The notes beneath the pieces are model-generated. The model made no database searches, was not told the origin of the DNA, and was given only the letters and a program-made list of their open reading frames with translations. Both the position numbers and the translations under genes were made by a program. From NCBI RefSeq assembly GCF_000442275.2, contig NZ_KE557306.1:381342-445341 (forward strand): a stretch of 64,000 nt of DNA, in the 5' to 3' direction. The stretch comes from Litoreibacter arenae DSM 19593 (GTDB taxonomy: Bacteria; Pseudomonadota; Alphaproteobacteria; Rhodobacterales; Rhodobacteraceae). This document shows positions 1 to 64,000 of the stretch, one piece after another; position 1 is the first letter of the stretch, and every line of letters begins with the position of its first letter.

Positions 1-37
1 GTCCGCGCACTATGCTTTCGCATGTGTCAAGACTGAC

Positions 38-66
38 TTGTGATTTACCGGTTGCAACGATATTGA
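38..66 (+). promoter_or_regulatory. Candidate sigma70-type promoter of pntAB
   Basis: A TTGTGA hexamer (38-43) and a TATTGA hexamer (61-66) are separated by 17 bases, 45 bases upstream of the pntA ATG at 112. Spacing is ideal but both boxes are only partial matches, so this is a tentative call made by eye. Nothing else is recognisable in the first 111 bases. Confidence 0.3.
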
Positions 67-111
67 CGCTCAACTGTTCGTGACATTCACCTAGACGATG
101 GGGGACGCTCT

Positions 112-1686
112 ATGAAAATCGGGGCACCGAAAGAGACTTACGAGGGCGAGGCACGCGTTGCCATGACGCCCGAGTCGGCGCTGCAAATCCAGAAACTCGG
201 CCACAGCTGCGTGATCGAGACCGGTGCAGGCGAGAAGGCCGGCTTTTCCGACAAGGCCTACAAGGATGCGGGCGTCGAGGTCGTCAAGACCGCCGCCGCG
301 CTGTGGAAGGCCGCCGATGTCGTCGTGAAGGTGCGCCAGCCCGACGCCACGGAGACCAAGCGGCTTCGTGAGGGCCAAACCCTGATTTCGTTCTTCAACC
401 CTGCCGCCAACGAGGCCGGCATGGAAGCCGCCAAGAAAGCGGGCGCGACAGTGATTGCCATGGAAATGGTGCCACGTATCTCGCGTGCGCAGAAGATGGA
501 CGCGCTGTCGTCTATGGCGAACATCGCCGGTTACCGCGCGGTAATCGAGGCGGGCAACAATTTCGGCCGTTTCTTCACGGGGCAGGTGACTGCCGCCGGT
601 AAGGTGCCGCCCGCCAAGGTTCTGGTTGTCGGCGCTGGTGTTGCTGGCCTTGCCGCCATCGGCACCGCGACTTCGCTAGGGGCCATCACCTACGCGTTCG
701 ACGTCCGGCCCGAAGTGGCCGAGCAGGTTGAATCGATGGGGGCCGAGTTCGTGTTCCTCGACTTCGAGGAAGAGCAACAGGACGGCTCCGCCTCGGGCGG
801 CTATGCGTCTGTGTCCTCGCCGGAGTTCCGCGAGGCGCAACTCGCCAAGTTCCGCGAACTGGCACCGGAGGTCGACATCGTCATCACTACCGCGTTGATC
901 CCGAACCGCGAAGCGCCTGAGCTTTGGACCGAGGACATGGTCGCGGCGATGAAGCCTGGCTCCGTTATCGTGGACCTTGCCGCCGAGAAGGGTGGCAACT
1001 GCAAACTGACGGTCATGGACGAGAAGATCGTTACCGACAATGGTGTGACCATCATCGGCTACACCGACTTCCCGTCGCGGATGGGCGCACAGGCGTCTAC
1101 GCTTTATGCCAACAATATCAGACACATGTTGTTCGATCTTACGCCAGAAAAAGACGGTGTAATCAATCACAACATGGAAGACGATGTGATCCGCGGCGCG
1201 ACCGTGACCCACGCCAAGGAGATCACTTTCCCGCCGCCGCCGCCCAAAGTGGCCGCGATTGCAGCCGCGCCGAAGAAAGAAAAGGCACGTGAGCTGACGC
1301 ATGAAGAGAAAACGGCCAAAGAGGTCGCCGAATTCAAGCAGCAGACCAAGACGCAAGTGACGCTGCTTCTGGTGGGCGCGGTCCTGTTGCTAGGGGTTGG
1401 CCTTGTTGCTCCGGCCAGCTTCATGCAGCACTTTATCGTGTTCGTGCTGGCGGTCTTCGTAGGCTTCCAAGTCATTTGGGGCGTGGCACACTCGCTGCAC
1501 ACGCCGCTGATGGCCGTGACCAACGCCATCTCGTCGATCATCATTCTGGGCGCTTTGATGCAGATCGGATCGGGCTCGTTCCTTGTGATCGTGCTGGCCG
1601 CGCTGGCGGTCTTCATGACCGGCATCAACATCTTCGGCGGCTTCCTCGTGACACGGCGCATGCTCGCCATGTTCCAGAAATCGTAA
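112..1686 (+). CDS. pntA: NAD(P) transhydrogenase subunit alpha (PntA)
   Basis: Alpha subunit of the proton-translocating transhydrogenase, which uses the proton gradient to transfer hydride from NADH to NADP+. The 524 residues open with the family signature MKIGAPKE. They contain a Rossmann NAD-binding loop GAGVAG near residues 174-179, then a proline- and lysine-rich linker (about 375-410) and a hydrophobic C-terminal tail (about 415-520) with roughly four membrane segments. The length matches full two-subunit PntA proteins. The gene is followed after 15 bases by pntB, so they form an operon. The start has a usable purine-rich site (GGGGGA) 9 bases upstream. Confidence 0.97.
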   Translation: MKIGAPKETYEGEARVAMTPESALQIQKLGHSCVIETGAGEKAGFSDKAYKDAGVEVVKTAAALWKAADVVVKVRQPDATETKRLREGQTLISFFNPAANEAGMEAAKKAGATVIAMEMVPRISRAQKMDALSSMANIAGYRAVIEAGNNFGRFFTGQVTAAGKVPPAKVLVVGAGVAGLAAIGTATSLGAITYAFDVRPEVAEQVESMGAEFVFLDFEEEQQDGSASGGYASVSSPEFREAQLAKFRELAPEVDIVITTALIPNREAPELWTEDMVAAMKPGSVIVDLAAEKGGNCKLTVMDEKIVTDNGVTIIGYTDFPSRMGAQASTLYANNIRHMLFDLTPEKDGVINHNMEDDVIRGATVTHAKEITFPPPPPKVAAIAAAPKKEKARELTHEEKTAKEVAEFKQQTKTQVTLLLVGAVLLLGVGLVAPASFMQHFIVFVLAVFVGFQVIWGVAHSLHTPLMAVTNAISSIIILGALMQIGSGSFLVIVLAALAVFMTGINIFGGFLVTRRMLAMFQKS

Positions 1687-1701
1687 GTAGGGGTAGAGAT
1701 C

Positions 1702-3126
1702 ATGGAATTCGGATTTACCACCGCGGCTTACGTAGTCGCCGCAGTTCTTTTCATCCTGTCGCTGGGCGGCCTCTCGGGTCAGGAAAGCGCCAAACGGGCC
1801 GTCTGGTACGGCATTGCAGGCATGGCTCTGGCCGTCGCCGCAACACTGATCGGGCCGGGGTCGGGCTATTGGCTGCTATCGCTGATCCTGATCGTGGGCG
1901 GCGGGGCCATCGGCTACCAGTTGGCGACCAAGGTGCAGATGACGCAGATGCCCGAGCTTGTGGCCGCGATGCACTCGCTTGTCGGTCTGGCGGCTGTGCT
2001 GGTGGGCTTCATTGCCCATATCCAGATCGGGAATGTCGCAACCGCCGACCCCGAGACCTTCGGCACATTCGCCAAGCTGATTGCCAAAAAATCCAGCGTT
2101 GAGATCAATATCCTTCGGGTTGAACTGTTCCTGGGCATCTTCATTGGTGCGATAACCTTCACCGGCTCGGTCATTGCCTATGGCAAACTGGCGGGCAAAG
2201 TGGACTCGGCGGCGAAAAAGCTGCCAGGGGGGCATGTGCTGAACGCGGCGGCGGCGGCTTTGTCGCTGATCTGCCTGATTTGGTACTTCAACACCGGCGG
2301 TTTCTTCCCTCTGTTCCTGATGACTTTGGCAGCGCTGTTCATCGGCTACCACCTGATCATGGGCATCGGCGGGGCAGACATGCCGGTCGTGGTGTCCATG
2401 CTGAACAGCTATTCAGGCTGGGCGGCGGCAGCGATCGGCTTCTCGCTGGGCAATGATCTGCTGATCGTGGTCGGCGCGTTGGTCGGCTCGTCCGGTGCAA
2501 TCCTGTCCTACATCATGTGTAAAGCGATGAACCGCTCCTTCGTGTCGGTCATTCTGGGCGGCTTCGGAGGCACGGCGGGTCCTCAAATGGCTGTCGAAGG
2601 CGAACAGGTTGCAATTGATGCGGACGGTGTGGCGACGGCCTTGAATGAGGCTGACAGCGTCATCATCATTCCGGGCTACGGCATGGCCGTGGCACAGGCG
2701 CAAACCGCCGTTGCCGAACTGGTGCGCAAACTTCGTGCGCAGGGCAAGAACGTGCGGTTTGCCATTCACCCCGTCGCGGGGCGTTTGCCGGGTCACATGA
2801 ACGTGCTGCTGGCGGAGGCCAAGGTGCCTTACGACATCGTCATGGAGATGGACGAGATCAATGACGACTTCCCCAATACGGACGTCGCTATCGTCATCGG
2901 CTCCAATGACATCGTGAACCCCGCGGCGCAGGACGATCCGAACTCGCCCATCGCCGGTATGCCGGTGCTGGAATGCTGGAAGGCCAAGCAGGTGTTCGTG
3001 TCCAAACGGGGACAAGGCACGGGGTATTCGGGCATCGAGAACCCGCTGTTCTTCAAGGACAACACGCGGATGTTCTACGGGGATGCGAAAGCATCGCTGG
3101 ACAGCTTGCTGCCCAAGATTGATTGA
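1702..3126 (+). CDS. pntB: NAD(P) transhydrogenase subunit beta (PntB)
   Basis: Beta subunit of the proton-translocating transhydrogenase. The 474-residue product has about nine hydrophobic segments in its first ~280 residues, which form the proton channel with PntA. A cytosolic NADP(H)-binding domain follows, with the fingerprint [11 protein letters not shown] near residue 323 and the later [10 protein letters not shown] loop typical of domain III. It lies 15 bases after pntA and ends 33 bases before a strong terminator, so pntAB appears to be a two-gene transcription unit. Confidence 0.97.
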
Positions 3127-3128
3127 GC

Positions 3129-3155
3129 GGGCGGCGGGATAAACCCCGCCCTACG
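3129..3155. repeat. Small GC-rich inverted repeat after pntB
   Basis: GGGCGGCGGG, then ATAAA, then CCCCGCCC, forming a hairpin with one bulged base directly after the pntB stop and before the true terminator. It has no T tract. It looks like a short REP-type repeat, but only one copy is visible in this window, so that reading is inference. Confidence 0.35.
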
Positions 3156-3159
3156 CATG

Positions 3160-3192
3160 AAAACGGGCGCCCCAGTTAGAGCGCCCGTTTTT
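3160..3192 (+). terminator. Rho-independent terminator of pntAB
   Basis: A perfect 11-bp stem (AAAACGGGCGC at 3160-3170 with GCGCCCGTTTT at 3181-3191) closes a 10-base loop and ends in T5 on the + strand. The A-run on the other side means it could also serve the convergent minus-strand gene that ends at 3229. Confidence 0.85.
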
Positions 3193-3228
3193 AGTTCGGG
3201 GACCGGCAATGGCCGGCCCGCGTAGCTT

Positions 3229-3531
3229 TTAGTTTGCAGCGGCAGCTTCAGCTGGGCTGTTCATCGGAGCGGTTTTGCGCAGGGCGATCAGTTGCTCCAT
3301 GCGGGACGCTTCATCCATTTCGAAGAAGACCTGACGTTCGGCTGCGCTCATGTTGCCCAAGGCGAACTTGATCTCGGCAGCGGTTACGTCGCCGGTGGAT
3401 GTCTCTTCAACCATACGCTCGGCTGCGGAGTTGTTGGACATTGCCAGATACTCCTCAACATTGAGGTCAGCGGCGAATGCCGGTGCAGCAAGGGCCATTG
3501 CAAAGGCAGTCGTTGTGATAAACTTGGTCAT
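3229..3531 (-). CDS. Small secreted protein, unknown function
   Basis: A 100-residue product with a clear Sec signal peptide (MTKFITTTAFAMALAAPAFA, cleavage after AFA near residue 20). The mature part is acidic, helical-looking and alanine-rich, with no cysteines and no motif I recognise. The start has AGGAG (GTTAGGAGACTACAT, minus strand) about 6 bases upstream. It is probably a single gene: pntB converges on it from one side and yghU diverges on the other. Confidence rests on the signal peptide and ribosome site; the function is unknown. Confidence 0.7.
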   Translation of the reverse strand: MTKFITTTAFAMALAAPAFAADLNVEEYLAMSNNSAAERMVEETSTGDVTAAEIKFALGNMSAAERQVFFEMDEASRMEQLIALRKTAPMNSPAEAAAAN

Positions 3532-3839
3532 ATGTAGTCTCCTAACTTTCTAGTTCCGTCGCTTCCGGTATGTTCCGGATGCGGTATGCAAGGACAACGA
3601 GCGCTGCGGCAAAAAGGTTCCCGAAATTTCTTTGGCCAAACTGCGAGTTGACGAAACCGTGAACTTAAGGGCGAGGTGTGCTAGGTCGAAATTTTCATAT
3701 AAACAGCAGCTTAGAGGATTTTTGCTGCGCGACGATAAGGCCGGAAATGAACTTATTCGGCCCCAGAACCCTTTTCGGTTTGCACCTTTCGCAGTGTCGG
3801 GCTTTGGTGTGCCAAATCCAAAACTGGGAGGAAACCCTG
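3532..3839. other. Divergent intergenic region before yghU
   Basis: 308 bases with no convincing gene between the secreted-protein gene (minus) and yghU (plus). It must hold both promoters. I see two TTTGG/CCAAA palindromes: a perfect TTTGGCCAAA at 3631-3640 and TTTGG-N4-CCAAA at 3803-3816, the latter 24 bases before the yghU ATG. An open frame running upstream of yghU from 3678 lacks a ribosome site and is not conserved with YghU proteins. Confidence 0.5.
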
Positions 3840-4697
3840 ATGAGCGACGAGTATACACCGCCGAAAGTCTGGACTTGGGAGCAGGAGTCAGGAGGCACCT
3901 TCGCCTCTATCAACCGGCCCATTGCAGGGCCGACCCACGACAAGGACCTGCCGGTGGGCAAGCATCCTTTGCAGCTTTACAGTCTCGCGACGCCGAACGG
4001 CCAGAAGGTCACCATCATGCTGGAAGAGCTGTTGGCCCTCGGCCACAAAGGCGCGGAGTACGATGCTTGGCTGATCCAGATCGGCGAGGGGGATCAGTTC
4101 TCCAGCGGGTTCGTGGATGTAAATCCGAACTCGAAGATACCCGCGATGTTCGACACCACGACCTTGACGCGGGTTTTCGAGAGCGGCTCGATCCTGTTTT
4201 ATCTGGCCGAGAAATTCGGGGAATTTCTGCCGACCGACCCCGCCATACGTGCGGAATGCATGAACTGGCTGTTCTGGCTGCAAGGCTCCGCGCCTTATCT
4301 TGGCGGTGGCTTCGGTCATTTCTACGCCTATGCGCCCACCAAGCAGGAATATCCGATCAACCGTTTCGCGATGGAGGCGAAGCGTCAGCTCGATGTGCTG
4401 GACCGCCACCTTGAGGATAACGAGTATCTGGCTGGCGACGACTATACGATTGCCGACATGGCGACATGGCCTTGGTACGGACGAACCGTGCGGGGTGAAA
4501 GCTACGATGCGGGTGAGTTCTTGAGCGTACATGAGTACGAGAACGTCATCCGGTGGGAAAAGCAGATATCAGCGCGTCCCGCGGTGCAGCGCGGGCAAAT
4601 GGTGAACCGCACCTCCGGCCCGCTGGAGGGGCAGTTGCACGAGCGTCACGACGCGTCGGATTTTGAGACCAAGACGCAGGACAAGCTGGAAGCCTAG
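3840..4697 (+). CDS. yghU: Glutathione S-transferase family disulfide-bond oxidoreductase YghU
   Basis: A nu-class glutathione transferase of the YghU type, expected to reduce disulfides or organic peroxides with glutathione in the cytosol. The 285-residue product carries the highly conserved YghU segment running from VGKHPLQLYSLATPNGQKV through LEELLALG to NPNSKIPAMFD (about residues 40-105). The later LFWLQGSAPYLGGGFGHFY and LHERHDASDFET segments are also present; I recognise all of these from the E. coli protein. The start at 3840 is preceded by GGGAGG, whereas the frame-open upstream ATG at 3678 has no such site and adds an unrelated 54 residues. Its stop shares a CTAG with the convergent MATE gene. 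Confidence 0.95.
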   Translation: MSDEYTPPKVWTWEQESGGTFASINRPIAGPTHDKDLPVGKHPLQLYSLATPNGQKVTIMLEELLALGHKGAEYDAWLIQIGEGDQFSSGFVDVNPNSKIPAMFDTTTLTRVFESGSILFYLAEKFGEFLPTDPAIRAECMNWLFWLQGSAPYLGGGFGHFYAYAPTKQEYPINRFAMEAKRQLDVLDRHLEDNEYLAGDDYTIADMATWPWYGRTVRGESYDAGEFLSVHEYENVIRWEKQISARPAVQRGQMVNRTSGPLEGQLHERHDASDFETKTQDKLEA

Positions 4698-6079
4698 GCA
4701 TCCAGCTTGCGTAGGGGCGTTTTGATACCGGGAATGTCGATGCGTACGAGATCGGTTGATCGGGTGGCCACAAGGCCACCCCACGCGCCCAGCAGATTGG
4801 CGGCGACGGCGGCGAATAGGATGCCGGTGTAGCCCATGATCGTGACGCCCAGCCACGCGAGCGGCAGGTAGATCACCAAGATGCGGCCCAACGACAGCGA
4901 CAGAGACCAAAGCGCTTTTTCGCGCGCGTTCATCGCGGCGTTGGCGACGACGACGATGCCGTAGCCGAACATCGAGATCCCCACGATGCGCAGATAAGAT
5001 GCCGCGTATGCCACATCCTCTCCACCCGACCCGACCCAACCGGCCAGCGTGTCGGCGAAGATGATCAGCACTGCGGCAAGGGCCAGTCCGTAGACGACAC
5101 AGAACAGGAATGCCTGCTGCGTGGCGGTTTGCGCTCTTGCGCGATCCTCTGCGCCCCAGTTTTGCCCGACGACCGGCCCGATGCCGGAGGACAAGGCCAT
5201 CAGTGGGACCAGCGCGAAGGACTGGATGCGGGAGGCGGCGCCGAACCCGGCAACGGCAGTTTCCCCGACTGTGGCCACCGCAGCGGTAACCAATGCCATG
5301 CCCGCAGGGTTGATGGCGTTGGAAAAGGCCGCAGGAATACCCACGCTGAGCACGCTTCGGAACGAGGCCAACAGACCGTCCAGCACGTTACCGCAGACAC
5401 CCAACATACCGCGCCGCCATGCAATCCACAGGGCAGTCACCATAGCGATGACGCGCCCGACGAAAGTCGACAATGCTGCGCCCAAGGTGCCAAGCTCGGG
5501 CAGTGGCCCCCAGCCGAATATCAGAACGGGGTTGAGGGCGATGCCGAAGACTGCGGCGAGCACCATGATCGCCGCAGAGGTCGCGCCGTCACCATGCGCG
5601 CGGAACACCGCGTTGGTGATCATCATGACCACAAGGAACGGGAAGGAGAGCGCCCATAAGGGGACGTATTCACCGATCTCCGTCAGTGCATCGTCACCGG
5701 CACCCATGGCGGCAAAGAGGTAGGGGTAGCTGGGCCAGAGCAGCAGCGCGGCGGCGACAGACAGGGCGAGCCCCAAACCGATCGCGTGGAGGCCGAGCCT
5801 GCGAACGGCCTCGTCCGCGTCACCCCGGCCCACGGCTTGCGACAAGGTCGCGTTCGCCCCGGCGCTGAGACCGATGGACAGAGAGGTGACAGCGATGGTG
5901 ACAGGATAGATGAACCCGACCGCTGCAAGGGCGGTTGCGCTGACCTTGCCTAGAAAATACGCGTCGGCCAAGCCGATGGCGATCACCGCGAAGATACCGA
6001 ACGACATGGGGGCGGACATGGCGGTCAGGGCTATCCATACCGGACCTTTCGTCAGGTCGCGCTTCTTTGCTTTGCTCAA
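4694..6079 (-). CDS. MATE family multidrug/Na+-driven efflux transporter
   Basis: An inner-membrane antiporter of the multidrug and toxin extrusion family, about 461 residues with roughly twelve hydrophobic segments in two homologous halves (e.g. GLADAYFLGKVSATALAAVG near the N-terminus and GFGAASRIQSFALVPL midway). I place the start at a TTG (6079) because it is preceded by GGAGGG at the right distance and gives the usual KKRDLTKGPVW N-terminus. The frame stays open upstream to an ATG at 6247, which would add 56 non-membrane residues. The substrate cannot be told from sequence. It is divergent from the amino acid decarboxylase and convergent with yghU. Confidence 0.9.
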   Translation of the reverse strand: MSKAKKRDLTKGPVWIALTAMSAPMSFGIFAVIAIGLADAYFLGKVSATALAAVGFIYPVTIAVTSLSIGLSAGANATLSQAVGRGDADEAVRRLGLHAIGLGLALSVAAALLLWPSYPYLFAAMGAGDDALTEIGEYVPLWALSFPFLVVMMITNAVFRAHGDGATSAAIMVLAAVFGIALNPVLIFGWGPLPELGTLGAALSTFVGRVIAMVTALWIAWRRGMLGVCGNVLDGLLASFRSVLSVGIPAAFSNAINPAGMALVTAAVATVGETAVAGFGAASRIQSFALVPLMALSSGIGPVVGQNWGAEDRARAQTATQQAFLFCVVYGLALAAVLIIFADTLAGWVGSGGEDVAYAASYLRIVGISMFGYGIVVVANAAMNAREKALWSLSLSLGRILVIYLPLAWLGVTIMGYTGILFAAVAANLLGAWGGLVATRSTDLVRIDIPGIKTPLRKLDA

Positions 6080-6172
6080 GGGGTCCCTCCGGTTCAATGC
6101 CAAAACGCCTCGAGTCCCACGTAGGTTCCGATCAACCGAAATCGAGAAAAATGACATTGTGGAAAAAAACGC

Positions 6173-6207
6173 TTGCGCCGACTCACGTTTGGCCCGATAC
6201 GGCGCAA
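6173..6207. promoter_or_regulatory. Inverted repeat upstream of the decarboxylase gene
   Basis: A perfect 8-base inverted repeat, TTGCGCCG (6173-6180) and CGGCGCAA (6200-6207), with 19 bases between, lies in the MATE/decarboxylase intergenic region. The left arm could double as a -35 box (TTGCGC) with GATACG 17 bases on. It may be an operator or a weak promoter; evidence is by eye only. Confidence 0.3.
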
Positions 6208-6208
6208 A

Positions 6209-6347
6209 TAGACGCCAACGCACGCGCCTCTGGCCTGTAGCAGTCAACGCAACACGTGTTTACGTAGCGACGGTAACGTCTCTTTTTGGAAGTGAGCGGT
6301 CTCGCACGGGGAAGCCCCGTTATGGCCGGGTCTAACTGGAGATGACC
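6209..6347 (+). ncRNA. Possible structured mRNA leader (speF-type motif candidate)
   Basis: The 139 bases before the ornithine/lysine decarboxylase ORF contain compact hairpins: GACG-GTAA-CGTC (6269-6280, a GNRA-type tetraloop) and ACGGGG-AAG-CCCCGT (6306-6320) about 20 bases before the ribosome site. A conserved RNA motif called speF is known upstream of ornithine decarboxylase genes in alphaproteobacteria. I cannot align this leader to it from memory, so the identity is a hypothesis from position and structure. Confidence 0.3.
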
Positions 6348-7520
6348 ATGACTGTACAATTCTCGGACGCACAAGCGTCCGCACAACTTGTTGCCCGTAA
6401 CCGACTGGATGCCTTCGTTGCATCATGCGAATTTGACCGGCCAACGCTGGTCGTCGACACCGCATTGGTTGCGCAGCAATACCGTGCGTTGAAAGCAGGC
6501 CTTGGTCGCGCCGACATCCACTACGCCGTCAAAGCCAACCCAGAGCGCAAGGTTATCGAGACGCTGGTGAACCTCGGTTCGCATTTCGACGCGGCGTCCC
6601 GCGGCGAGATTGAGTTGTGCCTGAGTCTTGGCGCTGACCCCGCTGACATTTCTTTCGGCAATACCGTCAAGCGCGCTTCCGACATCGCATTCGCGCATGC
6701 CGCTGGTATTACGCTGTTCGCTGCGGACGCCGAAGAAGAGCTGGAGAAAATTGCAGAGCACGCCCCCGGCGCGCAGATCTATATCCGCCTCATCGTCGAA
6801 GTCAGCCAAGCCGACTGGCCACTGTCGCGCAAGTTCGGTTGCGACCGTGACACCGCGCTGCGCCTGCTGGACGTCGCCAAAGAACTGGGGCTGGACCCTG
6901 TCGGCTTCTCGTTCCATGTCGGCTCGCAAACCCGCAAGGCGGAGATGTGGGCGCCGACCTTGGACGCGCTTGCGCTGATCTGGCACGACGCCCGCGACGC
7001 TGGCCACGACCTGAGCCTGCTGAACATCGGCGGCGGCTTCCCTGCGTTCTATGGCGAGGCCATTGAGGCCCCGACCGCATACGCGGCTGCCGTCATGGCG
7101 CAAGTGACCGCGCGTTTCGGCAATGTCGCCCGCATCATGGCAGAACCGGGCCGTGGCATGGTTGCCGAGGCTGGCGTCATCGTGGCCGAAGTCATGCTGG
7201 TGTCGCGCAAGTCGAACCGTGACATGCACCGTTGGGTTTACCTCGACATTGGCCGCTTTTCCGGTCTGGCCGAGACGGAAGGCGAAGCCATCCGTTACCA
7301 GTTCGAGACCCCGCGCGACGGCGAAGAGTGTGGCCCTTGCGTTATGGCAGGTCCAAGCTGCGACAGCGCGGACGTGCTTTATGAAAAGCGCCCGATGCAG
7401 TTGCCACTGTCTCTGAAAGCTGGCGACCGTGTGCTTATCCGCAACACAGGCGCGTATACATCCGCCTATTCGTCTATTGGTTTCAATGGGTTCCCGCCCC
7501 TCGCGGTCGTAACCATCTGA
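6348..7520 (+). CDS. PLP-dependent ornithine/lysine-type decarboxylase (fold type III)
   Basis: A cytosolic decarboxylase of the Orn/DAP/Arg decarboxylase 2 family, probably making putrescine (or cadaverine) for polyamine synthesis. Visible are the PLP lysine in HYAVKANPERKV (K62), the glycine loop NIGGGFPAFY, the phosphate-binding EPGRGMVAEAG, and the active-site loop GPSCDSADVLYEK with the catalytic Cys and Asp. About 390 residues fits bacterial ornithine decarboxylases of eukaryotic type rather than diaminopimelate or biosynthetic arginine enzymes. The second ATG (6348) is preferred because GGAG sits 6 bases before it but touches the first ATG at 6342. Exact substrate specificity is inferred. 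Confidence 0.88.
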   Translation: MTVQFSDAQASAQLVARNRLDAFVASCEFDRPTLVVDTALVAQQYRALKAGLGRADIHYAVKANPERKVIETLVNLGSHFDAASRGEIELCLSLGADPADISFGNTVKRASDIAFAHAAGITLFAADAEEELEKIAEHAPGAQIYIRLIVEVSQADWPLSRKFGCDRDTALRLLDVAKELGLDPVGFSFHVGSQTRKAEMWAPTLDALALIWHDARDAGHDLSLLNIGGGFPAFYGEAIEAPTAYAAAVMAQVTARFGNVARIMAEPGRGMVAEAGVIVAEVMLVSRKSNRDMHRWVYLDIGRFSGLAETEGEAIRYQFETPRDGEECGPCVMAGPSCDSADVLYEKRPMQLPLSLKAGDRVLIRNTGAYTSAYSSIGFNGFPPLAVVTI

Positions 7521-7687
7521 GCCAATTGCGCGCTCCGGAGTGGGGAGGCTTCGGGGCGCGACCGTTTCCCATAGATGGAACTGTATGCCATTGCACACAG
7601 CTAAACCTATGATTTTGATGAAAAATCTGTTTTCTTAAGGCGCGTGTGGCTCTATTCGTATGCTCAACGCAAACTATGGTTGACCAT

Positions 7688-8968
7688 ATGCCCCCGATAG
7701 AAGACCACCCGCTGCGCTACGCGATGGCCAACGAGCTTCACGCGCGGCCTTTCCCCTCGCTCGAAGCGCCGTGTGGTGCGATCTATCTCGCCATCAAGCG
7801 GCCTGAAGAGGCCGCCGACCGTGACCGCGACGCGGATCGCGCGCATCTGACTCAACTACTGGACCGCTACGGCGCACCGCATCCACAGCCTGATGCTACG
7901 CATTGGTTCGGGGAGGTGGGCAAGTTCAAGCTCAAGTGGGAGCAGCACACCGAGTTCGTCACCTACACCATGTTCATGCCCACGCTGGAGGACCGCCCCT
8001 TCGACCCCAAGGCGTTTGATACCTTTCCATCGGACTGGCTAGCTGCGGCACCGGGGGCGCGGATCACCTCGGCGCTGATCCGTGTTGAAGGCAAACCGGA
8101 CGATAAGGAAATCATAAAACGGGTCGAGGATTGGTTCGTGCCCGAAAGCCTTGCCGTCAGCACGGTGCTTGACGGGGCGGCGACCATTGCGGGTGATTTT
8201 CGCATAGACGCGGCGGGGCATATGCGGCTTGCGGTGTTTGTTAACGATGTGACCGGATCGCGACGGATCGGCCGTATCGTGCAGCGCCTGTGCGAGATCG
8301 AGACCTACAAGAGCATGTCGATGCTGGGCCTTGCCCGCGTGCGGGAAATGGGTCCCCGTTTGGGTGAGCTGGACGCGACTTTGTCCAGCCTGATGTCCAC
8401 GATGACCAAGGGTGAAATCGGCGCGGAGGAGACGTTGCGCGACCTGTTGGCGACTTCGGCGGAACTGGAAAGCCTGCTGGCGCAATCCTCGTTCCGGTTC
8501 GGGGCGACTGGCGCGTATGAGGCGATCGTGAACCAGCGTATCGAGGTGCTGCGGGAGGAACGCTTCAACGGGCGCCAGACTTTCGCCGAATTCATGATGC
8601 GTCGCTTCGATCCGGCGATGCGCACGGTGAAAGCGGCTGAGCGCCGCCTGCAAAATATGGCGGAACGTGCCACGCGGGCAGGGGATTTGCTGCGAACGCG
8701 GGTGGACGTGGAACGCTCTGCGCAGAACCAGAAGCTGCTGGAGAGCATGGACAAGCGCGCCGACTTGCAGCTGCGCCTGCAAAAGACGGTGGAGGGGCTG
8801 TCGGTGGTTGCGATCAGCTACTATGCAGTCAATCTCGTGCTCTATATGGCGCAACCGGCGGCTAATGCTGTGGGGTTGTCAAAGCTGCTGTTGGCAGCGG
8901 TAGTCACGCCGCTTGTTGTCCTCGCCGTCTGGTGGCTGGTCCATCGTATCCGCGAGAAGATGGAATAG
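7688..8968 (+). CDS. DUF3422 family membrane-associated protein
   Basis: A roughly 426-residue protein of the DUF3422 family, whose function is unknown. The conserved N-terminus MPPIEDHPLRYAMANELHARP is present. A mostly soluble body with coiled-coil-like stretches (about 290-350) follows, and the protein ends with two transmembrane helices and a basic tail, so it is probably anchored in the inner membrane. The frame is open to a GTG at 7646 with an AAGG site, which would add 14 residues; I prefer 7688 because family members begin there. It stands alone between the decarboxylase and a DUF998 gene. Confidence 0.82.
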   Translation: MPPIEDHPLRYAMANELHARPFPSLEAPCGAIYLAIKRPEEAADRDRDADRAHLTQLLDRYGAPHPQPDATHWFGEVGKFKLKWEQHTEFVTYTMFMPTLEDRPFDPKAFDTFPSDWLAAAPGARITSALIRVEGKPDDKEIIKRVEDWFVPESLAVSTVLDGAATIAGDFRIDAAGHMRLAVFVNDVTGSRRIGRIVQRLCEIETYKSMSMLGLARVREMGPRLGELDATLSSLMSTMTKGEIGAEETLRDLLATSAELESLLAQSSFRFGATGAYEAIVNQRIEVLREERFNGRQTFAEFMMRRFDPAMRTVKAAERRLQNMAERATRAGDLLRTRVDVERSAQNQKLLESMDKRADLQLRLQKTVEGLSVVAISYYAVNLVLYMAQPAANAVGLSKLLLAAVVTPLVVLAVWWLVHRIREKME

Positions 8969-9064
8969 CGCATCGACGATTTGTTTCGTGACCAGACTGC
9001 GTCGCTTGCAACCAATTGCCCGCTTGCGGAGTTAACCTTGCAATCGGAAAAGCGGGGCGCGGCG

Positions 9065-9703
9065 ATGAACGAGCAGAAGATTGACACGGAGCGCCCCCAT
9101 CTTCTCATCTTTCTTGGTGGTCTGAGCTTGCTGGGCTGTGTCGCGCTGATCGGCGCCACGATAGTCGCCCCGTTCTACGTTCCCGATTATAACTGGATTG
9201 CCGACACCATCTCCGATCTGGCGGCGGGTGACAGCAAGATCATCATGGATTATGGCCTGTTCGGGTTTGCCGCAGGCCTTTTGGCGGCGTCGCTGGCGGC
9301 ATCTCACGCACATGTCGGGAATATCGGGTGGTCCATCGGAACCATCAGCCTGGCGATACTTGCGCTGCTCGTCACCGTTATCGGAGCGCGGGATGAGTAT
9401 GGCGACGGCGACACTGGCGGCGTGGTGATCCATATCTATCTGGTCTACGGTCTCGGCGTCTTCTTCCTGCTTGCCCCTTTGTGTATGTCGTCAGGGGCAG
9501 GGCGGCACGCCTCTTGGGCCAAGGCCGGATGCTACATCATCGCAGGTCTGTGGGCTGTGACAGCGCCGGTATTCTTCTTCCTGCCAACGGGAATAGATGG
9601 CCTCTACGAGCGTATGCTGGGTGGCATATCCTGCGCCTTCGTAGTGCTTCTATCCGTGGTATTCATCCAGCGAGCTTTGCGTGCGCAGGGCGGGTCGCCA
9701 TGA
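9065..9703 (+). CDS. DUF998 family integral membrane protein
   Basis: A 212-residue protein with about six hydrophobic segments and the DUF998-like feature of a periplasmic YNWIADTISDLAAGD segment after the first helix. Function is unknown. The frame extends back to a TTG at 8981, but those residues are non-conserved and the ATG at 9065 gives a normal N-terminus just before the first membrane helix. Its TGA overlaps the ATG of the next gene by four bases, suggesting translational coupling. Confidence 0.78.
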   Translation: MNEQKIDTERPHLLIFLGGLSLLGCVALIGATIVAPFYVPDYNWIADTISDLAAGDSKIIMDYGLFGFAAGLLAASLAASHAHVGNIGWSIGTISLAILALLVTVIGARDEYGDGDTGGVVIHIYLVYGLGVFFLLAPLCMSSGAGRHASWAKAGCYIIAGLWAVTAPVFFFLPTGIDGLYERMLGGISCAFVVLLSVVFIQRALRAQGGSP

Positions 9704-10206
9704 GCACGACGCTGGAACTCCTGATACGCGCGGCGATTTCCATTGTTGTGATCGTTGCACTGGTTCGTATCAACGGTTTGCGGTCGTTCTCGAAAATGGC
9801 GGGTTTCGACTTCGCATTGACCGTGGCGATCGGCTCGATCCTCGCCTTTATCATGACAAGTACCTCCACGCCGCTGTGGATAGGTCCTGTCGCGCTGGTC
9901 TTCCTGTTCGCGCTCCGCCATGCGCTTGCCCTCATGCGCGAGCGGTTTGCATGGGGCGATACGCTCGACAATCCGCCGATGTTTCTGATGTATGAGGGCG
10001 AAATACTGGAGCCCAACCTGCGCCACACCCGCGTCACCCGCGCGGAGTTGATCGGCAAGCTGCGAGAGGCCAACGCCTTGGACCTATCGCAGGTGCGCGC
10101 CGTGATTTTGGAGACTACGGGCGACGTATCCGTGCTCCACGGCGACGGTGTGGACGATCTGTTATTCGAGGGCGTCTCATGGGGTGACGTGCCTGCTCGC
10201 GATTAG
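9700..10206 (+). CDS. YetF-like (DUF421) membrane protein
   Basis: A 168-residue protein with three N-terminal transmembrane helices, including the signature KMAGFDFALTVAIGSILA, and a C-terminal cytosolic domain (about 85-160) ending with RAVILETTGDVSVL. This is the arrangement of the DUF421/YetF family, whose role is poorly known. The ATG overlaps the stop of the DUF998 gene (ATGA), so the two membrane proteins are co-translated and possibly work together. Confidence 0.82.
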   Translation: MSTTLELLIRAAISIVVIVALVRINGLRSFSKMAGFDFALTVAIGSILAFIMTSTSTPLWIGPVALVFLFALRHALALMRERFAWGDTLDNPPMFLMYEGEILEPNLRHTRVTRAELIGKLREANALDLSQVRAVILETTGDVSVLHGDGVDDLLFEGVSWGDVPARD

Positions 10207-10276
10207 CCGAACGTGACTTGCGGGGGCCGCGTAAGGCGGGCAGTCTGACGTCCAAACCCCATCAGGAGTCGCACCC

Positions 10277-11437
10277 ATGCCCGTCAAGAACCGTTTTGCC
10301 GAACTGCTGCCGGAAATCACCGAATGGCGGCGCGATATTCACGAAAATCCCGAGATTTTGTTCGAGACGCATCGCACCTCTGCACTCGTGGCCGAAAAGC
10401 TGAAGGCGTTTGGCTGCGACGAGGTCGTCGAGGGTATCGGGCGCACCGGTGTCGTCGGGGTGATCAAGGGCAAGTCCAACACATCGGGTAAGACAATCGG
10501 GCTACGTGCGGACATGGACGCGCTTCCGATACTTGAGGCGACCGGGTTGGAATACGCCTCCAAGACGCCAGGCGCGATGCATGCCTGTGGCCATGACGGC
10601 CACACGGCGATGCTCCTGGGTGCTGCGAAATATCTGGCCGAGACGCGCAATTTCGACGGCACTGTCGTGGTGATCTTTCAGCCCGCCGAGGAGGGCGGAG
10701 GCGGCGGTCGCGAGATGTGCGAGGACGGCATGATGGACCGATGGTCCATCGACGAGGTTTACGGGATGCACAACTGGCCTGGTCTGCCCGTGGGGAGCTT
10801 TGCGATCCGCCCCGGCGCATTCTTTGCTGCAACCGATCTTTTTACCATCACCGTCAAGGGGCGCGGCGGTCACGCGGCCAAGCCGCACGAGACCATCGAC
10901 ACGACCGTTCTGGCCTCCCATCTGGTGCTGGCCTTGCAGACCATCGCGTCGCGTAATGCCGACCCGGTGGAGCAGATCGTCGTATCCGTGACTAGCTTCG
11001 AGACCGAGAGCAAGGCGTTCAACGTGATCCCCGAAACGGTGACCCTCAAGGGCACCGTACGCACCATGTCGACGGAGATGCGTGATCTTGCCGCCAGACG
11101 TCTGCCCGAAATCGCCGCAGGAGTTGCGGCCACATTCGGCGGCAAGGCGGATGTGAACTACATGAAAGGCTACCCCGTGATGGTGAACCACGAGGAGCAG
11201 ACCGAGTTTGCCGCGTCTGTGGCTGCCAATGTGTCGGGTGGCTGCGAGGAAGCTCCGCTGATCATGGGCGGCGAGGATTTCGCCTTTATGCTGCAAGAGC
11301 GACCTGGTGCCTACATCCTCGTCGGCAACGGCGACACAGCCAGCGTTCACCACCCTGAATACAACTTCAACGATGAAGCGATCCCGGCAGGGTGCAGCTG
11401 GTGGGCGGAAATTGCGGAGCGGCGCTTGGCTGGCTGA
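10277..11437 (+). CDS. M20 family amidohydrolase (aminoacylase/hippurate hydrolase type)
   Basis: A cytosolic metallopeptidase-family amidohydrolase of 386 residues that should hydrolyse N-acyl amino acids or a similar amide. Metal-binding and catalytic motifs are in order: HACGHDGHTAMLLGAA, FQPAEEGGGGGREM, GMHNWPGLPVG and, near the end, MGGEDFAFMLQ. CAGGAG lies 8 bases before the ATG. The nearest named enzymes are hippurate hydrolase (HipO) and N-acetyl-amino-acid deacetylases; the substrate is not determined. The 3' end overlaps the opposite-strand YgjV-like gene by 71 bases. Confidence 0.92.
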   Translation: MPVKNRFAELLPEITEWRRDIHENPEILFETHRTSALVAEKLKAFGCDEVVEGIGRTGVVGVIKGKSNTSGKTIGLRADMDALPILEATGLEYASKTPGAMHACGHDGHTAMLLGAAKYLAETRNFDGTVVVIFQPAEEGGGGGREMCEDGMMDRWSIDEVYGMHNWPGLPVGSFAIRPGAFFAATDLFTITVKGRGGHAAKPHETIDTTVLASHLVLALQTIASRNADPVEQIVVSVTSFETESKAFNVIPETVTLKGTVRTMSTEMRDLAARRLPEIAAGVAATFGGKADVNYMKGYPVMVNHEEQTEFAASVAANVSGGCEEAPLIMGGEDFAFMLQERPGAYILVGNGDTASVHHPEYNFNDEAIPAGCSWWAEIAERRLAG

Positions 11438-11657
11438 ACACGTTAGGTGAGGAGCGTCGCCACGCCCTGATCACCTGATATCCGTTGATGCAGCCAAGCA
11501 GCAGGTTGAACAGCAGGATCGGCATCAATTCCAACGCGAAACCGTATGCTACAAACAGCAGGTTCGACCCGAACAGCGCCGCCCGAAGCCAACGGATATC
11601 GTTGGTCGAGGCTGACAAAAGCACGAAGCCGTAAGCCAGAAAACCGAGGCTGTCCAT
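11367..11657 (-). CDS. Small YgjV-like inner-membrane protein
   Basis: A 96-residue protein with about three hydrophobic segments in residues 1-65 (MDSLGFLAYGFVLLSA, LRAALFGSNLLFVAYGF, LMPILLFNLLLGCINGYQ), which resemble the YgjV family. The last 30 residues are hydrophilic and lie over the end of the M20 gene on the other strand, so the real C-terminus may have arisen by loss of an earlier stop. GGAG precedes the ATG by about 10 bases. Function unknown. Confidence 0.6.
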   Translation of the reverse strand: MDSLGFLAYGFVLLSASTNDIRWLRAALFGSNLLFVAYGFALELMPILLFNLLLGCINGYQVIRAWRRSSPNVFSQPSAAPQFPPTSCTLPGSLHR

Positions 11658-11806
11658 CGCTTGGGGCTCCTACACTAAACACGGGCTGACACGAAAATAC
11701 GGGATGTGTCTGTTCCCTGCTTAGGGTAGAAAATTCGGTGTGGATATGGCTTCAGCCCGCAATTCACGGCACCGACACGGTTTACTCACGTGCGGCGCAC
11801 GATAGC

Positions 11807-12568
11807 CTATCCGCCGACGAAAACGCGCCAGAAAAACACGCCGCTCATCGCGAAACCCACGGTCGCCACGATGCCGCGCACCACGGGCATGGGCAGCGCT
11901 TTCGAGATCGGTGCACCTGCATAGCCGCCTGCGGTGGAGGCGACCATCATCATCAGGCCCGCTTTCCATTCGATGATACCCGCGCCCGCGAAGATGGCGA
12001 CCGAAATGGCCGAGAGGATAAAGCTCATTGCCGTTTTCAAGCCATTCATCTGGTAGATATTCGTCATGCCCCAAAGCGAGAATAGTGCCAGCAGGATGAT
12101 GCCCAGACCGCCATTGAAGTAGCCCCCATAGGTCGAGACCGCGAACATTCCGAACGCGCCGAAGGGGGTCACAGATTGTGACCGCCTCGCGGCCCAGGCG
12201 CGGATTTGCGCGCCGAACAGGAACACGAATGTGGCTATCAGCAGCAGGAACGGCACCAATGCCGAAAATGCCCGGTCCGACGAGATCAACAGCAGGACCG
12301 AGCCTACCGCGCCCCCCAAGAGTCCGATCACAATGAGGCGGATCAGTTGCTTGCGGTCGAACTCCATCACTTCCTTGCGGAACCCGAGCGCACCGCCCAG
12401 ATAGCCCGGCAGCACAGCGACCGTCGAAGTCGCGTTCGCCACGACCGGTGGGATGCCGACGAAGACAAGAGCCGGGAAGGTAAGGAACGTGCCGCCCCCT
12501 GCGATGGTGTTTAAAACGCCCGCGCCGAAGGCGGCGGACAGGAGCAGAAGAATCTCGAAAAGGGTCAT
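11807..12568 (-). CDS. TauE/SafE family (TSUP) membrane transporter
   Basis: A 253-residue protein with about eight hydrophobic segments and the family features NTIAGGGTFLTFPAL near residue 25 and NATSTVAVLPGYLGG near 45, repeated in altered form in the second half (YFNGGLGIILLA and STAGGYAGAPISKA). Members export sulfite, sulfoacetate or other organosulfur anions; the substrate here is unknown. I start at the ATG at 12568 rather than 12610, because the extra 14 residues are polar and atypical. Confidence 0.88.
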   Translation of the reverse strand: MTLFEILLLLSAAFGAGVLNTIAGGGTFLTFPALVFVGIPPVVANATSTVAVLPGYLGGALGFRKEVMEFDRKQLIRLIVIGLLGGAVGSVLLLISSDRAFSALVPFLLLIATFVFLFGAQIRAWAARRSQSVTPFGAFGMFAVSTYGGYFNGGLGIILLALFSLWGMTNIYQMNGLKTAMSFILSAISVAIFAGAGIIEWKAGLMMMVASTAGGYAGAPISKALPMPVVRGIVATVGFAMSGVFFWRVFVGG

Positions 12569-12941
12569 GTCGGTCCGGTGGCTTTTGAAGTGTTGCTGAC
12601 GCTCTGCCACAAGACGCTGCCGCTGACCAGCGGCGTCAGGGTTTTCGTATGACCCAAAGGAACGGGACCAGCCCCAGCAACGTGGCGAGCGGGGTGAGCC
12701 ACGGGGACCACATCAATTCGAAAAACGGCTCATACCATAACCAAGTGGCTCCAAAGTGCGCTCGGTATTCTGAGGCCGTCCCAAAATATCCCCAAATACA
12801 TAACGCTAGCCAGCAGATGCCGAGCGCCCAAAGCCGATATCGACGGCTCTTTAAGGCTAGAGCGGCCACGCCTAGAACAAGAGAGCTTACTGTAGACATG
12901 ATCAGGTTTACCGCGACGATCTCTCCAAGTCCTGACGGGTA

Positions 12942-12949
12942 TAGATAAA
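12942..12949. repeat. Left target-site duplication TAGATAAA
   Basis: The 8 bases TAGATAAA immediately left of the IS are repeated exactly at 14832-14839 immediately right of it. Eight-base duplications are usual for the IS1595 family. Confidence 0.95.
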
Positions 12950-12973
12950 GGGGGTGTCCGCAAACCGTGTTGG
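12950..12973 (+). repeat. IS left terminal inverted repeat
   Basis: 24 bases starting GGGGGTGTCC; matches the reverse complement of 14808-14831 at 23 of 24 positions (T at 12968 against C in the right end). Confidence 0.95.
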
Positions 12974-13027
12974 TTCACTTCGTTTTAATCTGAAAGGGCT
13001 TATATTACCTCGCCCTTCCAGCGGAGT

Positions 13028-14026
13028 ATGCTCTTGCTACATTACAATTTTCGCCGTTTTCTCGATGCCCTCGACGAGCTGAACCCGGCCCAGATCAAGC
13101 ATGCCCAAACGAAGATCCGTGATCTCCGGCAGAAGACGGAAGCTATCTCGGAGATCGAAGCACGGACAAACCAAGAACACAAGTGCCCTTTCTGCGGCGA
13201 CGAGCGGCGCCAAAAGTGGGGCCGCACAAGGACAAAGGTCCAGCGCTACCGATGCACCGGCTACCAGAAGACCTATTCGGGCCGGACAAGGAGCGCCATC
13301 GGCCGCATCCATCGTCCTGACCTTTTCATGGTCGCACTGAGGGATATGCTGGGCACCTCCACACCGCAACCGGTTCGGAAACTTGCAAGACAGCTCGGTC
13401 TCAACAAATACACGATCTGGCGCTGGCGGATGCTCGTGTTCTCGATCATCGAGAACAGCAACGTAGCGGCGAGCTTCTCGGGGATCATTGAGGCGGACGA
13501 GACCTACCAACGAGAGTCCCGGAAAGGATCGCGTGAATGGGTTCGCCACTTCGCCGATCCAAGGAGTGTCCCACAGCCACCGCGCCCACGGTGGGAGGAT
13601 TTCACGACGAAAGGGCTGAAGATGATGCGCGGTCTCTCGAGGTGGCAGCTCCCCATTCTCACCGTCGCTGATCGCGGTGGGTCTCATCTCTTTCGGCGAC
13701 TTCCGAACCGCAAGAGCGCCACCATGGAGCGCGCTATGAAGCCCCTCGTGCCGGGCGATGCCGTGCTCTGCTCGGATGGAGGCAATGGCTACAAGGATCT
13801 CGCGGCGGCGCACAGCCTGGAGCACTTCGTGGTCGGCAGCAAGCCGGGCACGCGTGTCCTGGCAGGCTGCTATCACATCCAGAACGTGAACTCGCTCCAC
13901 GCCCGCTACGGCAAGTTCATCGAGCCGTTCTGCGGGCCGGCGACGAAGAACCTCAACGGCTACATCCGGTGGCTGGAGGTGCGACTGGCGGGGATACGAC
14001 CCGCCGACGTGATTCGGGATTCATAG
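13028..14026 (+). CDS. IS1595-family transposase
   Basis: A 332-residue transposase. The N-terminal zinc ribbon (about 53-80) has CPFCG (C53, C56) and RYRC (C76), but the expected fourth Cys is Tyr (CTGY, Y79). A helix-turn-helix-like segment follows (about 113-135). The ISXO2-like catalytic domain shows D157 in IIEADETY, D250 in LCSDGGNGY, and the HIQNVNS...ATKNL region (N286/N288, K307) that supplies the third and fourth catalytic residues in this family. Overall length and motif order look complete, so activity is plausible despite the ribbon change. It would move the whole element including the passengers. Confidence 0.93.
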   Translation: MLLLHYNFRRFLDALDELNPAQIKHAQTKIRDLRQKTEAISEIEARTNQEHKCPFCGDERRQKWGRTRTKVQRYRCTGYQKTYSGRTRSAIGRIHRPDLFMVALRDMLGTSTPQPVRKLARQLGLNKYTIWRWRMLVFSIIENSNVAASFSGIIEADETYQRESRKGSREWVRHFADPRSVPQPPRPRWEDFTTKGLKMMRGLSRWQLPILTVADRGGSHLFRRLPNRKSATMERAMKPLVPGDAVLCSDGGNGYKDLAAAHSLEHFVVGSKPGTRVLAGCYHIQNVNSLHARYGKFIEPFCGPATKNLNGYIRWLEVRLAGIRPADVIRDS

Positions 14027-14121
14027 ATCGCCTAATCGTAGGCAAGTAGAAATCCGGTTTTGCGGGCGCGCGCGATGAACCTACCTCTTTTCTGCAACAC
14101 GATCACAGACAGGAGGAAACC

Positions 14122-14328
14122 ATGTTCGACTTTTTGAAAATCGGCGCGAAAGCACTCGGTCTTGGGGCAACGCAGGACGAATTGCGCGAACTCGCGCAAC
14201 TGTCTCTTGACCCTGGTGTGTTGGATCGTGCCGACGCCATCGGCAACCAAGAAGAGCTGACCCGACAGGTCAGCATGCTTCCGGCCCGCATTGGTGCCTC
14301 ATTCGGCGCACAGCTGGCAGCTCGCTGA
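14122..14328 (+). CDS. IS passenger ORF 1, small soluble protein of unknown function
   Basis: A 68-residue ORF inside the IS, 95 bases after the transposase, with a textbook AGGAGG ribosome site 5 bases before the ATG. The product is soluble and helical-looking (FDFLKIGAKALGLG, then an acidic stretch, ending SFGAQLAAR), with no cysteines and no motif I know. It ends 7 bases before the next passenger gene, so the pair should be one transcript. Its function could be in transposition control or as half of a cargo module; neither is shown by the sequence. Confidence 0.65.
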   Translation: MFDFLKIGAKALGLGATQDELRELAQLSLDPGVLDRADAIGNQEELTRQVSMLPARIGASFGAQLAAR

Positions 14329-14335
14329 ATCAAAT

Positions 14336-14791
14336 ATGTCAGAGAAAGAGGGTGAGATTCTCGATCCAGAACAGCCGGGGAGGGACGCCTTCTCCGGATC
14401 TGGAAACGTTGCCATCACGAATGCGCTGATACAGCAGTTCCAGAACAGACCGGACCTCACCCTCCAAGCAATTGAAGAGAAGAACCCAGGCTTTATCAAA
14501 GCTGCATCTGACGAGATCATAACGCACTCCAAACGCATAAATCTTGCGAACTATAAGTTCCGGGCCACAACACTGATTTCGAGCCTGATCATCCGAAACT
14601 TGCTAATCTTGGTTGTTGGATTCGAAATCGTTCGTGCCGGGTTCACCGAGATTGACACCACTCGGCTCCTTATTGGCTTGAGCTTTATCCTGGTTCTCTA
14701 CAGCGGGTCTCAGGGTATCGCGACTATCGTTAGCAGCATAGCTGACGTGATCCGCAGAGTGGGAAAGCCGGAAGGCAAGTCGTCAGAGTGA
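14336..14791 (+). CDS. IS passenger ORF 2, two-TM membrane protein of unknown function
   Basis: A 151-residue ORF inside the IS. A polar N-terminal half (residues 1-75, with ITNALIQQFQNRPDL and a lysine/arginine patch near 66) is followed by two transmembrane helices (about 78-98 and 109-131) and a short basic tail, so both ends are probably cytosolic. I start at 14336 (MSEKEGE), 7 bases after ORF 1, rather than at the frame-open 14291, which overlaps ORF 1. Its bases look more AT-rich than the host genes. It ends 16 bases before the right inverted repeat. Not recognised. Confidence 0.65.
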   Translation: MSEKEGEILDPEQPGRDAFSGSGNVAITNALIQQFQNRPDLTLQAIEEKNPGFIKAASDEIITHSKRINLANYKFRATTLISSLIIRNLLILVVGFEIVRAGFTEIDTTRLLIGLSFILVLYSGSQGIATIVSSIADVIRRVGKPEGKSSE

Positions 14792-14807
14792 TCGTCCGGC
14801 GCTCTGA

Positions 14808-14831
14808 CCAACGCGGTTTGCGGACACCCCC
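14808..14831 (-). repeat. IS right terminal inverted repeat
   Basis: 24 bases ending GGACACCCCC; the reverse complement matches the left end with one mismatch. Confidence 0.95.
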
Positions 14832-14839
14832 TAGATAAA
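14832..14839. repeat. Right target-site duplication TAGATAAA
   Basis: Exact copy of 12942-12949, directly after the right end of the IS. Confidence 0.95.
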
Positions 14840-14946
14840 AGAGCAGCTTGCGCTCTCCGGTCAAAAACCCATGAATAAAGCCGAATGTCACGATCTCATG
14901 GAACAGCCAAGCGGCAGACAAGCTTAGCCAGCCCGCCAGCCAGATC

Positions 14947-15951
14947 CTAGCCACCTGTATGGCTCATATGCCTCGACATCTGGCCGCCTAGTTCTTGACG
15001 GGAATAATCGAAATCGTGGCCCTTTGGCTTCAACCCGATGGCCGCGCGAATGGCCTCTTCCAGCGGGGCATCGCCCTCGGATGCGCGCAACGGCGCGCGC
15101 AGGTCGGATTTGCCCTCTTGACCGAGGCAGGTGTAGATCTCGCCGGTGCAGGTGATCCGCACGCGGTTGCAACTCTCACAGAAATTGTGGCTCAGTGGTG
15201 TGATCAGACCGATCCGTTGTCCGGTTTCCTCCAGCCGCATATAGCGGGCGGGACCGCCTGTGCGGTCAGACAAGTCGGTGAGGGTGAATTGCTCGGCCAG
15301 CGTCGCGCGCAGATCGTTGAGGGACCAGTACTGCCCGATACGGTTCTCGTTTCCGATATCGCCCATCGGCATGACCTCGATAAAGGTCAGGTCCATGCCC
15401 AGATCGGCGCACCAGGCGGCCAGATCGAACAATTCGTCCTCGTTGAAGCCTTTCAACGCCACAGCGTTAATCTTGACCCGCAAGCCTGCCTTCAACGCGG
15501 CTTCCACGCCGCGCAAGACTTGAGGCAGGCGACCCCATCTCGTGACCTCGGCAAATTTCTTCTCGTCCAGCGTGTCGAGCGAGATATTCACCCGCCGCAC
15601 ACCAGCGGCGTAGAGATCGGCGGCATATTTCTCCAGCTGAGAGCCGTTGGTGGTCAGCGTCAATTCCTTGAGCGCACCGCTTTCCAGATGCCGCCCCATG
15701 CCCTCGAAAAAGCTCATGATGCCACGCCGGACCAATGGCTCCCCACCGGTGATCCGCAGCTTTTCCACGCCAAGACGGATGAAGGCGGTACACATGCGGT
15801 CCAGCTCTTCGAGCGTCAGCAACTCTTTCTTCGGCAGGAACTGCATGTTTTCGGACATGCAGTAAACGCAGCGAAAATCGCAGCGGTCCGTGACGGAGAG
15901 GCGCAGGTAGGTGATTGCGCGCTGGAATGGGTCGATGAGAGGTGCTGTCAT
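14947..15951 (-). CDS. moaA: GTP 3',8-cyclase MoaA (molybdenum cofactor biosynthesis)
   Basis: A radical-SAM enzyme that converts GTP to 3',8-cyclo-GTP in the first step of molybdopterin synthesis, with MoaC. The 334 residues hold the radical-SAM cluster motif CDFRCVYCM near residue 24 and the second-cluster cysteines [18 protein letters not shown] near the end. The conserved double-glycine C-terminus (SHTGG) is intact. The start at 15951 gives the normal [14 protein letters not shown]-terminus; the frame is open further upstream to 16104 but that part is not conserved. The stop overlaps the start of the IS-split membrane-protein gene by 8 bases. Confidence 0.95.
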
Positions 15952-16036
15952 GGCGCTAAGGTAGTCTGCGCGGACGACCGCTACAACCCTCCGATGAGCG
16001 TTGCTGAACTCTTGTGAAGACGCTAACCTTCCCATT

Positions 16037-16534
16037 ATGACACGCATCATTTTTGCCACCGCCCTTGCTCTGACGCTTTCCGCTTGCGGGGGGCAATTCT
16101 CCAATCCGTTCGAGGGGTTAGGCGCTCAGAACGAACCAAGCGCGGGCAAGCCGCTGGACGGTGCCGATGCCGCCCGTCCGAAGGAGCCTTCCGTGGTCGA
16201 GGTGGGCGGCACCGGTCAAAGTGCCGCATCGCTCGACAAGACGACCGAGGCGGAGAAAAAGGCGGCTACTGCTGCACCCGCAGGCGGCGCTGTGTTGGGA
16301 ACCACCGTTGCCAGTCTGGGCGACCCGACAGAGCAGGGGTTCTGGCTGCGCACGCCGCTGGTCAGCGCCGAGGCGCAAGGATCGGTGAAGACGCAAGGCG
16401 GGGCAGTGGTTCAGGTCAAGCTCATCCCCATCGACGGCCCACCGTCCGCAGGTAGTCGCATTTCGCTCGCAGCGATGCGCGCGCTCAACATCGGGCTGAC
16501 CGAACTGGCCACGCTGACGGTGTCGAGAAGCTAG
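16037..16534 (+). CDS. Putative lipoprotein, unknown function
   Basis: A 165-residue product with a lipoprotein signal ([17 protein letters not shown], lipobox LSAC with Cys at about residue 17). A low-complexity, proline/alanine/lysine-rich linker (about 30-85) leads to a C-terminal domain from [19 protein letters not shown] onward. Similar Rhodobacterales proteins have at times been mislabelled as D-galactarate dehydratases, but nothing here looks enzymatic. It is divergent from moaA and its stop overlaps the stop of the convergent AlkD-like gene by 4 bases. Confidence 0.75.
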
Positions 16535-17217
16535 CCCTGACGTTTCAGCATTTGCGCTGCTTCGCGCCTTGCAGATCGCGTCATGCGCTCGCCGTGTTCT
16601 TCCAAAAATGCTTGCACGCGCGGCACATCAAACCGTGACAGATCACGCAGCCACCAAGCGACCGCGCGCTGGATCAAGGGGTCGTGGTCCTCGGCGTAAA
16701 GGCCAGCCCATCCCAGAACCCTGTCGCGCACAGCTTCATCGGTCAATTTGGACCGGCTTTGTTTGGTCCATGGCTGCGTGAACCCCAGCACCGCGCGGCG
16801 GGTCCAGACATGGTCCGACGTGGTCCACGCCTCCATCTCGTCCAGTCGTGACGTGTCCCAGACCACTCGCTTGGCCCCCGCATTGGCAACCTGATCTGCA
16901 ATTGCCGTGCCGTCCAGATCAGCCAGCCACGAGACGATGAGTTCCCATGCCGTCGTGTCGTCGGGACGCAAACGCGCTTGCGTTAGCAGCTTGGCGGCGC
17001 AGATGCGGGCTTCGTGGATGTCACTGTCCCACAGCGCGGAGGCCAGCGCCAAACGCGTATCCAGATCGTCGCCGCGCCAGTCTTTGGCCAGATCGTCCAG
17101 CGCCGCATTCGCGATGCCCAGATAGCGCCGCTCGATCCCGTGATAGGCCGCCATGTCGGCCGCCTTTGTTGGATCGCCCAGGCTTTCCAATCGCGCCAGC
17201 GCGTCCTCGGGGCTCAT
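16531..17217 (-). CDS. AlkD-like DNA alkylation repair protein
   Basis: A 228-residue all-helical protein of the DNA alkylation repair (HEAT-repeat) family, whose best known member AlkD is a glycosylase for N3- and N7-alkylpurines. Typical segments are KAADMAAYHGIERRYLGI near the N-terminus, the SALWDSDIHEARICAAKLL repeat, then WDTSRLDEMEAWTTSDHVW and the RRAVLGF and AVAWWLRDLSR repeats. Its ATG overlaps the glmS TGA by 4 bases, so it is the last gene of the glmU-glmS unit. Confidence 0.85.
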   Translation of the reverse strand: MSPEDALARLESLGDPTKAADMAAYHGIERRYLGIANAALDDLAKDWRGDDLDTRLALASALWDSDIHEARICAAKLLTQARLRPDDTTAWELIVSWLADLDGTAIADQVANAGAKRVVWDTSRLDEMEAWTTSDHVWTRRAVLGFTQPWTKQSRSKLTDEAVRDRVLGWAGLYAEDHDPLIQRAVAWWLRDLSRFDVPRVQAFLEEHGERMTRSARREAAQMLKRQG

Positions 17218-19037
17218 TCTACCGTGACCGACTTGGCGAGGTTGCGTGGCTGGTCGACGTCCGTGCCTTTGGCGACGGCGGTATGATAGGCCAGCAACTG
17301 GGCAGGCACGGCGTAGAGAATGGGCGCGAGGAACGGGCTGATCTGCGGCATCACCACCGTTTCCCAGACACCGTCGCCTGCCTCGCGCACGCCTTTAGCG
17401 TCCGAGATCAGCACCACCTTGCCGCCCCGCGCCATGACTTCCTGCATGTTGGACACGGTCTTGTCGAACAGGTCATCGGTAGGTGCCAAAACCACCACCG
17501 GCACACTTTTGTCGATCAGGGCGATGGGGCCGTGTTTCAGCTCGCCAGATGCATAACCTTCGGCGTGTATATAGCTGATTTCTTTAAGCTTTAGAGCGCC
17601 TTCAAGGGCGAGAGGATACATCGCGCCGCGTCCCAGAAACAGCACGTCCTGCGCGGTTGAGATTTTGTGGGCGACGCGCTTGATGGCTTTCTCCTGTGCA
17701 AGCGATTGGTTCAGCACGCCGGGCAGAAGGTTGAGGTCAGCCATATGCGCGGCCATCGCCGCGTCGTCCAGATGCCCCCGCTGGTGACCTGCCTGAAGCG
17801 CGAGTGCGGCCAACGCCAATAGCTGGCAGGTAAATGCCTTGGTAGAGGCCACGCCGACCTCGATCCCCGCCATGATCGGCAGCGCCAGATCGCTTTCGCG
17901 CGCGATGGAGCTTTCGGGCACGTTGACGACCGACAGGATCATCGCGGCGCGATCTTTAGCGTAGCGGAGTGCCGCCAACGTGTCGGCGGTCTCGCCGGAT
18001 TGGGACACGAACAACGCGTAGGATTTGTCGGAAATCACCGGTTTGCGGTAGCGGAACTCCGAGGCGATATCGACGTCCACAGGCAGGCCAGCAAGCTGCT
18101 CGAACCAGTACTTGGCGACCTGACAGGCAAGGTTGGCGGTGCCGCAGGCGACCATGGTGATCCGGTCGCATTTGGTGAAGTCCAGCGTGCCGTTCGGCAG
18201 CTCGATCCCCTTGCCGTCGGGCGTGCTGTATGCCTGTAGGGCGTCGGCCAGCACGATGGGCTGCTCCGCAATTTCCTTGGCCATGAAATGCTTGTGGCCC
18301 GCTTTCTCGACGCGGGCCTCGTCCAGTGACAGCGTTTTCACGGGGCGGTTCGCCAGCATCCCCTGCGCGTCGAAAATCTCGAGGCTGGTGCGGGTCAAAA
18401 CGGCGCGGTCGCCTTCCTCAAGATAGGTGATGCGGTTGGTCATGGGGGCCAGCGCAATCGCGTCGGAGCCGACATACATCTCGCCATCGCCATGCCCCAC
18501 GGCCAGAGGGGAGCCCTTGCGGGCCGCGATCATCAAGTCGTCCTCGCCGTCGAACAGGAAACACAGCGCGAAAGCGCCTTCCAGCAGGGCGATGGTCTGC
18601 TCCGCCGCGTCACGCGGGCTTGCGCCGTTGTCCAGAAAGCGATGGGTCAGCAAGACGACGGTTTCCGTGTCGGTGTCGGTCTTGGTCCCATAGCCGTCTT
18701 TGTCAAGATCGGCGCGTAACTCTTTGAAGTTCTCGATAATTCCATTGTGAACGACCGCTACCGGCCCGGATTTGTGAGGGTGGGCGTTGACCACCGAGGG
18801 CGCACCATGGGTGGCCCAGCGGGTGTGGCCGATGCCGGCCTTTCCAGCCAGCGGCTCATGCACCAGCAAGTCCGACAGGTTGACCAGCTTGCCCACCGCG
18901 CGGCGGCGGTCGAGTTTGCCGTCATTGACCGTTGCGATCCCGGCGCTGTCATAGCCGCGATACTCAAGACGCTTCAGCGCCTCGACAATGATCGGGCTGA
19001 CCTCGTTCTTTCCCAAAACTCCAACAATTCCGCACAT
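17214..19037 (-). CDS. glmS: Glutamine-fructose-6-phosphate aminotransferase (isomerizing) GlmS
   Basis: Makes glucosamine-6-phosphate from fructose-6-phosphate and glutamine, the entry step to UDP-GlcNAc for peptidoglycan and lipopolysaccharide. The 607 residues begin MCGIVGVLGK, with the N-terminal nucleophile Cys2 of the glutaminase domain (about 1-240). Two SIS sugar-isomerase domains follow (about 285-600), with the SQSGETADT phosphate loop, and the protein ends with the expected AKSVTVE tail. It starts directly after the glmU stop (TAA then ATG, no gap). There is no room for a glmS ribozyme. Confidence 0.97.
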   Translation of the reverse strand: MCGIVGVLGKNEVSPIIVEALKRLEYRGYDSAGIATVNDGKLDRRRAVGKLVNLSDLLVHEPLAGKAGIGHTRWATHGAPSVVNAHPHKSGPVAVVHNGIIENFKELRADLDKDGYGTKTDTDTETVVLLTHRFLDNGASPRDAAEQTIALLEGAFALCFLFDGEDDLMIAARKGSPLAVGHGDGEMYVGSDAIALAPMTNRITYLEEGDRAVLTRTSLEIFDAQGMLANRPVKTLSLDEARVEKAGHKHFMAKEIAEQPIVLADALQAYSTPDGKGIELPNGTLDFTKCDRITMVACGTANLACQVAKYWFEQLAGLPVDVDIASEFRYRKPVISDKSYALFVSQSGETADTLAALRYAKDRAAMILSVVNVPESSIARESDLALPIMAGIEVGVASTKAFTCQLLALAALALQAGHQRGHLDDAAMAAHMADLNLLPGVLNQSLAQEKAIKRVAHKISTAQDVLFLGRGAMYPLALEGALKLKEISYIHAEGYASGELKHGPIALIDKSVPVVVLAPTDDLFDKTVSNMQEVMARGGKVVLISDAKGVREAGDGVWETVVMPQISPFLAPILYAVPAQLLAYHTAVAKGTDVDQPRNLAKSVTVE

Positions 19038-20393
19038 TTAAGCGTCCTTCTTCATTTTCTTGGCGCGTAGCATCTGCATCAGCTTGCGCGCAAATCCCGC
19101 CTTGTTCGTCTGCCGCACACGCGACAGGGCAAGGTCGCCGTCAGGGACGTCCTCGGTCACCACAGTGCCCGAGCCAGTCATCGCGTCCGCTCCGACTTCC
19201 ACCGGCGCAATCAGCAACGTGTTGGAGCCGATGAACGCCCCCGCACCGATGGTCGTGCGGTGCTTGAACACGCCGTCATAGTTGCAGGTAATCGTGCCTG
19301 CGCCAACATTGGCGCCTGCGCCGACATGGGCGTCGCCCACATAGGACAGGTGATTGACCTTCGCCCCCTCGGCCAGCGTGGCATTCTTTATCTCTACGAA
19401 ATTGCCAACCTTTGCGCCTTCTTCAAGTTCCGCGCCGGGGCGCAGGCGGGCGAAGGGGCCGACTACCGCGCCTTGCGCAACATGGCAGCCCTCAAGATGA
19501 CAGAAGGCTTTTATCTCCGCGCCCGACTCAACGGTCACATCGGGGCCAAACACGACGTTCGGGCCAATCAGCGCGTCGCGGCCCAGCACTGTGTCATAGG
19601 CAAAATACGTGGTTTCGGGTTGGGCCAGCGAAACGCCGTCCTCCAGCGCCCCGGTGCGCATCCGCGCCTGAAAGGCGGCTTCGGCGGCGGCGAGTTCCGC
19701 GCGGGTGTTGATGCCCAAAGTTTCGGCCTCGTCACAGGTGACCGCAGTTGCGCTCAGGCCTTGGGCGCGGGCAAGTCCGATGATGTCGGTCAAGTAGTAT
19801 TCGCCGCTGGCATTGTCGTTGCCGACCTTCGAGATCAACTCGAACAGCGTCGCCGAATCGCACATGACAACGCCGGAATTACAAAGGGTTACGGCCAGTT
19901 CTTCAGGTTTCGCATCCTTGGCTTCGACGATCCGCTCCAGCACGTCGCCCGTGGTGATCAAGCGGCCGTAGCGCCCGGGGTCCGCCGCGACGAAGCCCAA
20001 TACGACAACGTCCGCGGTGGCGCGTGCGTTGGCCATACGCTCCAGCGTATCGCCCGAGACGAACGGGGTGTCGCCGTAGAGGATCACCACATCACCGTCA
20101 AAGCCGTCCAGCGCGGCGCGCGCCTGATCAACCGCGTGGGCGGTGCCGTTCTGTTCGGTCTGGCGGGCGAAGATAAGCTGGTCGTCATGCTTGGCCAGCA
20201 CTGCCTCCACCTGCTCGGCACCGTGGCCGGTGACCACGACCACCTTCTCGGTCGACAACGCAGCACCTGCACGCAACGCGTGCACCGCCAGCGGGGCTGC
20301 GCCGATCTGGTGCAGAACCTTCGGCAGGTCCGAATTCATGCGGCTGCCTTGTCCGGCGGCCAGCAGTATCAGGGCAACTGGTGTTGTGCTCAC
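19038..20393 (-). CDS. glmU: Bifunctional UDP-N-acetylglucosamine pyrophosphorylase / glucosamine-1-phosphate N-acetyltransferase GlmU
   Basis: A two-domain cytosolic enzyme that acetylates glucosamine-1-phosphate and then forms UDP-GlcNAc. The N-terminal nucleotidyltransferase domain has LAAGQGSRMNSDLPKVLH (about residues 10-27). The C-terminal left-handed beta helix shows hexapeptide repeats such as GPNVVFGPDV and the acetyltransferase region GTITCNYDGVFKHRT. I choose the GTG start at 20393 (451 residues, the normal size), preceded by GGAAAGG; the frame continues upstream to 20450 without conservation. It is immediately followed by glmS. Confidence 0.95.
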   Translation of the reverse strand: MSTTPVALILLAAGQGSRMNSDLPKVLHQIGAAPLAVHALRAGAALSTEKVVVVTGHGAEQVEAVLAKHDDQLIFARQTEQNGTAHAVDQARAALDGFDGDVVILYGDTPFVSGDTLERMANARATADVVVLGFVAADPGRYGRLITTGDVLERIVEAKDAKPEELAVTLCNSGVVMCDSATLFELISKVGNDNASGEYYLTDIIGLARAQGLSATAVTCDEAETLGINTRAELAAAEAAFQARMRTGALEDGVSLAQPETTYFAYDTVLGRDALIGPNVVFGPDVTVESGAEIKAFCHLEGCHVAQGAVVGPFARLRPGAELEEGAKVGNFVEIKNATLAEGAKVNHLSYVGDAHVGAGANVGAGTITCNYDGVFKHRTTIGAGAFIGSNTLLIAPVEVGADAMTGSGTVVTEDVPDGDLALSRVRQTNKAGFARKLMQMLRAKKMKKDA

Positions 20394-20497
20394 GTGTGTG
20401 GCCTTTCCTTCTTGTCGGCCCCGTTCTATCCGTATCGTGCTGCGGCGCAAGGTGCGCTTGCGTCACAACAGATTTCGCCGCGTTACAGGAGAATGTT

Positions 20498-21163
20498 ATG
20501 CGCACGGTCATATTCGACCTCGACGGCACTTTGGCTGATACCAGTGGCGATCTGCTGGAGGCCGCGAATGTTTGCTTTCGCGGCTTGGGTCATGGCGACG
20601 TGCTGACGACCGAGACCGACCGGGGCACCGCAGTGCGCGGGGCGCGCGCGATGCTGACCCAAGGCTTCGAGCGGTTGGGCCAGCCGTTTGATCAAAGTGA
20701 TATCGACCGGCAGTTCCCGATTTTGCTGGAGGCTTACGGCGGTGACATCAGCAGTCGCACCACGATCTATCCCGGCGCTCGCGAGGCCGTGTCTCGCCTT
20801 CGCGATGCCGGCTACAAGGTGGGGATATGCACCAACAAGCCCGAAGGGCTGGCGGAACAGTTGATGACTGCGCTGGAATTCCGCGACGCGTTCGACAGCC
20901 TTGTGGGCGCGGATACGTTTCCGGTGCGCAAGCCGGACCCGTTGCCGTTTATCCAGGCGGTAAAGCGGGCCGGCGGCGACCCCGCGCGAGCGGTATTGGT
21001 CGGCGACACGCAGACCGACCGCGACACGTCCACCAATGCAGGTGCGCCGTCCATATTGGTGACCTTCGGGCCGGGCGCGTTTGATGTCGCCAGCCTGAAG
21101 CCCGAGGCCCTGATGGATCATTTCGACGATCTGGACCAGATCGTCGCGCGCCTCATCGCTTGA
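20498..21163 (+). CDS. gph: HAD-family phosphoglycolate phosphatase-like hydrolase
   Basis: A 221-residue HAD hydrolase with motif I FDLDGTLADTSGDLL (nucleophile Asp and acid/base Asp), motif II CTNKPEGLAE, and motif III/IV KPDPLPFI followed by LVGDTQTDRDTSTNAG. The order and length fit Gph-type phosphoglycolate phosphatases, which salvage 2-phosphoglycolate, though other small phosphates are possible. AGGAG lies 7 bases before the ATG at 20498. The gene is divergent from glmU. Confidence 0.85.
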   Translation: MRTVIFDLDGTLADTSGDLLEAANVCFRGLGHGDVLTTETDRGTAVRGARAMLTQGFERLGQPFDQSDIDRQFPILLEAYGGDISSRTTIYPGAREAVSRLRDAGYKVGICTNKPEGLAEQLMTALEFRDAFDSLVGADTFPVRKPDPLPFIQAVKRAGGDPARAVLVGDTQTDRDTSTNAGAPSILVTFGPGAFDVASLKPEALMDHFDDLDQIVARLIA

Positions 21164-21217
21164 CTGTATAAAGCGGTAGTCTCAAGGTCGGGGTCGCAGC
21201 TTCGAGAGGTCCGCGAC

Positions 21218-22429
21218 ATGTTTGAAGTTTTTGACGGCAGCTTTACCCAGCAGGAACCGATCCCGCAGGCAGGGATCGACGCCGCTATGGCGGTGCTGCA
21301 AAGCGGACGGCTGCATCGCTACAACACGGCCAAGGATGAGTTGGGCGAGACAGCATTGCTGGAGCAGGAATTCGCCGCCTTCACCGGTGCCAAATACGCG
21401 CTGGCCGTCGCGTCTGGCGGCTATGCCATGGGGGCCGCTCTAAGGGCGGTTGGCGTCAAAGCCGGTGATACCGTGTTGTCCAACGGCTTCACGCTGGCGC
21501 CGGTGCCGGGTGCTATCGCGTCGGTCGGCGCGGAGCCGCTCTTCGTCGAGACCGCCGACAACCTGACCATCGACCTCGACGATCTGGAGGCGCAGATCGA
21601 GGCCTCCGCCGCGAAATATCTGCTGCTCTCGCACATGCGTGGCCATCTCTGTGACATGGACCGGCTCATGGCGATCTGCAATGCGGCGGGGGTCATCGTG
21701 ATCGAGGATTGCGCACATACGATGGGGGCCAGTTGGCAGGGCACGCCATCGGGGCGGCATGGCGTCGTTGGCTGCTATTCCTGCCAGACCTACAAGCACG
21801 TCAATTCGGGCGAGGGCGGGTTTCTGGTCTCGGACGATGCGGAGGTTATGGCCCGTGCGATTATCCTCTCGGGTTCTTACATGCTCTACGAGCGGCATCT
21901 GGCGGCGCCACCCGCAGAGGTATTCGAGCGGGTCAAATACGTCACGCCTAACGTGTCCGGCCGCATGGACAATCTGCGCGCGGCGATCCTGCGCCCGCAA
22001 TTGGCGAACCTGCCCAAGCAAGTGGAGGCATGGAACGAGCGTTACTCCGCACTGGAATCCGGCCTGCGCAACGCCCCCGGCCTCTCCGTTATCGAGCGGG
22101 ACCCGCGCGGGGTATATGTCGGTTCATCCATCCAGTTCCGGCTGCCCGATGCCACGCCGTCCGAAATCGAGGAGTTTACCAGCCGATGCGCCACCCGAGG
22201 CGTGGAGCTTAAGTGGTTCGGCGCGGCCGAGCCCAAAGCCTTCACCTCGCGCTATGACAGTTGGCGCTACGCGCGGCCGCAGGCCTTGGCGCGGACGGAT
22301 GAAATCCTGTCCGGATTGCTTGACATGCGCTTGCCGCTGACCTTCTCCATCGGCGACTGCGAGCTGATTGCCCGCATTATTCAAAGCGAGGCTCGCGCCT
22401 TGCAGGGCCGCACGGCCTTGGCGGGCTAG
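21218..22429 (+). CDS. DegT/DnrJ/EryC1/StrS-family PLP aminotransferase
   Basis: A 403-residue fold-type I PLP enzyme of the sugar aminotransferase superfamily. Substrate- and cofactor-binding elements are ALAVASGGYAMGAAL (about 61-75), the IEDCAHTMGASW loop with D164, and the Schiff-base lysine K193 in CQTYKHVNSGEGG. Family members aminate nucleotide-linked keto sugars, but no sugar-pathway genes are nearby, so the substrate is open. A GAGAGG ribosome site precedes the ATG. Its last 306 bases lie opposite a long C-terminal extension of a minus-strand ORF. Confidence 0.85.
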   Translation: MFEVFDGSFTQQEPIPQAGIDAAMAVLQSGRLHRYNTAKDELGETALLEQEFAAFTGAKYALAVASGGYAMGAALRAVGVKAGDTVLSNGFTLAPVPGAIASVGAEPLFVETADNLTIDLDDLEAQIEASAAKYLLLSHMRGHLCDMDRLMAICNAAGVIVIEDCAHTMGASWQGTPSGRHGVVGCYSCQTYKHVNSGEGGFLVSDDAEVMARAIILSGSYMLYERHLAAPPAEVFERVKYVTPNVSGRMDNLRAAILRPQLANLPKQVEAWNERYSALESGLRNAPGLSVIERDPRGVYVGSSIQFRLPDATPSEIEEFTSRCATRGVELKWFGAAEPKAFTSRYDSWRYARPQALARTDEILSGLLDMRLPLTFSIGDCELIARIIQSEARALQGRTALAG

Positions 22430-22993
22430 GGCGGTCAGGCCGGTCGCAGGATAGCCCGGCTTGTTGGCGGGCGCTGGCGGGTGCTGCGGAACAACGGGCG
22501 TTGCGGCATGCGCGGGGGCCATCTGGCGCGCGGCCATATGCGCCATCCGGTAGACGCGATTGTGCTCTTCGACGATGCGCTTCAGGTCGCCCGGCGAATA
22601 GGTGTGTGCCTCCGACAGGCCCAAAGCCCGCGCGCACAGCTTGGAGCAGAACCAGCGGTCCTCCACATGGCGGCGCAGGTTGATGAACTGGCTCATCAGC
22701 AGCCCCCAGTAATCATAGCCGCGTCCGATGTGCCGCAGGGCGCGTTCGAACGTGTCATGCGGGGCCCAAGGAACCTGCACGAATTCGTATGCGCCCTCGC
22801 GGAAATACAGGTCGCGTACGCAGACACCGCCATTCTTGCCCTGCGCGGTGACGCAACGATGGGTTTCGCCCGTTTTCGGCGGTCGGGAACTCACAAGAAG
22901 CTCGCAATGCGAGAACTCGGAACGGGTGACCCACTTGACGAGCGTGTCGCTTAGCGGACGACCATGCCCCCTGTAGAAGGCTAGATAGATCAT
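22124..22993 (-). CDS. YiiX/NlpC-P60-like papain-fold cysteine hydrolase with long tail
   Basis: The first ~165 residues look like a permuted NlpC/P60 (YiiX-type) domain: MIYLAFYRGHG start, SEFSHCELLV with candidate catalytic H29, RGYDYWGLL, and RWFCSKLCARAL with candidate nucleophile C116. Such enzymes cleave amide or ester bonds in cell-wall or lipid substrates. The remaining residues start with a proline/alanine-rich stretch. From about residue 188 they lie antisense to the DegT gene for 306 bases, so the C-terminus may be a run-on rather than functional. No signal peptide is seen. The ribosome site is weak. Confidence 0.65.
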   Translation of the reverse strand: MIYLAFYRGHGRPLSDTLVKWVTRSEFSHCELLVSSRPPKTGETHRCVTAQGKNGGVCVRDLYFREGAYEFVQVPWAPHDTFERALRHIGRGYDYWGLLMSQFINLRRHVEDRWFCSKLCARALGLSEAHTYSPGDLKRIVEEHNRVYRMAHMAARQMAPAHAATPVVPQHPPAPANKPGYPATGLTALARQGRAALQGASLALNNAGNQLAVADGEGQRQAHVKQSGQDFIRPRQGLRPRVAPTVIARGEGFGLGRAEPLKLHASGGASAGKLLDFGRRGIGQPELDG

Positions 22994-23090
22994 GTCTGTA
23001 ACTCAGTTTTTAGGGTTTAATATGTGTCGAAAATGGGGCAGAACCCCCTTAATACGCAAGGTAAATGCCGGTTAGACAAAGACTTATGCG

Positions 23091-23102
23091 CCTTACGTAA
23101 GG
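23091..23102. promoter_or_regulatory. Perfect palindrome CCTTACGTAAGG
   Basis: A 12-base perfect palindrome in the papain-like/ivd intergenic region, about 100 bases upstream of the minus-strand papain-like gene. It is followed two bases later by a hairpin built from the same CCTTAC/GTAAGG words. It could be an operator for the papain-like gene. Confidence 0.4.
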
Positions 23103-23104
23103 TG

Positions 23105-23130
23105 AAAGGTAAGGAATACCTTACCTTTTT
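23105..23130. terminator. Hairpin with T tract between the papain-like gene and the liu operon
   Basis: A perfect 10-bp stem, AAAGGTAAGG (23105-23114) and CCTTACCTTT (23119-23128), with loop AATA and T5 at its 3' end on the + strand. It has terminator form, but no plus-strand gene ends nearby (the nearest, DegT, stops at 22429). It may insulate the liu promoter, act on a leader RNA, or be part of a regulatory repeat cluster. Confidence 0.4.
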
Positions 23131-23200
23131 GCGGATATCCTTCATCTCACATTCCTATTTCCTGACACTTCATTAACCTCTTCAGAGCAGATCGGCGCTG

Positions 23201-23229
23201 TTGACCGGTGCGAAACTGCGCTCTAGTAT
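23201..23229 (+). promoter_or_regulatory. Promoter of the liu (leucine degradation) operon
   Basis: TTGACC (23201-23206) and TAGTAT (23224-23229) with an ideal 17-base spacer, 34 bases before the ivd ATG. The expected start point falls inside the adjacent operator-like palindrome. This is the best-looking promoter upstream of the operon. Confidence 0.6.
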
Positions 23230-23245
23230 TTGAACACGCGTTCAA
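23230..23245. promoter_or_regulatory. Operator-like palindrome TTGAAC-N4-GTTCAA
   Basis: A perfect 6-base inverted repeat (TTGAAC 23230-23235, GTTCAA 23240-23245) directly after the -10 box, covering the likely transcription start. Such sites at this position are typical of repressors; TetR-family regulators of acyl-CoA and branched-chain amino acid catabolism often bind similar palindromes. No regulator gene is encoded nearby in the window. Confidence 0.55.
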
Positions 23246-23262
23246 TAACGGGGAGGATCACC

Positions 23263-24426
23263 ATGTTTAACGCCTCGATGAATTTCGACTTGGGGGAAGA
23301 CGTCAACGCCTTGCGCGAGATGGTGCATCGCTGGGCGCAGGATCGGGTCAAGCCCCGCGCCGCAGAGATCGACCAGACGAACGAGTTTCCTGCCGACCTG
23401 TGGACCGAGATGGGCGAACTGGGCCTTCTGGGCATTACCGTCCCCGAGGAAGATGGCGGCTCCGGCATGAGCTATCTAGCCCATGTGGTCGCGGTCGAGG
23501 AGATCGCCCGCGCCTCCGCCTCGGTGTCGCTATCTTATGGCGCTCATTCCAACCTCTGCGTAAACCAGATCAAACTGAACGGCACGCCAGAGCAGAAGGC
23601 GAAATACCTTCCGGGCCTCATGTCCGGCGAACACGTAGGCGCCTTGGCCATGTCGGAGGCGGGCGCAGGCTCCGACGTTGTTTCCATGTCGCTGAAAGCC
23701 GAGAAGCGTAACGACCGTTATCGGCTCAGCGGAAACAAATACTGGATCACCAACGGCCCCGACGCCTCCACCTTGGTGGTCTACGCCAAGACCGATCCTG
23801 ACGCTGGCCCCAAAGGCATCACAGCCTTCATCATCGAGAAGTCGATGAAAGGCTTCTCCACCTCGCCGCATTTCGACAAGCTCGGCATGCGCGGCTCCAA
23901 CACTGCGGAGCTGATCTTCGACGACGTAGAAGTCCCGTTCGAGAACGTGCTGGGCGAGGCGGGACGCGGCGTGCGTGTCCTCATGTCCGGCCTCGATTAT
24001 GAACGCGTGGTTCTGGCGGGCATCGGCACCGGCATCATGGCCGCCTGTCTGGACGAGGTCATGCCCTACATGGTCGAGCGTAAGCAGTTCGGCCAACCCA
24101 TCGGCTCGTTCCAGCTGATGCAGGGCAAGATCGCGGATATGTACACGGCGATGAATTCCGCCCGCGCCTATGTCTACGAGGCGGGCCGTGCGTGTGACCG
24201 TGGGGATATCACGCGAGCCGACGCTGCCGCGTGCTGCCTCTATGCGTCCGAGCAGGCCATGGTCCAAGCCCACCAAGCCGTGCAAGCCATGGGCGGCGCA
24301 GGCTTCCTCGCCGACGCCCCCGTGGCACGGCTGTTTCGGGACGCCAAGCTGATGGAGATCGGGGCAGGAACGTCCGAGATCCGCCGCATGCTTGTCGGGC
24401 GGGAGCTGATGGGGGCGATGGGGTGA
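23263..24426 (+). CDS. ivd: Isovaleryl-CoA dehydrogenase
   Basis: An FAD acyl-CoA dehydrogenase that oxidises isovaleryl-CoA to 3-methylcrotonyl-CoA in leucine breakdown, passing electrons to ETF. The 387 residues show the family order: [14 protein letters not shown], the MSEAGAGSD substrate loop, NKYWITNGP, and the C-terminal [15 protein letters not shown] and [18 protein letters not shown]. The catalytic Glu is placed as in isovaleryl-CoA dehydrogenases, within [11 protein letters not shown] (E247), not near the C-terminus as in other acyl-CoA dehydrogenases. Downstream carboxylase, hydratase and lyase genes confirm the assignment. GGGAGG precedes the ATG at 23263. Confidence 0.95.
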
Positions 24427-24983
24427 GGCGTCTCGCGCTCCTTCTCGCGTTTATGCCAGTGCAGGCTCTTGCGGACCCGTTTTTTGAGGGCTGGCTCAAA
24501 CGCTGCTTCGCCGAGGCGGATCGCCAAATTCAAGTCCCATTCAATCCCGATACAGATTTGTCCCAAAACCACGCCAGCCATTTTTCATGCGCGTACGACA
24601 CATTGGATTTCTGCCGCTTTACCGAAGCACCGCTGGCCTGTGCCATGACGGCGCTGAGTGTAATCAGAACCGAAACGGCCACCCGTCTGGCGGAGCTTCC
24701 CGAAAGTATCGAGGGCGAGGGGATCAATACGGACGACTATAAAAGACGCCTCGCAAGATTTCGCAGCGGGCAGACCATGCTGCAACATATTGAATCGAAC
24801 GATGCCATGTCTCAATCGGGCAAAGAGGACGCGGCGGCATCCTATATCGAGACGGTCAAAAGACACCGCCGTGACTGGATTCCCTTAGACACGTTTTTCG
24901 AGGTGACGGAGACCGTGAACAGGGCAGTAGAGGTGTCTGTTCTAAAAGAACGGGTACGCCGCGCCGCACAGGTCAAACCATGA
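24423..24983 (+). CDS. Small periplasmic protein in the liu operon, unknown function
   Basis: A GTG start overlaps the ivd TGA (GTGA), giving 186 residues with a signal peptide ([17 protein letters not shown]). The mature part has cysteines in [20 protein letters not shown] and LACAM, suggesting disulfides, and is otherwise helical and charged. A longer reading of the frame from 24231 would run over the ivd gene and is rejected. It is the first of four consecutive small envelope-type genes between ivd and the carboxylase beta subunit. Family not recognised. Confidence 0.65.
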
Positions 24984-25327
24984 CCCTGCGCCCAATCCAC
25001 TACATTTCCCTCACGCTCCTCACCTTGCTGCTGCTCGCCGCCCTCGCGCAGTACCAACGCGCGGCCCTCAACCTCACCGAGACCCAGATCATCGAAACCT
25101 ACGTCGCCCGCTACCTCGACACACACCCTCAAGCCAAACTCACCGACTGCCGCGCGCAGCCCACGCAAACCAAAACCACACGCATGGTTGTCATTTGCGG
25201 CCCCGAGCCGTTTGATGCGGCACGGCACTACGAATACCACGTCGGCCCCCTTGGCGGCTTGATCGCGCAAAACGGCCCCGCCGACTGGGCTACGAAATCC
25301 CCCGTCGCCCCGCGTGATGCGGCTTGA
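24980..25327 (+). CDS. Small single-pass membrane or exported protein, unknown function
   Basis: A 115-residue product whose ATG overlaps the previous stop (ATGA). An N-terminal hydrophobic helix (ISLTLLTLLLLAALA, about residues 9-23) acts as anchor or signal. The remainder has two cysteines (DCRAQ and VICGPEP) and ends with a proline-rich tail. The coding strand is unusually C-rich. Not recognised; support comes from the overlap pattern and the signal-like N-terminus. Confidence 0.55.
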   Translation: MTLRPIHYISLTLLTLLLLAALAQYQRAALNLTETQIIETYVARYLDTHPQAKLTDCRAQPTQTKTTRMVVICGPEPFDAARHYEYHVGPLGGLIAQNGPADWATKSPVAPRDAA

Positions 25328-25337
25328 AGGATCGTCT

Positions 25338-25814
25338 ATGAAGTATCTGCCCTTGATCGCCGCGCTCACCGCGACACCCGCCTTGGCTCAAGACACCATC
25401 GCGCAGGACAAAGTCCTTGTGCTGGCCTGCTTGGAAACCATGGAGGCGGGCACCACATGGCCCCAATGCGTGGAGCTTATGTTCCAGCCTTGCGTTAGCC
25501 ACGAGGTTGGCACCGATGCCCATGCCACCTGCCTCGGCAGCGTGCGGGAGGAATGGTCCGGCACGGTGAAAACCTTGCAGGACGAGGTGATCGAGGCGGT
25601 GACCTCCGAAGGATCGTCCGAGTTGCTGGACCTGATGGGCCAGTGGACCGGCTACGTCGTGCAAAAATGCCAGGACGTGGCCGTGTCGAAACCAGACGGC
25701 GCGGAAAGCGCACGGCTGGGCTGCGAGATCAGCGAATTGGCGGGGCTGTCGGGCGAGTTCGCCGCCTGCCTAGAAGGCCGCTCGCAGGCGGGCTATTGCG
25801 AGTTCAGGGAATGA
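25338..25814 (+). CDS. Small periplasmic cysteine-containing protein, unknown function
   Basis: A 158-residue protein with a signal peptide (MKYLPLIAALTATPALAQ, cleavage after ALA) and about seven cysteines in the mature part (LACLETM, WPQCVELMFQPCVSH, TCLGSV, QKCQDV, LGCEISEL, AACLEGR, YCEF). The spacing recalls LprI/DUF1311-like lysozyme-inhibitor relatives, and the next gene is a clearer member. GAAGGA precedes the ATG at 25338. It probably acts in the periplasm; the function is not known. Confidence 0.65.
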   Translation: MKYLPLIAALTATPALAQDTIAQDKVLVLACLETMEAGTTWPQCVELMFQPCVSHEVGTDAHATCLGSVREEWSGTVKTLQDEVIEAVTSEGSSELLDLMGQWTGYVVQKCQDVAVSKPDGAESARLGCEISELAGLSGEFAACLEGRSQAGYCEFRE

Positions 25815-26287
25815 GAGGCGTGGTCGCTTTTCTTGCGTTGGTTTTAGCCGCGCCACTTCATGCAGCAGACCTGAGCGTGGATGAAGCGCGCGTCTATGCC
25901 TGCCACGCCGCCACGCCGGAAGGCTATCGCAGCCCCGACTGTCTGGGCGCCGCGTCGGACCAGTGCCAACTGCTGCCGGAGGGCGCGACGACCCAAGGTA
26001 TCGCCATCTGTATCGCCGCCGAGACCGCGATTTGGGACGACATCCTGAACCGTGAATACCAGATCACCCGCGCCGACCTGAAAACCCGCGACGCCAGTGA
26101 GGGCACCGATCTGGCAGGCGGCTTGCAGAAAGCGCAGCGCGCGTGGATCGCCTTTCGCGACGCGGAATGTGACCTGACCTATGACCAGTGGGAGGGCGGC
26201 TCCGTGCGCGGCATCGCCTATGCCAATTGCCTGCTGGTCATGACCGCCGAACGCAGCATCGTCTTGCGCGACATGAGACCGAGGTAA
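25811..26287 (+). CDS. LprI/DUF1311-domain periplasmic protein
   Basis: A 158-residue exported protein (signal MRGVVAFLALVLAAPLHA) whose C-terminal half has the DUF1311 pattern: an AETAIWDDILNREYQI segment, then LQKAQRAWIAFRDAECDL, then a closing cysteine and arginine in ANCLLVMTAERSIVL. Some DUF1311 proteins (LprI in Mycobacterium) inhibit lysozyme, but most are uncharacterised. Its ATG overlaps the preceding stop. It sits 6 bases before the methylcrotonyl-CoA carboxylase beta gene. Confidence 0.75.
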   Translation: MRGVVAFLALVLAAPLHAADLSVDEARVYACHAATPEGYRSPDCLGAASDQCQLLPEGATTQGIAICIAAETAIWDDILNREYQITRADLKTRDASEGTDLAGGLQKAQRAWIAFRDAECDLTYDQWEGGSVRGIAYANCLLVMTAERSIVLRDMRPR

Positions 26288-26293
26288 CAACCG

Positions 26294-27889
26294 ATGAAAC
26301 TGACCTCCAACATCGCCGCAGGCTCCGAGGCGTTCCGCGCCAACGAAGCTGCAAATCTGGACGCCTTGCGCGTGGTCCAAGAGGCGGCCCAGCACGCCGC
26401 ATTGGGCGGCGGCGAAGGCCCGCGCGAACGCCACGAGAGCCGCGGCAAGATGCTGCCCCGCGACCGCGTGGCCAACCTGCTCGACCCGGGTTCGCCCTTT
26501 CTTGAGGTGGGTGCCACGGCGGCCCACGGCCTCTACGATGGCGCGGCGCCCTGTGCGGGCGTGATCGCGGGCATCGGCTTGGTGCAGGGTCGGCAAGTCA
26601 TGGTGGTCTGCAACGACGCGACCGTGAAGGGCGGCACTTACTATCCGATGACGGTGAAAAAGCACCTCCGCGCGCAGGAGATTGCCGAGGAAAACCACCT
26701 GCCTTGCGTCTACCTCGTGGACTCAGGCGGGGCGAACCTGCCCAATCAGGACGAGGTCTTCCCCGACCGTGACCATTTCGGGCGCATCTTTTACAATCAG
26801 GCCCGCATGTCGGCCAAAGGCATCGCGCAGATCGCCGTGGTCATGGGCTCCTGCACGGCAGGCGGCGCTTACGTGCCCGCCATGTCCGACGTCACGATCA
26901 TCGTGAAAGAGCAGGGCACCATCTTCCTCGCAGGCCCGCCCTTGGTGAAGGCCGCCACGGGGGAGGTGGTCACGGCTGAAGACCTAGGCGGCGGCGATGT
27001 CCACACGCGCCTGTCCGGCGTGGCGGATTATCTTGCCGAGGACGACGCGCATGCTTTGGCCCTGGCGCGGCAGGCGGTTGGGAACATTGGCGGCGGGGTT
27101 GGCAGCGCGACACAAGGCGAAGCGCCCGCCTATGATCCGTCCGAACTGCTCGGCGTAGTGCCAGCCTCCTTGACCACACCTTACGACATCCGCGAGGTGA
27201 TCGCGCGGATCGTCGACGGCTCCCGCTTTGACGAGTTCAAGAAGCGCTTCGGCGAGACGCTTGTCACCGGCTTCGCTGATATCTGCGGCATGCAGGTTGG
27301 CCTCATCGCCAATAACGGCGTGCTGTTCTCGGAGGCCGCCCAGAAGGGCGCGCATTTCGTGGAGCTCTGCTCGCAACGCCGTATCCCGCTGGTGTTCCTG
27401 CAAAACATCACCGGCTTCATGGTCGGTCGCCAATATGAAAACGAAGGCATCGCGCGGCACGGGGCCAAGCTGGTGACCGCCGTGGCCACGACCTCGGTGC
27501 CGAAAATCACTATGGTGATCGGTGGCTCTTTCGGGGCGGGGAATTACGGCATGGCGGGCCGCGCCTACCAGCCGCGATTCATGTGGTCCTGGCCCAATTC
27601 GCGCATCTCGGTCATGGGTGGGCCGCAAGCGGCGGGGGTTCTGGCGACGGTGAAACGCGACGGGATCGAGCGCAAGGGCGGCACATGGTCCGCCGAGGAG
27701 GAGGCCGCCTTCAAGCAACCTACGATTGATATGTTCGAGGAGCAGTCCCACCCGCTTTATGCCTCCGCCAGGCTGTGGGACGACGGCATTGTTGATCCTC
27801 GCAAGGCGCGCTACGTGTTGGCCCTGTCCCTGCGCGCGGCGCTGAACGCCCCGATTGAGGATACACGCTTCGGCGTGTTCCGGATGTGA
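26294..27889 (+). CDS. mccB: Methylcrotonyl-CoA carboxylase beta subunit (carboxyltransferase)
   Basis: The carboxyltransferase half of 3-methylcrotonyl-CoA carboxylase, which makes 3-methylglutaconyl-CoA in leucine degradation. The 531 residues include [20 protein letters not shown] near 55, [17 protein letters not shown], the acyl-CoA site [14 protein letters not shown], and the biotin-binding [10 protein letters not shown] with [16 protein letters not shown]. The segment [20 protein letters not shown] is typical of MCC rather than propionyl-CoA carboxylase. GAGG precedes the ATG. The biotin-bearing partner follows after one inserted gene. Confidence 0.95.
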
Positions 27890-28413
27890 TGCGGCGCTCC
27901 GACGAAAAATGGCTTCGGTCCTTGGTGTCTGACAGGCCGACGCGCCGCAGATTTCGGGGCCGCCAAGTGTCACTCCGCAGGCCGTCGCGTACCATGCTGG
28001 GGGTGGGTGCAGTTCTTGCGGCTATCGTCGGGCCTCCCGCAATTGACGTTACCAACGGTTTGGCGCGGGCTGGCTCAAGTTGTGTGGCGCTCGATATTAT
28101 CGACGGCGATACGCTTCGGGTGTTTTGTCCCGACATGGGCGTCAGATCGGCACGGATCAAAAGCTACGACGCGCCGGAGCGGCTCTCTTACAAATGTTTT
28201 TCCGAGTTTCTAGCCGGATGGCTAGCGACGCAAAAGCTGCGGTCTCTGCTCTGGACATCAGGCGAGATTGTGATCACGCCAGACGGGTCGGATCGCTACG
28301 GACGATTGCTGGTTTATTTGCGTGCAGGCGGCAAAGGTGTGGCACGAAGCATGATCGAGAGCGGCCACGGCCGCGCTTATTCCGGCGGGCGTCGGGCAGG
28401 GTGGTGCGCATGA
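27889..28413 (+). CDS. Thermonuclease-like (SNase-fold) protein, membrane-anchored
   Basis: 174 residues. A very basic N-terminal 35 residues lead to a hydrophobic helix (about 38-58) and a staphylococcal-nuclease-like domain: VALDIIDGDTLRVFC, then RIKSYDAPERL, then DRYGRLLVYL. These supply counterparts of the catalytic Asp, Arg, Glu and second Arg, so nuclease activity is plausible outside the cytosol. The ATG overlaps the mccB stop (TGATG; a GTG one codon earlier is possible). It sits oddly between the two carboxylase subunits and has no known role in leucine breakdown. Confidence 0.75.
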   Translation: MRRSDEKWLRSLVSDRPTRRRFRGRQVSLRRPSRTMLGVGAVLAAIVGPPAIDVTNGLARAGSSCVALDIIDGDTLRVFCPDMGVRSARIKSYDAPERLSYKCFSEFLAGWLATQKLRSLLWTSGEIVITPDGSDRYGRLLVYLRAGGKGVARSMIESGHGRAYSGGRRAGWCA

Positions 28414-28525
28414 TAATCTCTGCCCAAAGCGGGGGCGTCCCAAAGAGGCATCGAGCCCCTTTGTGCCGCCCAGCCCTGTGGCTTTGCCGCGTGGCCTGCC
28501 AAAATCTCAATACGAGGCGCTAAAG

Positions 28526-30457
28526 ATGTTCACTAAAATCCTCATCGCCAATCGCGGCGAAATTGCTTGCCGCATCATCGACACTTGCCGCCGCTTGGGC
28601 GTGGGCACAGTGGCGGTCCATTCGGACGTGGATGCAAACGCGCGTCATGTGGACATGGCGGACGAGGCCGTCTCCCTCGGTGGTGCCACGCCTGCGGAAA
28701 GCTACCTGCGGGGCGACGCCATAATTGACGCAGCTCTGACAACTGGCGCGCAGGCAATCCACCCGGGCTATGGCTTCCTGTCGGAAAACCCCGACTTCGT
28801 GGAGGCGGTGGACGCCGCTGGCCTGACCTTCATCGGCCCTTCCGCCCACGCCATCCGCGCGATGGGACTAAAGGACGCCGCCAAGGCGTTGATGGTCAAA
28901 GCGGGCGTCCCCGTGGTGCCGGGCTATCACGAGGCGGGCCAAGACAATCTGGCCGCCGAGGCCGACAGGATCGGCTACCCCGTGTTGATCAAAGCGGTCG
29001 CGGGCGGTGGCGGCAAAGGCATGCGGCGCGTCAACGCCGCCAAGGACTTCGCGCAGGAGTTGGAAGCCGCCCAGACCGAGGCGCAAAAAGCCTTTGGCAA
29101 CGCCGCCGTGCTGATCGAGAAATACGTCTCCACCCCCCGCCATATCGAGGTGCAGGTGTTCGGAGACGGCACGAAGGCGGTGCATCTGTTCGAGCGGGAC
29201 TGCTCCTTGCAACGCCGCCACCAGAAGGTGACCGAGGAGGCTCCGGCCCCCGGCATGACGCCCGAGATGCGCGACGCGATGGGGCAAGCGGCGGTCCGTG
29301 CGGCGGAGGCTGTGGGCTATGCCGGTGCAGGCACGGTGGAATTCATCGTGGACGCTTCGGACGGGCTACGGTCGGACCGCTTCTACTTCATGGAAATGAA
29401 CACGCGGCTACAGGTCGAGCATCCCGTGACCGAAGCCATCACCGGCGTCGATCTTGTTGAATGGCAGTTGCGTGTTGCATCGGGGCAGGGGCTTCCGGCC
29501 ACGCAGGACGACCTGTCGATCACCGGCCATTCCTTCGAGGCCCGCATCTATGCCGAGGACGTCCCCGCAGGCTTCCTGCCCGCCATCGGCACACTGCACC
29601 AGTTGCAGTTTGCGGACGGCGCGCGGATTGATACCGGCGTGCGGGAAGGCGACGAGATCAGCCCGCATTACGACCCGATGATTGCCAAGCTGACCGTGCA
29701 CGGCCCCGACCGCGCCACGGCGCTGGCACAACTGACGCGGGCGTTGAAAGCGACCCGGATCGGCGGGACGGTGACCAATATCGGATTTCTCGCCGCGCTG
29801 TCGGAACACTCCGGCTTTGCGGCGGGTGACGTGGACACCGGACTGATCGAGCGTGACTTGGAGGCGTTGACCAAGTCCACCGAACCCTGCACCAAAACCC
29901 GCGCACTGGCAGCGGTCGCAGCCCTTGGGTTGCACCGTTCGGTGCCTGCGTTCGCAGGTGTCTCGCTGTGGGGCGGGGTTGAGCAGACCGCTCGCTTCGC
30001 CTTTGACGAGGATGAGACCGCACGGGTCGAGACGTTGTCGCCCGCACAGTTCAGGGTTACCCTGCCGGACGCCATCCATGACATCACTCACACCGACGGC
30101 ACATGGCGCGTTGACGGATCAAAAACCGCCGCCTCAGTCTGGTGCAACGGCACTCAGGGCGCGGTGTTCTGGGGCGAGACCTATCCCTTCATCGTCGTCG
30201 ACCCGCTGGATCGGGCCGCAGTTCAGGGCGGAGGCGACGGGGTCACCCGTGCGCCGATGCCGGGCCTTGTCCGCGTCGTCGACGTGAAAGCAGGGGCGCA
30301 GGTGAAGGCGGGCGACCGCTTGCTGGTGCTGGAGGCCATGAAGATGGAACACGCCTTGCGGGCAGAGGCGGACGGGACCGTCGCCGAGGTCATGGCGAGC
30401 GCTGGCGATCAAGTCACGGCGGGGGCCGCCTTGGTGCGGATGGAGGCCGATGACTGA
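28526..30457 (+). CDS. mccA: Methylcrotonyl-CoA carboxylase alpha subunit (biotin carboxylase + BCCP)
   Basis: The biotin-containing subunit of 3-methylcrotonyl-CoA carboxylase. Of 643 residues, the first ~450 form the biotin carboxylase domain (KILIANRGEIACRI, the HPGYGFLSEN loop, the ATP-grasp GGGGKGMRR, and EMNTRLQVEHPVTE). A middle BT-type domain leads to the C-terminal biotinyl domain with VLEAMKMEHAL, biotin site K606. The ATG at 28526 gives the normal MFTKILIANRG start; the frame is open to 28463 without conservation. It should be charged by the BirA encoded at 54.1 kb. Confidence 0.96.
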   Translation: MFTKILIANRGEIACRIIDTCRRLGVGTVAVHSDVDANARHVDMADEAVSLGGATPAESYLRGDAIIDAALTTGAQAIHPGYGFLSENPDFVEAVDAAGLTFIGPSAHAIRAMGLKDAAKALMVKAGVPVVPGYHEAGQDNLAAEADRIGYPVLIKAVAGGGGKGMRRVNAAKDFAQELEAAQTEAQKAFGNAAVLIEKYVSTPRHIEVQVFGDGTKAVHLFERDCSLQRRHQKVTEEAPAPGMTPEMRDAMGQAAVRAAEAVGYAGAGTVEFIVDASDGLRSDRFYFMEMNTRLQVEHPVTEAITGVDLVEWQLRVASGQGLPATQDDLSITGHSFEARIYAEDVPAGFLPAIGTLHQLQFADGARIDTGVREGDEISPHYDPMIAKLTVHGPDRATALAQLTRALKATRIGGTVTNIGFLAALSEHSGFAAGDVDTGLIERDLEALTKSTEPCTKTRALAAVAALGLHRSVPAFAGVSLWGGVEQTARFAFDEDETARVETLSPAQFRVTLPDAIHDITHTDGTWRVDGSKTAASVWCNGTQGAVFWGETYPFIVVDPLDRAAVQGGGDGVTRAPMPGLVRVVDVKAGAQVKAGDRLLVLEAMKMEHALRAEADGTVAEVMASAGDQVTAGAALVRMEADD

Positions 30458-31106
30458 GATCACGTTGCATCACGCGCACCAGACCCGCTCCATGCGCAAC
30501 CTGTGGTTGTTGCACGAGTTGGGCGTGCCGTTTGATATGGTGGTGCATCCGTTCGGCAAGAACCTGCGGTCGGAGGCGTATCTGGCGCTCAACCCCTCGG
30601 GCCGCGTGCCTGCTTTGGAAATTGACGGGCAGATCCTGTTCGAGAGCGGCGCGATCACCGAATATCTGTGCGAAAGGTTCCCCGCAGGGAACCTTGGCCG
30701 CGCTGCGGGCAATCCCGAGCGGGCGGACTGGCTGGTCTGGGTGCATTTCGCCGAGACCATCACGCAGCATTGTGCGGCTCTTACCCAGCAGCATATCGCG
30801 CTGTATGAAGACCACATGCGAAGCCCGATCGTGATGAAGTTGGAGGCGGCAAGGCTTGCCAAATGCTACGCGGCGCTGGAGCGACGCCTTGAAAATCGTA
30901 ATTATTTGCTGGACAGCGGCTTTTCGGCAGCCGACATTTCTTGCGGTTATTCGGTATATTCTGGCCGTAATTTTGCACATATCGAACCTTTCCCGCGTCT
31001 ATGCGGCTGGTACGCACGCGTCACCAGCCGTGAGGGCTTTCAGAAATCCCTGCCACCGGACGGGGAGCGTCTCTACTCCAAAGAATTCTATGAGGTGCCT
31101 GCATGA
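30450..31106 (+). CDS. Glutathione S-transferase family protein in the liu operon
   Basis: A 218-residue soluble GST with the thioredoxin-like N-terminal domain (HHAHQTRSMRNLWLLHELG, NPSGRVPALEIDG, and the glutathione-binding FESGAITEYLCERF) and an all-helical C-terminal domain. It overlaps mccA by 8 bases and the next gene by 4, so it is firmly inside the operon. A role in leucine catabolism is not established; detoxifying reactive acyl-CoA or thioester intermediates is a guess. The 3' third has several AT-rich codons. Confidence 0.85.
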   Translation: MTEITLHHAHQTRSMRNLWLLHELGVPFDMVVHPFGKNLRSEAYLALNPSGRVPALEIDGQILFESGAITEYLCERFPAGNLGRAAGNPERADWLVWVHFAETITQHCAALTQQHIALYEDHMRSPIVMKLEAARLAKCYAALERRLENRNYLLDSGFSAADISCGYSVYSGRNFAHIEPFPRLCGWYARVTSREGFQKSLPPDGERLYSKEFYEVPA

Positions 31107-31957
31107 GCGCGGTTGAGATCTTCGAGGTCGGCCCCCGCGACGGTCTTCAAAACGAAAAGGCGCAGATCGCCACCGCTGATAAGATCGCGCTGGTGGACCT
31201 GCTCTCCACCGCAGGGTTCAAGCGCATTGAAGTGGCCAGTTTCGTCTCGCCCAAATGGGTGCCACAAATGGCCGACAGTGCGGAGGTGTTGGCGGGCATC
31301 ACCCGCGCGAACGGTGTATCCTACGCCGCGCTGACCCCGAATATGCGCGGGTTGGAAGCGGCGATAGCGGCGAAAGCCGACGAGGTGGCGGTGTTTGCCA
31401 GCGCGTCGGAAGGGTTCTCCAAGGCCAATGTAAATGCCACCATCGAGGAGAGTCTTGCGCGGTTCGTACCGATCCTAGACGCTGCGCCGATGCCTGTGCG
31501 CGGCTATGTGTCTTGCATCGCTGAATGCCCCTATGACGGCCCGACTGACCCCGCCGACGTGGCCCGCGTGGTTGCCCAATTGCGGGCAATGGGGTGCTAC
31601 GAAATTTCGCTGGGCGACACTATCGGTCGCGCCACGCCGGAGCAGATCGACGTGATGCTAAAAGCGGTTACAGACGTTTGCCCACCCACGCAGTTGGCAG
31701 GGCATTTCCACGACACTTCTGGGCGAGCGCTGTTGAATATCGATGTCGCCTTGTCGCACGGGCTGCGCGTGTTCGACGCTGCTGTGGGCGGCTTGGGTGG
31801 GTGCCCCTACGCGCCGGGTGCGGCAGGGAATGTGGCGACCGAAGCTGTTTTGGCCCATCTGGATGCAGCGGGCCACAGGACCGGACTCGACGCGAAAATC
31901 GTGGCGCAGGCAGGCGAAATGGCGCGCGCGATGCGCAGCCCGAAGGAGACGACATGA
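31103..31957 (+). CDS. liuE: Hydroxymethylglutaryl-CoA lyase
   Basis: Splits 3-hydroxy-3-methylglutaryl-CoA to acetoacetate and acetyl-CoA, the last step of the leucine pathway. The 284 residues have the DRE-TIM-type opening EVGPRDGLQNEK, the CPYDGPTDPADV and ISLGDTIGRATPEQ segments, the metal-binding HFHDTSGRALLN, and the HMG-CoA lyase signature GGLGGCPYAPGAAGNVATE with active-site C234. It overlaps the GST gene and the hydratase gene by four bases each. Confidence 0.95.
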   Translation: MSAVEIFEVGPRDGLQNEKAQIATADKIALVDLLSTAGFKRIEVASFVSPKWVPQMADSAEVLAGITRANGVSYAALTPNMRGLEAAIAAKADEVAVFASASEGFSKANVNATIEESLARFVPILDAAPMPVRGYVSCIAECPYDGPTDPADVARVVAQLRAMGCYEISLGDTIGRATPEQIDVMLKAVTDVCPPTQLAGHFHDTSGRALLNIDVALSHGLRVFDAAVGGLGGCPYAPGAAGNVATEAVLAHLDAAGHRTGLDAKIVAQAGEMARAMRSPKETT

Positions 31958-32733
31958 CCTACAAGACATTGCTGACAGACACCGACCCGCGCGGCGTGGC
32001 GACGGTCACCCTGAACCGTTCAGACAAACGCAACGCTCTGTCCGGAAAGATGATCGACGAGTTGACGCACTGCGCCGCCGCGCTCGGTGCCGATGATGCG
32101 GTGCGCGCGGTGGTACTGCGCGGAGCGGGCGCGATTTTCTGTGCGGGCGGTGATCTGAACTGGATGCGCGCGCAGATCGACGCCGACGGCGAGACCCGCG
32201 CCCGCGAGGCGGGCAAGCTGGCCGCGATGCTGGGCGCGTGGAACGAGCTACCGAAGCCTGTGATCGGGCGGATCGAAGGCTCTGCCTTCGGTGGCGGCGT
32301 GGGGCTTGCCTGCGTCTGCGACGTGGCGATTGCCGCGCCGGATGCAAAATTCGGCCTGACCGAGACCAAACTGGGCCTGATCCCCGCCACCATCGGGCCT
32401 TACGTGATCGCCCGCATGGGCGAGGGCAACGCGCGGCGGGTGTTCATGTCTGGCCGTATATTCGGGGCGGAAGAGGCACAACGCTTGGGCGTCGTGGCGT
32501 CCGTGTCTGATGATCTGGACGGTGCCATCGAAGCCGAGATCACGCCGTATCTGGCCTGTGCCCCCGGTGCCGTGGCCGAGGCCAAGGCGCTGGCTTTGCA
32601 TCTGGGCGGCGCGCCGGGGCAGGCTGCGGTAGACCACTCCATCAAGGCATTGGTGACCCGCTGGGAAAGCGAAGAGAGCGCCGAGGGCATTGCCGCCTTC
32701 TTCGACAAGCGTAAGGCCGCTTGGGTGCGCTAA
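31954..32733 (+). CDS. liuC: Methylglutaconyl-CoA hydratase (enoyl-CoA hydratase family)
   Basis: A 259-residue crotonase-fold enzyme, assigned to hydration of 3-methylglutaconyl-CoA by its place between HMG-CoA lyase and the operon end. Motifs: NRSDKRNALSGKMIDEL, the oxyanion-hole RGAGAIFCAGGDLNWM, and GSAFGGGVGLACVCDVAIA with the catalytic region TETKLGLIPATIGPYV. The start ATG overlaps the lyase stop (ATGA); a longer frame from 31594 overlaps the lyase gene and is spurious. By sequence alone it could be another enoyl-CoA hydratase. Confidence 0.9.
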   Translation: MTYKTLLTDTDPRGVATVTLNRSDKRNALSGKMIDELTHCAAALGADDAVRAVVLRGAGAIFCAGGDLNWMRAQIDADGETRAREAGKLAAMLGAWNELPKPVIGRIEGSAFGGGVGLACVCDVAIAAPDAKFGLTETKLGLIPATIGPYVIARMGEGNARRVFMSGRIFGAEEAQRLGVVASVSDDLDGAIEAEITPYLACAPGAVAEAKALALHLGGAPGQAAVDHSIKALVTRWESEESAEGIAAFFDKRKAAWVR

Positions 32734-32802
32734 GGGCTGTTTCGTGGTGCGTAGGAATGCGCTAACGTGGAGCAAAACAACCCCATGAGAGGGAGCAGCC
32801 CC

Positions 32803-33915
32803 ATGTTCAACCGTCGTCACTTCCTTGCCCTGTCCGGCGCTTTCACCTTGCAGGCGTGCAGCGCCGGCGGCGGCGTGTCCGCGTCAAGCGCCGAGCCTGC
32901 CATGCGCGCCGTGCCAAACCCCGCCTTTGATGCGTGGGTCGATGGTTTCAAAGCGCGGGCGTTATCACAAGGGATCAGCGCCAGCACGCTTCAGGCGGGG
33001 ATGCGCGGTGTGGGCTTCCTGCCTGAAGTGATCGAGCGGGATCGCAACCAGACCGAATTCAAACGTAGCTTTGAGGACTATCTCGCGATTGTGGCATCCG
33101 AAGAGAAGATCGCGGCGGGCCGCGTGGCTTTCGCGCGGCAACGGTCACGGCTGAACGCCATCGAAGCAAGGTATGGCGTGCCCGCCAATGTGGTGTGCGC
33201 GATCTGGGGAGTGGAGAGCAATTTCGGCGCCCGCCGGGGCAACATCCCAGTGGTGTCGTCGACCGCGACGCTGGCCTTTGACGGGCGGCGCGGGGCGTTC
33301 TTCGAGAAGCAGCTGATCGCGGCACTGAGAATCCTGCAAAGCGGCGACACGACACCTGACAAGCTGGTCGGCTCTTGGGCCGGGGCGATGGGGCATACGC
33401 AATTTATCCCGACGTCCTACCAGCTCTTCGCGGTGGATTTCACCGGCGACGGGCGGCGCGACATATGGTCCGAGGACCCGTCCGACGCGCTGGCCTCTAC
33501 GGCCGCCTATCTGGCAAAATCCGGTTGGCAGCGCGGACAATCCTGGGGCCGCGAAGTGACCAGCGGCGGGTTGCAGCCCGACCCCGGTGGGCCGCGCTTT
33601 GCCGTGGGGCAGAACTTCCGCGCGATCAAGCGCTACAACAACTCCGACAACTATGCGCTTGGCGTGGGGCATCTGGCCGACCGGCTGGCAGGGGGCGGGC
33701 CGCTGAAAACCCCGTTCGGGCCGGACAAATACGGGCTAACCATAGATCAGCGAAAGCGCTTGCAGACAAGGCTGACCGCCCGTGGCTTCGACACCGGCGG
33801 GGCGGACGGGGTGCTTGGCCCGAAGTCGCAAGCCGCCATTTCCGCTTACCAGCGCAGCGTGGGGCTGGAGGCGACGGGCAACCCGTCCCCGGCGCTGTTG
33901 GCGAGCTTGGGGTAG
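32803..33915 (+). CDS. MltB-family lytic murein transglycosylase with C-terminal peptidoglycan-binding domain
   Basis: A 370-residue envelope enzyme that cleaves peptidoglycan glycan strands to anhydro-muropeptides. The N-terminus has RRHF followed by a hydrophobic stretch and a lipobox-like LQAC (Cys about residue 20), so it may be a lipoprotein. The catalytic domain shows AIWGVESNFGARRGN with E138 as the likely acid, then GAMGHTQFIPTSY and ADRLAGGGPL. A PG_binding_1 domain follows at the end (LQTRLTARGFDTGG, AISAYQRSVGL). GAGGGAG lies before the ATG at 32803. Confidence 0.92.
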   Translation: MFNRRHFLALSGAFTLQACSAGGGVSASSAEPAMRAVPNPAFDAWVDGFKARALSQGISASTLQAGMRGVGFLPEVIERDRNQTEFKRSFEDYLAIVASEEKIAAGRVAFARQRSRLNAIEARYGVPANVVCAIWGVESNFGARRGNIPVVSSTATLAFDGRRGAFFEKQLIAALRILQSGDTTPDKLVGSWAGAMGHTQFIPTSYQLFAVDFTGDGRRDIWSEDPSDALASTAAYLAKSGWQRGQSWGREVTSGGLQPDPGGPRFAVGQNFRAIKRYNNSDNYALGVGHLADRLAGGGPLKTPFGPDKYGLTIDQRKRLQTRLTARGFDTGGADGVLGPKSQAAISAYQRSVGLEATGNPSPALLASLG

Positions 33916-33967
33916 CGTGCGACTCGCCCCGGTAGGTTTTGCCGATTCAGCGAGCCGCGCTATTTCA

Positions 33968-33987
33968 GGTTCAGGACAAGCTGAACC
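33968..33987. terminator. Hairpin after the transglycosylase gene, no clear T tract
   Basis: GGTTCAG, loop GACAAG, CTGAACC: a perfect 7-bp stem about 50 bases after the stop at 33915. The following bases (GTCGGTTATT) lack a T run, so it is only a possible terminator or RNA-stabilising stem at the upstream edge of the nuo promoter region (33916-34131, which holds no gene). Confidence 0.35.
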
Positions 33988-34047
33988 GTCGGTTATTAAC
34001 GGGCTAGAAAGTAGGGATAATCAGCCGCAACCGCGTCCGTCCATCGG

Positions 34048-34076
34048 TTGACCCCCTGCGCGTGCGGGCGTAAAGA
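34048..34076 (+). promoter_or_regulatory. Candidate promoter of the nuo operon
   Basis: TTGACC (34048-34053) and TAAAGA (34071-34076) with a 17-base spacer, 56 bases before the nuoA GTG. It is the only well-spaced pair I see in the 216-base gap before nuoA. Confidence 0.5.
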
Positions 34077-34131
34077 TCACGAAGCTGACAACACCTGCGA
34101 GCCACGCCAAGCTGGCCATAAGGAGAGAAAC

Positions 34132-35628
<1,497 letters not shown>

Positions 35629-35632
<4 letters not shown>

Positions 35633-36849
35633 TGGACGGTGGCAAATTCGACGACGCCTTGACCGGCGAGCAGAAGATCCGTAATTTCAACCTCAACTTC
35701 GGGCCTCAGCACCCCGCCGCCCACGGCGTTTTGCGTCTGGTGCTGGAGTTGGACGGCGAGATCGTGGAGCGGTGCGATCCGCATATCGGCTTGCTGCATC
35801 GTGGCACGGAAAAGCTCATGGAGAGCCGGACCTACCTGCAAAACTTGCCCTATTTCGACCGGCTCGACTATGTGTCGCCGATGAATCAGGAACACGCCTG
35901 GTGCCTGGCCATCGAGAAACTGACAGGCACCGAAGTGCCACGCCGCGCCTCGCTGATCCGTGTGCTGTATTCGGAAATCGGCCGCATTCTGAACCACCTG
36001 CTGAACGTCACCACGCAGGCTTTGGACGTGGGTGCGCTGACACCGCCGCTTTGGGGCTTCGAAGAGCGTGAAAAGCTGATGGTGTTCTATGAGCGGGCCT
36101 GTGGCGCACGTCTTCACGCGGCTTATTTCCGCCCCGGTGGTGTGCATCAGGACCTGCCTGATGCCTTGCTCAACGATATCGAGGAATGGACGACGACGTT
36201 CCCGCAGGTGCTCGACGATATTGACGGGTTGCTGTCCGACAACCGCATCTTCAAGCAGCGCAACGCCGATATCGGGATCGTGACCGAACAGGATATCCTT
36301 GATTACGGGTTTACCGGCGTCATGGTGCGCGGGTCCGGTCTGGCGTGGGATCTGCGCCGCTCGCAGCCTTACGAGTGCTACGACGAATTCGATTTCCAGA
36401 TCCCGGTCGGCAAGAACGGCGACTGTTTCGACCGCTATCTGGTCCGCATGGAAGAAATGCGCCAGTCGGTGCTGATCATCCGGCAGGCCATCGAGAAGTT
36501 GCGCGCTCCGGAAGGGCAGGGCGACGTGATGGCACGGGGCAAGATGACGCCGCCGACCCGTGGCGAGATGAAGACCTCCATGGAGGCGCTGATCCACCAT
36601 TTCAAACTCTACACCGAGGGCTTCCATGTGCCCGAAGGCGAGGTTTATGCGGCGGTCGAAGCCCCCAAGGGCGAGTTCGGCGTGTATCTGGTGGCGGACG
36701 GGACCAACAAGCCCTACCGCGCCAAATTGAAGGCCCCCGGTTTCCTGCATTTGCAGGCTATGGATTACATCTGCAAGGGACACCAGCTTGCAGACGTGGC
36801 CGCGATCATCGGGACCATGGACGTTGTTTTTGGAGAGATTGACCGATGA
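35629..36849 (+). CDS. nuoD: NADH-quinone oxidoreductase subunit D
   Basis: The 49-kDa-type subunit that forms the quinone pocket with NuoB. 406 residues; shows [17 protein letters not shown] with the quinone-binding His, [26 protein letters not shown] and the closing [19 protein letters not shown]. The start codon overlaps the nuoC stop. Its own stop overlaps the ATG of an embedded lipoprotein gene. Confidence 0.97.
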
Positions 36850-37130
36850 AAAAAATTGCTGCTTTCGCCGCTGCTGGCGCTCTGACCCTCAGCGCCTGCC
36901 TCCCCGCTCCGGAATTGAGTGTCGACGACATTGACCTGGGCCGCTACGCCTCGGCCATGGCCGAGGTCGGCTGCATCGACTTTGACGGCATCACCCACGC
37001 CCAGATCCGCGATCTAACCGGCTGGAAAGACACGAAGCTCGACAAGGTCGAAGAAGAAGCCATCGCGCAGCTTCAAGCCATCGAACAACCCGGCGGCGGT
37101 ATCCGCTCCACCGTTGGGGCTTGCGCGTAA
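36846..37130 (+). CDS. Small lipoprotein embedded between nuoD and nuoE
   Basis: A 94-residue product with a lipoprotein signal ([18 protein letters not shown], lipobox LSAC, Cys18). The mature part has two further cysteines (EVGCIDF and VGACA at the end), a central helical charged stretch and no known motif. The ATG overlaps the nuoD TGA, so it is translated with complex I genes. It should be tethered on the periplasmic side of the membrane, opposite the peripheral arm. It is the first of four such lipoproteins in this operon. Confidence 0.75.
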
Positions 37131-37171
37131 GCGCCGCGCTCCTGACGCACAGATAAAGGCCACGGACTTCC

Positions 37172-38386
37172 ATGCTTCGCAGACTTCACGCAGATCAGCC
37201 TGACAGCTTCGCCTTCACCTCCGCCAATCAGGCGTGGGCAGAGGCGCAGATCACCAAATACCCCGAGGGGCGTCAGGCTTCGGCGATCATTCCGCTGCTC
37301 TGGCGCGCCCAAGAGCAGGAGGGCTGGTTGAGCCGTCCCGCCATCGAGCATGTCGCTGAAATGCTGGGCATGGCTTATATCCGGGCACTGGAGGTGGCTA
37401 CTTTCTACTTCATGTTCCAGCTGCAACCTGTTGGTTCCGTTGCGCATATCCAGATTTGTGGCACCACGTCCTGCATGATTTGCGGGGCTGAGGATTTGAT
37501 CGGCGTTTGCAAGGAAAAGATCGCGCCAAAGCCGCATCAGCTGTCCGCTGACGGCAAGTTTTCGTGGGAGGAGGTCGAGTGCCTCGGGGCCTGTGCGAAC
37601 GCGCCGATGGCGCAGATTGGCAAGGATTACTACGAAGATCTGACCGCCAAACGCATGGGCGAGATCATCGACGGGCTGGCCAATGGCCAGGTGCCGACAC
37701 CCGGCCCCCAAAATGGCCGCTACGCCGCCGAACCGCTGAAGGGGCTGACCTCGCTCACCGAATACGACAGCGGTAAGACGCAATACAACGCCTCCGTGCA
37801 ACTTGCCACCGACTTGGGCGATACGATCAAACGCATCGACGGCACCGAAGTGCCGCTGCTGACCCCATGGCAACATGGCGGCAAGGAAAAGTCCGGCAAA
37901 TCCGTGCCGTCCAAACCCAAGGAAGCCGAGCTGAAGCAGAACGCCCGCGAGGTGGACGAGACCAAGGATGAGGTAGACGCCAAGAAGGTCGCTCGACCAA
38001 AAACGGGCAAGGTTGCCCCGAAATCCGAGACAGGCGGCAAGGCGACGGACGGGGAATTCAACCCCACGCCGAAGACCGCAGCCAAGCCGGTCGCGGCAGA
38101 TGGCAAGCCCGAGATGCTGACACAGGCGCGCGACGGCGGGCCGGATGATCTCAAGATGATCAAGGGCGTGGGTCCGAAACTCGAACAGCTTTTACACAAG
38201 TTGGGCGTGTTCCATTTCGACCAGATCGCATCATGGCGCAAAAAGGAAGTCGCGTGGGTCGACGAAAACCTCGAAGGTTTCAAAGGCCGCGTATCCCGTG
38301 ACGAGTGGGTGAAGCAAGCCAAGGTGCTGGCCAAGGGTGGCACCACGGAATTTTCGGGTCGGGTCAAAAAAGGCGGCGTCTACTAG
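37172..38386 (+). CDS. nuoE: NADH-quinone oxidoreductase subunit E with C-terminal helix-hairpin-helix-type extension
   Basis: 404 residues, about twice the usual NuoE. Residues 1-190 are the 24-kDa-type subunit with the 2Fe-2S ligands C96 and C101 (CGTTSC) and C137 and C141 (CLGAC). Residues about 200-308 are a lysine-, glutamate- and proline-rich linker. Residues 309-404 form an extra domain with the hairpin signature [17 protein letters not shown], then [14 protein letters not shown] and a basic GGVY end. The same domain ends the next gene, about 81 of 96 residues identical by my alignment. The extension does not interrupt the frame and is not a known electron-transfer element. Confidence 0.93.
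38096..38383 (+). repeat. First copy of the duplicated HhH-type domain (in nuoE)
   Basis: Codes for NuoE residues 309-404 and is repeated in diverged form at 38926-39213. The two copies differ at many synonymous positions as well as about 15 residues, so this is an old duplication held under protein-level selection, not an assembly error. Confidence 0.85.
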
Positions 38387-38412
38387 TCTGAAACAGACGG
38401 GGAGTACGAAGA

Positions 38413-39216
38413 ATGGGACAGAACGATACTGGCGGCATGAGTTGCAAGAGCGTCTGGTGGCTTGCCGCGCTGGTTGCAGGCGTGCTGGTCGCCGCGTTGC
38501 TCATGTGGATGCGGGACACCGGCTTTATGATGGCTCTGTTCTGGGGGCTGGTCGTTTTGATCGCGGGCGGGTTTGCGCTGACATGGGCCTTTTGTCGCTC
38601 GGTTTCGGGCATGTCCGACGCCGCGTCCGCGACGCCTGCGGCCACTGCATCACCACATCCGGAAGCAACGGCTGCCGCGCCGTTGGCCACATCCGGGCCG
38701 ATCACCGAGCCCGCACCGGTTGCCCGTGGCGCCGGGGCTGCTGCCGCGACCCTGTCCGCGACCGGCGAAGCCACGGCGAAGGCCAAGGCCGAGCCCGAGG
38801 AGGCGAAGACGCCTGCGAAGTCGGGTACCGGCAAGGTGGCGACACCGAAGGCGCCTGCGAAAAAGCCTGCCGCCAAGAAGGCGCCTGCTAAAGCTGCTCC
38901 GAAGGCGAAAGCCGCGCCTGTGTCGGCGGATGGCAAGCCGGAGCTTTTGACCGAAGCCCGCGCGGGCGGTGCCGATGATCTCAAACAGATCAAGGGCGTC
39001 GGACCCAAGCTGGAAGGCATGCTGCACAAGATGGGCGTGTTCCACTTTGATCAAATTGCCTCGTGGCGCAAAAAGGAAGTGGAGTGGGTCGACAACAATC
39101 TCGAAGGCTTCAAGGGCCGCGTCTCCCGCGACGAGTGGGTGAAGCAGGCCAAGGTGCTGGCAGAAGGCGGCCAGACGGAGTTTTCGAAGAAGGTTAGAAA
39201 GGGTGGGGTCTATTGA
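38413..39216 (+). CDS. Two-TM protein with the same C-terminal HhH-type domain as NuoE
   Basis: A 267-residue protein 26 bases after nuoE. Two transmembrane helices (about 15-33 and 38-60) lead to a long low-complexity Ala/Pro/Lys linker (about 68-170). The C-terminal domain (172-267) carries [17 protein letters not shown] and [16 protein letters not shown] and ends GGVY like NuoE. Helix-hairpin-helix domains usually bind DNA or mediate protein contacts. Here the domain hangs from the membrane on a flexible tether beside complex I, so an assembly or docking role is an attractive inference. Confidence 0.85.
   Translation: MGQNDTGGMSCKSVWWLAALVAGVLVAALLMWMRDTGFMMALFWGLVVLIAGGFALTWAFCRSVSGMSDAASATPAATASPHPEATAAAPLATSGPITEPAPVARGAGAAAATLSATGEATAKAKAEPEEAKTPAKSGTGKVATPKAPAKKPAAKKAPAKAAPKAKAAPVSADGKPELLTEARAGGADDLKQIKGVGPKLEGMLHKMGVFHFDQIASWRKKEVEWVDNNLEGFKGRVSRDEWVKQAKVLAEGGQTEFSKKVRKGGVY
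38926..39213 (+). repeat. Second copy of the duplicated HhH-type domain
   Basis: Codes for residues 172-267 of the two-TM protein; partner of 38096-38383 in nuoE. Confidence 0.85.
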
Positions 39217-39232
39217 CCTGCCCGGACGCTAA

Positions 39233-39454
39233 ATGAGCGGTGACGCGGGCGATAAGGCCCGCGCTGCCAAAGGACGCAGACTTGCGGTGGTGATCATCGT
39301 CACCGCGCTGGCCTTCATGGGGCTGGAGTTTGCAGGGGCCACGTTCGGGTGGTCCAATCGTGTGATGGGCCTGTTGGAGATCGGCATCGCCGCCATCTTC
39401 GTCTGGGTCATGATTGAAGCATACGGCCTGTGGCGTTCGCGCCAGAACAAGTAG
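39233..39454 (+). CDS. DUF5337 family small membrane protein
   Basis: A 73-residue protein with a basic N-terminus ([12 protein letters not shown]), two hydrophobic helices (about 17-37 and 43-64) and a short basic tail. Proteins of this kind (DUF5337) occur in nuo operons of Rhodobacterales, so it may be an accessory or assembly subunit of complex I; its function is unproven. The ATG is 17 bases after the previous stop. Confidence 0.75.
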
Positions 39455-39495
39455 GCCCGCAGGACAACGCCCTGCAAAATGAGGAACGACGCGCA

Positions 39496-40794
39496 ATGCT
39501 GGCAGACAAGGACCGCATCTTTACCAACCTCTACGGGATGCATGACCGCTCGTTGAAGGGCGCGCAGTCCCGTGGGCATTGGGACGGCACCGCCGATATC
39601 ATCAAACGCGGCCGCGACGCCATCATCGACGAGATGAAGTCGAGCGGGCTGCGTGGCCGTGGCGGCGCGGGCTTCCCGACGGGCCTCAAATGGTCCTTCA
39701 TGCCTAAGGAAAGCGACGGTCGCCCCAGCTATCTGGTGGTCAACGCGGACGAGTCCGAGCCGGGCACCTGCAAGGACCGCGAGATCATGCGTCACGATCC
39801 GCACACCCTGATCGAGGGCTGCCTGATCGCCAGTTTCGCGATGAACGCCAACGCCTGCTACATCTATCTGCGCGGCGAATATATCCGCGAGCGCGAGGCG
39901 CTACAGCATGCCATCGACGAATGCTACGAAGCCGGCCTTATCGGCCCGAACGCGGCCAAGTCGGGCTGGGACTTCGACGTCTACCTGCACCATGGGGCAG
40001 GGGCCTATATCTGCGGCGAGGAAACCGCTCTGCTGGAAAGCCTTGAGGGCAAGAAGGGCATGCCGCGGATGAAGCCGCCATTCCCGGCAGGCGCGGGCCT
40101 CTATGGCTGCCCGACCACCGTGAACAACGTCGAATCCATCGCCGTGGTCCCGACCATACTGCGCCGCGGCGCGGACTGGTTCGCAGGCTTCGGTCGGGCC
40201 AACAACGCAGGCACCAAGCTGTTTGCGATCTCCGGCCACGTCAACAACCCCTGCGTGGTCGAAGAGGCCATGTCGATCCCGTTCAAGGAGCTGATCGACC
40301 GCCATTGCGGCGGCATTCGTGGCGGCTGGTCCAACCTCAAAGCGGTCATTCCAGGCGGCTCCTCCGTGCCCTTGCTGCCTGCCGAGATAATGGAAAAAGA
40401 GTGCATCATGGATTTCGACTGGCTGCGGGAGCAGAAGTCGGGCCTTGGCACGGCGGCGGTGATCGTGATGGACCAGAACACCGACGTGATCAAAGCGATC
40501 TGGCGGTTGTCGGCTTTCTACAAGCACGAGTCCTGCGGCCAATGCACGCCTTGCCGCGAAGGCACCGGCTGGATGATGCGCGTCATGGACCGCTTGGTGA
40601 CGGGCGACGCCGAAGTGGAGGAAATTGACATGCTGCTCGACGTGACCAAACAGGTCGAAGGTCACACAATCTGCGCCTTGGGCGACGCGGCGGCGTGGCC
40701 GATCCAAGGTCTGGTGCGCCACTTCCGTGACGAAATCGAGGACAGGATCAAACACAAGCGAACCGGCCGCGTGTCGGCGGTGGCGGCAGAATGA
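39496..40794 (+). CDS. nuoF: NADH-quinone oxidoreductase subunit F
   Basis: The 51-kDa-type subunit that binds NADH and FMN and holds cluster N3. 432 residues with the FMN loop [15 protein letters not shown], the NADH-binding [14 protein letters not shown] and the 4Fe-4S ligands of [15 protein letters not shown] plus the later Cys in [10 protein letters not shown]. The start at 39496 follows GAGGA; the frame is open to 39430 but overlaps the DUF5337 gene there. It ends overlapping a lipoprotein gene. Confidence 0.97.
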
Positions 40795-41135
40795 TGCGTG
40801 CTCTGGTCCTCATCCCCGCGGTGGCTGTGCTGGCAGCTTGCGTTCCTCCGGGTCCGGTCTCCGAGAAGCCCAAAGGCCCGCCGCTTGAGATCGTCGAGGC
40901 GGCGCGTGCGGCCGATACCACCCGCGTGGTGCTGCGCTACAAGGATGGTGCGGCGATCCCTGCATCTGACGAAAACCGTGCGGTGCTCCGCGCGATGGAA
41001 ATTGCCTGCCAAGACGGCGAGAACCCCATCGCCGACACCCGCACCCGTGAAAACGGGTTGCTGACGGTCCGCGTGTTCTGCGTCGGCGTGCTGCAAAGCG
41101 ATCAGGTCATTGACGGGACGAGGCTGAAGACATGA
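40791..41135 (+). CDS. Small lipoprotein embedded after nuoF (first of a pair)
   Basis: 114 residues with a lipoprotein signal ([17 protein letters not shown], lipobox LAAC). The mature protein has a proline-rich start, a beta-rich core with [11 protein letters not shown] and [10 protein letters not shown] providing two cysteines that could form a disulfide, and no family I know. The ATG overlaps the nuoF stop and its stop overlaps the next lipoprotein (ATGA both times), showing tight coupling with complex I translation. Confidence 0.75.
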
Positions 41136-41473
41136 TCCGCCTGCTGCTTGTCACATCACTGGTGCTTGGCACTGCCTCTTGCGGGCTGCTGAGCCGCGAC
41201 AAGTCGCGCGCCGCGGTCAGCGAGCGGGCCTTGCCCTACAAGGCCAAGCTGTCGGCTGGTGAGGACAAACGCAATATCGCGATCTCCGTGGTTAACAAAG
41301 GGGCAGGCCTTGAGGCCGTGCGCGAAAGCGTGCGCTTCGAGGCCACGAAGTACTGCCTGCTGAACTATGGCGGCTCGGACACGGAATGGCAGATCAGCCC
41401 TGTCAGCAACGACTGGGCCTTCACGCAAGACGGTGAAAAATTGGTGTTCAACGCGCGATGCGTCGCGCGTTAG
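41132..41473 (+). CDS. Small lipoprotein embedded after nuoF (second of a pair)
   Basis: 113 residues with signal [17 protein letters not shown] (lipobox TASC). The mature part reads as a small beta-rich domain with two cysteines, one in EATKYCLLNYGG and one in VFNARCVAR at the end, and two tryptophans between. The lipoprotein after nuoG has a comparable layout (a Cys in a YGKC..Y segment, a tryptophan, a Cys near the C-terminus), suggesting the two are distant paralogues. Confidence 0.72.
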   Translation: MIRLLLVTSLVLGTASCGLLSRDKSRAAVSERALPYKAKLSAGEDKRNIAISVVNKGAGLEAVRESVRFEATKYCLLNYGGSDTEWQISPVSNDWAFTQDGEKLVFNARCVAR

Positions 41474-41486
41474 GATAGGATCGGGA

Positions 41487-41582
41487 ATGTCGAGCGTAGC
41501 GAAATACAGACCCCTTGCCGCAGCCGCCTCTTTGGTGGCTGCCCCGTGCGCGACCTCCGGTGGCAAGGCGGTGAGGGCATGA
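41487..41582 (+). CDS. Possible 31-residue micro-ORF coupled to the DUF3291 gene
   Basis: ATG at 41487 runs to a TGA whose last codon overlaps the ATG of the DUF3291 gene (ATGA). The peptide has a hydrophobic alanine-rich centre (LAAAASLVAAPC) like a degenerate export signal. GGGA precedes the ATG closely. It may be a leader used for translational coupling, or chance. Confidence 0.3.
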   Translation: MSSVAKYRPLAAAASLVAAPCATSGGKAVRA

Positions 41583-42064
41583 AGGGCCACCATCTTGCAG
41601 AGCTGAACGTAGGCCGCCTGCTTGCTCCCGTGGGTGATCCTCGCGTGGCCGAGTTCATCGACAATATCGAGCGGATCAACTCTATGGGCAAACGCATGCC
41701 GGGGTTCGTGTGGATGCTGGAAGGCTCCGGTGCGCCAGGCGCGACAGAACATTCGATCGACGGCGATGCGCTCTACGTGCCGAACCTGACCGTTTGGGAA
41801 AGCGCCGAGGCGTTGCAAACCTTCGTCTGGGGCACGGTACACAAGAAATTCTACGAAAAGCGCCAAGAGTGGTTCGAGGTGCTGGGCAAAATGCACTTCG
41901 TCATGTGGTGGGTGCCGGTTGGGCATGAACCAACACTCGCCGAGGCGCTGGAGAGACTTGAGATGCTGCGGGAGCAGGGCGACAGCCCCGACGCCTTCGG
42001 CTGGGACTATTTGAAAGACGCGACCATGTGGAAGACACATGGCTGCCAAGTGGCTGCGGAGTAA
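41579..42064 (+). CDS. DUF3291 domain protein embedded before nuoG
   Basis: A 161-residue soluble protein with the DUF3291 pattern: HHLAELNVGRLLAPVGDPRV at the start, FVWMLEG near residue 42, LTVWESAEALQTFVWGTVH and FVMWWVPVGHEPTLAEALERL. This is an alpha-beta barrel family related to antibiotic-monooxygenase-like folds, but its function is unknown. The start at 41579 overlaps a tiny upstream ORF; the longer frame from 41546 adds 11 residues. It ends 3 bases before nuoG, so it is in the complex I operon, though no link to complex I is known. Confidence 0.8.
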   Translation: MKGHHLAELNVGRLLAPVGDPRVAEFIDNIERINSMGKRMPGFVWMLEGSGAPGATEHSIDGDALYVPNLTVWESAEALQTFVWGTVHKKFYEKRQEWFEVLGKMHFVMWWVPVGHEPTLAEALERLEMLREQGDSPDAFGWDYLKDATMWKTHGCQVAAE

Positions 42065-42067
42065 CGC

Positions 42068-44083
42068 ATGAGCGACCTAAAGAAAGTAATCATCGACGGC
42101 AAAGAGGTCGAGTGTGACGGGGCGATGACCCTCATTCAGGCTTGCGAGCAAGCTGGCGTCGAGGTGCCGCGTTTTTGCTATCACGAGCGCCTGACCATTG
42201 CTGGCAACTGCCGCATGTGTCTGGTCGAAGTGGTCGGCGGCCCGCCCAAGCCCGCCGCGTCTTGTGCGATGCAGGTGCGTGACTTGCGCCCCGGTCCCGA
42301 AGGCCAGCCGCCCGTGGTTAAAACCAACTCGCCCATGGTGAAGAAGGCCCGCGAAGGGGTGATGGAGTTCCTGCTCATCAACCACCCGCTGGATTGCCCG
42401 ATTTGTGACCAAGGCGGCGAATGCGACCTGCAAGACCAAGCGATGGCTTACGGCGTTGACTTCTCCCGCTACCGCGAGCCGAAGCGCGCGACGGACGATC
42501 TGGACCTCGGCCCGCTGGTCGAGACCCACATGACGCGCTGCATTTCCTGCACCCGCTGCGTGCGCTTCACCACGGAAGTCGCGGGTATTCACACGATGGG
42601 CCAGACCGGTCGCGGCGAGGATGCCGAGATTACGTCCTATCTGGGCGAGACGCTGAATTCCAACCTGCAAGGCAACATCATTGACTTGTGCCCCGTTGGC
42701 GCTTTGGTCTCGAAGCCTTATGCCTTTACGGCGCGGCCTTGGGAGTTGACCAAAACCGAGTCCATCGACGTGATGGACGCCCTTGGGTCCAGCATTCGCG
42801 TGGACACCAAAGGTCGTGAAGTCATGCGTTTCCTGCCGCGTAACCATGACGGGGTGAACGAGGAATGGATTTCCGACAAGACCCGCTTCGTGTGGGACGG
42901 CTTGCGCCGCCAACGTCTGGACACGCCCTACATCCGTGAAAACGGCAAGCTGCGCAGAGCGGGCTGGGATGAAGCCCTGAAAGCCGCAAGCGCCGCGATG
43001 AAGGGCAAGAAGCTGGCTGGTCTGGTCGGCGATCTGGCCCCAGTGGAAGCCGCGTTTGCTTTGAAACAGCTGATCGAAGGCCAAGGCGGCGTTGTGGAAT
43101 GCCGCACCGACGGGGCGAAACTGCCAGCGGGCAACCGCTCCGGCTATGTTGGTACCGCGCGTATCGAAGACCTCGACACTGCCAAGCATATCCAGCTGAT
43201 TGGCACCAACCCCGCTGTTGAAGCGCCCGTGTTGAACGCGCGTATCCGCAAGGCGTGGACCCATGGCGCGAATGTGGGGCTGGTCGGTCAAGCTGTTGAT
43301 CTAACCTATGAATACGCGCATATCGGCACCGACCGCGCGGCGCTGGAAGGCCTGTTGGAGCACAAATTCGACAAAGTTCTCGACGAGCCGTCCGTCGTCA
43401 TCATCGGCATGGGCGCCTTGGGCGAGGCCGATGGCGCCGCCGTTCTGGCCGCTGCGATGGAACTGGCCGAGAAGACGAACTCCAAATTCATGGTGTTGCA
43501 CACCGCTGCGGGCCGCGTTGGCGCAATGGATGTGAGCGCGGTGAACGACGCCGGTATGGACGGAATCAAGGATGCGGAGGTGATCTACAACCTCGGCGCC
43601 GACGAGATCGACATCGAGGCGGGGCCTTTCGTGATCTACCAAGGCTCCCACGGGGATCGCGGCGCGCATCGGGCCGACATCATCCTGCCGGGGGCGGCCT
43701 ACACCGAGGAACAGGCGCTGTTCGTGAACACCGAAGGCCGGCCGCAATTGGCGCTGCGGGCGAATTTCGCGCCGGGCGAGGCCAAGGACAACTGGGCGAT
43801 CCTGCGGGCGCTGTCGGCCGAACTTGGCGCAACGTTGCCTTATGACAGCTTGGCGCAACTGCGTCAGGCTTTGGTCGCGGAGGTGCCACATCTGGCGGGT
43901 GTCGACGAGGTACCCGAGAACGACTGGTCACCCGAGGCACGCGGCAAGCTTGGCAAGGCCGACTTCCGCCTAGCGATTAGCGATTTCTACCTGACCAACC
44001 CGATCGCCCGCGCGTCCGAGCTGATGGCAGAGCTGTCGGCCAACGCCAAGGCACGGGCCAACCAACCGATGGCTGCGGAGTAG
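42068..44083 (+). CDS. nuoG: NADH-quinone oxidoreductase subunit G
   Basis: The 75-kDa-type subunit, 671 residues, carrying a 2Fe-2S cluster ([14 protein letters not shown] and CRMCLVEV) and two 4Fe-4S clusters ([16 protein letters not shown] and [11 protein letters not shown], plus [11 protein letters not shown]). The C-terminal two thirds are a molybdopterin-oxidoreductase-like domain without cofactor, as is normal for this subunit. It lies 3 bases after DUF3291. Confidence 0.97.
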
Positions 44084-44089
44084 TATGAC

Positions 44090-44479
44090 ATGCGTACGCG
44101 CATATCCCTTCTGGGGGCGGCCATGCTAGTGGCCTGCACCCCGACCGAGGAGCCGACGCAGGAGGTTTTTGCGCCGGAATACCTCGGGATCGAGACCAGA
44201 CGGCTTGACGATGACCTCGTCAGCTTTCTGGTGCGGATGAAGGGCGCGCGGACCAACGAGGATGTGGCCGAGTATGGCAAATGCGCGGCGGCGCAGTATG
44301 CGCTGATCCGCGGCTTCGGATTTGCGCGACACGTGCGCACAAACGTACAGGAAGAGGGTGGCCTTTGGGCCGGAGATGCGGTTTACACCATCTCGGCTGC
44401 GCTACCCGACGGATTGCAAACAATCGACGCCGAAGTGGTGGTGTCCGAGTGTGCCGAAAACGGCATACCAACGGTGTGA
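44090..44479 (+). CDS. Small lipoprotein embedded between nuoG and nuoH
   Basis: 129 residues with signal [16 protein letters not shown] (lipobox LVAC, Cys16). The mature part has a Cys in [12 protein letters not shown], a central [17 protein letters not shown] beta-like stretch and a Cys near the end (VSECAENG), similar in layout to the lipoprotein at 41132. It begins 6 bases after nuoG and precedes nuoH by 22 bases. Function unknown; location argues for a periplasmic partner of complex I. Confidence 0.72.
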
Positions 44480-44501
44480 AACAAGAAGGCAGACTGACGA
44501 C

Positions 44502-45542
44502 ATGATGGAGTTTTTCACTCAGACCGGGTTGGGCATTTCCCTTGTGATCTTGGGCCAGTGCCTGCTGCTGACTGTGCTGCTGCTGATCAGCCTTGCGTTC
44601 CTGCTCTATGCGGACCGCAAGATCTGGGCCGCCGTCCAGTTGCGCCGCGGTCCCAACGTGGTGGGCGTGTTCGGCCTACTGCAAAGTTTCGCGGACTTTC
44701 TGAAATACGCGGTCAAGGAGATCGTCATTCCCGCAGGTGCGGACAAAACCGTCTACCTGCTGGCTCCGATGCTGTCCTTCGTGTTGCCCCTGATTGCCTG
44801 GGTCGTCATTCCGTTCAACGACGGCTGGGCCATCGCCGATCTGAACGTGGCCGTGCTGTTCATCTTCGCTGTTTCTTCGCTTGAAGTTTACGGTGTGATC
44901 ATGGGCGGTTGGGCGTCGAACTCCAAATACCCGTTCCTCGGCTCGCTGCGTTCTGCCGCACAGATGATTTCCTACGAGGTCTCCATCGGCCTCATCATCA
45001 TTGGCGTGATCATTTCGGCGGGCTCGCTGAACCTCAGCGAGATCGTGCGCACGCAGGACGGTGATCTGGGGCTGCTCAACTGGTACTGGCTGCCACACCT
45101 GCCCATGGTGTTCCTGTTCTTCATTTCGGCGCTGGCCGAGACCAACCGCCCGCCTTTCGACCTTCCCGAGGCCGAGTCGGAACTGGTGGCAGGCTATCAG
45201 GTCGAGTACTCCTCGACCCCGTTCCTGTTGTTCATGATCGGCGAATACGTGACTATCGTGCTGATGACCGCGCTGATCACGGTGCTGTTCTTCGGCGGCT
45301 GGCTATCGCCCATTCCGGGCCTTCCCGACGGGGCGCTGTGGATGATCAGCAAGATGCTGGTGATCTTCTTCCTGATCTCGATGGTGAAGGCCATCGTGCC
45401 GCGCTACCGCTATGACCAGCTGATGCGCATCGGCTGGAAGGTGTTCCTGCCGCTGTCGCTGGCATGGGTCGTTATTGTCGCCTTCTTCGCGCAATATGGG
45501 GCCTTCGGCGGGGCTTATGCCCGCTGGGCCGTGGGGGGCTAA
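44502..45542 (+). CDS. nuoH: NADH-quinone oxidoreductase subunit H
   Basis: The ND1-type membrane subunit at the junction with the peripheral arm, 346 residues and about eight to nine helices. Conserved cytosolic loops are [20 protein letters not shown], then [19 protein letters not shown] and [19 protein letters not shown]. The ATG at 44502 gives the normal start; the open frame from 44322 overlaps the lipoprotein gene. The first base of the methyltransferase-like gene follows after 6 bases. Confidence 0.97.
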
Positions 45543-45548
45543 TTAACC

Positions 45549-46274
45549 ATGGGCGTCGACTGCACTCTGTTTCAGCAATTGGTGGACCTCTCCACCCGCT
45601 TCCGGCCCTCGGGCCGGTCGTTGATGCTGGGCCGTCAGGCGTTCAAGATCGAGCCGCCCTTTGCGAAGTCCTACGAGAAGGCGCTGCGTCGCGCGGGCAT
45701 TGAGGAAAAGCGGTTCCATTTCCTACAGGAAGACGGCTACGCCGAGACCCTGTTCCGCAACCTCGGGTTGGGCGAGATGGAGACGATGGACTACGCGCCT
45801 TATGAGGGGCCGGTGATCCAGCAGGATCTGAACGAGCCGGTGCCGGCAAAGCTGCATGGCAAGTTCGACTTCATCTTCGACGGCGGCACAATCGAGCATG
45901 TGTTCAACGTCCCCCAGGCGCTGGAGAACGTGTTCAGGATGCTCAAGCCCGGCGGGCGTTTTGTCTCTGCCAACGGCATGAACGGCTGGGTCGGCCATGG
46001 CATGTACCAGTTCTCGCCGGAACTGGTCTGGACCTTTTGGAAGCGCAAATGCCAGTGCCTCGTGCATATCTGCACGGGCATCCACAAGATACCGGGGACG
46101 GCCAAGCCGCTGAACTTCCCCGACGCCGCCGAGACGGGGCGCAGGCTGCGCCTCAAGGGCATGATCCCCGAGGGGCGCGTGTATCTGTATTACGAAATCG
46201 AGAAGACCTCTGAGGAGATACGGGCCGGATCGGCCTTGCAGAGCGACTACCAAGTTAAATGGGCTGACGCATGA
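45549..46274 (+). CDS. Class I SAM methyltransferase-like protein embedded between nuoH and nuoI
   Basis: 241 residues. The part from about residue 92 looks like a methyltransferase core: [38 protein letters not shown] and [15 protein letters not shown], matching motifs II to IV of class I enzymes. The usual GxGxG SAM loop is not obvious; the equivalent region reads [13 protein letters not shown]. It may be catalytically altered. In mitochondria, methyltransferase-fold proteins (NDUFAF5, NDUFAF7) modify and assemble complex I, so an assembly role here is a reasoned guess from context. Confidence 0.72.
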
Positions 46275-46299
46275 TGCGGCGCCTTACGGGAGATATGAA

Positions 46300-46791
46300 A
46301 TGAGCGTGAGCTTCGGCCGTCGTGCCAAATACTTCCTGCTGCTGGACATGTTCAAAGGCATGCAGTTGGGCATGAAGTACTTCTTTGCCCCCAAGGCCAC
46401 CGTGAATTACCCGCACGAAAAGGGGCCTTTGTCGCCGCGTTTCCGCGGGGAACACGCCTTGCGCCGCTATACCAACGGCGAGGAGCGTTGCATCGCGTGC
46501 AAGCTATGCGAAGCCATCTGCCCCGCGCAGGCCATCACCATCGACGCGGAACCCCGCGACGACGGCTCGCGCCGCACCACCCGCTACGACATCGACATGA
46601 CCAAGTGCATCTATTGCGGCTTCTGTCAGGAAGCCTGCCCGGTGGATGCCATCGTCGAGGGGCCGAATTTCGAGTTCGCCACCGAGACCCGCGAGGAGCT
46701 TTTCTACGACAAGGAGAAGCTGCTTGCGAACGGTGACCGCTGGGAAGCCGCGATTGCTCACAACTTGGAAATGGATGCGCCTTACAGATGA
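46300..46791 (+). CDS. nuoI: NADH-quinone oxidoreductase subunit I
   Basis: The ferredoxin-like subunit that carries clusters N6a and N6b, 163 residues. Two 4Fe-4S motifs are intact: [16 protein letters not shown] and [16 protein letters not shown]. The N-terminus has the amphipathic anchor helix usual in alphaproteobacteria. Its stop overlaps the next ORF (ATGA). Confidence 0.97.
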
Positions 46792-47318
46792 GCAATGTCG
46801 CCACATATCCTTTCGACCCCAGCATTCTGGACGAGTTGGTCGACATGATCGGCGACATGGGAGCCGAGTTTGCAATCGGCACGCTTGATGCTGTCCTGTC
46901 GGAAAGCAACGGCGCGATCGTCTCGGAAGGCGTTACAAGGGATATGTACGAGGGACAGGTGATTACCGCCGTGGTCGCTGCGGATGCGGTTGCTGTAAGC
47001 CATGGTGAGGCGCCTTCCGTTCTCAACGACGCCTTGATGCAGGCCGTTAAGCCGTTCGCCGAAGACCTGCGCGACACTGATGGTACGCCTGATCTGGCCG
47101 CGAAGGCGCTTCGCGTGATCACCGACGGCACCAGCTCGATCTATGGCACCATGACCGGCGAACTCCCGACGCGGGCCGAGTTTCTGGAAATCACATCCAA
47201 GGTGCAAGACTCGGTCTCCGCTGCCAAGCAACGCAATCCCGGCGAGTGGGCTGAAATAACCGGTGATGGTGTGTTCGAAATCACCATGCACCCCGATAAT
47301 GGAGAAGCAGATGACTGA
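46788..47318 (+). CDS. Protein of unknown function embedded after nuoI
   Basis: A 176-residue acidic soluble protein with a helical look: [19 protein letters not shown] at the start, a central [17 protein letters not shown] segment, and [19 protein letters not shown] later. The pattern of an N-terminal GAEFA...LDAVL and a regularly spaced alanine-rich core recalls small DUF4259-like proteins, but I am not sure. The ATG overlaps the nuoI stop and the 3' end overlaps the CMD gene by 8 bases, so expression is tied to complex I. Confidence 0.65.
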
Positions 47319-47712
47319 CCCGACCAACCCTTTCGAGGCGATGATGAAGATGGGGCAGGAGATGGCGAAATCCATGAATCCCGCGCTGGAGGCGTTCACG
47401 CCAAAAGGTTTCGAGAACATGATGCCCACTATGTCTGCTGACATGATGGAGCAATTCATGGGCAAGGGGTTGAGCCCGGAGGGGCTTGATGCCAAGACGC
47501 GCCTGTTGCTCACGCTCACGGGGCTGACGATTCAGGGCGCACAGGCCGAAAGCCAGATCCGGATCACCGTCCGCCACCTTGTCGAGGCAGGGGCAACGAA
47601 ACAAGAGATAGCCGAAACCATCGCGCAGGCCGCGATGTTCGGCGGCGTTCCGGCAATGTCGAAGGCGATGGAGCTTGCGACAGAGGTGCTGGACGGAGAA
47701 GGAAAAGACTGA
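47311..47712 (+). CDS. Carboxymuconolactone decarboxylase-family protein embedded before nuoJ
   Basis: 133 residues: a methionine-rich N-terminus, then the CMD pattern [19 protein letters not shown] and [33 protein letters not shown]. The CxxC pair that gives AhpD-type members peroxidase activity is absent (the helix reads [10 protein letters not shown]), so it is more like the decarboxylase or non-redox branch. The ATG at 47311 overlaps the previous gene; its stop overlaps nuoJ by one base (TGATG). Confidence 0.78.
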
Positions 47713-48326
47713 TGGGTTTTGCTGATTTCGCATTCTACCTGTTCGCCATCGTGGTGGTGACCGCCGGCCTGCTCGTGGTGGTCTCGCGCAATCCGGTGCA
47801 TTCGGTGCTGTGGCTGATCCTCGCGTTTCTGTCCTCGGCCGGATTGTTCGTCCTTTTGGGGGCGGAATTTGTCGCCATGCTGATGATCATCGTCTATGTC
47901 GGCGCGGTCGCGGTGCTGTTCCTGTTCGTCGTTATGATGCTGGACGTCGACTTCGCGGAGCTTCGCGGCGAGCTGGCCAAATTCGTGCCGCTCGCAGGGC
48001 TGATCGGCGTTATCTTGTTGATGGAATTGGCACTGGTCTTCGGCACATGGACCGGCGCGGAAAACGCGGCTGCCCTGCGTGACGCGGTGACGCCGGCGTT
48101 GGAAGAGACCCAGAACACAGCGGCCTTGGGCCAGCTGATCTACACCAAATACATCTACCTGTTCCAGGCAGCGGGCCTGATCCTGCTTGTCGCCATGATC
48201 GGTGCCATCGTGCTGACCCTGCGCCACCGCCCGGACATCAAACGCCAGAACGTGCTCAGCCAAATCTACCGCGACCCTGCGGAGCAGATGGAGCTGAAAG
48301 ACGTGAAACCGGGGCAGGGGCTATGA
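47712..48326 (+). CDS. nuoJ: NADH-quinone oxidoreductase subunit J
   Basis: The ND6-type membrane subunit, 204 residues, five helices. Conserved parts are [15 protein letters not shown] and the pi-bulge region [21 protein letters not shown], followed by a long C-terminal extension after the last helix (about 165-204). Its stop overlaps the next small ORF (ATGA). Confidence 0.95.
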
Positions 48327-48685
48327 CTGACATTGCTTTTGGTGAGGCTGGCTTCGTCGATTTAGATGAAATCCATTTCGATGTGGAAACTCAGGTATCT
48401 CGACCCATTGTGTTGGGGCGAAAGAACACCTCGGGAAATCTGGAACTGGTAGTTCGCAGAGACGGGCCGTCAGGGCCATTCTATACATTGCGAGAAGTTC
48501 GAGAATCCCCACTGGCATCTCGGTATCTCGCTGAAGGTGAGGATGTTGGTGAGCTTTCTTCCAATTTGGGAGAGAGAGGCGCTGGAAACTACGTTGAATT
48601 GGATGAGAACGACCAAAACACGCCGATGTATCAGATCGCGTTGCAGTCAATCGCAAAAGCAAAAGACCTCGGAGTGCTAAAATGA
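48323..48685 (+). CDS. Unrecognised AT-richer ORF between nuoJ and nuoK
   Basis: A 120-residue ORF whose start overlaps nuoJ and whose stop overlaps nuoK (ATGA at both ends), so it is locked into the operon. The product is acidic and soluble ([20 protein letters not shown], an [14 protein letters not shown] stretch and a [18 protein letters not shown] segment), with no signal or membrane helix. Its base composition and codon choice (many GAA, TTT, ATT) are clearly more AT-rich than the genes on either side, which hints at recent acquisition. I do not recognise it. Confidence 0.65.
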
Positions 48686-48987
48686 TCGGACTTGAACACT
48701 ACCTCACAGTTGCAGCGGCCCTCTTCGTCATTGGCATTTTCGGCATCTTCGTGAACCGCAAGAACGTCATCATTATTCTGATGTCGATTGAGCTGATGCT
48801 TCTGGCGGTGAATATCAATTTCGTGGCCTTCTCCAGCTACCTTGGCGACCTCACAGGGCAGGTGTTTACCCTGTTCGTGCTGACGGTCGCGGCGGCAGAG
48901 GCGGCGATCGGGCTGGCCATTCTGGTCTGCTTCTTCAGAACCCGCGGCTCCATCGCCGTGGAAGACGTCAACGTGATGAAGGGCTAA
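48682..48987 (+). CDS. nuoK: NADH-quinone oxidoreductase subunit K
   Basis: The ND4L-type membrane subunit, 101 residues, three helices, with the paired glutamates of the proton path in [14 protein letters not shown] and [13 protein letters not shown]. The ATG overlaps the stop of the AT-rich ORF; nuoL starts 6 bases after it. Confidence 0.97.
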
Positions 48988-48993
48988 GTCACT

Positions 48994-51093
48994 ATGGAAA
49001 CCATCATCCTTTTTGGCCCGCTGATCGGTGCCCTGATCTGCGGCTTCGGCTGGAAGTTCATCGGCGAACAAGCTGGCTGCGTGATCGCGACAGGGCTTTT
49101 GTTCCTGTCGGCCTTGCTGAGCTGGATCGTCTTCCTGACCTTTGACGGCACCACCGAGACCATCAACATCATGCGCTGGATCCAGTCCGGCACGCTCGAC
49201 ACTTCCTGGGCCATCCGCGTGGACCGGCTGACGACGATCATGCTGATCGTTGTAACCACCGTTTCCAGCCTCGTGCACCTCTATTCCTTCGGCTACATGG
49301 CACATGACGAACATTTCGGCGAAGGCGTCGCCTACAAGGCCCGCTTCTTTGCCTATCTGTCGTTCTTCACATTCACGATGCTGATGCTGGTAACGGCGGA
49401 TAACCTCGTCCAGATGTTCTTTGGCTGGGAGGGCGTGGGCGTCGCCTCCTATCTGTTGATCGGGTTCTACTACAAAAAGCCCTCCGCCAATGCCGCCGCC
49501 ATCAAGGCGTTCGTGGTGAACCGCGTCGGTGACTTCGCGTTCCTGCTGGGCATTTTCGGGCTGTATCTTCTGGCCGACAGCATCAATTTCGACGACATTT
49601 TCGCAGCGATGCCGCAGATTGCGGAGACCCAGTTGCAGTTCTTGTGGACCGAGTGGAACGCCGCGAACCTGCTGGCCACCCTGCTGTTCATCGGGGCCAT
49701 GGGCAAATCGGCTCAGCTGTTCCTGCACACCTGGTTGCCGGACGCGATGGAAGGCCCGACTCCTGTGTCGGCCCTGATCCACGCCGCGACCATGGTGACG
49801 GCAGGTGTGTTCCTCGTCTGCCGCATGTCGCCGCTGATCGAATTCGCGCCGGAAGCGAAGAACTTCATCGTGATCATCGGTGCGACGACCGCGTTTTTTG
49901 CTGCGACCGTGGGTCTTGTGCAAAACGACATCAAACGCGTGATTGCGTATTCGACCTGTTCGCAGCTTGGCTACATGTTCGTGGCCGCGGGCGTTGGGGT
50001 CTACTCGGTCGCCATGTTCCACCTTCTGACCCACGCGTTCTTCAAGGCGATGTTGTTCCTTGGCGCGGGCTCGGTCATCCATGCGATGCACCACGAGCAG
50101 GACATGCGCAACTACGGCAACCTGCGTAAGAAAATCCCCTACACCTTCTGGGCGATGATGATCGGCACGCTGGCCATCACCGGCGTCGGCATTCCGCTGA
50201 CCCATATCGGCTTCGCCGGGTTCCTGTCCAAAGACGCGATCATCGAGAGCGCTTGGGGCGGTGGTTCCGGCTACGCGTTCTGGCTGCTGGTCATCGCTGC
50301 TGTGTTCACTTCGTTCTATTCGTGGCGTCTGATGTTCATGACGTTCTTCGGCACGGAGCGGGGCGACAAGCACACCCATGAGCATGCCCATGAAAGCCCG
50401 AAAACCATGCTGATCCCGCTGGGTGTTCTGGCGATCGGCGCGGTGTTCTCGGGGATGGTGTTCTTCAAGCCGTTCTTCGGCGACCACCACGACGTCGAGA
50501 AGTTCTTTGGTATCACCCAGGGCGAGCAACATGCGCTGGTGGACCCTGATACGCTCAGCATGGCGGCTTTGGCCGCGACCTCTGACGAGGGCGAAGTTGA
50601 GGGCGGCGAAGGCGAGGCCGCGCTGCCGGGGCAGGGCGCCATCTACATGGCCCCCGACAACCACACCATGGACAACGCCCACCATGCGCCTGCATGGGTC
50701 AAGGTGGCACCGTTCATAGCGATGCTGCTGGGCTTGTTCACCTCCTGGATGTTCTACATCAAGAACCCCAGCCTGCCGGGTCGTCTGGCGGCGAACCAGC
50801 CGCATCTGTACCAGTTCCTGCTGAACAAGTGGTATTTCGACGAGATCTATGACGTGATCTTCGTCCGCCCGGCCAAATGGCTTGGCAACTTCCTGTGGAC
50901 GCGGGGCGATGGTAGGGTCATCGACGGCTCGATCAACGGGCTGGCGATGGGTGCAGTTCCGTTGCTGACCCGCCTTGCAGGACGCGCGCAGTCCGGCTTC
51001 ATGTTCCACTACGCCTTCGCCATGGTCATCGGCGTAGTGCTGATTATCACATGGTTCGCCATTGGCGGCCCGAGCGTCGGGGGGGCCGAATAA
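48994..51093 (+). CDS. nuoL: NADH-quinone oxidoreductase subunit L
   Basis: The distal antiporter-like subunit (ND5 type), 699 residues, with about fourteen core helices, the proton-channel region [19 protein letters not shown] and [20 protein letters not shown], and [20 protein letters not shown]. The C-terminal part contains the long lateral helix, preceded by a glutamate/glycine-rich loop (about 525-550: [11 protein letters not shown]). The stop overlaps the nuoM ATG (TAATG). Confidence 0.97.
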
Positions 51094-52634
51094 TGGACAA
51101 CCTGCTTTCCGTTATCACCTTCATGCCGCTGGTTGCGGCCCTGATACTGGCCCTGTTCCTGCGCGGCGACGACGAGGCCGCGCAACGCAACGCCAAATGG
51201 CTGGCGCTGATCGCCACGAGTGTGACGTTCCTGTTGTCGATCTTCGTCTACACGGGCTTCGACGCTTCCAACACGGGCTTCCAGTTCGTGGAGGAACGCG
51301 ACTGGCTCATGGGGCTGCAATACAAGATGGGCGTGGACGGCATCTCTGTCACCTTCGTGCTGCTGACCACCTTCCTGATGCCGCTGGTCATTGCCAGCTG
51401 CTGGGACGTGAAGCATCGTGTGAAGGACTACATGATCGCGTTCCTGCTGTTGGAGACGCTGATGCTCGGCGTGTTCTGCGCACTGGACCTGATCCTGTTC
51501 TACCTGTTCTTCGAGGCGGGCCTGATCCCGATGTTTCTGATCATCGGCATCTGGGGCGGGGCGAACCGTATCTACGCGTCGTTCAAGTTCTTCCTCTACA
51601 CGCTGCTGGGCTCGGTCCTGATGTTGATCGCCATGATTGCCATGTATCTGGACGCAGGCACCACGGATATCCCGACGCTGCTGACCCATACTTTCGCCTC
51701 CGAGACGTTCAGCGTTGCGGGCGTCACTGTGGTGGGCGGCATGCAGACGCTGATGTTCCTCGCTTTCTTCGCCAGCTTCGCGGTGAAGATGCCGATGTGG
51801 CCGGTCCATACCTGGCTGCCCGATGCGCACGTGCAGGCGCCGACCGCAGGGTCGGTCGTGCTGGCGGCGATCCTGTTGAAGATGGGCGGCTACGGCTTCC
51901 TGCGTTTCTCGCTGCCGATGTTCCCGGTGGGCGCGGATGTGCTGGGCATCTACGTTTTGTGGCTGTCGGTCATTGCGATCGTCTACACCTCGCTGGTGGC
52001 ATTGGCGCAGTCGGACATGAAAAAGCTGATCGCCTATTCGTCAGTCGCCCACATGGGCTACGTGACCATGGGCATTTTCGCGGCCAACCAACAGGGCATC
52101 GACGGGGCGATCTTCCAGATGATTTCCCACGGGTTCATCTCCGGCGCGTTGTTCCTGTGTGTGGGCGTGATCTACGACCGCATGCACACCCGCGAGATCG
52201 ACGCTTATGGCGGCTTGGTCAACAAGATGCCGGCCTATGCGCTGATCTTCATGCTGTTCACCATGGCCAATGTCGGTCTGCCGGGCACCTCGGGCTTCGT
52301 GGGCGAATTCCTGACGCTGATGGGCGTGTTTCAGGTCAACACCTGGGTGGCTCTCTTCGCCACGACCGGCGTTATCCTGTCGGCGGCCTATGCGCTGTGG
52401 CTTTATCGCCGCGTGGTTATGGGCGATCTGATCAAGGAAAGCCTGAAGTCGATCACCGACATGACCTCCCGCGAAAAGGCCATTTTTGCGCCGCTGGTGT
52501 TCATGACGATCCTGCTTGGCGTCTACCCCGCGCTGGTGCTGGACCTGATCGGGCCAAGCGTCGAGGCGCTGGTCTCCAATTATGATACCGCGCTGCTCGA
52601 CAGCGGCGTGGTCACGGCTGTGGCCGGAAACTAA
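51093..52634 (+). CDS. nuoM: NADH-quinone oxidoreductase subunit M
   Basis: The ND4-type antiporter-like subunit, 513 residues, about fourteen helices. Key segments are [20 protein letters not shown] with the conserved Glu, [19 protein letters not shown], and [19 protein letters not shown]. The ATG at 51093 gives the proper [13 protein letters not shown] start; the frame is open upstream to 51051 inside nuoL. nuoN starts 11 bases after it. Confidence 0.97.
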
Positions 52635-52645
52635 GGACGCGTGAG

Positions 52646-54085
52646 ATGATCCAAGCTGACCTGAATATCGTTCTGCCCGAAGTCATACTGGCGGTCTTCG
52701 CCATGCTGGCGCTGATGGGCGGGGTCTACACGACCAAGGACAAATCCGCGCCTGTGATCCTGTGGGCCACCAGCGCGCTGTTCGTGGTGCTGGCCGCGTG
52801 GATCGGCATCAACGGGGAGGGCGCGAATGCGGCCTTCGGTGGCGCGTTCATCGACGACGGGTTTTCGCGCTTTGCCAAGGTGATGATCCTGCTCTCCGCC
52901 GCTGCAATCTTGGTGCTGAGCCAGGACTTCATGTCCCGCCACGGGCTGTTCCGGTTCGAGTATCCCATTCTGGTGGCACTGGCCGTCGTGGGTATGATGA
53001 TGATGGTCTCCGCCGGTGACCTGATGGCGCTGTATATGGGTTTGGAGCTGCAATCCCTGTCGCTTTACGTGGTCGCCGCGCTGCGCCGCGACTCGGTGCG
53101 GTCGACAGAGGCCGGTTTGAAGTATTTCGTGCTGGGTGCATTGTCTTCGGGCATGCTGCTATATGGCGCGTCGCTGGTCTACGGCTATGCGGGCACCACG
53201 CTGTTTGCGGGCATCTTCACGACCGTGAACGCGGGTGACATCTCGCTGGGGCTGCTGTTCGGCTTGGTCTTCATTGTGGCAGGTCTGGCCTTCAAGGTCT
53301 CCGCCGTGCCGTTCCATATGTGGACGCCCGACGTCTACGAGGGGTCGCCCACGCCGATCACCGCGTTCTTTGCGACGGCCCCGAAGGTCGCCGCCATGGG
53401 CTTGTTCGCCCGTGTGGCGTTCGACGCATTTGGGGGCGCGGTGGCGGACTGGACGCAGATCGTGGCCTTCCTTTCGCTGACTTCCATGTTCCTTGGCGCA
53501 ATCGCCGGGATCGGCCAGCGCGACATCAAGCGGCTGATGGCCTATTCCTCCATCGCGCATATGGGCTACGCGCTGATGGGTCTAGCCGCTGGCACCGCCG
53601 AGGGCGTTCAGGCGATGCTGATCTACATGGCAATCTACGTCACCATGAGCGTCGGCACCTTTGCCTTCATCCTCTCGATGGAAAAAGACGGCCAGCCCGT
53701 TACCGAGATCGACTCGCTGCAAAACTACTCCAGCAAGGAACCGCTGCGTGCGCTGGCGATGCTGGTGTTGATGTTCTCGCTGGCAGGTATTCCGCCGCTG
53801 GTCGGCTTCTTCGGCAAGTTCTACGTGCTGAAAGCCGCCGTGGACGCCAACATGGCGTGGCTGGCTGTGGCCGGTGTGATCGCTTCGGTAATCGGCGCGT
53901 ATTACTACCTGCGCATCGTCTACTACATGTATTTCGGCGAGGAGCGGGATGCGTTGAACGGCTCGATGCCGATGGTGAACTGGCTGTTGCTGGTCGGCTC
54001 CGCTGCGGTGATGGTGCTGGGCGTGATCAACCTGTTCGGGGTTGAAGGACTGGCGCTGACCGCCGCAGGTGCGCTTGTCAACTGA
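52646..54085 (+). CDS. nuoN: NADH-quinone oxidoreductase subunit N
   Basis: The ND2-type antiporter-like subunit, 479 residues, about fourteen helices. Conserved are [20 protein letters not shown] with the channel Glu, [21 protein letters not shown] (split here at 20 residues or less in the key [10 protein letters not shown] core) and [18 protein letters not shown]. It closes the complex I genes; its 3' end overlaps the birA start by 17 bases. Confidence 0.96.
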
Positions 54086-54821
54086 CCTCTGGCCCGAAGG
54101 CGTCGACCGCATCATTCTTGATGAGGTCGACAGCACCATGGCCGAGGCGGCACGCCTTGCGCCTGAGCTGAAGCGCCCGACATGGATCATGGCGCACCAC
54201 CAGACTGACGCACGCGGGCGTCAGGGGCGCAAGTGGGCTAACCCCGAAGGCAATCTGGCCGCAACGCTGCTGATGCGCCCCGAGGGCGGGCCAGCGGATG
54301 CGGCGTTGCGATCCTTTATGGCGGCGAACGCACTCTTCGAGGCGCTGGCGCTCTATGTGGACCGCACAAAGCTGGCCGTGAAATGGCCCAACGACGTGCT
54401 GCTGTCGGGCGGCAAGGTCGCGGGTATTCTTCTGGAAAGCATGGGATCGGCGCAGGGTGTCGATTGGCTGGCGATTGGCGTGGGCGTCAATCTGGCTGCG
54501 GTGCCAAAGGGCGTGCCGGACGCTTCGTTCCCGCCCACGGCTTTGGCAGAACATGGGGACATGGTCGCGCCGGAGCAGTTTCTGGACGCACTGGCCGCGA
54601 ATTTCGCCACCGAGGAGGCGATATTTGCCGAACTTGGCTTTGGCAAGATCCGCGAGAACTGGTTAAAACGCGCCGCGCGTCTGGGGGAGGTCATTACCGC
54701 CCGGACGTCCCGCGAGGAAATCACCGGCACTTTTGAGAGCATAGACGAGGCTGGCAACCTGATCCTGCGCACGCCGAAAGGCGCGCAGGCGATTGCTGCG
54801 GCGGATGTCTTTTTCTCGTGA
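54069..54821 (+). CDS. birA: Biotin-[acetyl-CoA-carboxylase] ligase BirA (monofunctional)
   Basis: Attaches biotin to carboxylase carrier domains through biotinyl-AMP. 250 residues, catalytic and C-terminal domains only; the DNA-binding repressor domain of E. coli BirA is absent. Motifs are [11 protein letters not shown], the adenylate loop [15 protein letters not shown], and [19 protein letters not shown] with K105. The start is a GTG at 54069 inside the end of nuoN. Its likely local client is the methylcrotonyl-CoA carboxylase alpha subunit (28526-30457). Confidence 0.94.
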
Positions 54822-54902
54822 GTAAGGGGCGTCACAGAGTGCGTTTTGACCCTGATCGACGCGCACTATAGAGACGGGATACGAAGCGAGAGGGCTTGAG
54901 AT

Positions 54903-55676
54903 ATGCTACTGGCGATTGACTGCGGCAACACCAACACTGTGTTTTCCATTTGGGACGGGGAGCGGTTCATCGCGACGTGGCGTGCCTCGACCGAATGGCA
55001 GCGCACGGCGGATCAGTATTACGTCTGGTTGTCGACCCTGATGCATTTCCAGAAGATCGACGTCGAGATCACCGAGGTGATCGTCTCCTCCACCGTGCCG
55101 CGTGTGGTGTTCAATCTGCGGGTCTTTGCGGACCGCTATTTCAACACCCGCCCTCTTGTCGTCGGCAAGGAGGGCTGCGAACTGCCGGTCGACGTGCGCG
55201 TGGATGAAGGCACCGCCGTCGGACCGGACCGCCTTGTAAACACGGTCGCGGGTTACAATCTATACGGGGGTGACCTGATCGTCGTCGACTTCGGCACCGC
55301 GACCACCTTTGATGTGGTCGACACCGACGGAGCCTATATCGGGGGCGTCATCGCACCGGGTGTGAACCTCTCGCTTGAGGCTTTACACCAAGCGGCGGCA
55401 GCGTTGCCGCATGTCGACATCACCAAACCGCAGAACGTCATCGGCACGAATACGGTTGCGTGTATGCAGTCGGGTGTGTTCTGGGGCTATATCGGGCTGA
55501 TCAAGGAGATCTGCGCCCGCATCAAGGCCGAGCATGGCCGCGAGATGAAAGTAATTTCCACCGGAGGGTTGGCGCCGTTGTTCCAACAGGCAGACGCTCT
55601 CTTTGACGAATTTCACGATGACCTGACCTCGCGCGGCTTGGTGGTTATCAACGAGTACAACAGAAAGAATATCTAA
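54903..55676 (+). CDS. coaX: Type III pantothenate kinase CoaX
   Basis: Phosphorylates pantothenate in the first step of coenzyme A synthesis. 257 residues of the ASKHA fold, with the phosphate-binding LAIDCGNTNTVFSIWDG (D6), GPDRLVNTVA, the second phosphate loop DFGTATTFDVV, GGVIAPGV and VISTGGLAPL. An 81-base gap after birA has no terminator, and GAGAGG precedes the ATG. The RNase J gene follows one base after its stop. Confidence 0.95.
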   Translation: MLLAIDCGNTNTVFSIWDGERFIATWRASTEWQRTADQYYVWLSTLMHFQKIDVEITEVIVSSTVPRVVFNLRVFADRYFNTRPLVVGKEGCELPVDVRVDEGTAVGPDRLVNTVAGYNLYGGDLIVVDFGTATTFDVVDTDGAYIGGVIAPGVNLSLEALHQAAAALPHVDITKPQNVIGTNTVACMQSGVFWGYIGLIKEICARIKAEHGREMKVISTGGLAPLFQQADALFDEFHDDLTSRGLVVINEYNRKNI

Positions 55677-55677
55677 T

Positions 55678-57342
55678 ATGGCAGGCGAACGATTGGTCTA
55701 CCTTCCCCTTGGCGGGGCGGGTGAAGTCGGCATGAATATGTATCTCTACGGCTACGGGAAACCGGGCAAGGAGCGGTTCATACTGGTCGACGCGGGGGTG
55801 ACCTTCCCCGATATGGACGGCACCCCGGGTGTCGACCTGATTTTCCCCGACATCGAGTGGATCGCGGATCGCGCGAAGCAGCTTGATGCGATCTTTATCA
55901 CCCACGCGCATGAGGATCATGTCGGCGCACTCGGGCATCTCTATGGCCGACTGAAAGCGCCGGTCTACGCGCGCAAATTCACCGCCCATATCGCGGCGCT
56001 GAAAATGGCGGAGCACGGCTATGACGGCTCCGAAATCACTGTGGTCGACAAGATGCCAAGTCAAGTTCAGGTGGGCAAGTTCAAGGTCGGCTTCATGCCG
56101 ATCTCGCACTCGATTCCCGAAAGCTCCGGCCTTGTTATCGACACGCCGGACGGGCGTGTGGTGCATTCCGGCGACTTCAAAATTGACCTGACGCCCGGTG
56201 TGGGGGAGCCGTTCGACCCCGAAGCATGGGCCGCACTTGCCCCTGTGAAGGCGCTGATCTGCGATTCAACCAACGTGTTCTCGCGCCACGAGGGCCGTTC
56301 CGAAGCCACCGTTGGCCCGAACATCGTCCCCCTTGTGCGCGAGGCGACCGGCTTGGTCGTGGCGACCACCTTTGCGTCGAACATTGCGCGGGTGAAGACA
56401 TTGGCGCAGGCGGGCCGTGAGGCCGGGCGGTCGATCTGCCTGATGGGCCGCTCCATGCAGCGCATGGTGCAGGCCGGGACGGATACCGGTGTGGTTAAAG
56501 ACTTCCCACCGTACATCTTGCCGGAAGAAGCCCGCGACGTGCCGCGCGAAAACCTGATGATCCTTGCCACCGGATCGCAGGGCGAACGGCGTGCGGCGAC
56601 GGCGCAACTCTCGCGCGGTAAATTCCTAGGGATATCGCTGCGGGAAGGCGACACGGTGCTGTTCTCGTCCAAGACTATTCCCGGCAATGAGCGGTCCGTC
56701 GGTGAAATTGTAAATAACTTCAGTGAGTTGGGCGTCGATGTGATCGACGACAAGCTGGCTGATATCCATGTGTCGGGCCACGCAAACCGCCCTGATCTGG
56801 AAGAGATGCATCGGCTGTTGCAGCCGCAAATCCTGATCCCGAACCATGGCGAGCACCGGATGCTGCGCGAGCACGCCAAGGTGGGGGAGGCCAATGGCAT
56901 CGCGTCCGTGGTGGCCCCGAATGGCACCATGGTGTCGCTGTCGGGCAACCGTCCCGAGATCGTGGAGTTCATTGAGACGGGTCGTCTGTATCTGGATGGT
57001 TCCGTGCAGATCGGCGCGCTGGACGGGGTCGTGCGTGACCGTATCCGCATGGCGCTGAACGGGCAGGCGGTGATCGGCATTCTGATCGACGAGGATGACG
57101 AGCCGCTGACGGATGCGTGGTGCGAGCTGCGTGGTTTGCCGGAAACGGGACGCTCCAAAGCCCCGTTGCAGGACGTTCTGGAAGAAGAGGTGGGCCAGTT
57201 CCTTGGTCGTGCCGATGCCAAGACCATTGCCGACGACGACAAGCTGGAGGAAAAGATCAAACGGATTGTGCGTCAGACCTCGCAAAACGAGATTGGCAAG
57301 AAGCCGGAAGTCGTGGTCTTGATTTCGCGTTTGACCGCCTGA
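55678..57342 (+). CDS. rnj: Ribonuclease J
   Basis: A metallo-beta-lactamase/beta-CASP RNase with endonuclease and 5'-3' exonuclease activity in mRNA and rRNA processing. 554 residues; metal ligands in THAHEDHVGALGHLYG (HAHEDH at 76-81), SHSIPESSGLVID with HSGDFKID, the beta-CASP segments CDSTNVFSRHEGRSE and ATGSQGERRAAT, then VSGHANRPDLEEMHRLL and PNHGEHRML. It directly follows coaX and is closed by a strong terminator, as in other Rhodobacterales. Confidence 0.95.
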   Translation: MAGERLVYLPLGGAGEVGMNMYLYGYGKPGKERFILVDAGVTFPDMDGTPGVDLIFPDIEWIADRAKQLDAIFITHAHEDHVGALGHLYGRLKAPVYARKFTAHIAALKMAEHGYDGSEITVVDKMPSQVQVGKFKVGFMPISHSIPESSGLVIDTPDGRVVHSGDFKIDLTPGVGEPFDPEAWAALAPVKALICDSTNVFSRHEGRSEATVGPNIVPLVREATGLVVATTFASNIARVKTLAQAGREAGRSICLMGRSMQRMVQAGTDTGVVKDFPPYILPEEARDVPRENLMILATGSQGERRAATAQLSRGKFLGISLREGDTVLFSSKTIPGNERSVGEIVNNFSELGVDVIDDKLADIHVSGHANRPDLEEMHRLLQPQILIPNHGEHRMLREHAKVGEANGIASVVAPNGTMVSLSGNRPEIVEFIETGRLYLDGSVQIGALDGVVRDRIRMALNGQAVIGILIDEDDEPLTDAWCELRGLPETGRSKAPLQDVLEEEVGQFLGRADAKTIADDDKLEEKIKRIVRQTSQNEIGKKPEVVVLISRLTA

Positions 57343-57363
57343 CGCGACCCTTCCTCAGTGAAC

Positions 57364-57402
57364 AAAAAAGGCCCTGAAGCATCACCGCTTCAGGGCCTTT
57401 TT
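57364..57402. terminator. Strong bidirectional terminator between the RNase J gene and the DEAD-box helicase
   Basis: A run of A, the perfect stem GGCCCTGAAGC / GCTTCAGGGCC with loop ATCACC, and a run of T. It can stop the nuo-birA-coaX-rnj transcript from the left and the helicase transcript from the right. Confidence 0.9.
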
Positions 57403-57421
57403 GTTGCTGTCGGAGCGGGGC

Positions 57422-58945
57422 CTAGTCAGTGCGGCGCTCGTCGAAACTTTTCTCGATAAAGGTGGGCAGGTGATCGCCCAGCCCCACGACCTTGGGGCCG
57501 CGATCTTCGTTGCGGCCGCGGCCTTTGCCACCGCGGGAGCGGGAGGAGTTGGCCTTGGCCTCGCTCTGCTGTGGTTTTTCCTGCGGCTCAGCAGGTTTCT
57601 CGGCTTTCCGCTTGGCGGCAGGTTCCGGCTTTGTGTCGGGCGCTGTTGCCTCGACCGGTGTCTCGACCGTGTCTGGCTTTGGCTCGTCCTTCGGCTTCGA
57701 GCTACTCCGCGAGCGGGAACGCGACCGAGACTTCGGGCGCTCTTCCTTGCTGTCGGCGGCAACGTCGGCCTCGCTCGCTTTCGACACAGGCGCTTTCTGT
57801 TCACCCAAGTCACCGCGCGGGATGGTGGTTTCGATCAGGCTTTCGATGGCGGCCAGAAGTTTCTCGTCCTTCGGGGTGGAGATCATCATTGCCGTGCCAG
57901 AGCGGCCAGCGCGACCCGTGCGGCCGATGCGGTGGACGTAATCCTCGGCGTGGCTGGGGACGTCGAAGTTGAACACGTGGCTCACGTTGGGGATGTCCAG
58001 ACCACGGGCGGCCACGTCGGAGGCCACGAGGAAGCGGAGTTTGCCGTCGCGGAAGCCTTCAAGGGTGCGTGTGCGGTAGGACTGGTCCAGATCGCCGTGG
58101 ATCGGCTCTGCGTCGTGGCCGTATTTCTTCAGCGACTTGGCAACGATATCCACATCCACCTTGCGGTTGCAAAAGATGATCCCGTTGGTGACTTTCTCGC
58201 CTTCGAGATCAATCAGAGTCCGCAGGAAGTCGCGTTTCTGTTTTGCCTGCGCGTCGCGGCGGGTGCCGGGCAACTCATAGACCGCCTGTGTGATGGTGGC
58301 TGATGTGGTCGCCTGACGGGCAACCTCGACGCGTGCGGGGTTTGACAAGAAGGTGTTGGTGATCCGCTCGATTTCCGGCGCCATGGTGGCGGAGAAGAAC
58401 AGCGTTTGGCGGGTGAAGGGCGTCATCTGGAAGATGCGCTCGATATCGGGAATGAAGCCCATGTCGAGCATCCGGTCGGCCTCGTCCACCACCATGACCT
58501 TCACGTCGGACAGGATCAGCTTGCCGCGCTCGAAATGGTCGAGCAGGCGACCCGGCGTCGCGATCAGCACGTCGACGCCGCGGTCGATCAAAGCGTCCTG
58601 TTCCTTGAACGAGACTCCGCCAATCAGCAGCGCCTTGGTCAGCTTGGTGTATTTCGCATAGAGGTCGAAGTTCTCGGCCACCTGCGCTGCCAGTTCCCGC
58701 GTAGGGGCGAGCACCAGAGAGCGGGGCATGCGCGCCCGCGCGCGCCCACGGTTCAGCATGGTGATCATGGGAAGGGTGAAGCTGGCCGTTTTGCCGGTGC
58801 CTGTCTGCGCGATGCCAAGCACGTCGCGGCCCTCAAGGGCGGGGGGAATTGCGCCCGCCTGAATTGGGGTAGGCTCGGTATAGCCGACCTCGTCGATGGC
58901 TTTGAGAACTTTGGCGTGGAGTTTCAGGTCTGAGAATTTTGTCAT
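57422..58945 (-). CDS. DEAD-box ATP-dependent RNA helicase (RhlE type)
   Basis: A 507-residue RNA helicase for ribosome assembly, RNA decay or cold adaptation. The core (1-~375) has the Q motif TEPTPIQAGAIPP, AQTGTGKT (Walker A), PTRELAAQV, VDEADRMLDMGF (DEAD), the SAT motif and HRIGRTGRAGR. The last ~130 residues are a low-complexity tail rich in Lys, Arg, Ser, Glu and Pro with arginine/glycine patches, typical of RhlE-like enzymes and probably RNA-binding. The 5' leader contains a hairpin (58999-59026). Confidence 0.94.
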   Translation of the reverse strand: MTKFSDLKLHAKVLKAIDEVGYTEPTPIQAGAIPPALEGRDVLGIAQTGTGKTASFTLPMITMLNRGRARARMPRSLVLAPTRELAAQVAENFDLYAKYTKLTKALLIGGVSFKEQDALIDRGVDVLIATPGRLLDHFERGKLILSDVKVMVVDEADRMLDMGFIPDIERIFQMTPFTRQTLFFSATMAPEIERITNTFLSNPARVEVARQATTSATITQAVYELPGTRRDAQAKQKRDFLRTLIDLEGEKVTNGIIFCNRKVDVDIVAKSLKKYGHDAEPIHGDLDQSYRTRTLEGFRDGKLRFLVASDVAARGLDIPNVSHVFNFDVPSHAEDYVHRIGRTGRAGRSGTAMMISTPKDEKLLAAIESLIETTIPRGDLGEQKAPVSKASEADVAADSKEERPKSRSRSRSRSSSKPKDEPKPDTVETPVEATAPDTKPEPAAKRKAEKPAEPQEKPQQSEAKANSSRSRGGKGRGRNEDRGPKVVGLGDHLPTFIEKSFDERRTD

Positions 58946-58998
58946 GTATATCCAAATTGCGCGGCCCCGTAATGGGGCGAAGAGCGTCAGAAATTTGG

Positions 58999-59026
58999 GA
59001 CGCAGGTGTCAACGCGTCCCTGCGTC
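58999..59026 (-). promoter_or_regulatory. Hairpin in the 5' leader of the helicase gene
   Basis: GACGCAGG (58999-59006) and CCTGCGTC (59019-59026) pair as a perfect 8-bp stem with a 12-base loop, about 55 bases upstream of the helicase ATG. It could be an RNA element controlling translation or part of the promoter region; evidence is structural only. Confidence 0.3.
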
Positions 59027-59083
59027 GACCTGCGGACGTTTTCCACAGGTAAGAAGCGTTTAGACCCATCGGGCAGGAAGGTC

Positions 59084-59113
59084 AACAAAGGCGCGGATGC
59101 AGCTATCCGCGCC
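59084..59113 (-). terminator. Terminator overlapping the stop codon of the acyltransferase gene
   Basis: On the minus strand a perfect 9-bp stem, GGCGCGGAT, loop AGCTGC, ATCCGCGCC, is followed by TTTGTT. The loop and stem include the TAG stop of the acyltransferase (59103-59105), so the coding end and the terminator share bases. Confidence 0.65.
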
Positions 59114-60437
59114 CCATGCGCCGTGTTGCGACAAGCACGCCCAGAAGGACCAGTCCCACGGCGACCCAGTTGACGCCGAATGCATTTTCCTTGCCAAGGC
59201 CTACCATCGCCATGACGACCAGCCCCGCGCAGGTCATCACCGCGCCCAGCATGGCCTGCCATGGGCGCGGGCGTTTGTCGGCGGTGGTTTTGCTGCCCGC
59301 CTCGAAGCGCACGAAGATCAGCACGAAGGGGATCAGCACCACGGTGAACAGCGCCACCCATATGGGGCGGACGGCCCACCAGAGGCCGGTTCCGGGCGGC
59401 TCGTGCAGGCCGACTCCGCCGAAGACATAAGTGGCGAGGCCCACAACGATGAGCAGGGCGGTCATGTGCCACAGGTAGATCGACATGATCATCTGGTTGA
59501 ACACGATCACCCATGTCCATGCCCTAACGTTTTGCAACCATGCCTGCGCCAGATCGGTCAGCAGCAGGATAACCCCGATCTGGACGGCACCTATGGCTAG
59601 CATGGCCGTGGTTGGCGGGCGGGTGTTTGACATCTCCGCGCCCGGCACGCTGACCATGGCGACGGGGAAGCCGAACTGGACGATCAACAGATAAAGCCAC
59701 GCCACGCCCAAGGCGATGAAGCCAAGCGCCCATGTCTTCGGGCGCTCCGCGTCGCGCCACCAGTAGCCAAGCTGATGCACCGCGAGCCAGACGAAGGCGT
59801 AATTCACCCACCGCAGCCAGCCCTGATCCGCACCGAACGCGATCGCGTCCACGGCGATGGCACCAAGGGCCAGCAGGACGACGGACCAGATGCCCAGCCC
59901 GTCCCAGACCGCGACGGTGACAGGCACGGCCATGGTCATGACGATATAGACCGCAAGGAACCACACCGGCACGAGGGCGGCTTGCGATGCGTCTGAAATC
60001 AGCTCCACCGGGACGCCCATGGCGTGAGCGACGAGGCCTGCGAGCGCCCATACAATGACGATAGGAACGGTGGGCTTCAGAAGACGCGACAGGCGCGAGG
60101 CGGCCCAAGCGTTCTTTTTGACAGGGTCTTTGCGGGCGGACGTCCATGACAGACCGTTGGAAAACCCGCCGACGAAGAAGAAGACCGGCATGACCTGAAA
60201 CAGCCATGTGGCGTAGTGAGTCCAGCGCTGCTCTGCCAGCAGGATGACGAATTGCAACTCCCCGTCGCGGATGACGCCTGCGACCAGGAGCCAGTGGCCC
60301 AGTATCACGAACATGATTGCGATGGCGCGGTAGAGGTCCACGGCGCGGTTGCGGGTCTCGGGCGTGCGCTCGGCTGCCCAGCGGGCGGCGGACAAGAGGC
60401 CCTTGGGCATCTTCTCTTCGGTTTGGGATGTGGTCAC
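59103..60437 (-). CDS. Acyltransferase_3 (OafA/YrhL-type) membrane protein
   Basis: A 444-residue inner-membrane protein with about ten to eleven helices. It opens with the family signature NRAVDLYRAIAIMFVILGHWLLV; the RAIAIMFVILGH core contains the catalytic-type His. Such proteins transfer acyl groups from the cytosol to surface sugars or lipids; the acceptor here is unknown. The annotated GTG (60437) lacks a ribosome site, while an ATG nine codons on (60410, MPKGLL) has GAAGAG before it and may be the true start. Confidence 0.88.
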   Translation of the reverse strand: MTTSQTEEKMPKGLLSAARWAAERTPETRNRAVDLYRAIAIMFVILGHWLLVAGVIRDGELQFVILLAEQRWTHYATWLFQVMPVFFFVGGFSNGLSWTSARKDPVKKNAWAASRLSRLLKPTVPIVIVWALAGLVAHAMGVPVELISDASQAALVPVWFLAVYIVMTMAVPVTVAVWDGLGIWSVVLLALGAIAVDAIAFGADQGWLRWVNYAFVWLAVHQLGYWWRDAERPKTWALGFIALGVAWLYLLIVQFGFPVAMVSVPGAEMSNTRPPTTAMLAIGAVQIGVILLLTDLAQAWLQNVRAWTWVIVFNQMIMSIYLWHMTALLIVVGLATYVFGGVGLHEPPGTGLWWAVRPIWVALFTVVLIPFVLIFVRFEAGSKTTADKRPRPWQAMLGAVMTCAGLVVMAMVGLGKENAFGVNWVAVGLVLLGVLVATRRMGRG

Positions 60438-60538
60438 TGTCGCTGCTCTATTTCTTTGTTTTTATTGTGATTTGGTGCGCTAAACGCCCTTATCGCCGAA
60501 CGGTAGCAGATGTTTTTGCACAAATCGACAGTGATACT

Positions 60539-60563
60539 GTGCGCAATGGAACATAGTGCGCAA
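60539..60563. repeat. Direct repeat GTGCGCAA upstream of osmC-like gene
   Basis: GTGCGCAA occurs at 60539-60546 and again at 60556-60563, 17 bases apart, in the 170-base divergent region between the acyltransferase and OsmC-like genes. It may be a tandem regulator site or coincidence. Confidence 0.3.
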
Positions 60564-60607
60564 GGCAGACGTTAGCTTGAAACACTCACCCAGAAACGGA
60601 GATTATC

Positions 60608-61036
60608 ATGACTGTGAACACCGGATCGGCCAAATGGACTGGCAGCCTCAAAGAGGGCAAGGGCCACGTATCAACCAAAAGCGGCGCGCTGAGCGACCAA
60701 CCCTATGGCTTCAACACCCGTTTCGAAGACGCTCCCGGCACCAACCCCGAGGAGTTGATCGGTGCGGCACATGCGTCGTGCTTTTCCATGGCGCTGTCGA
60801 TGGTGCTGGGGGAACATGACCTGACACCCGACAGCATCGAGACCACGGCGGATATCACGCTGGAACAGCAGGCGGGCGGGTTTACCGTCACCAAGTCGCA
60901 CCTGACCGTGAAGGCCAAGATACCCGACGCGACGGAGGAGACCTTTAAAGAGGCTGCCAACGGCGCGAAGGAGAACTGCCCGATTTCCAAACTGCTGAAT
61001 TGCGACATCACCATGGACGCGACGCTTCAAAGCTGA
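60608..61036 (+). CDS. OsmC family peroxiredoxin
   Basis: A 142-residue thiol peroxidase of the OsmC subgroup, reducing organic hydroperoxides. The two active cysteines are in AAHASCFSMALSMVLG (C58) and KENCPISKLLNC (C124), and the N-terminus (TGSAKWTGSLKEGKGHVST) fits OsmC better than Ohr. GGAG lies 8 bases before the ATG. Its stop is 2 bases from the stop of the convergent prfC. Confidence 0.92.
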   Translation: MTVNTGSAKWTGSLKEGKGHVSTKSGALSDQPYGFNTRFEDAPGTNPEELIGAAHASCFSMALSMVLGEHDLTPDSIETTADITLEQQAGGFTVTKSHLTVKAKIPDATEETFKEAANGAKENCPISKLLNCDITMDATLQS

Positions 61037-61038
61037 CG

Positions 61039-62646
61039 CTAGACCATCATCTCCTTCGTGGCGCTTAGCGTCACGTCGGGGTAGTCGCGCACGACGCGGT
61101 CAATGTCCCATTGAAGGCGGGTCAGGAAAACGACGTCGCCGTCATTGTCGTAGCTGATGTGCTGCTTGTTCGCCTCGATAAACTTGTCCACAGCATTTTT
61201 CGGCCCCGTGACCCAGCGGGCAGAGGTGAATTGCGACGCCTCGAAGCGGACGGGCAGGCCGTATTCCAGCTCGATCCGTGACGCCAGAACCTCGAATTGC
61301 AACGCGCCCACGACGCCTACGATAAAGCCGGAGCCGAAGGCGGGTTTGAACACTTTAGCCGCGCCTTCCTCGGCGAATTGCATTAACGCCTTTTCCAAAT
61401 GCTTGGACTTCAGCGGGTCACCTGCGCGGCAGGTTTGCAAAAGTTCCGGCGCGAAGGAGGGGATGCCTGTGGCGCGGATCATTTCGCCCTCGGTCAGTGT
61501 GTCACCGATGCGCAACTGGCCGTGGTTGGGGATGCCCATGATGTCACCTGCCCAAGCCTCTTCCGCCAGTTCGCGGTCAGAGGCGAGGAACAACACCGGG
61601 TTGGTGATGGACATCTGCTTTTTAGAGCGCACATGGGTCAGCTTCATGCCCCGCAGAAAGTGTCCTGACGCCAGCCGCACAAAGGCGACGCGATCGCGGT
61701 GCTTGGGGTCCATGTTGGCTTGCACTTTGAAGACAAAGCCGCAAACCTTTGGCTCGTCAGGGGAAATCGGCCTTGGGCTCGCCTTTTGCGGCTGCGGCTG
61801 CGGGCCGAAATCCGCGATTCCCTGCATCAGTTCCTGCACCCCGAAAGAGTTGATCGCGGAGCCGAACCAGATCGGCGTCAGGGTGCCGTCGAGGAAGTCC
61901 TGATGATTGAAATCGGGCATCAATTCCTTTGCCATTTCAATCTCTTCAAGGAATCGCTTCAACTGCGCTTCTGGCACATGTTCGGCCAGCTTCGGATCGT
62001 CCAGACCGTTGATTTCGATGCTCTCGGCGACCTTGTTGCGGTCGGCGCGGTCCATCAACTCAAGCCGGTCATTGATCAGGTCGTAGCAGCCGAGAAAGTC
62101 ACGGCCGACACCAATAGGCCAGGATGCAGGTGTCACGTCGATCGCCAGGTTTTCTTGAATTTCATCAATGATCTCGAACGTATCGCGGCTTTCACGGTCC
62201 ATTTTGTTGCAGAAGGTCAAGATAGGAAGGTCGCGTAAGCGGCAGACTTCAAACAGTTTTCGCGTTTGGCTCTCCACGCCCTTGGCCCCGTCGATGACCA
62301 TCACGGCTGCATCCACCGCCGTCAGCGTGCGGTAGGTGTCTTCCGAGAAGTCGGAGTGACCGGGCGTGTCAACAAGGTTGAACCGGTGCCCGTCGAAGTC
62401 GAAGGACATGGCGGAGGCCGACACGGAAATCCCGCGATCCTTCTCCATTTGCATGAAGTCCGACCGTGTGCGCCGCGCCTCACCCTTGGCGCGCACCTGG
62501 CCCGCCATCTGGATCGCGCCACCATAGAGAAGGAACTTCTCGGTCAGCGTCGTCTTGCCCGCATCAGGGTGCGAGATGATGGCGAAGGTCCGGCGCCGGG
62601 CAATCTCGGGCGGAAGTTCGGGCTGGTTATGGGCGCGGTCTAACAT
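61039..62646 (-). CDS. prfC: Peptide chain release factor 3 (PrfC)
   Basis: A translational GTPase that recycles class I release factors. 535 residues; G domain with HPDAGKTTLTEKFL (P-loop), EKDRGISVSASAM (switch I), VDTPGHSDFSEDTYRTL and TFCNKMDRES. The characteristic RF3 segments LVDTPGHSDF and FGSAINSFGVQELM are present, with C-terminal domains to TLSATKEMMV. The ATG at 62646 (MLDRAHNQPELPP) gives the usual size; the frame is open to 62748 without conservation. Confidence 0.96.
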   Translation of the reverse strand: MLDRAHNQPELPPEIARRRTFAIISHPDAGKTTLTEKFLLYGGAIQMAGQVRAKGEARRTRSDFMQMEKDRGISVSASAMSFDFDGHRFNLVDTPGHSDFSEDTYRTLTAVDAAVMVIDGAKGVESQTRKLFEVCRLRDLPILTFCNKMDRESRDTFEIIDEIQENLAIDVTPASWPIGVGRDFLGCYDLINDRLELMDRADRNKVAESIEINGLDDPKLAEHVPEAQLKRFLEEIEMAKELMPDFNHQDFLDGTLTPIWFGSAINSFGVQELMQGIADFGPQPQPQKASPRPISPDEPKVCGFVFKVQANMDPKHRDRVAFVRLASGHFLRGMKLTHVRSKKQMSITNPVLFLASDRELAEEAWAGDIMGIPNHGQLRIGDTLTEGEMIRATGIPSFAPELLQTCRAGDPLKSKHLEKALMQFAEEGAAKVFKPAFGSGFIVGVVGALQFEVLASRIELEYGLPVRFEASQFTSARWVTGPKNAVDKFIEANKQHISYDNDGDVVFLTRLQWDIDRVVRDYPDVTLSATKEMMV

Positions 62647-62765
62647 GGGGTGGGATATAGAGGCGTCGGCGGGGTTCCGCAATCGGTCAGACGGTCTGTC
62701 TTGATCGGGGGAGGCGAGTCGGGCATGCTCGGAACATAGATAGAACATTTAGCGGGAGTGAAAGT

Positions 62766-63134
62766 ATGAAAATGATGGATGTCGCAAACGAACTGGTCGC
62801 CGGATGTCGTGAAAACCGCGAGTTGGCAAATCTGGACAAGCTTTATGCCAAGGATGCGGTGTCGGTGGAAGCCATGGACATGGGCAACGGGCGCGAAATT
62901 ACCGGAGTTGAGGGCATCAAGGGCAAGCACGCGTGGTTTGACAGCATGTATGAAATCTTGAGCGGCGAGGTATCGGACCCGTTCCCCCATGGCGACGACC
63001 GCTTCGCGGTGATCTTCGAGATGAACGCCAAGAGCAAGGAGACCGGCGAGACGGAAGTGATGAAGGAGGTCGCGGTCTACCACGTCGCGGACGGGAAGAT
63101 CGTGCGAGAGGAGTTCTTCTACGCGGGCGAGTAA
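62766..63134 (+). CDS. SnoaL-like (NTF2-fold) protein
   Basis: A 122-residue soluble protein of the SnoaL/nuclear-transport-factor-2-like fold: ELVAGCRENRELANLDKLYA then the GVEGIKGKHAWFDSMYE helix and the closing KEVAVYHVADGKIVREEFFY strand pair. Members range from polyketide cyclases to ring hydroxylase partners and many unknowns, so the role is open. GCGGGAG precedes the ATG. It diverges from prfC across 119 bases and ends 1 base from the Hint gene's stop. Confidence 0.8.
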   Translation: MKMMDVANELVAGCRENRELANLDKLYAKDAVSVEAMDMGNGREITGVEGIKGKHAWFDSMYEILSGEVSDPFPHGDDRFAVIFEMNAKSKETGETEVMKEVAVYHVADGKIVREEFFYAGE

Positions 63135-63135
63135 C

Positions 63136-64000
63136 CTAAAGCCGCCCCGTTTGCTTCAGCAAATTAGCCGCGTCCTTGCTTTCCAGCGGGACGCGGCTGA
63201 ATTTGGGCTCTGCTGACGGCAGGTCGGGGAAAAGTTGCAGCACTTCGGTCGCGATGTCGTCAGGCAGACCTTTGAGGATATGGTGTGACATATGCAGGCT
63301 TTCGGTTGGCACACCTTCTGCATAAAGAATCTGATGCTGGTCGAAGACCAGTTGCGTATACTCGACGAAGCCGCCCTTACGGATGAAAATCGTATCGTCA
63401 TTGACCAGATCAATCGCGGAAATCAGCACATCGCGGGAGCCGACCATGACCTCGGCCCGCCAATCGGACACCAGCATGCGGTGTTGTTGGCTGACGGTGA
63501 TGTTTTCGGCATTGCCCATGGCACCTTGGGAAATGACCACCGGCGCGAACTCCCCTGCGCCTTGAACCGTGCGGGTGCCGATCCAGCGAATCTCCTGCAT
63601 TCCGTTGTCGCGGGTCAATACGCGGTCGCCAATACTCAATTTCTCGACGGGGCGTTGCGAGCCGTCCGACATGGTGATGCGGGTGCCGCGTCCAAAGCTC
63701 ATGCCAGTCAGGTCCGCCAACGGGATTTCGCGCGGCGAGTCTTCGGCTGCGATCAGGGTGTACTCCACACCGGGTTCGATCGGGCCGAGAGGGTAGATGT
63801 AGTTGCGGGTGTTCGTGGCGTCGCAGGAGATGATGAGCGCGTCCACCGACGCGCCGATTTGGGTCATGAAGGTGAGGTGTGCTGCGATACGGGTCTGGGT
63901 GCCAGGGACTTCGATCTGGCTGCCGCTCGAAACGGAAAACACCGGGTGCGCGCCAGAGACTGCGGGTTCCGAAAGGTCTATTGAGTAGGGCCGGGCGCTG
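63136..64000 (-). CDS. Hint-domain (Hedgehog/intein-type) protein, 5' end beyond the window
   Basis: The frame is open from the stop at 63136 through the window end, so the N-terminus is missing; the GTG at 63942 is internal. The visible part begins PYSIDLSEPAVSGAH and reaches a Hint_2-type domain: GMSFGRGTRITMSDGSQ, VEKLSIGDRVLTRDNGMQ, EIRWIGTRTV, then VSQQHRMLVSDWRAEV. The first residue of the Hint block is Ser (MSFGRGT) where many relatives have Cys. Such proteins are common in Rhodobacterales, often secreted or phage/RTX-related; the biological role is unknown. Confidence 0.85.
   Translation of the reverse strand, partial: SARPYSIDLSEPAVSGAHPVFSVSSGSQIEVPGTQTRIAAHLTFMTQIGASVDALIISCDATNTRNYIYPLGPIEPGVEYTLIAAEDSPREIPLADLTGMSFGRGTRITMSDGSQRPVEKLSIGDRVLTRDNGMQEIRWIGTRTVQGAGEFAPVVISQGAMGNAENITVSQQHRMLVSDWRAEVMVGSRDVLISAIDLVNDDTIFIRKGGFVEYTQLVFDQHQILYAEGVPTESLHMSHHILKGLPDDIATEVLQLFPDLPSAEPKFSRVPLESKDAANLLKQTGRL

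Follow-up and report, generated by a model that had tools for sequence, protein, structure and literature searches.

Proteins of the NDUFAF7/MidA family have a methyltransferase fold. In humans, NDUFAF7 is the enzyme that dimethylates the NuoD-type arginine of complex I (PMC3829151, in the accessible part of the text), and the corresponding arginine in the HRGTE motif of NuoD is dimethylated in Paracoccus denitrificans (PMC3750175 and PMC8042128, accessible excerpts). Complex I of Paracoccus also carries a PIMT subunit (CI-PIMT) with a methyltransferase fold, which was judged inactive in the accessible sections of PMC11522691; PIMT is likewise mentioned in Paracoccus complex I preparations in the excerpt of PMC8115037. 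Here we describe a further gene of this fold, hereafter nuo-MT, located in the nuo operon of Litoreibacter arenae within an analysed stretch of 64,000 nucleotides (the window). In open-licence PMC text we found no paper describing a nuo operon that includes a methyltransferase gene, and the accessible parts of PMC4859585 and PMC9696053 hold nothing on a gene of this type.

NuoD encoded in the window has the HRGTE arginine. The genome contains a match to the NDUFAF7/MidA family (PF02636) elsewhere (C7:44499-45155, E = 1.6e-53), and PF02636 is not among the six Pfam matches of nuo-MT up to E = 1. The two proteins belong to different families, although a link to complex I has been suggested for both. 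PF01135 (PIMT) is also missing from these six matches, and the three PF01135 matches of the genome lie outside nuo-MT. CI-PIMT of P. denitrificans resembles nuo-MT in its fold and in its setting, the complex I of a related alphaproteobacterium, but it is a member of the PIMT family that has lost its SAM-contact residues (PMC11522691, same sections), whereas nuo-MT keeps the pocket residues conserved in its own family.

Position and conservation of nuo-MT

The initial annotation had placed a methyltransferase-like gene between nuoH and nuoI, and this assignment was confirmed. nuo-MT (45549..46274, plus strand) is an ATG-start open reading frame of 241 codons that scores above the cut-offs of Pfam Methyltransf_11 and Methyltransf_31 and for which we obtained an AlphaFold2 model. 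Directly 5' lies nuoH (44508..45542, plus strand, positions from tblastn, stop at 45542), directly 3' nuoI (46300..46791, plus strand, from the ORF list and locus comparison), whose translation contains what we take to be two 4Fe-4S cysteine motifs. According to the ORF positions, 6 bases separate the nuoH stop from nuo-MT and 25 bases separate nuo-MT from the start of nuoI.

The nearest named relative, at 93% identity, is the copy of Litoreibacter halocynthiae (L051). Purifying selection between these two copies is strong (dN/dS 0.05), and values of 0.05–0.12 were found in four of five pairs compared, the fifth being saturated and giving no value. Third-position G+C of nuo-MT (0.84) matches that of nuoH (0.83) and nuoI (0.81). 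Searched against its own genome, nuo-MT matches only itself at E ≤ 10. The gene is real, conserved and unusual, and the observation lies far beyond chance.

Since a search of 44400-46800 detected no sigma-70-like promoter and only about as many terminator-like sites (three) as shuffled sequence yields (2.3), nuo-MT is probably co-transcribed with the nuo operon. A G-rich stretch at the 3' end of nuoH may serve as its ribosome-binding site, judged from what precedes the start codon in the window and in six loci.

The operon holds further reading frames. Between nuoF and nuoG lies a gene for a DUF3291 protein (41546-42064, E = 9.5e-50), which is patchy in relatives. A 176-aa ORF (46788-47318) between nuoI and a carboxymuconolactone-decarboxylase-like gene has only a sub-threshold Sulfotransfer_5 match; among 79 related loci it was matched in L051 and L105 and was absent from L097. 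The adjoining gene (47275-47712) encodes a carboxymuconolactone-decarboxylase (CMD) domain protein (E = 2.6e-16) and was matched in most nuo loci examined. At 37172-39216, nuoE, which carries a long extension, and the ORF next to it have similar C-termini, presumably helix-hairpin-helix-like.

A methyltransferase fold with a divergent motif I

Of the Pfam models, Methyltransf_11 matched residues 90–139 with 29.1 bits (cut-off 21.2) and Methyltransf_31 matched residues 90–143 with 28.2 bits (cut-off 27). A further four Pfam models and seven NCBIfam models matched, all below their cut-offs; the family, which carries an LGR(Q/H) motif, is captured by no specific curated Pfam or NCBIfam model. Structure prediction, proposed as a check in the initial annotation, gave a methyltransferase fold: the AlphaFold2 model, built from 20 sequences, has a mean pLDDT of 92 and a pTM of 0.91, and VIA-align places it in the class I methyltransferase fold. 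Z was at least 8 for 882 of 1000 aligned chains, and the chains listed are mostly methyltransferases. The best solved relative was juvenile hormone acid O-methyltransferase 7ec0_A (Z 14.3, rmsd 2.5, 159 residues); with 9un4_A residues 92–140 align, reaching from motif III to past motif IV (E = 2e-6). Foldseek also retrieved methyltransferases (best E = 1.7e-6), with TM-scores that are low, 0.30–0.48 by query length among the 50 matches listed. OvsM gave one weak match, covering residues 24–143 (E = 0.49, search A1).

The N-terminal half of the model comprises a strand (23–27), two helices (36–48 and 66–71) and two strands (77–81 and 106–111); the C-terminal half comprises a helix (121–131), a strand (132–145), a helix (157–167) and two further strands (171–179 and 211–218). 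In the model, strands 1 and 2 are separated by 49 residues, which is longer than usual for Methyltransf_11/_31 methyltransferases. To the latter, nuo-MT shows 14% identity, and it differs from them in lacking the GxGxG loop. Where this glycine-rich SAM loop would follow strand 1, the family has LGR(Q/H): residues 23–30 of the window copy (45615..45638, plus strand; predicted strand 23–27) read RSLMLGRQ. The remark in the initial annotation that the SAM glycine loop was not obvious thus holds, strand 1 ending in LGRQ with G28 and R29 invariant in 84 sequences. Because GxGxG is missing, we file nuo-MT as a variant of the methyltransferase fold and not as a plain class I member. None of the five alignments listed for solved structures reaches motif I.

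The acidic residues that class I enzymes carry past strands 2 and 3 and within motif IV are conserved as D81, D93, D111, E116 and H117. Strand 2 with D81, followed by DL 93–94, is encoded at 45777..45830 (plus strand); D81 and D93 are invariant, also in the 45 rows of alignment A2, and by analogy with the general fold D81 and DL 93–94 are presumed to be the putative ribose and adenine contacts. The motif IV region, residues 106–119 (45864..45905, plus strand), lies within the Pfam matches and contains the invariant D111, T114, E116 and H117.

Copies inside and outside nuo were compared in a set of 84 sequences. The main nuo group contributed 61 (window included), a second nuo group 4, and 19 are non-nuo copies; L042, L095, L116, L117 and 11 far rows were omitted. 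Conservation reaches 95% or more at 32 positions, the acidic pocket residues among them. G28, R29, D81, D93, D111, T114, E116, H117, H150, Q154, W164, Q231 and Y234 are invariant, and position 30 is Q or H, once N. The main nuo group is marked by F8 and L14 only, under a rule that requires at least 95% in this group and at most 20% in the 19 non-nuo copies and leaves positions in between uncounted. No respecialisation of the pocket in nuo copies was seen in the 84 sequences, and the conserved positions suggest that nuo and non-nuo copies share the same chemistry.

Patchy distribution and conflicting trees

In a sample of 198 genomes of the family, 34 matched nuo-MT at E ≤ 0.001. We counted the 20 that scored at least 110 bits, and excluded 14 weak partial matches. 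The copy is located in the nuo operon in 12 of the 20 (the window's genome included) and elsewhere in 8. nuoH, by comparison, was found in 191 of the 198 genomes against 12 with a nuo-located nuo-MT.

From a collection of named genomes the best 80 of 485 relatives were kept, giving 79 nearest loci; shares among these describe the most similar relatives and are not valid for all 485. Both nuoH and nuoI flank the gene in 62 of the 79, as they do in the window, and two more have nuoI and a contig end, making 64 nuo-linked loci; 15 have no nuo gene within up to 10 kb on each side. The nuoH match ends 5–35 bases from the methyltransferase match in loci of the order nuoH, nuo-MT, nuoI. None of the 79 is named as genus Paracoccus. 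One locus (L104) stems from a metagenome-assembled genome titled Blastopirellula (Planctomycetota), and its methyltransferase groups with Rhodobacteraceae copies, pointing to a transfer or a mis-binned contig.

On the gene tree, nuo copies split into two groups. A single origin in nuo followed by purely vertical descent was rejected, as the nuo copies do not form one clade (AU test on 66 nuo and 21 non-nuo rows, with 11 far rows and L095 omitted; p = 1.4e-4). We also mapped the nuo copy on the NuoF-L tree calculated for 100 operons, 61 selected for having it and 39 without; 7 of these 39 were selected because a copy lies elsewhere in the genome. Of 122 loci, 22 that lacked some nuo genes were excluded, the 15 non-nuo loci among them. 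On this tree presence switches 18 times, at least 16 changes being forced by starred branches. Together with the 12 of 198 genomes above, this speaks against the NDUFAF5/7-like maturation role that the initial annotation had suggested; as a complex I maturation factor nuo-MT is possible but not favoured.

The nuo-MT data reject the NuoF-L tree (delta lnL 1058, 60 rows). NuoH (360) and NuoJ (138), both part of that tree, reject it too, less strongly. Corrected for the other subunits, nuo-MT distances correlate with those of NuoH (partial rho 0.31) and NuoM (0.26) and not with those of NuoI (-0.02); the link to NuoH is as expected if the two genes were transferred together or co-evolved. The gap between nuoH and nuoI was also measured in 40 genomes that have no nuo copy; it is at most 19 bases in 26 and 105–796 bases in 14. 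These longer gaps contain open frames of up to 259 codons, none matching nuo-MT, and their occurrence in 14 of 40 genomes indicates that the junction accepts insertions.

Association with NuoH

NuoH (44508-45542 in the window) occurs in this bacterial family with either of two covarying sets of residues at positions 30, 61, 64, 68, 244, 248 and 251, which we take to lie in TM1, the first amphipathic helix and TM6 at the quinone entrance. The set LVAVAIF occurs in 58 and AFFII[MV]V in 22 of the 100 operons, and the two types, called 1 and 2, change nine times on the NuoF-L tree. Type 1 was found in 54 of the 61 operons with nuo-MT versus 15 of the 39 without a nuo copy. Columns associated with nuo-MT (p < 1e-4) number 16 of 156 in NuoH and 0–2 in each of six other subunits. 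A subunit column predicting nuo-MT was nevertheless discarded: the nine strongest all lie in NuoH, and in independent pairs they are not significant. For the three strongest, 16 independent pairs gave a median of 4 with the gene, 0 against and 12 ties.

NuoH of the window is of type 2, that of its five nearest relatives of type 1. Across most of nuoH (44468-45367) DNA identity to L051 falls to 0.53–0.79, against 0.89–0.93 just outside, and nuoH of the window has apparently been replaced by recombination that spared nuo-MT. Other dips in identity to L051 (0.57–0.79) were seen in nuoG around 43118-43567 and singly elsewhere.

Relatives outside the nuo operon

Copies in Roseovarius amoyensis (L110), Yoonia (L113) and Roseobacter sp. 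CCS2 (L118) share 42–45% identity and the conserved positions with nuo-MT; unlike nuo-MT they lie beside genes for a GT2_4-type glycosyltransferase and a companion protein. We used these two proteins of L118 as tblastn queries (E ≤ 1e-5, within 10 kb); their counterparts in L113 and L110 are a glycosyltransferase with a GT2_4 domain and a companion without a Pfam match. Each was matched in 15 of 21 non-nuo loci and either one in 17, the four loci with neither being L044, L047, L116 and L117. A third protein, without a Pfam match and sulfotransferase-like by look, was matched in 3 of the 21. Neither query matched in any of the 64 nuo-linked loci or of 40 nuo loci without nuo-MT, which are weak controls because they consist of nuo flanks where zero matches are expected. 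The initial annotation had stated that homologues lying mostly in cell-surface or sugar-modification clusters would contradict its complex I reading; this is not so for the close relatives, with 64 of 79 nuo-linked, and is so for the non-nuo relatives, with 17 of 21 beside one of the two genes.

Farther relatives have mixed surroundings. A relative on a Bradyrhizobium plasmid lies among genes for glycosyltransferase, GalE, ABC-transporter and FkbM methyltransferase, whereas others are surrounded by glycosyltransferases and transposases (Solidesulfovibrio), radical SAM proteins (Azospirillum) or flagellar genes (Pseudoroseomonas). Two of six far loci (L188, L181) have DegT, WbqC and glycosyltransferase domains next to them; the rest of the ten neighbours examined at these six carry further methyltransferase domains, one oxygenase domain or no domain.

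The gene cluster also exists without nuo-MT. In L. arenae itself, C4 1.2126-1.2213 Mb (L250:1558-10253) carries a similar cluster with three glycosyltransferase matches, two companion matches and one match to the third protein, and no nuo-MT-type gene; G177 likewise has glycosyltransferase and companion matches without such a gene. The companion family is matched at E ≤ 1e-15 in 149 of the 198 family genomes. At E ≤ 1e-40, a threshold chosen after the data were seen and with counts made by eye, the companion was found in 7 of 12 genomes with nuo-MT in nuo versus 39 of 186 others (Fisher p = 0.007). When copies at any location are counted, the figures are 11 of 20 versus 35 of 178 (p = 0.001).

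A phage or plasmid origin of nuo-MT was considered and rejected. Phage records gave no match at E ≤ 0.01, and a single PHROG methyltransferase family matched residues 103–138 only (E = 3e-4). Seven plasmid records matched 36–43% of the query, and the four examined have glycosyltransferase, radical-SAM or flagellar surroundings.

Discussion

We tentatively prefer to read nuo-MT as an active methyltransferase of small molecules or glycans that lodges in the nuo operon, over a factor directed at complex I and over a non-catalytic protein. It would be a SAM-dependent enzyme that has the class I methyltransferase fold and a remodelled motif I, probably active and presumably binding SAM. Its substrate would most likely be a small molecule or, as only the gene neighbours suggest, a building block of surface glycans, and not a subunit of complex I. 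The gene may have inserted at the permissive nuoH-nuoI junction. Since then it would have been read with the operon and passed on by descent, with many losses and with exchange between species that in part included nuoH and presumably took place by recombination in the flanks. As many relatives that have complex I lack nuo-MT at this place and most of its kin outside nuo have sugar-transfer-like neighbours, an optional lodger is likelier than an essential complex I factor. Several observations run against such lodging: the nuo linkage of 64 of the 79 nearest loci is a strong bias for a mere lodger, glycosyltransferase and companion genes are found near none of these 64, 5 of the 12 genomes with nuo-MT lack the companion at E ≤ 1e-40, and the neighbours of farther relatives are mixed. 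The two nuo groups on the gene tree could reflect repeated recruitment to one slot.

Next in probability, and quite possible, is a lineage-optional complex I factor that methylates a complex I subunit or a quinone-site partner during assembly or acts as an accessory subunit; linkage to nuoH would then persist because the target is nuoH or one of the genes beside it. The gene order found in 62 of 79 loci with its short distance to nuoH, the frequency of type 1 NuoH in operons with nuo-MT and the concentration of associated columns in NuoH all argue for such a factor, and the PIMT subunit of Paracoccus, as described in the accessible sections of PMC11522691, is a precedent. However, a nuo copy occurs in only 12 of 198 genomes, against 191 with nuoH, the association with NuoH columns is not significant in independent pairs, and the window combines nuo-MT with a type 2 NuoH that apparently replaced its predecessor while the methyltransferase was spared. 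The distances fit NuoH best (partial rho 0.31, against 0.26 for NuoM), which may arise from linkage alone, and the 84 sequences show no respecialised pocket in nuo copies. More specifically, nuo-MT might be a SAM enzyme whose activity is directed at complex I itself, possibly at NuoH close to where quinone enters. It would then be an upgrade that is optional, horizontally exchanged and tied to one of the two NuoH residue sets; this we regard as doubtful. A structural or chaperone protein that has lost SAM binding, the second option of the initial annotation, would agree with the absent glycine-rich loop and with CI-PIMT, which indicates that such a loss can occur in complex I (PMC11522691, same sections). 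It is nonetheless unlikely: the odd motif I is common to copies outside nuo, the acidic pocket residues are invariant, which appears to disfavour this option, and CI-PIMT by contrast has lost its SAM-contact residues. It is very improbable that nuo-MT stands in for NDUFAF7 and dimethylates the arginine of NuoD. This residue is present in the window and modified in P. denitrificans (PMC3750175, excerpt), but nuo-MT does not match PF02636, and we discarded the idea because a PF02636 match is present elsewhere in the genome. The latter, together with the restriction of nuo-specific positions to F8 and L14, also tells against the NDUFAF5/7-like role of the initial annotation.

If nuo-MT did modify complex I, a core enzyme of bioenergetics would carry an optional change in bacteria, distinct from those made by NDUFAF5 and NDUFAF7 and testable in culturable strains of Litoreibacter, Roseovarius or Leisingera. 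If nuo-MT is not directed at complex I, which seems likelier, the gene warns against relying on operon position by itself: even a position found across many genera can stem from a permissive slot and exchange via shared flanks.
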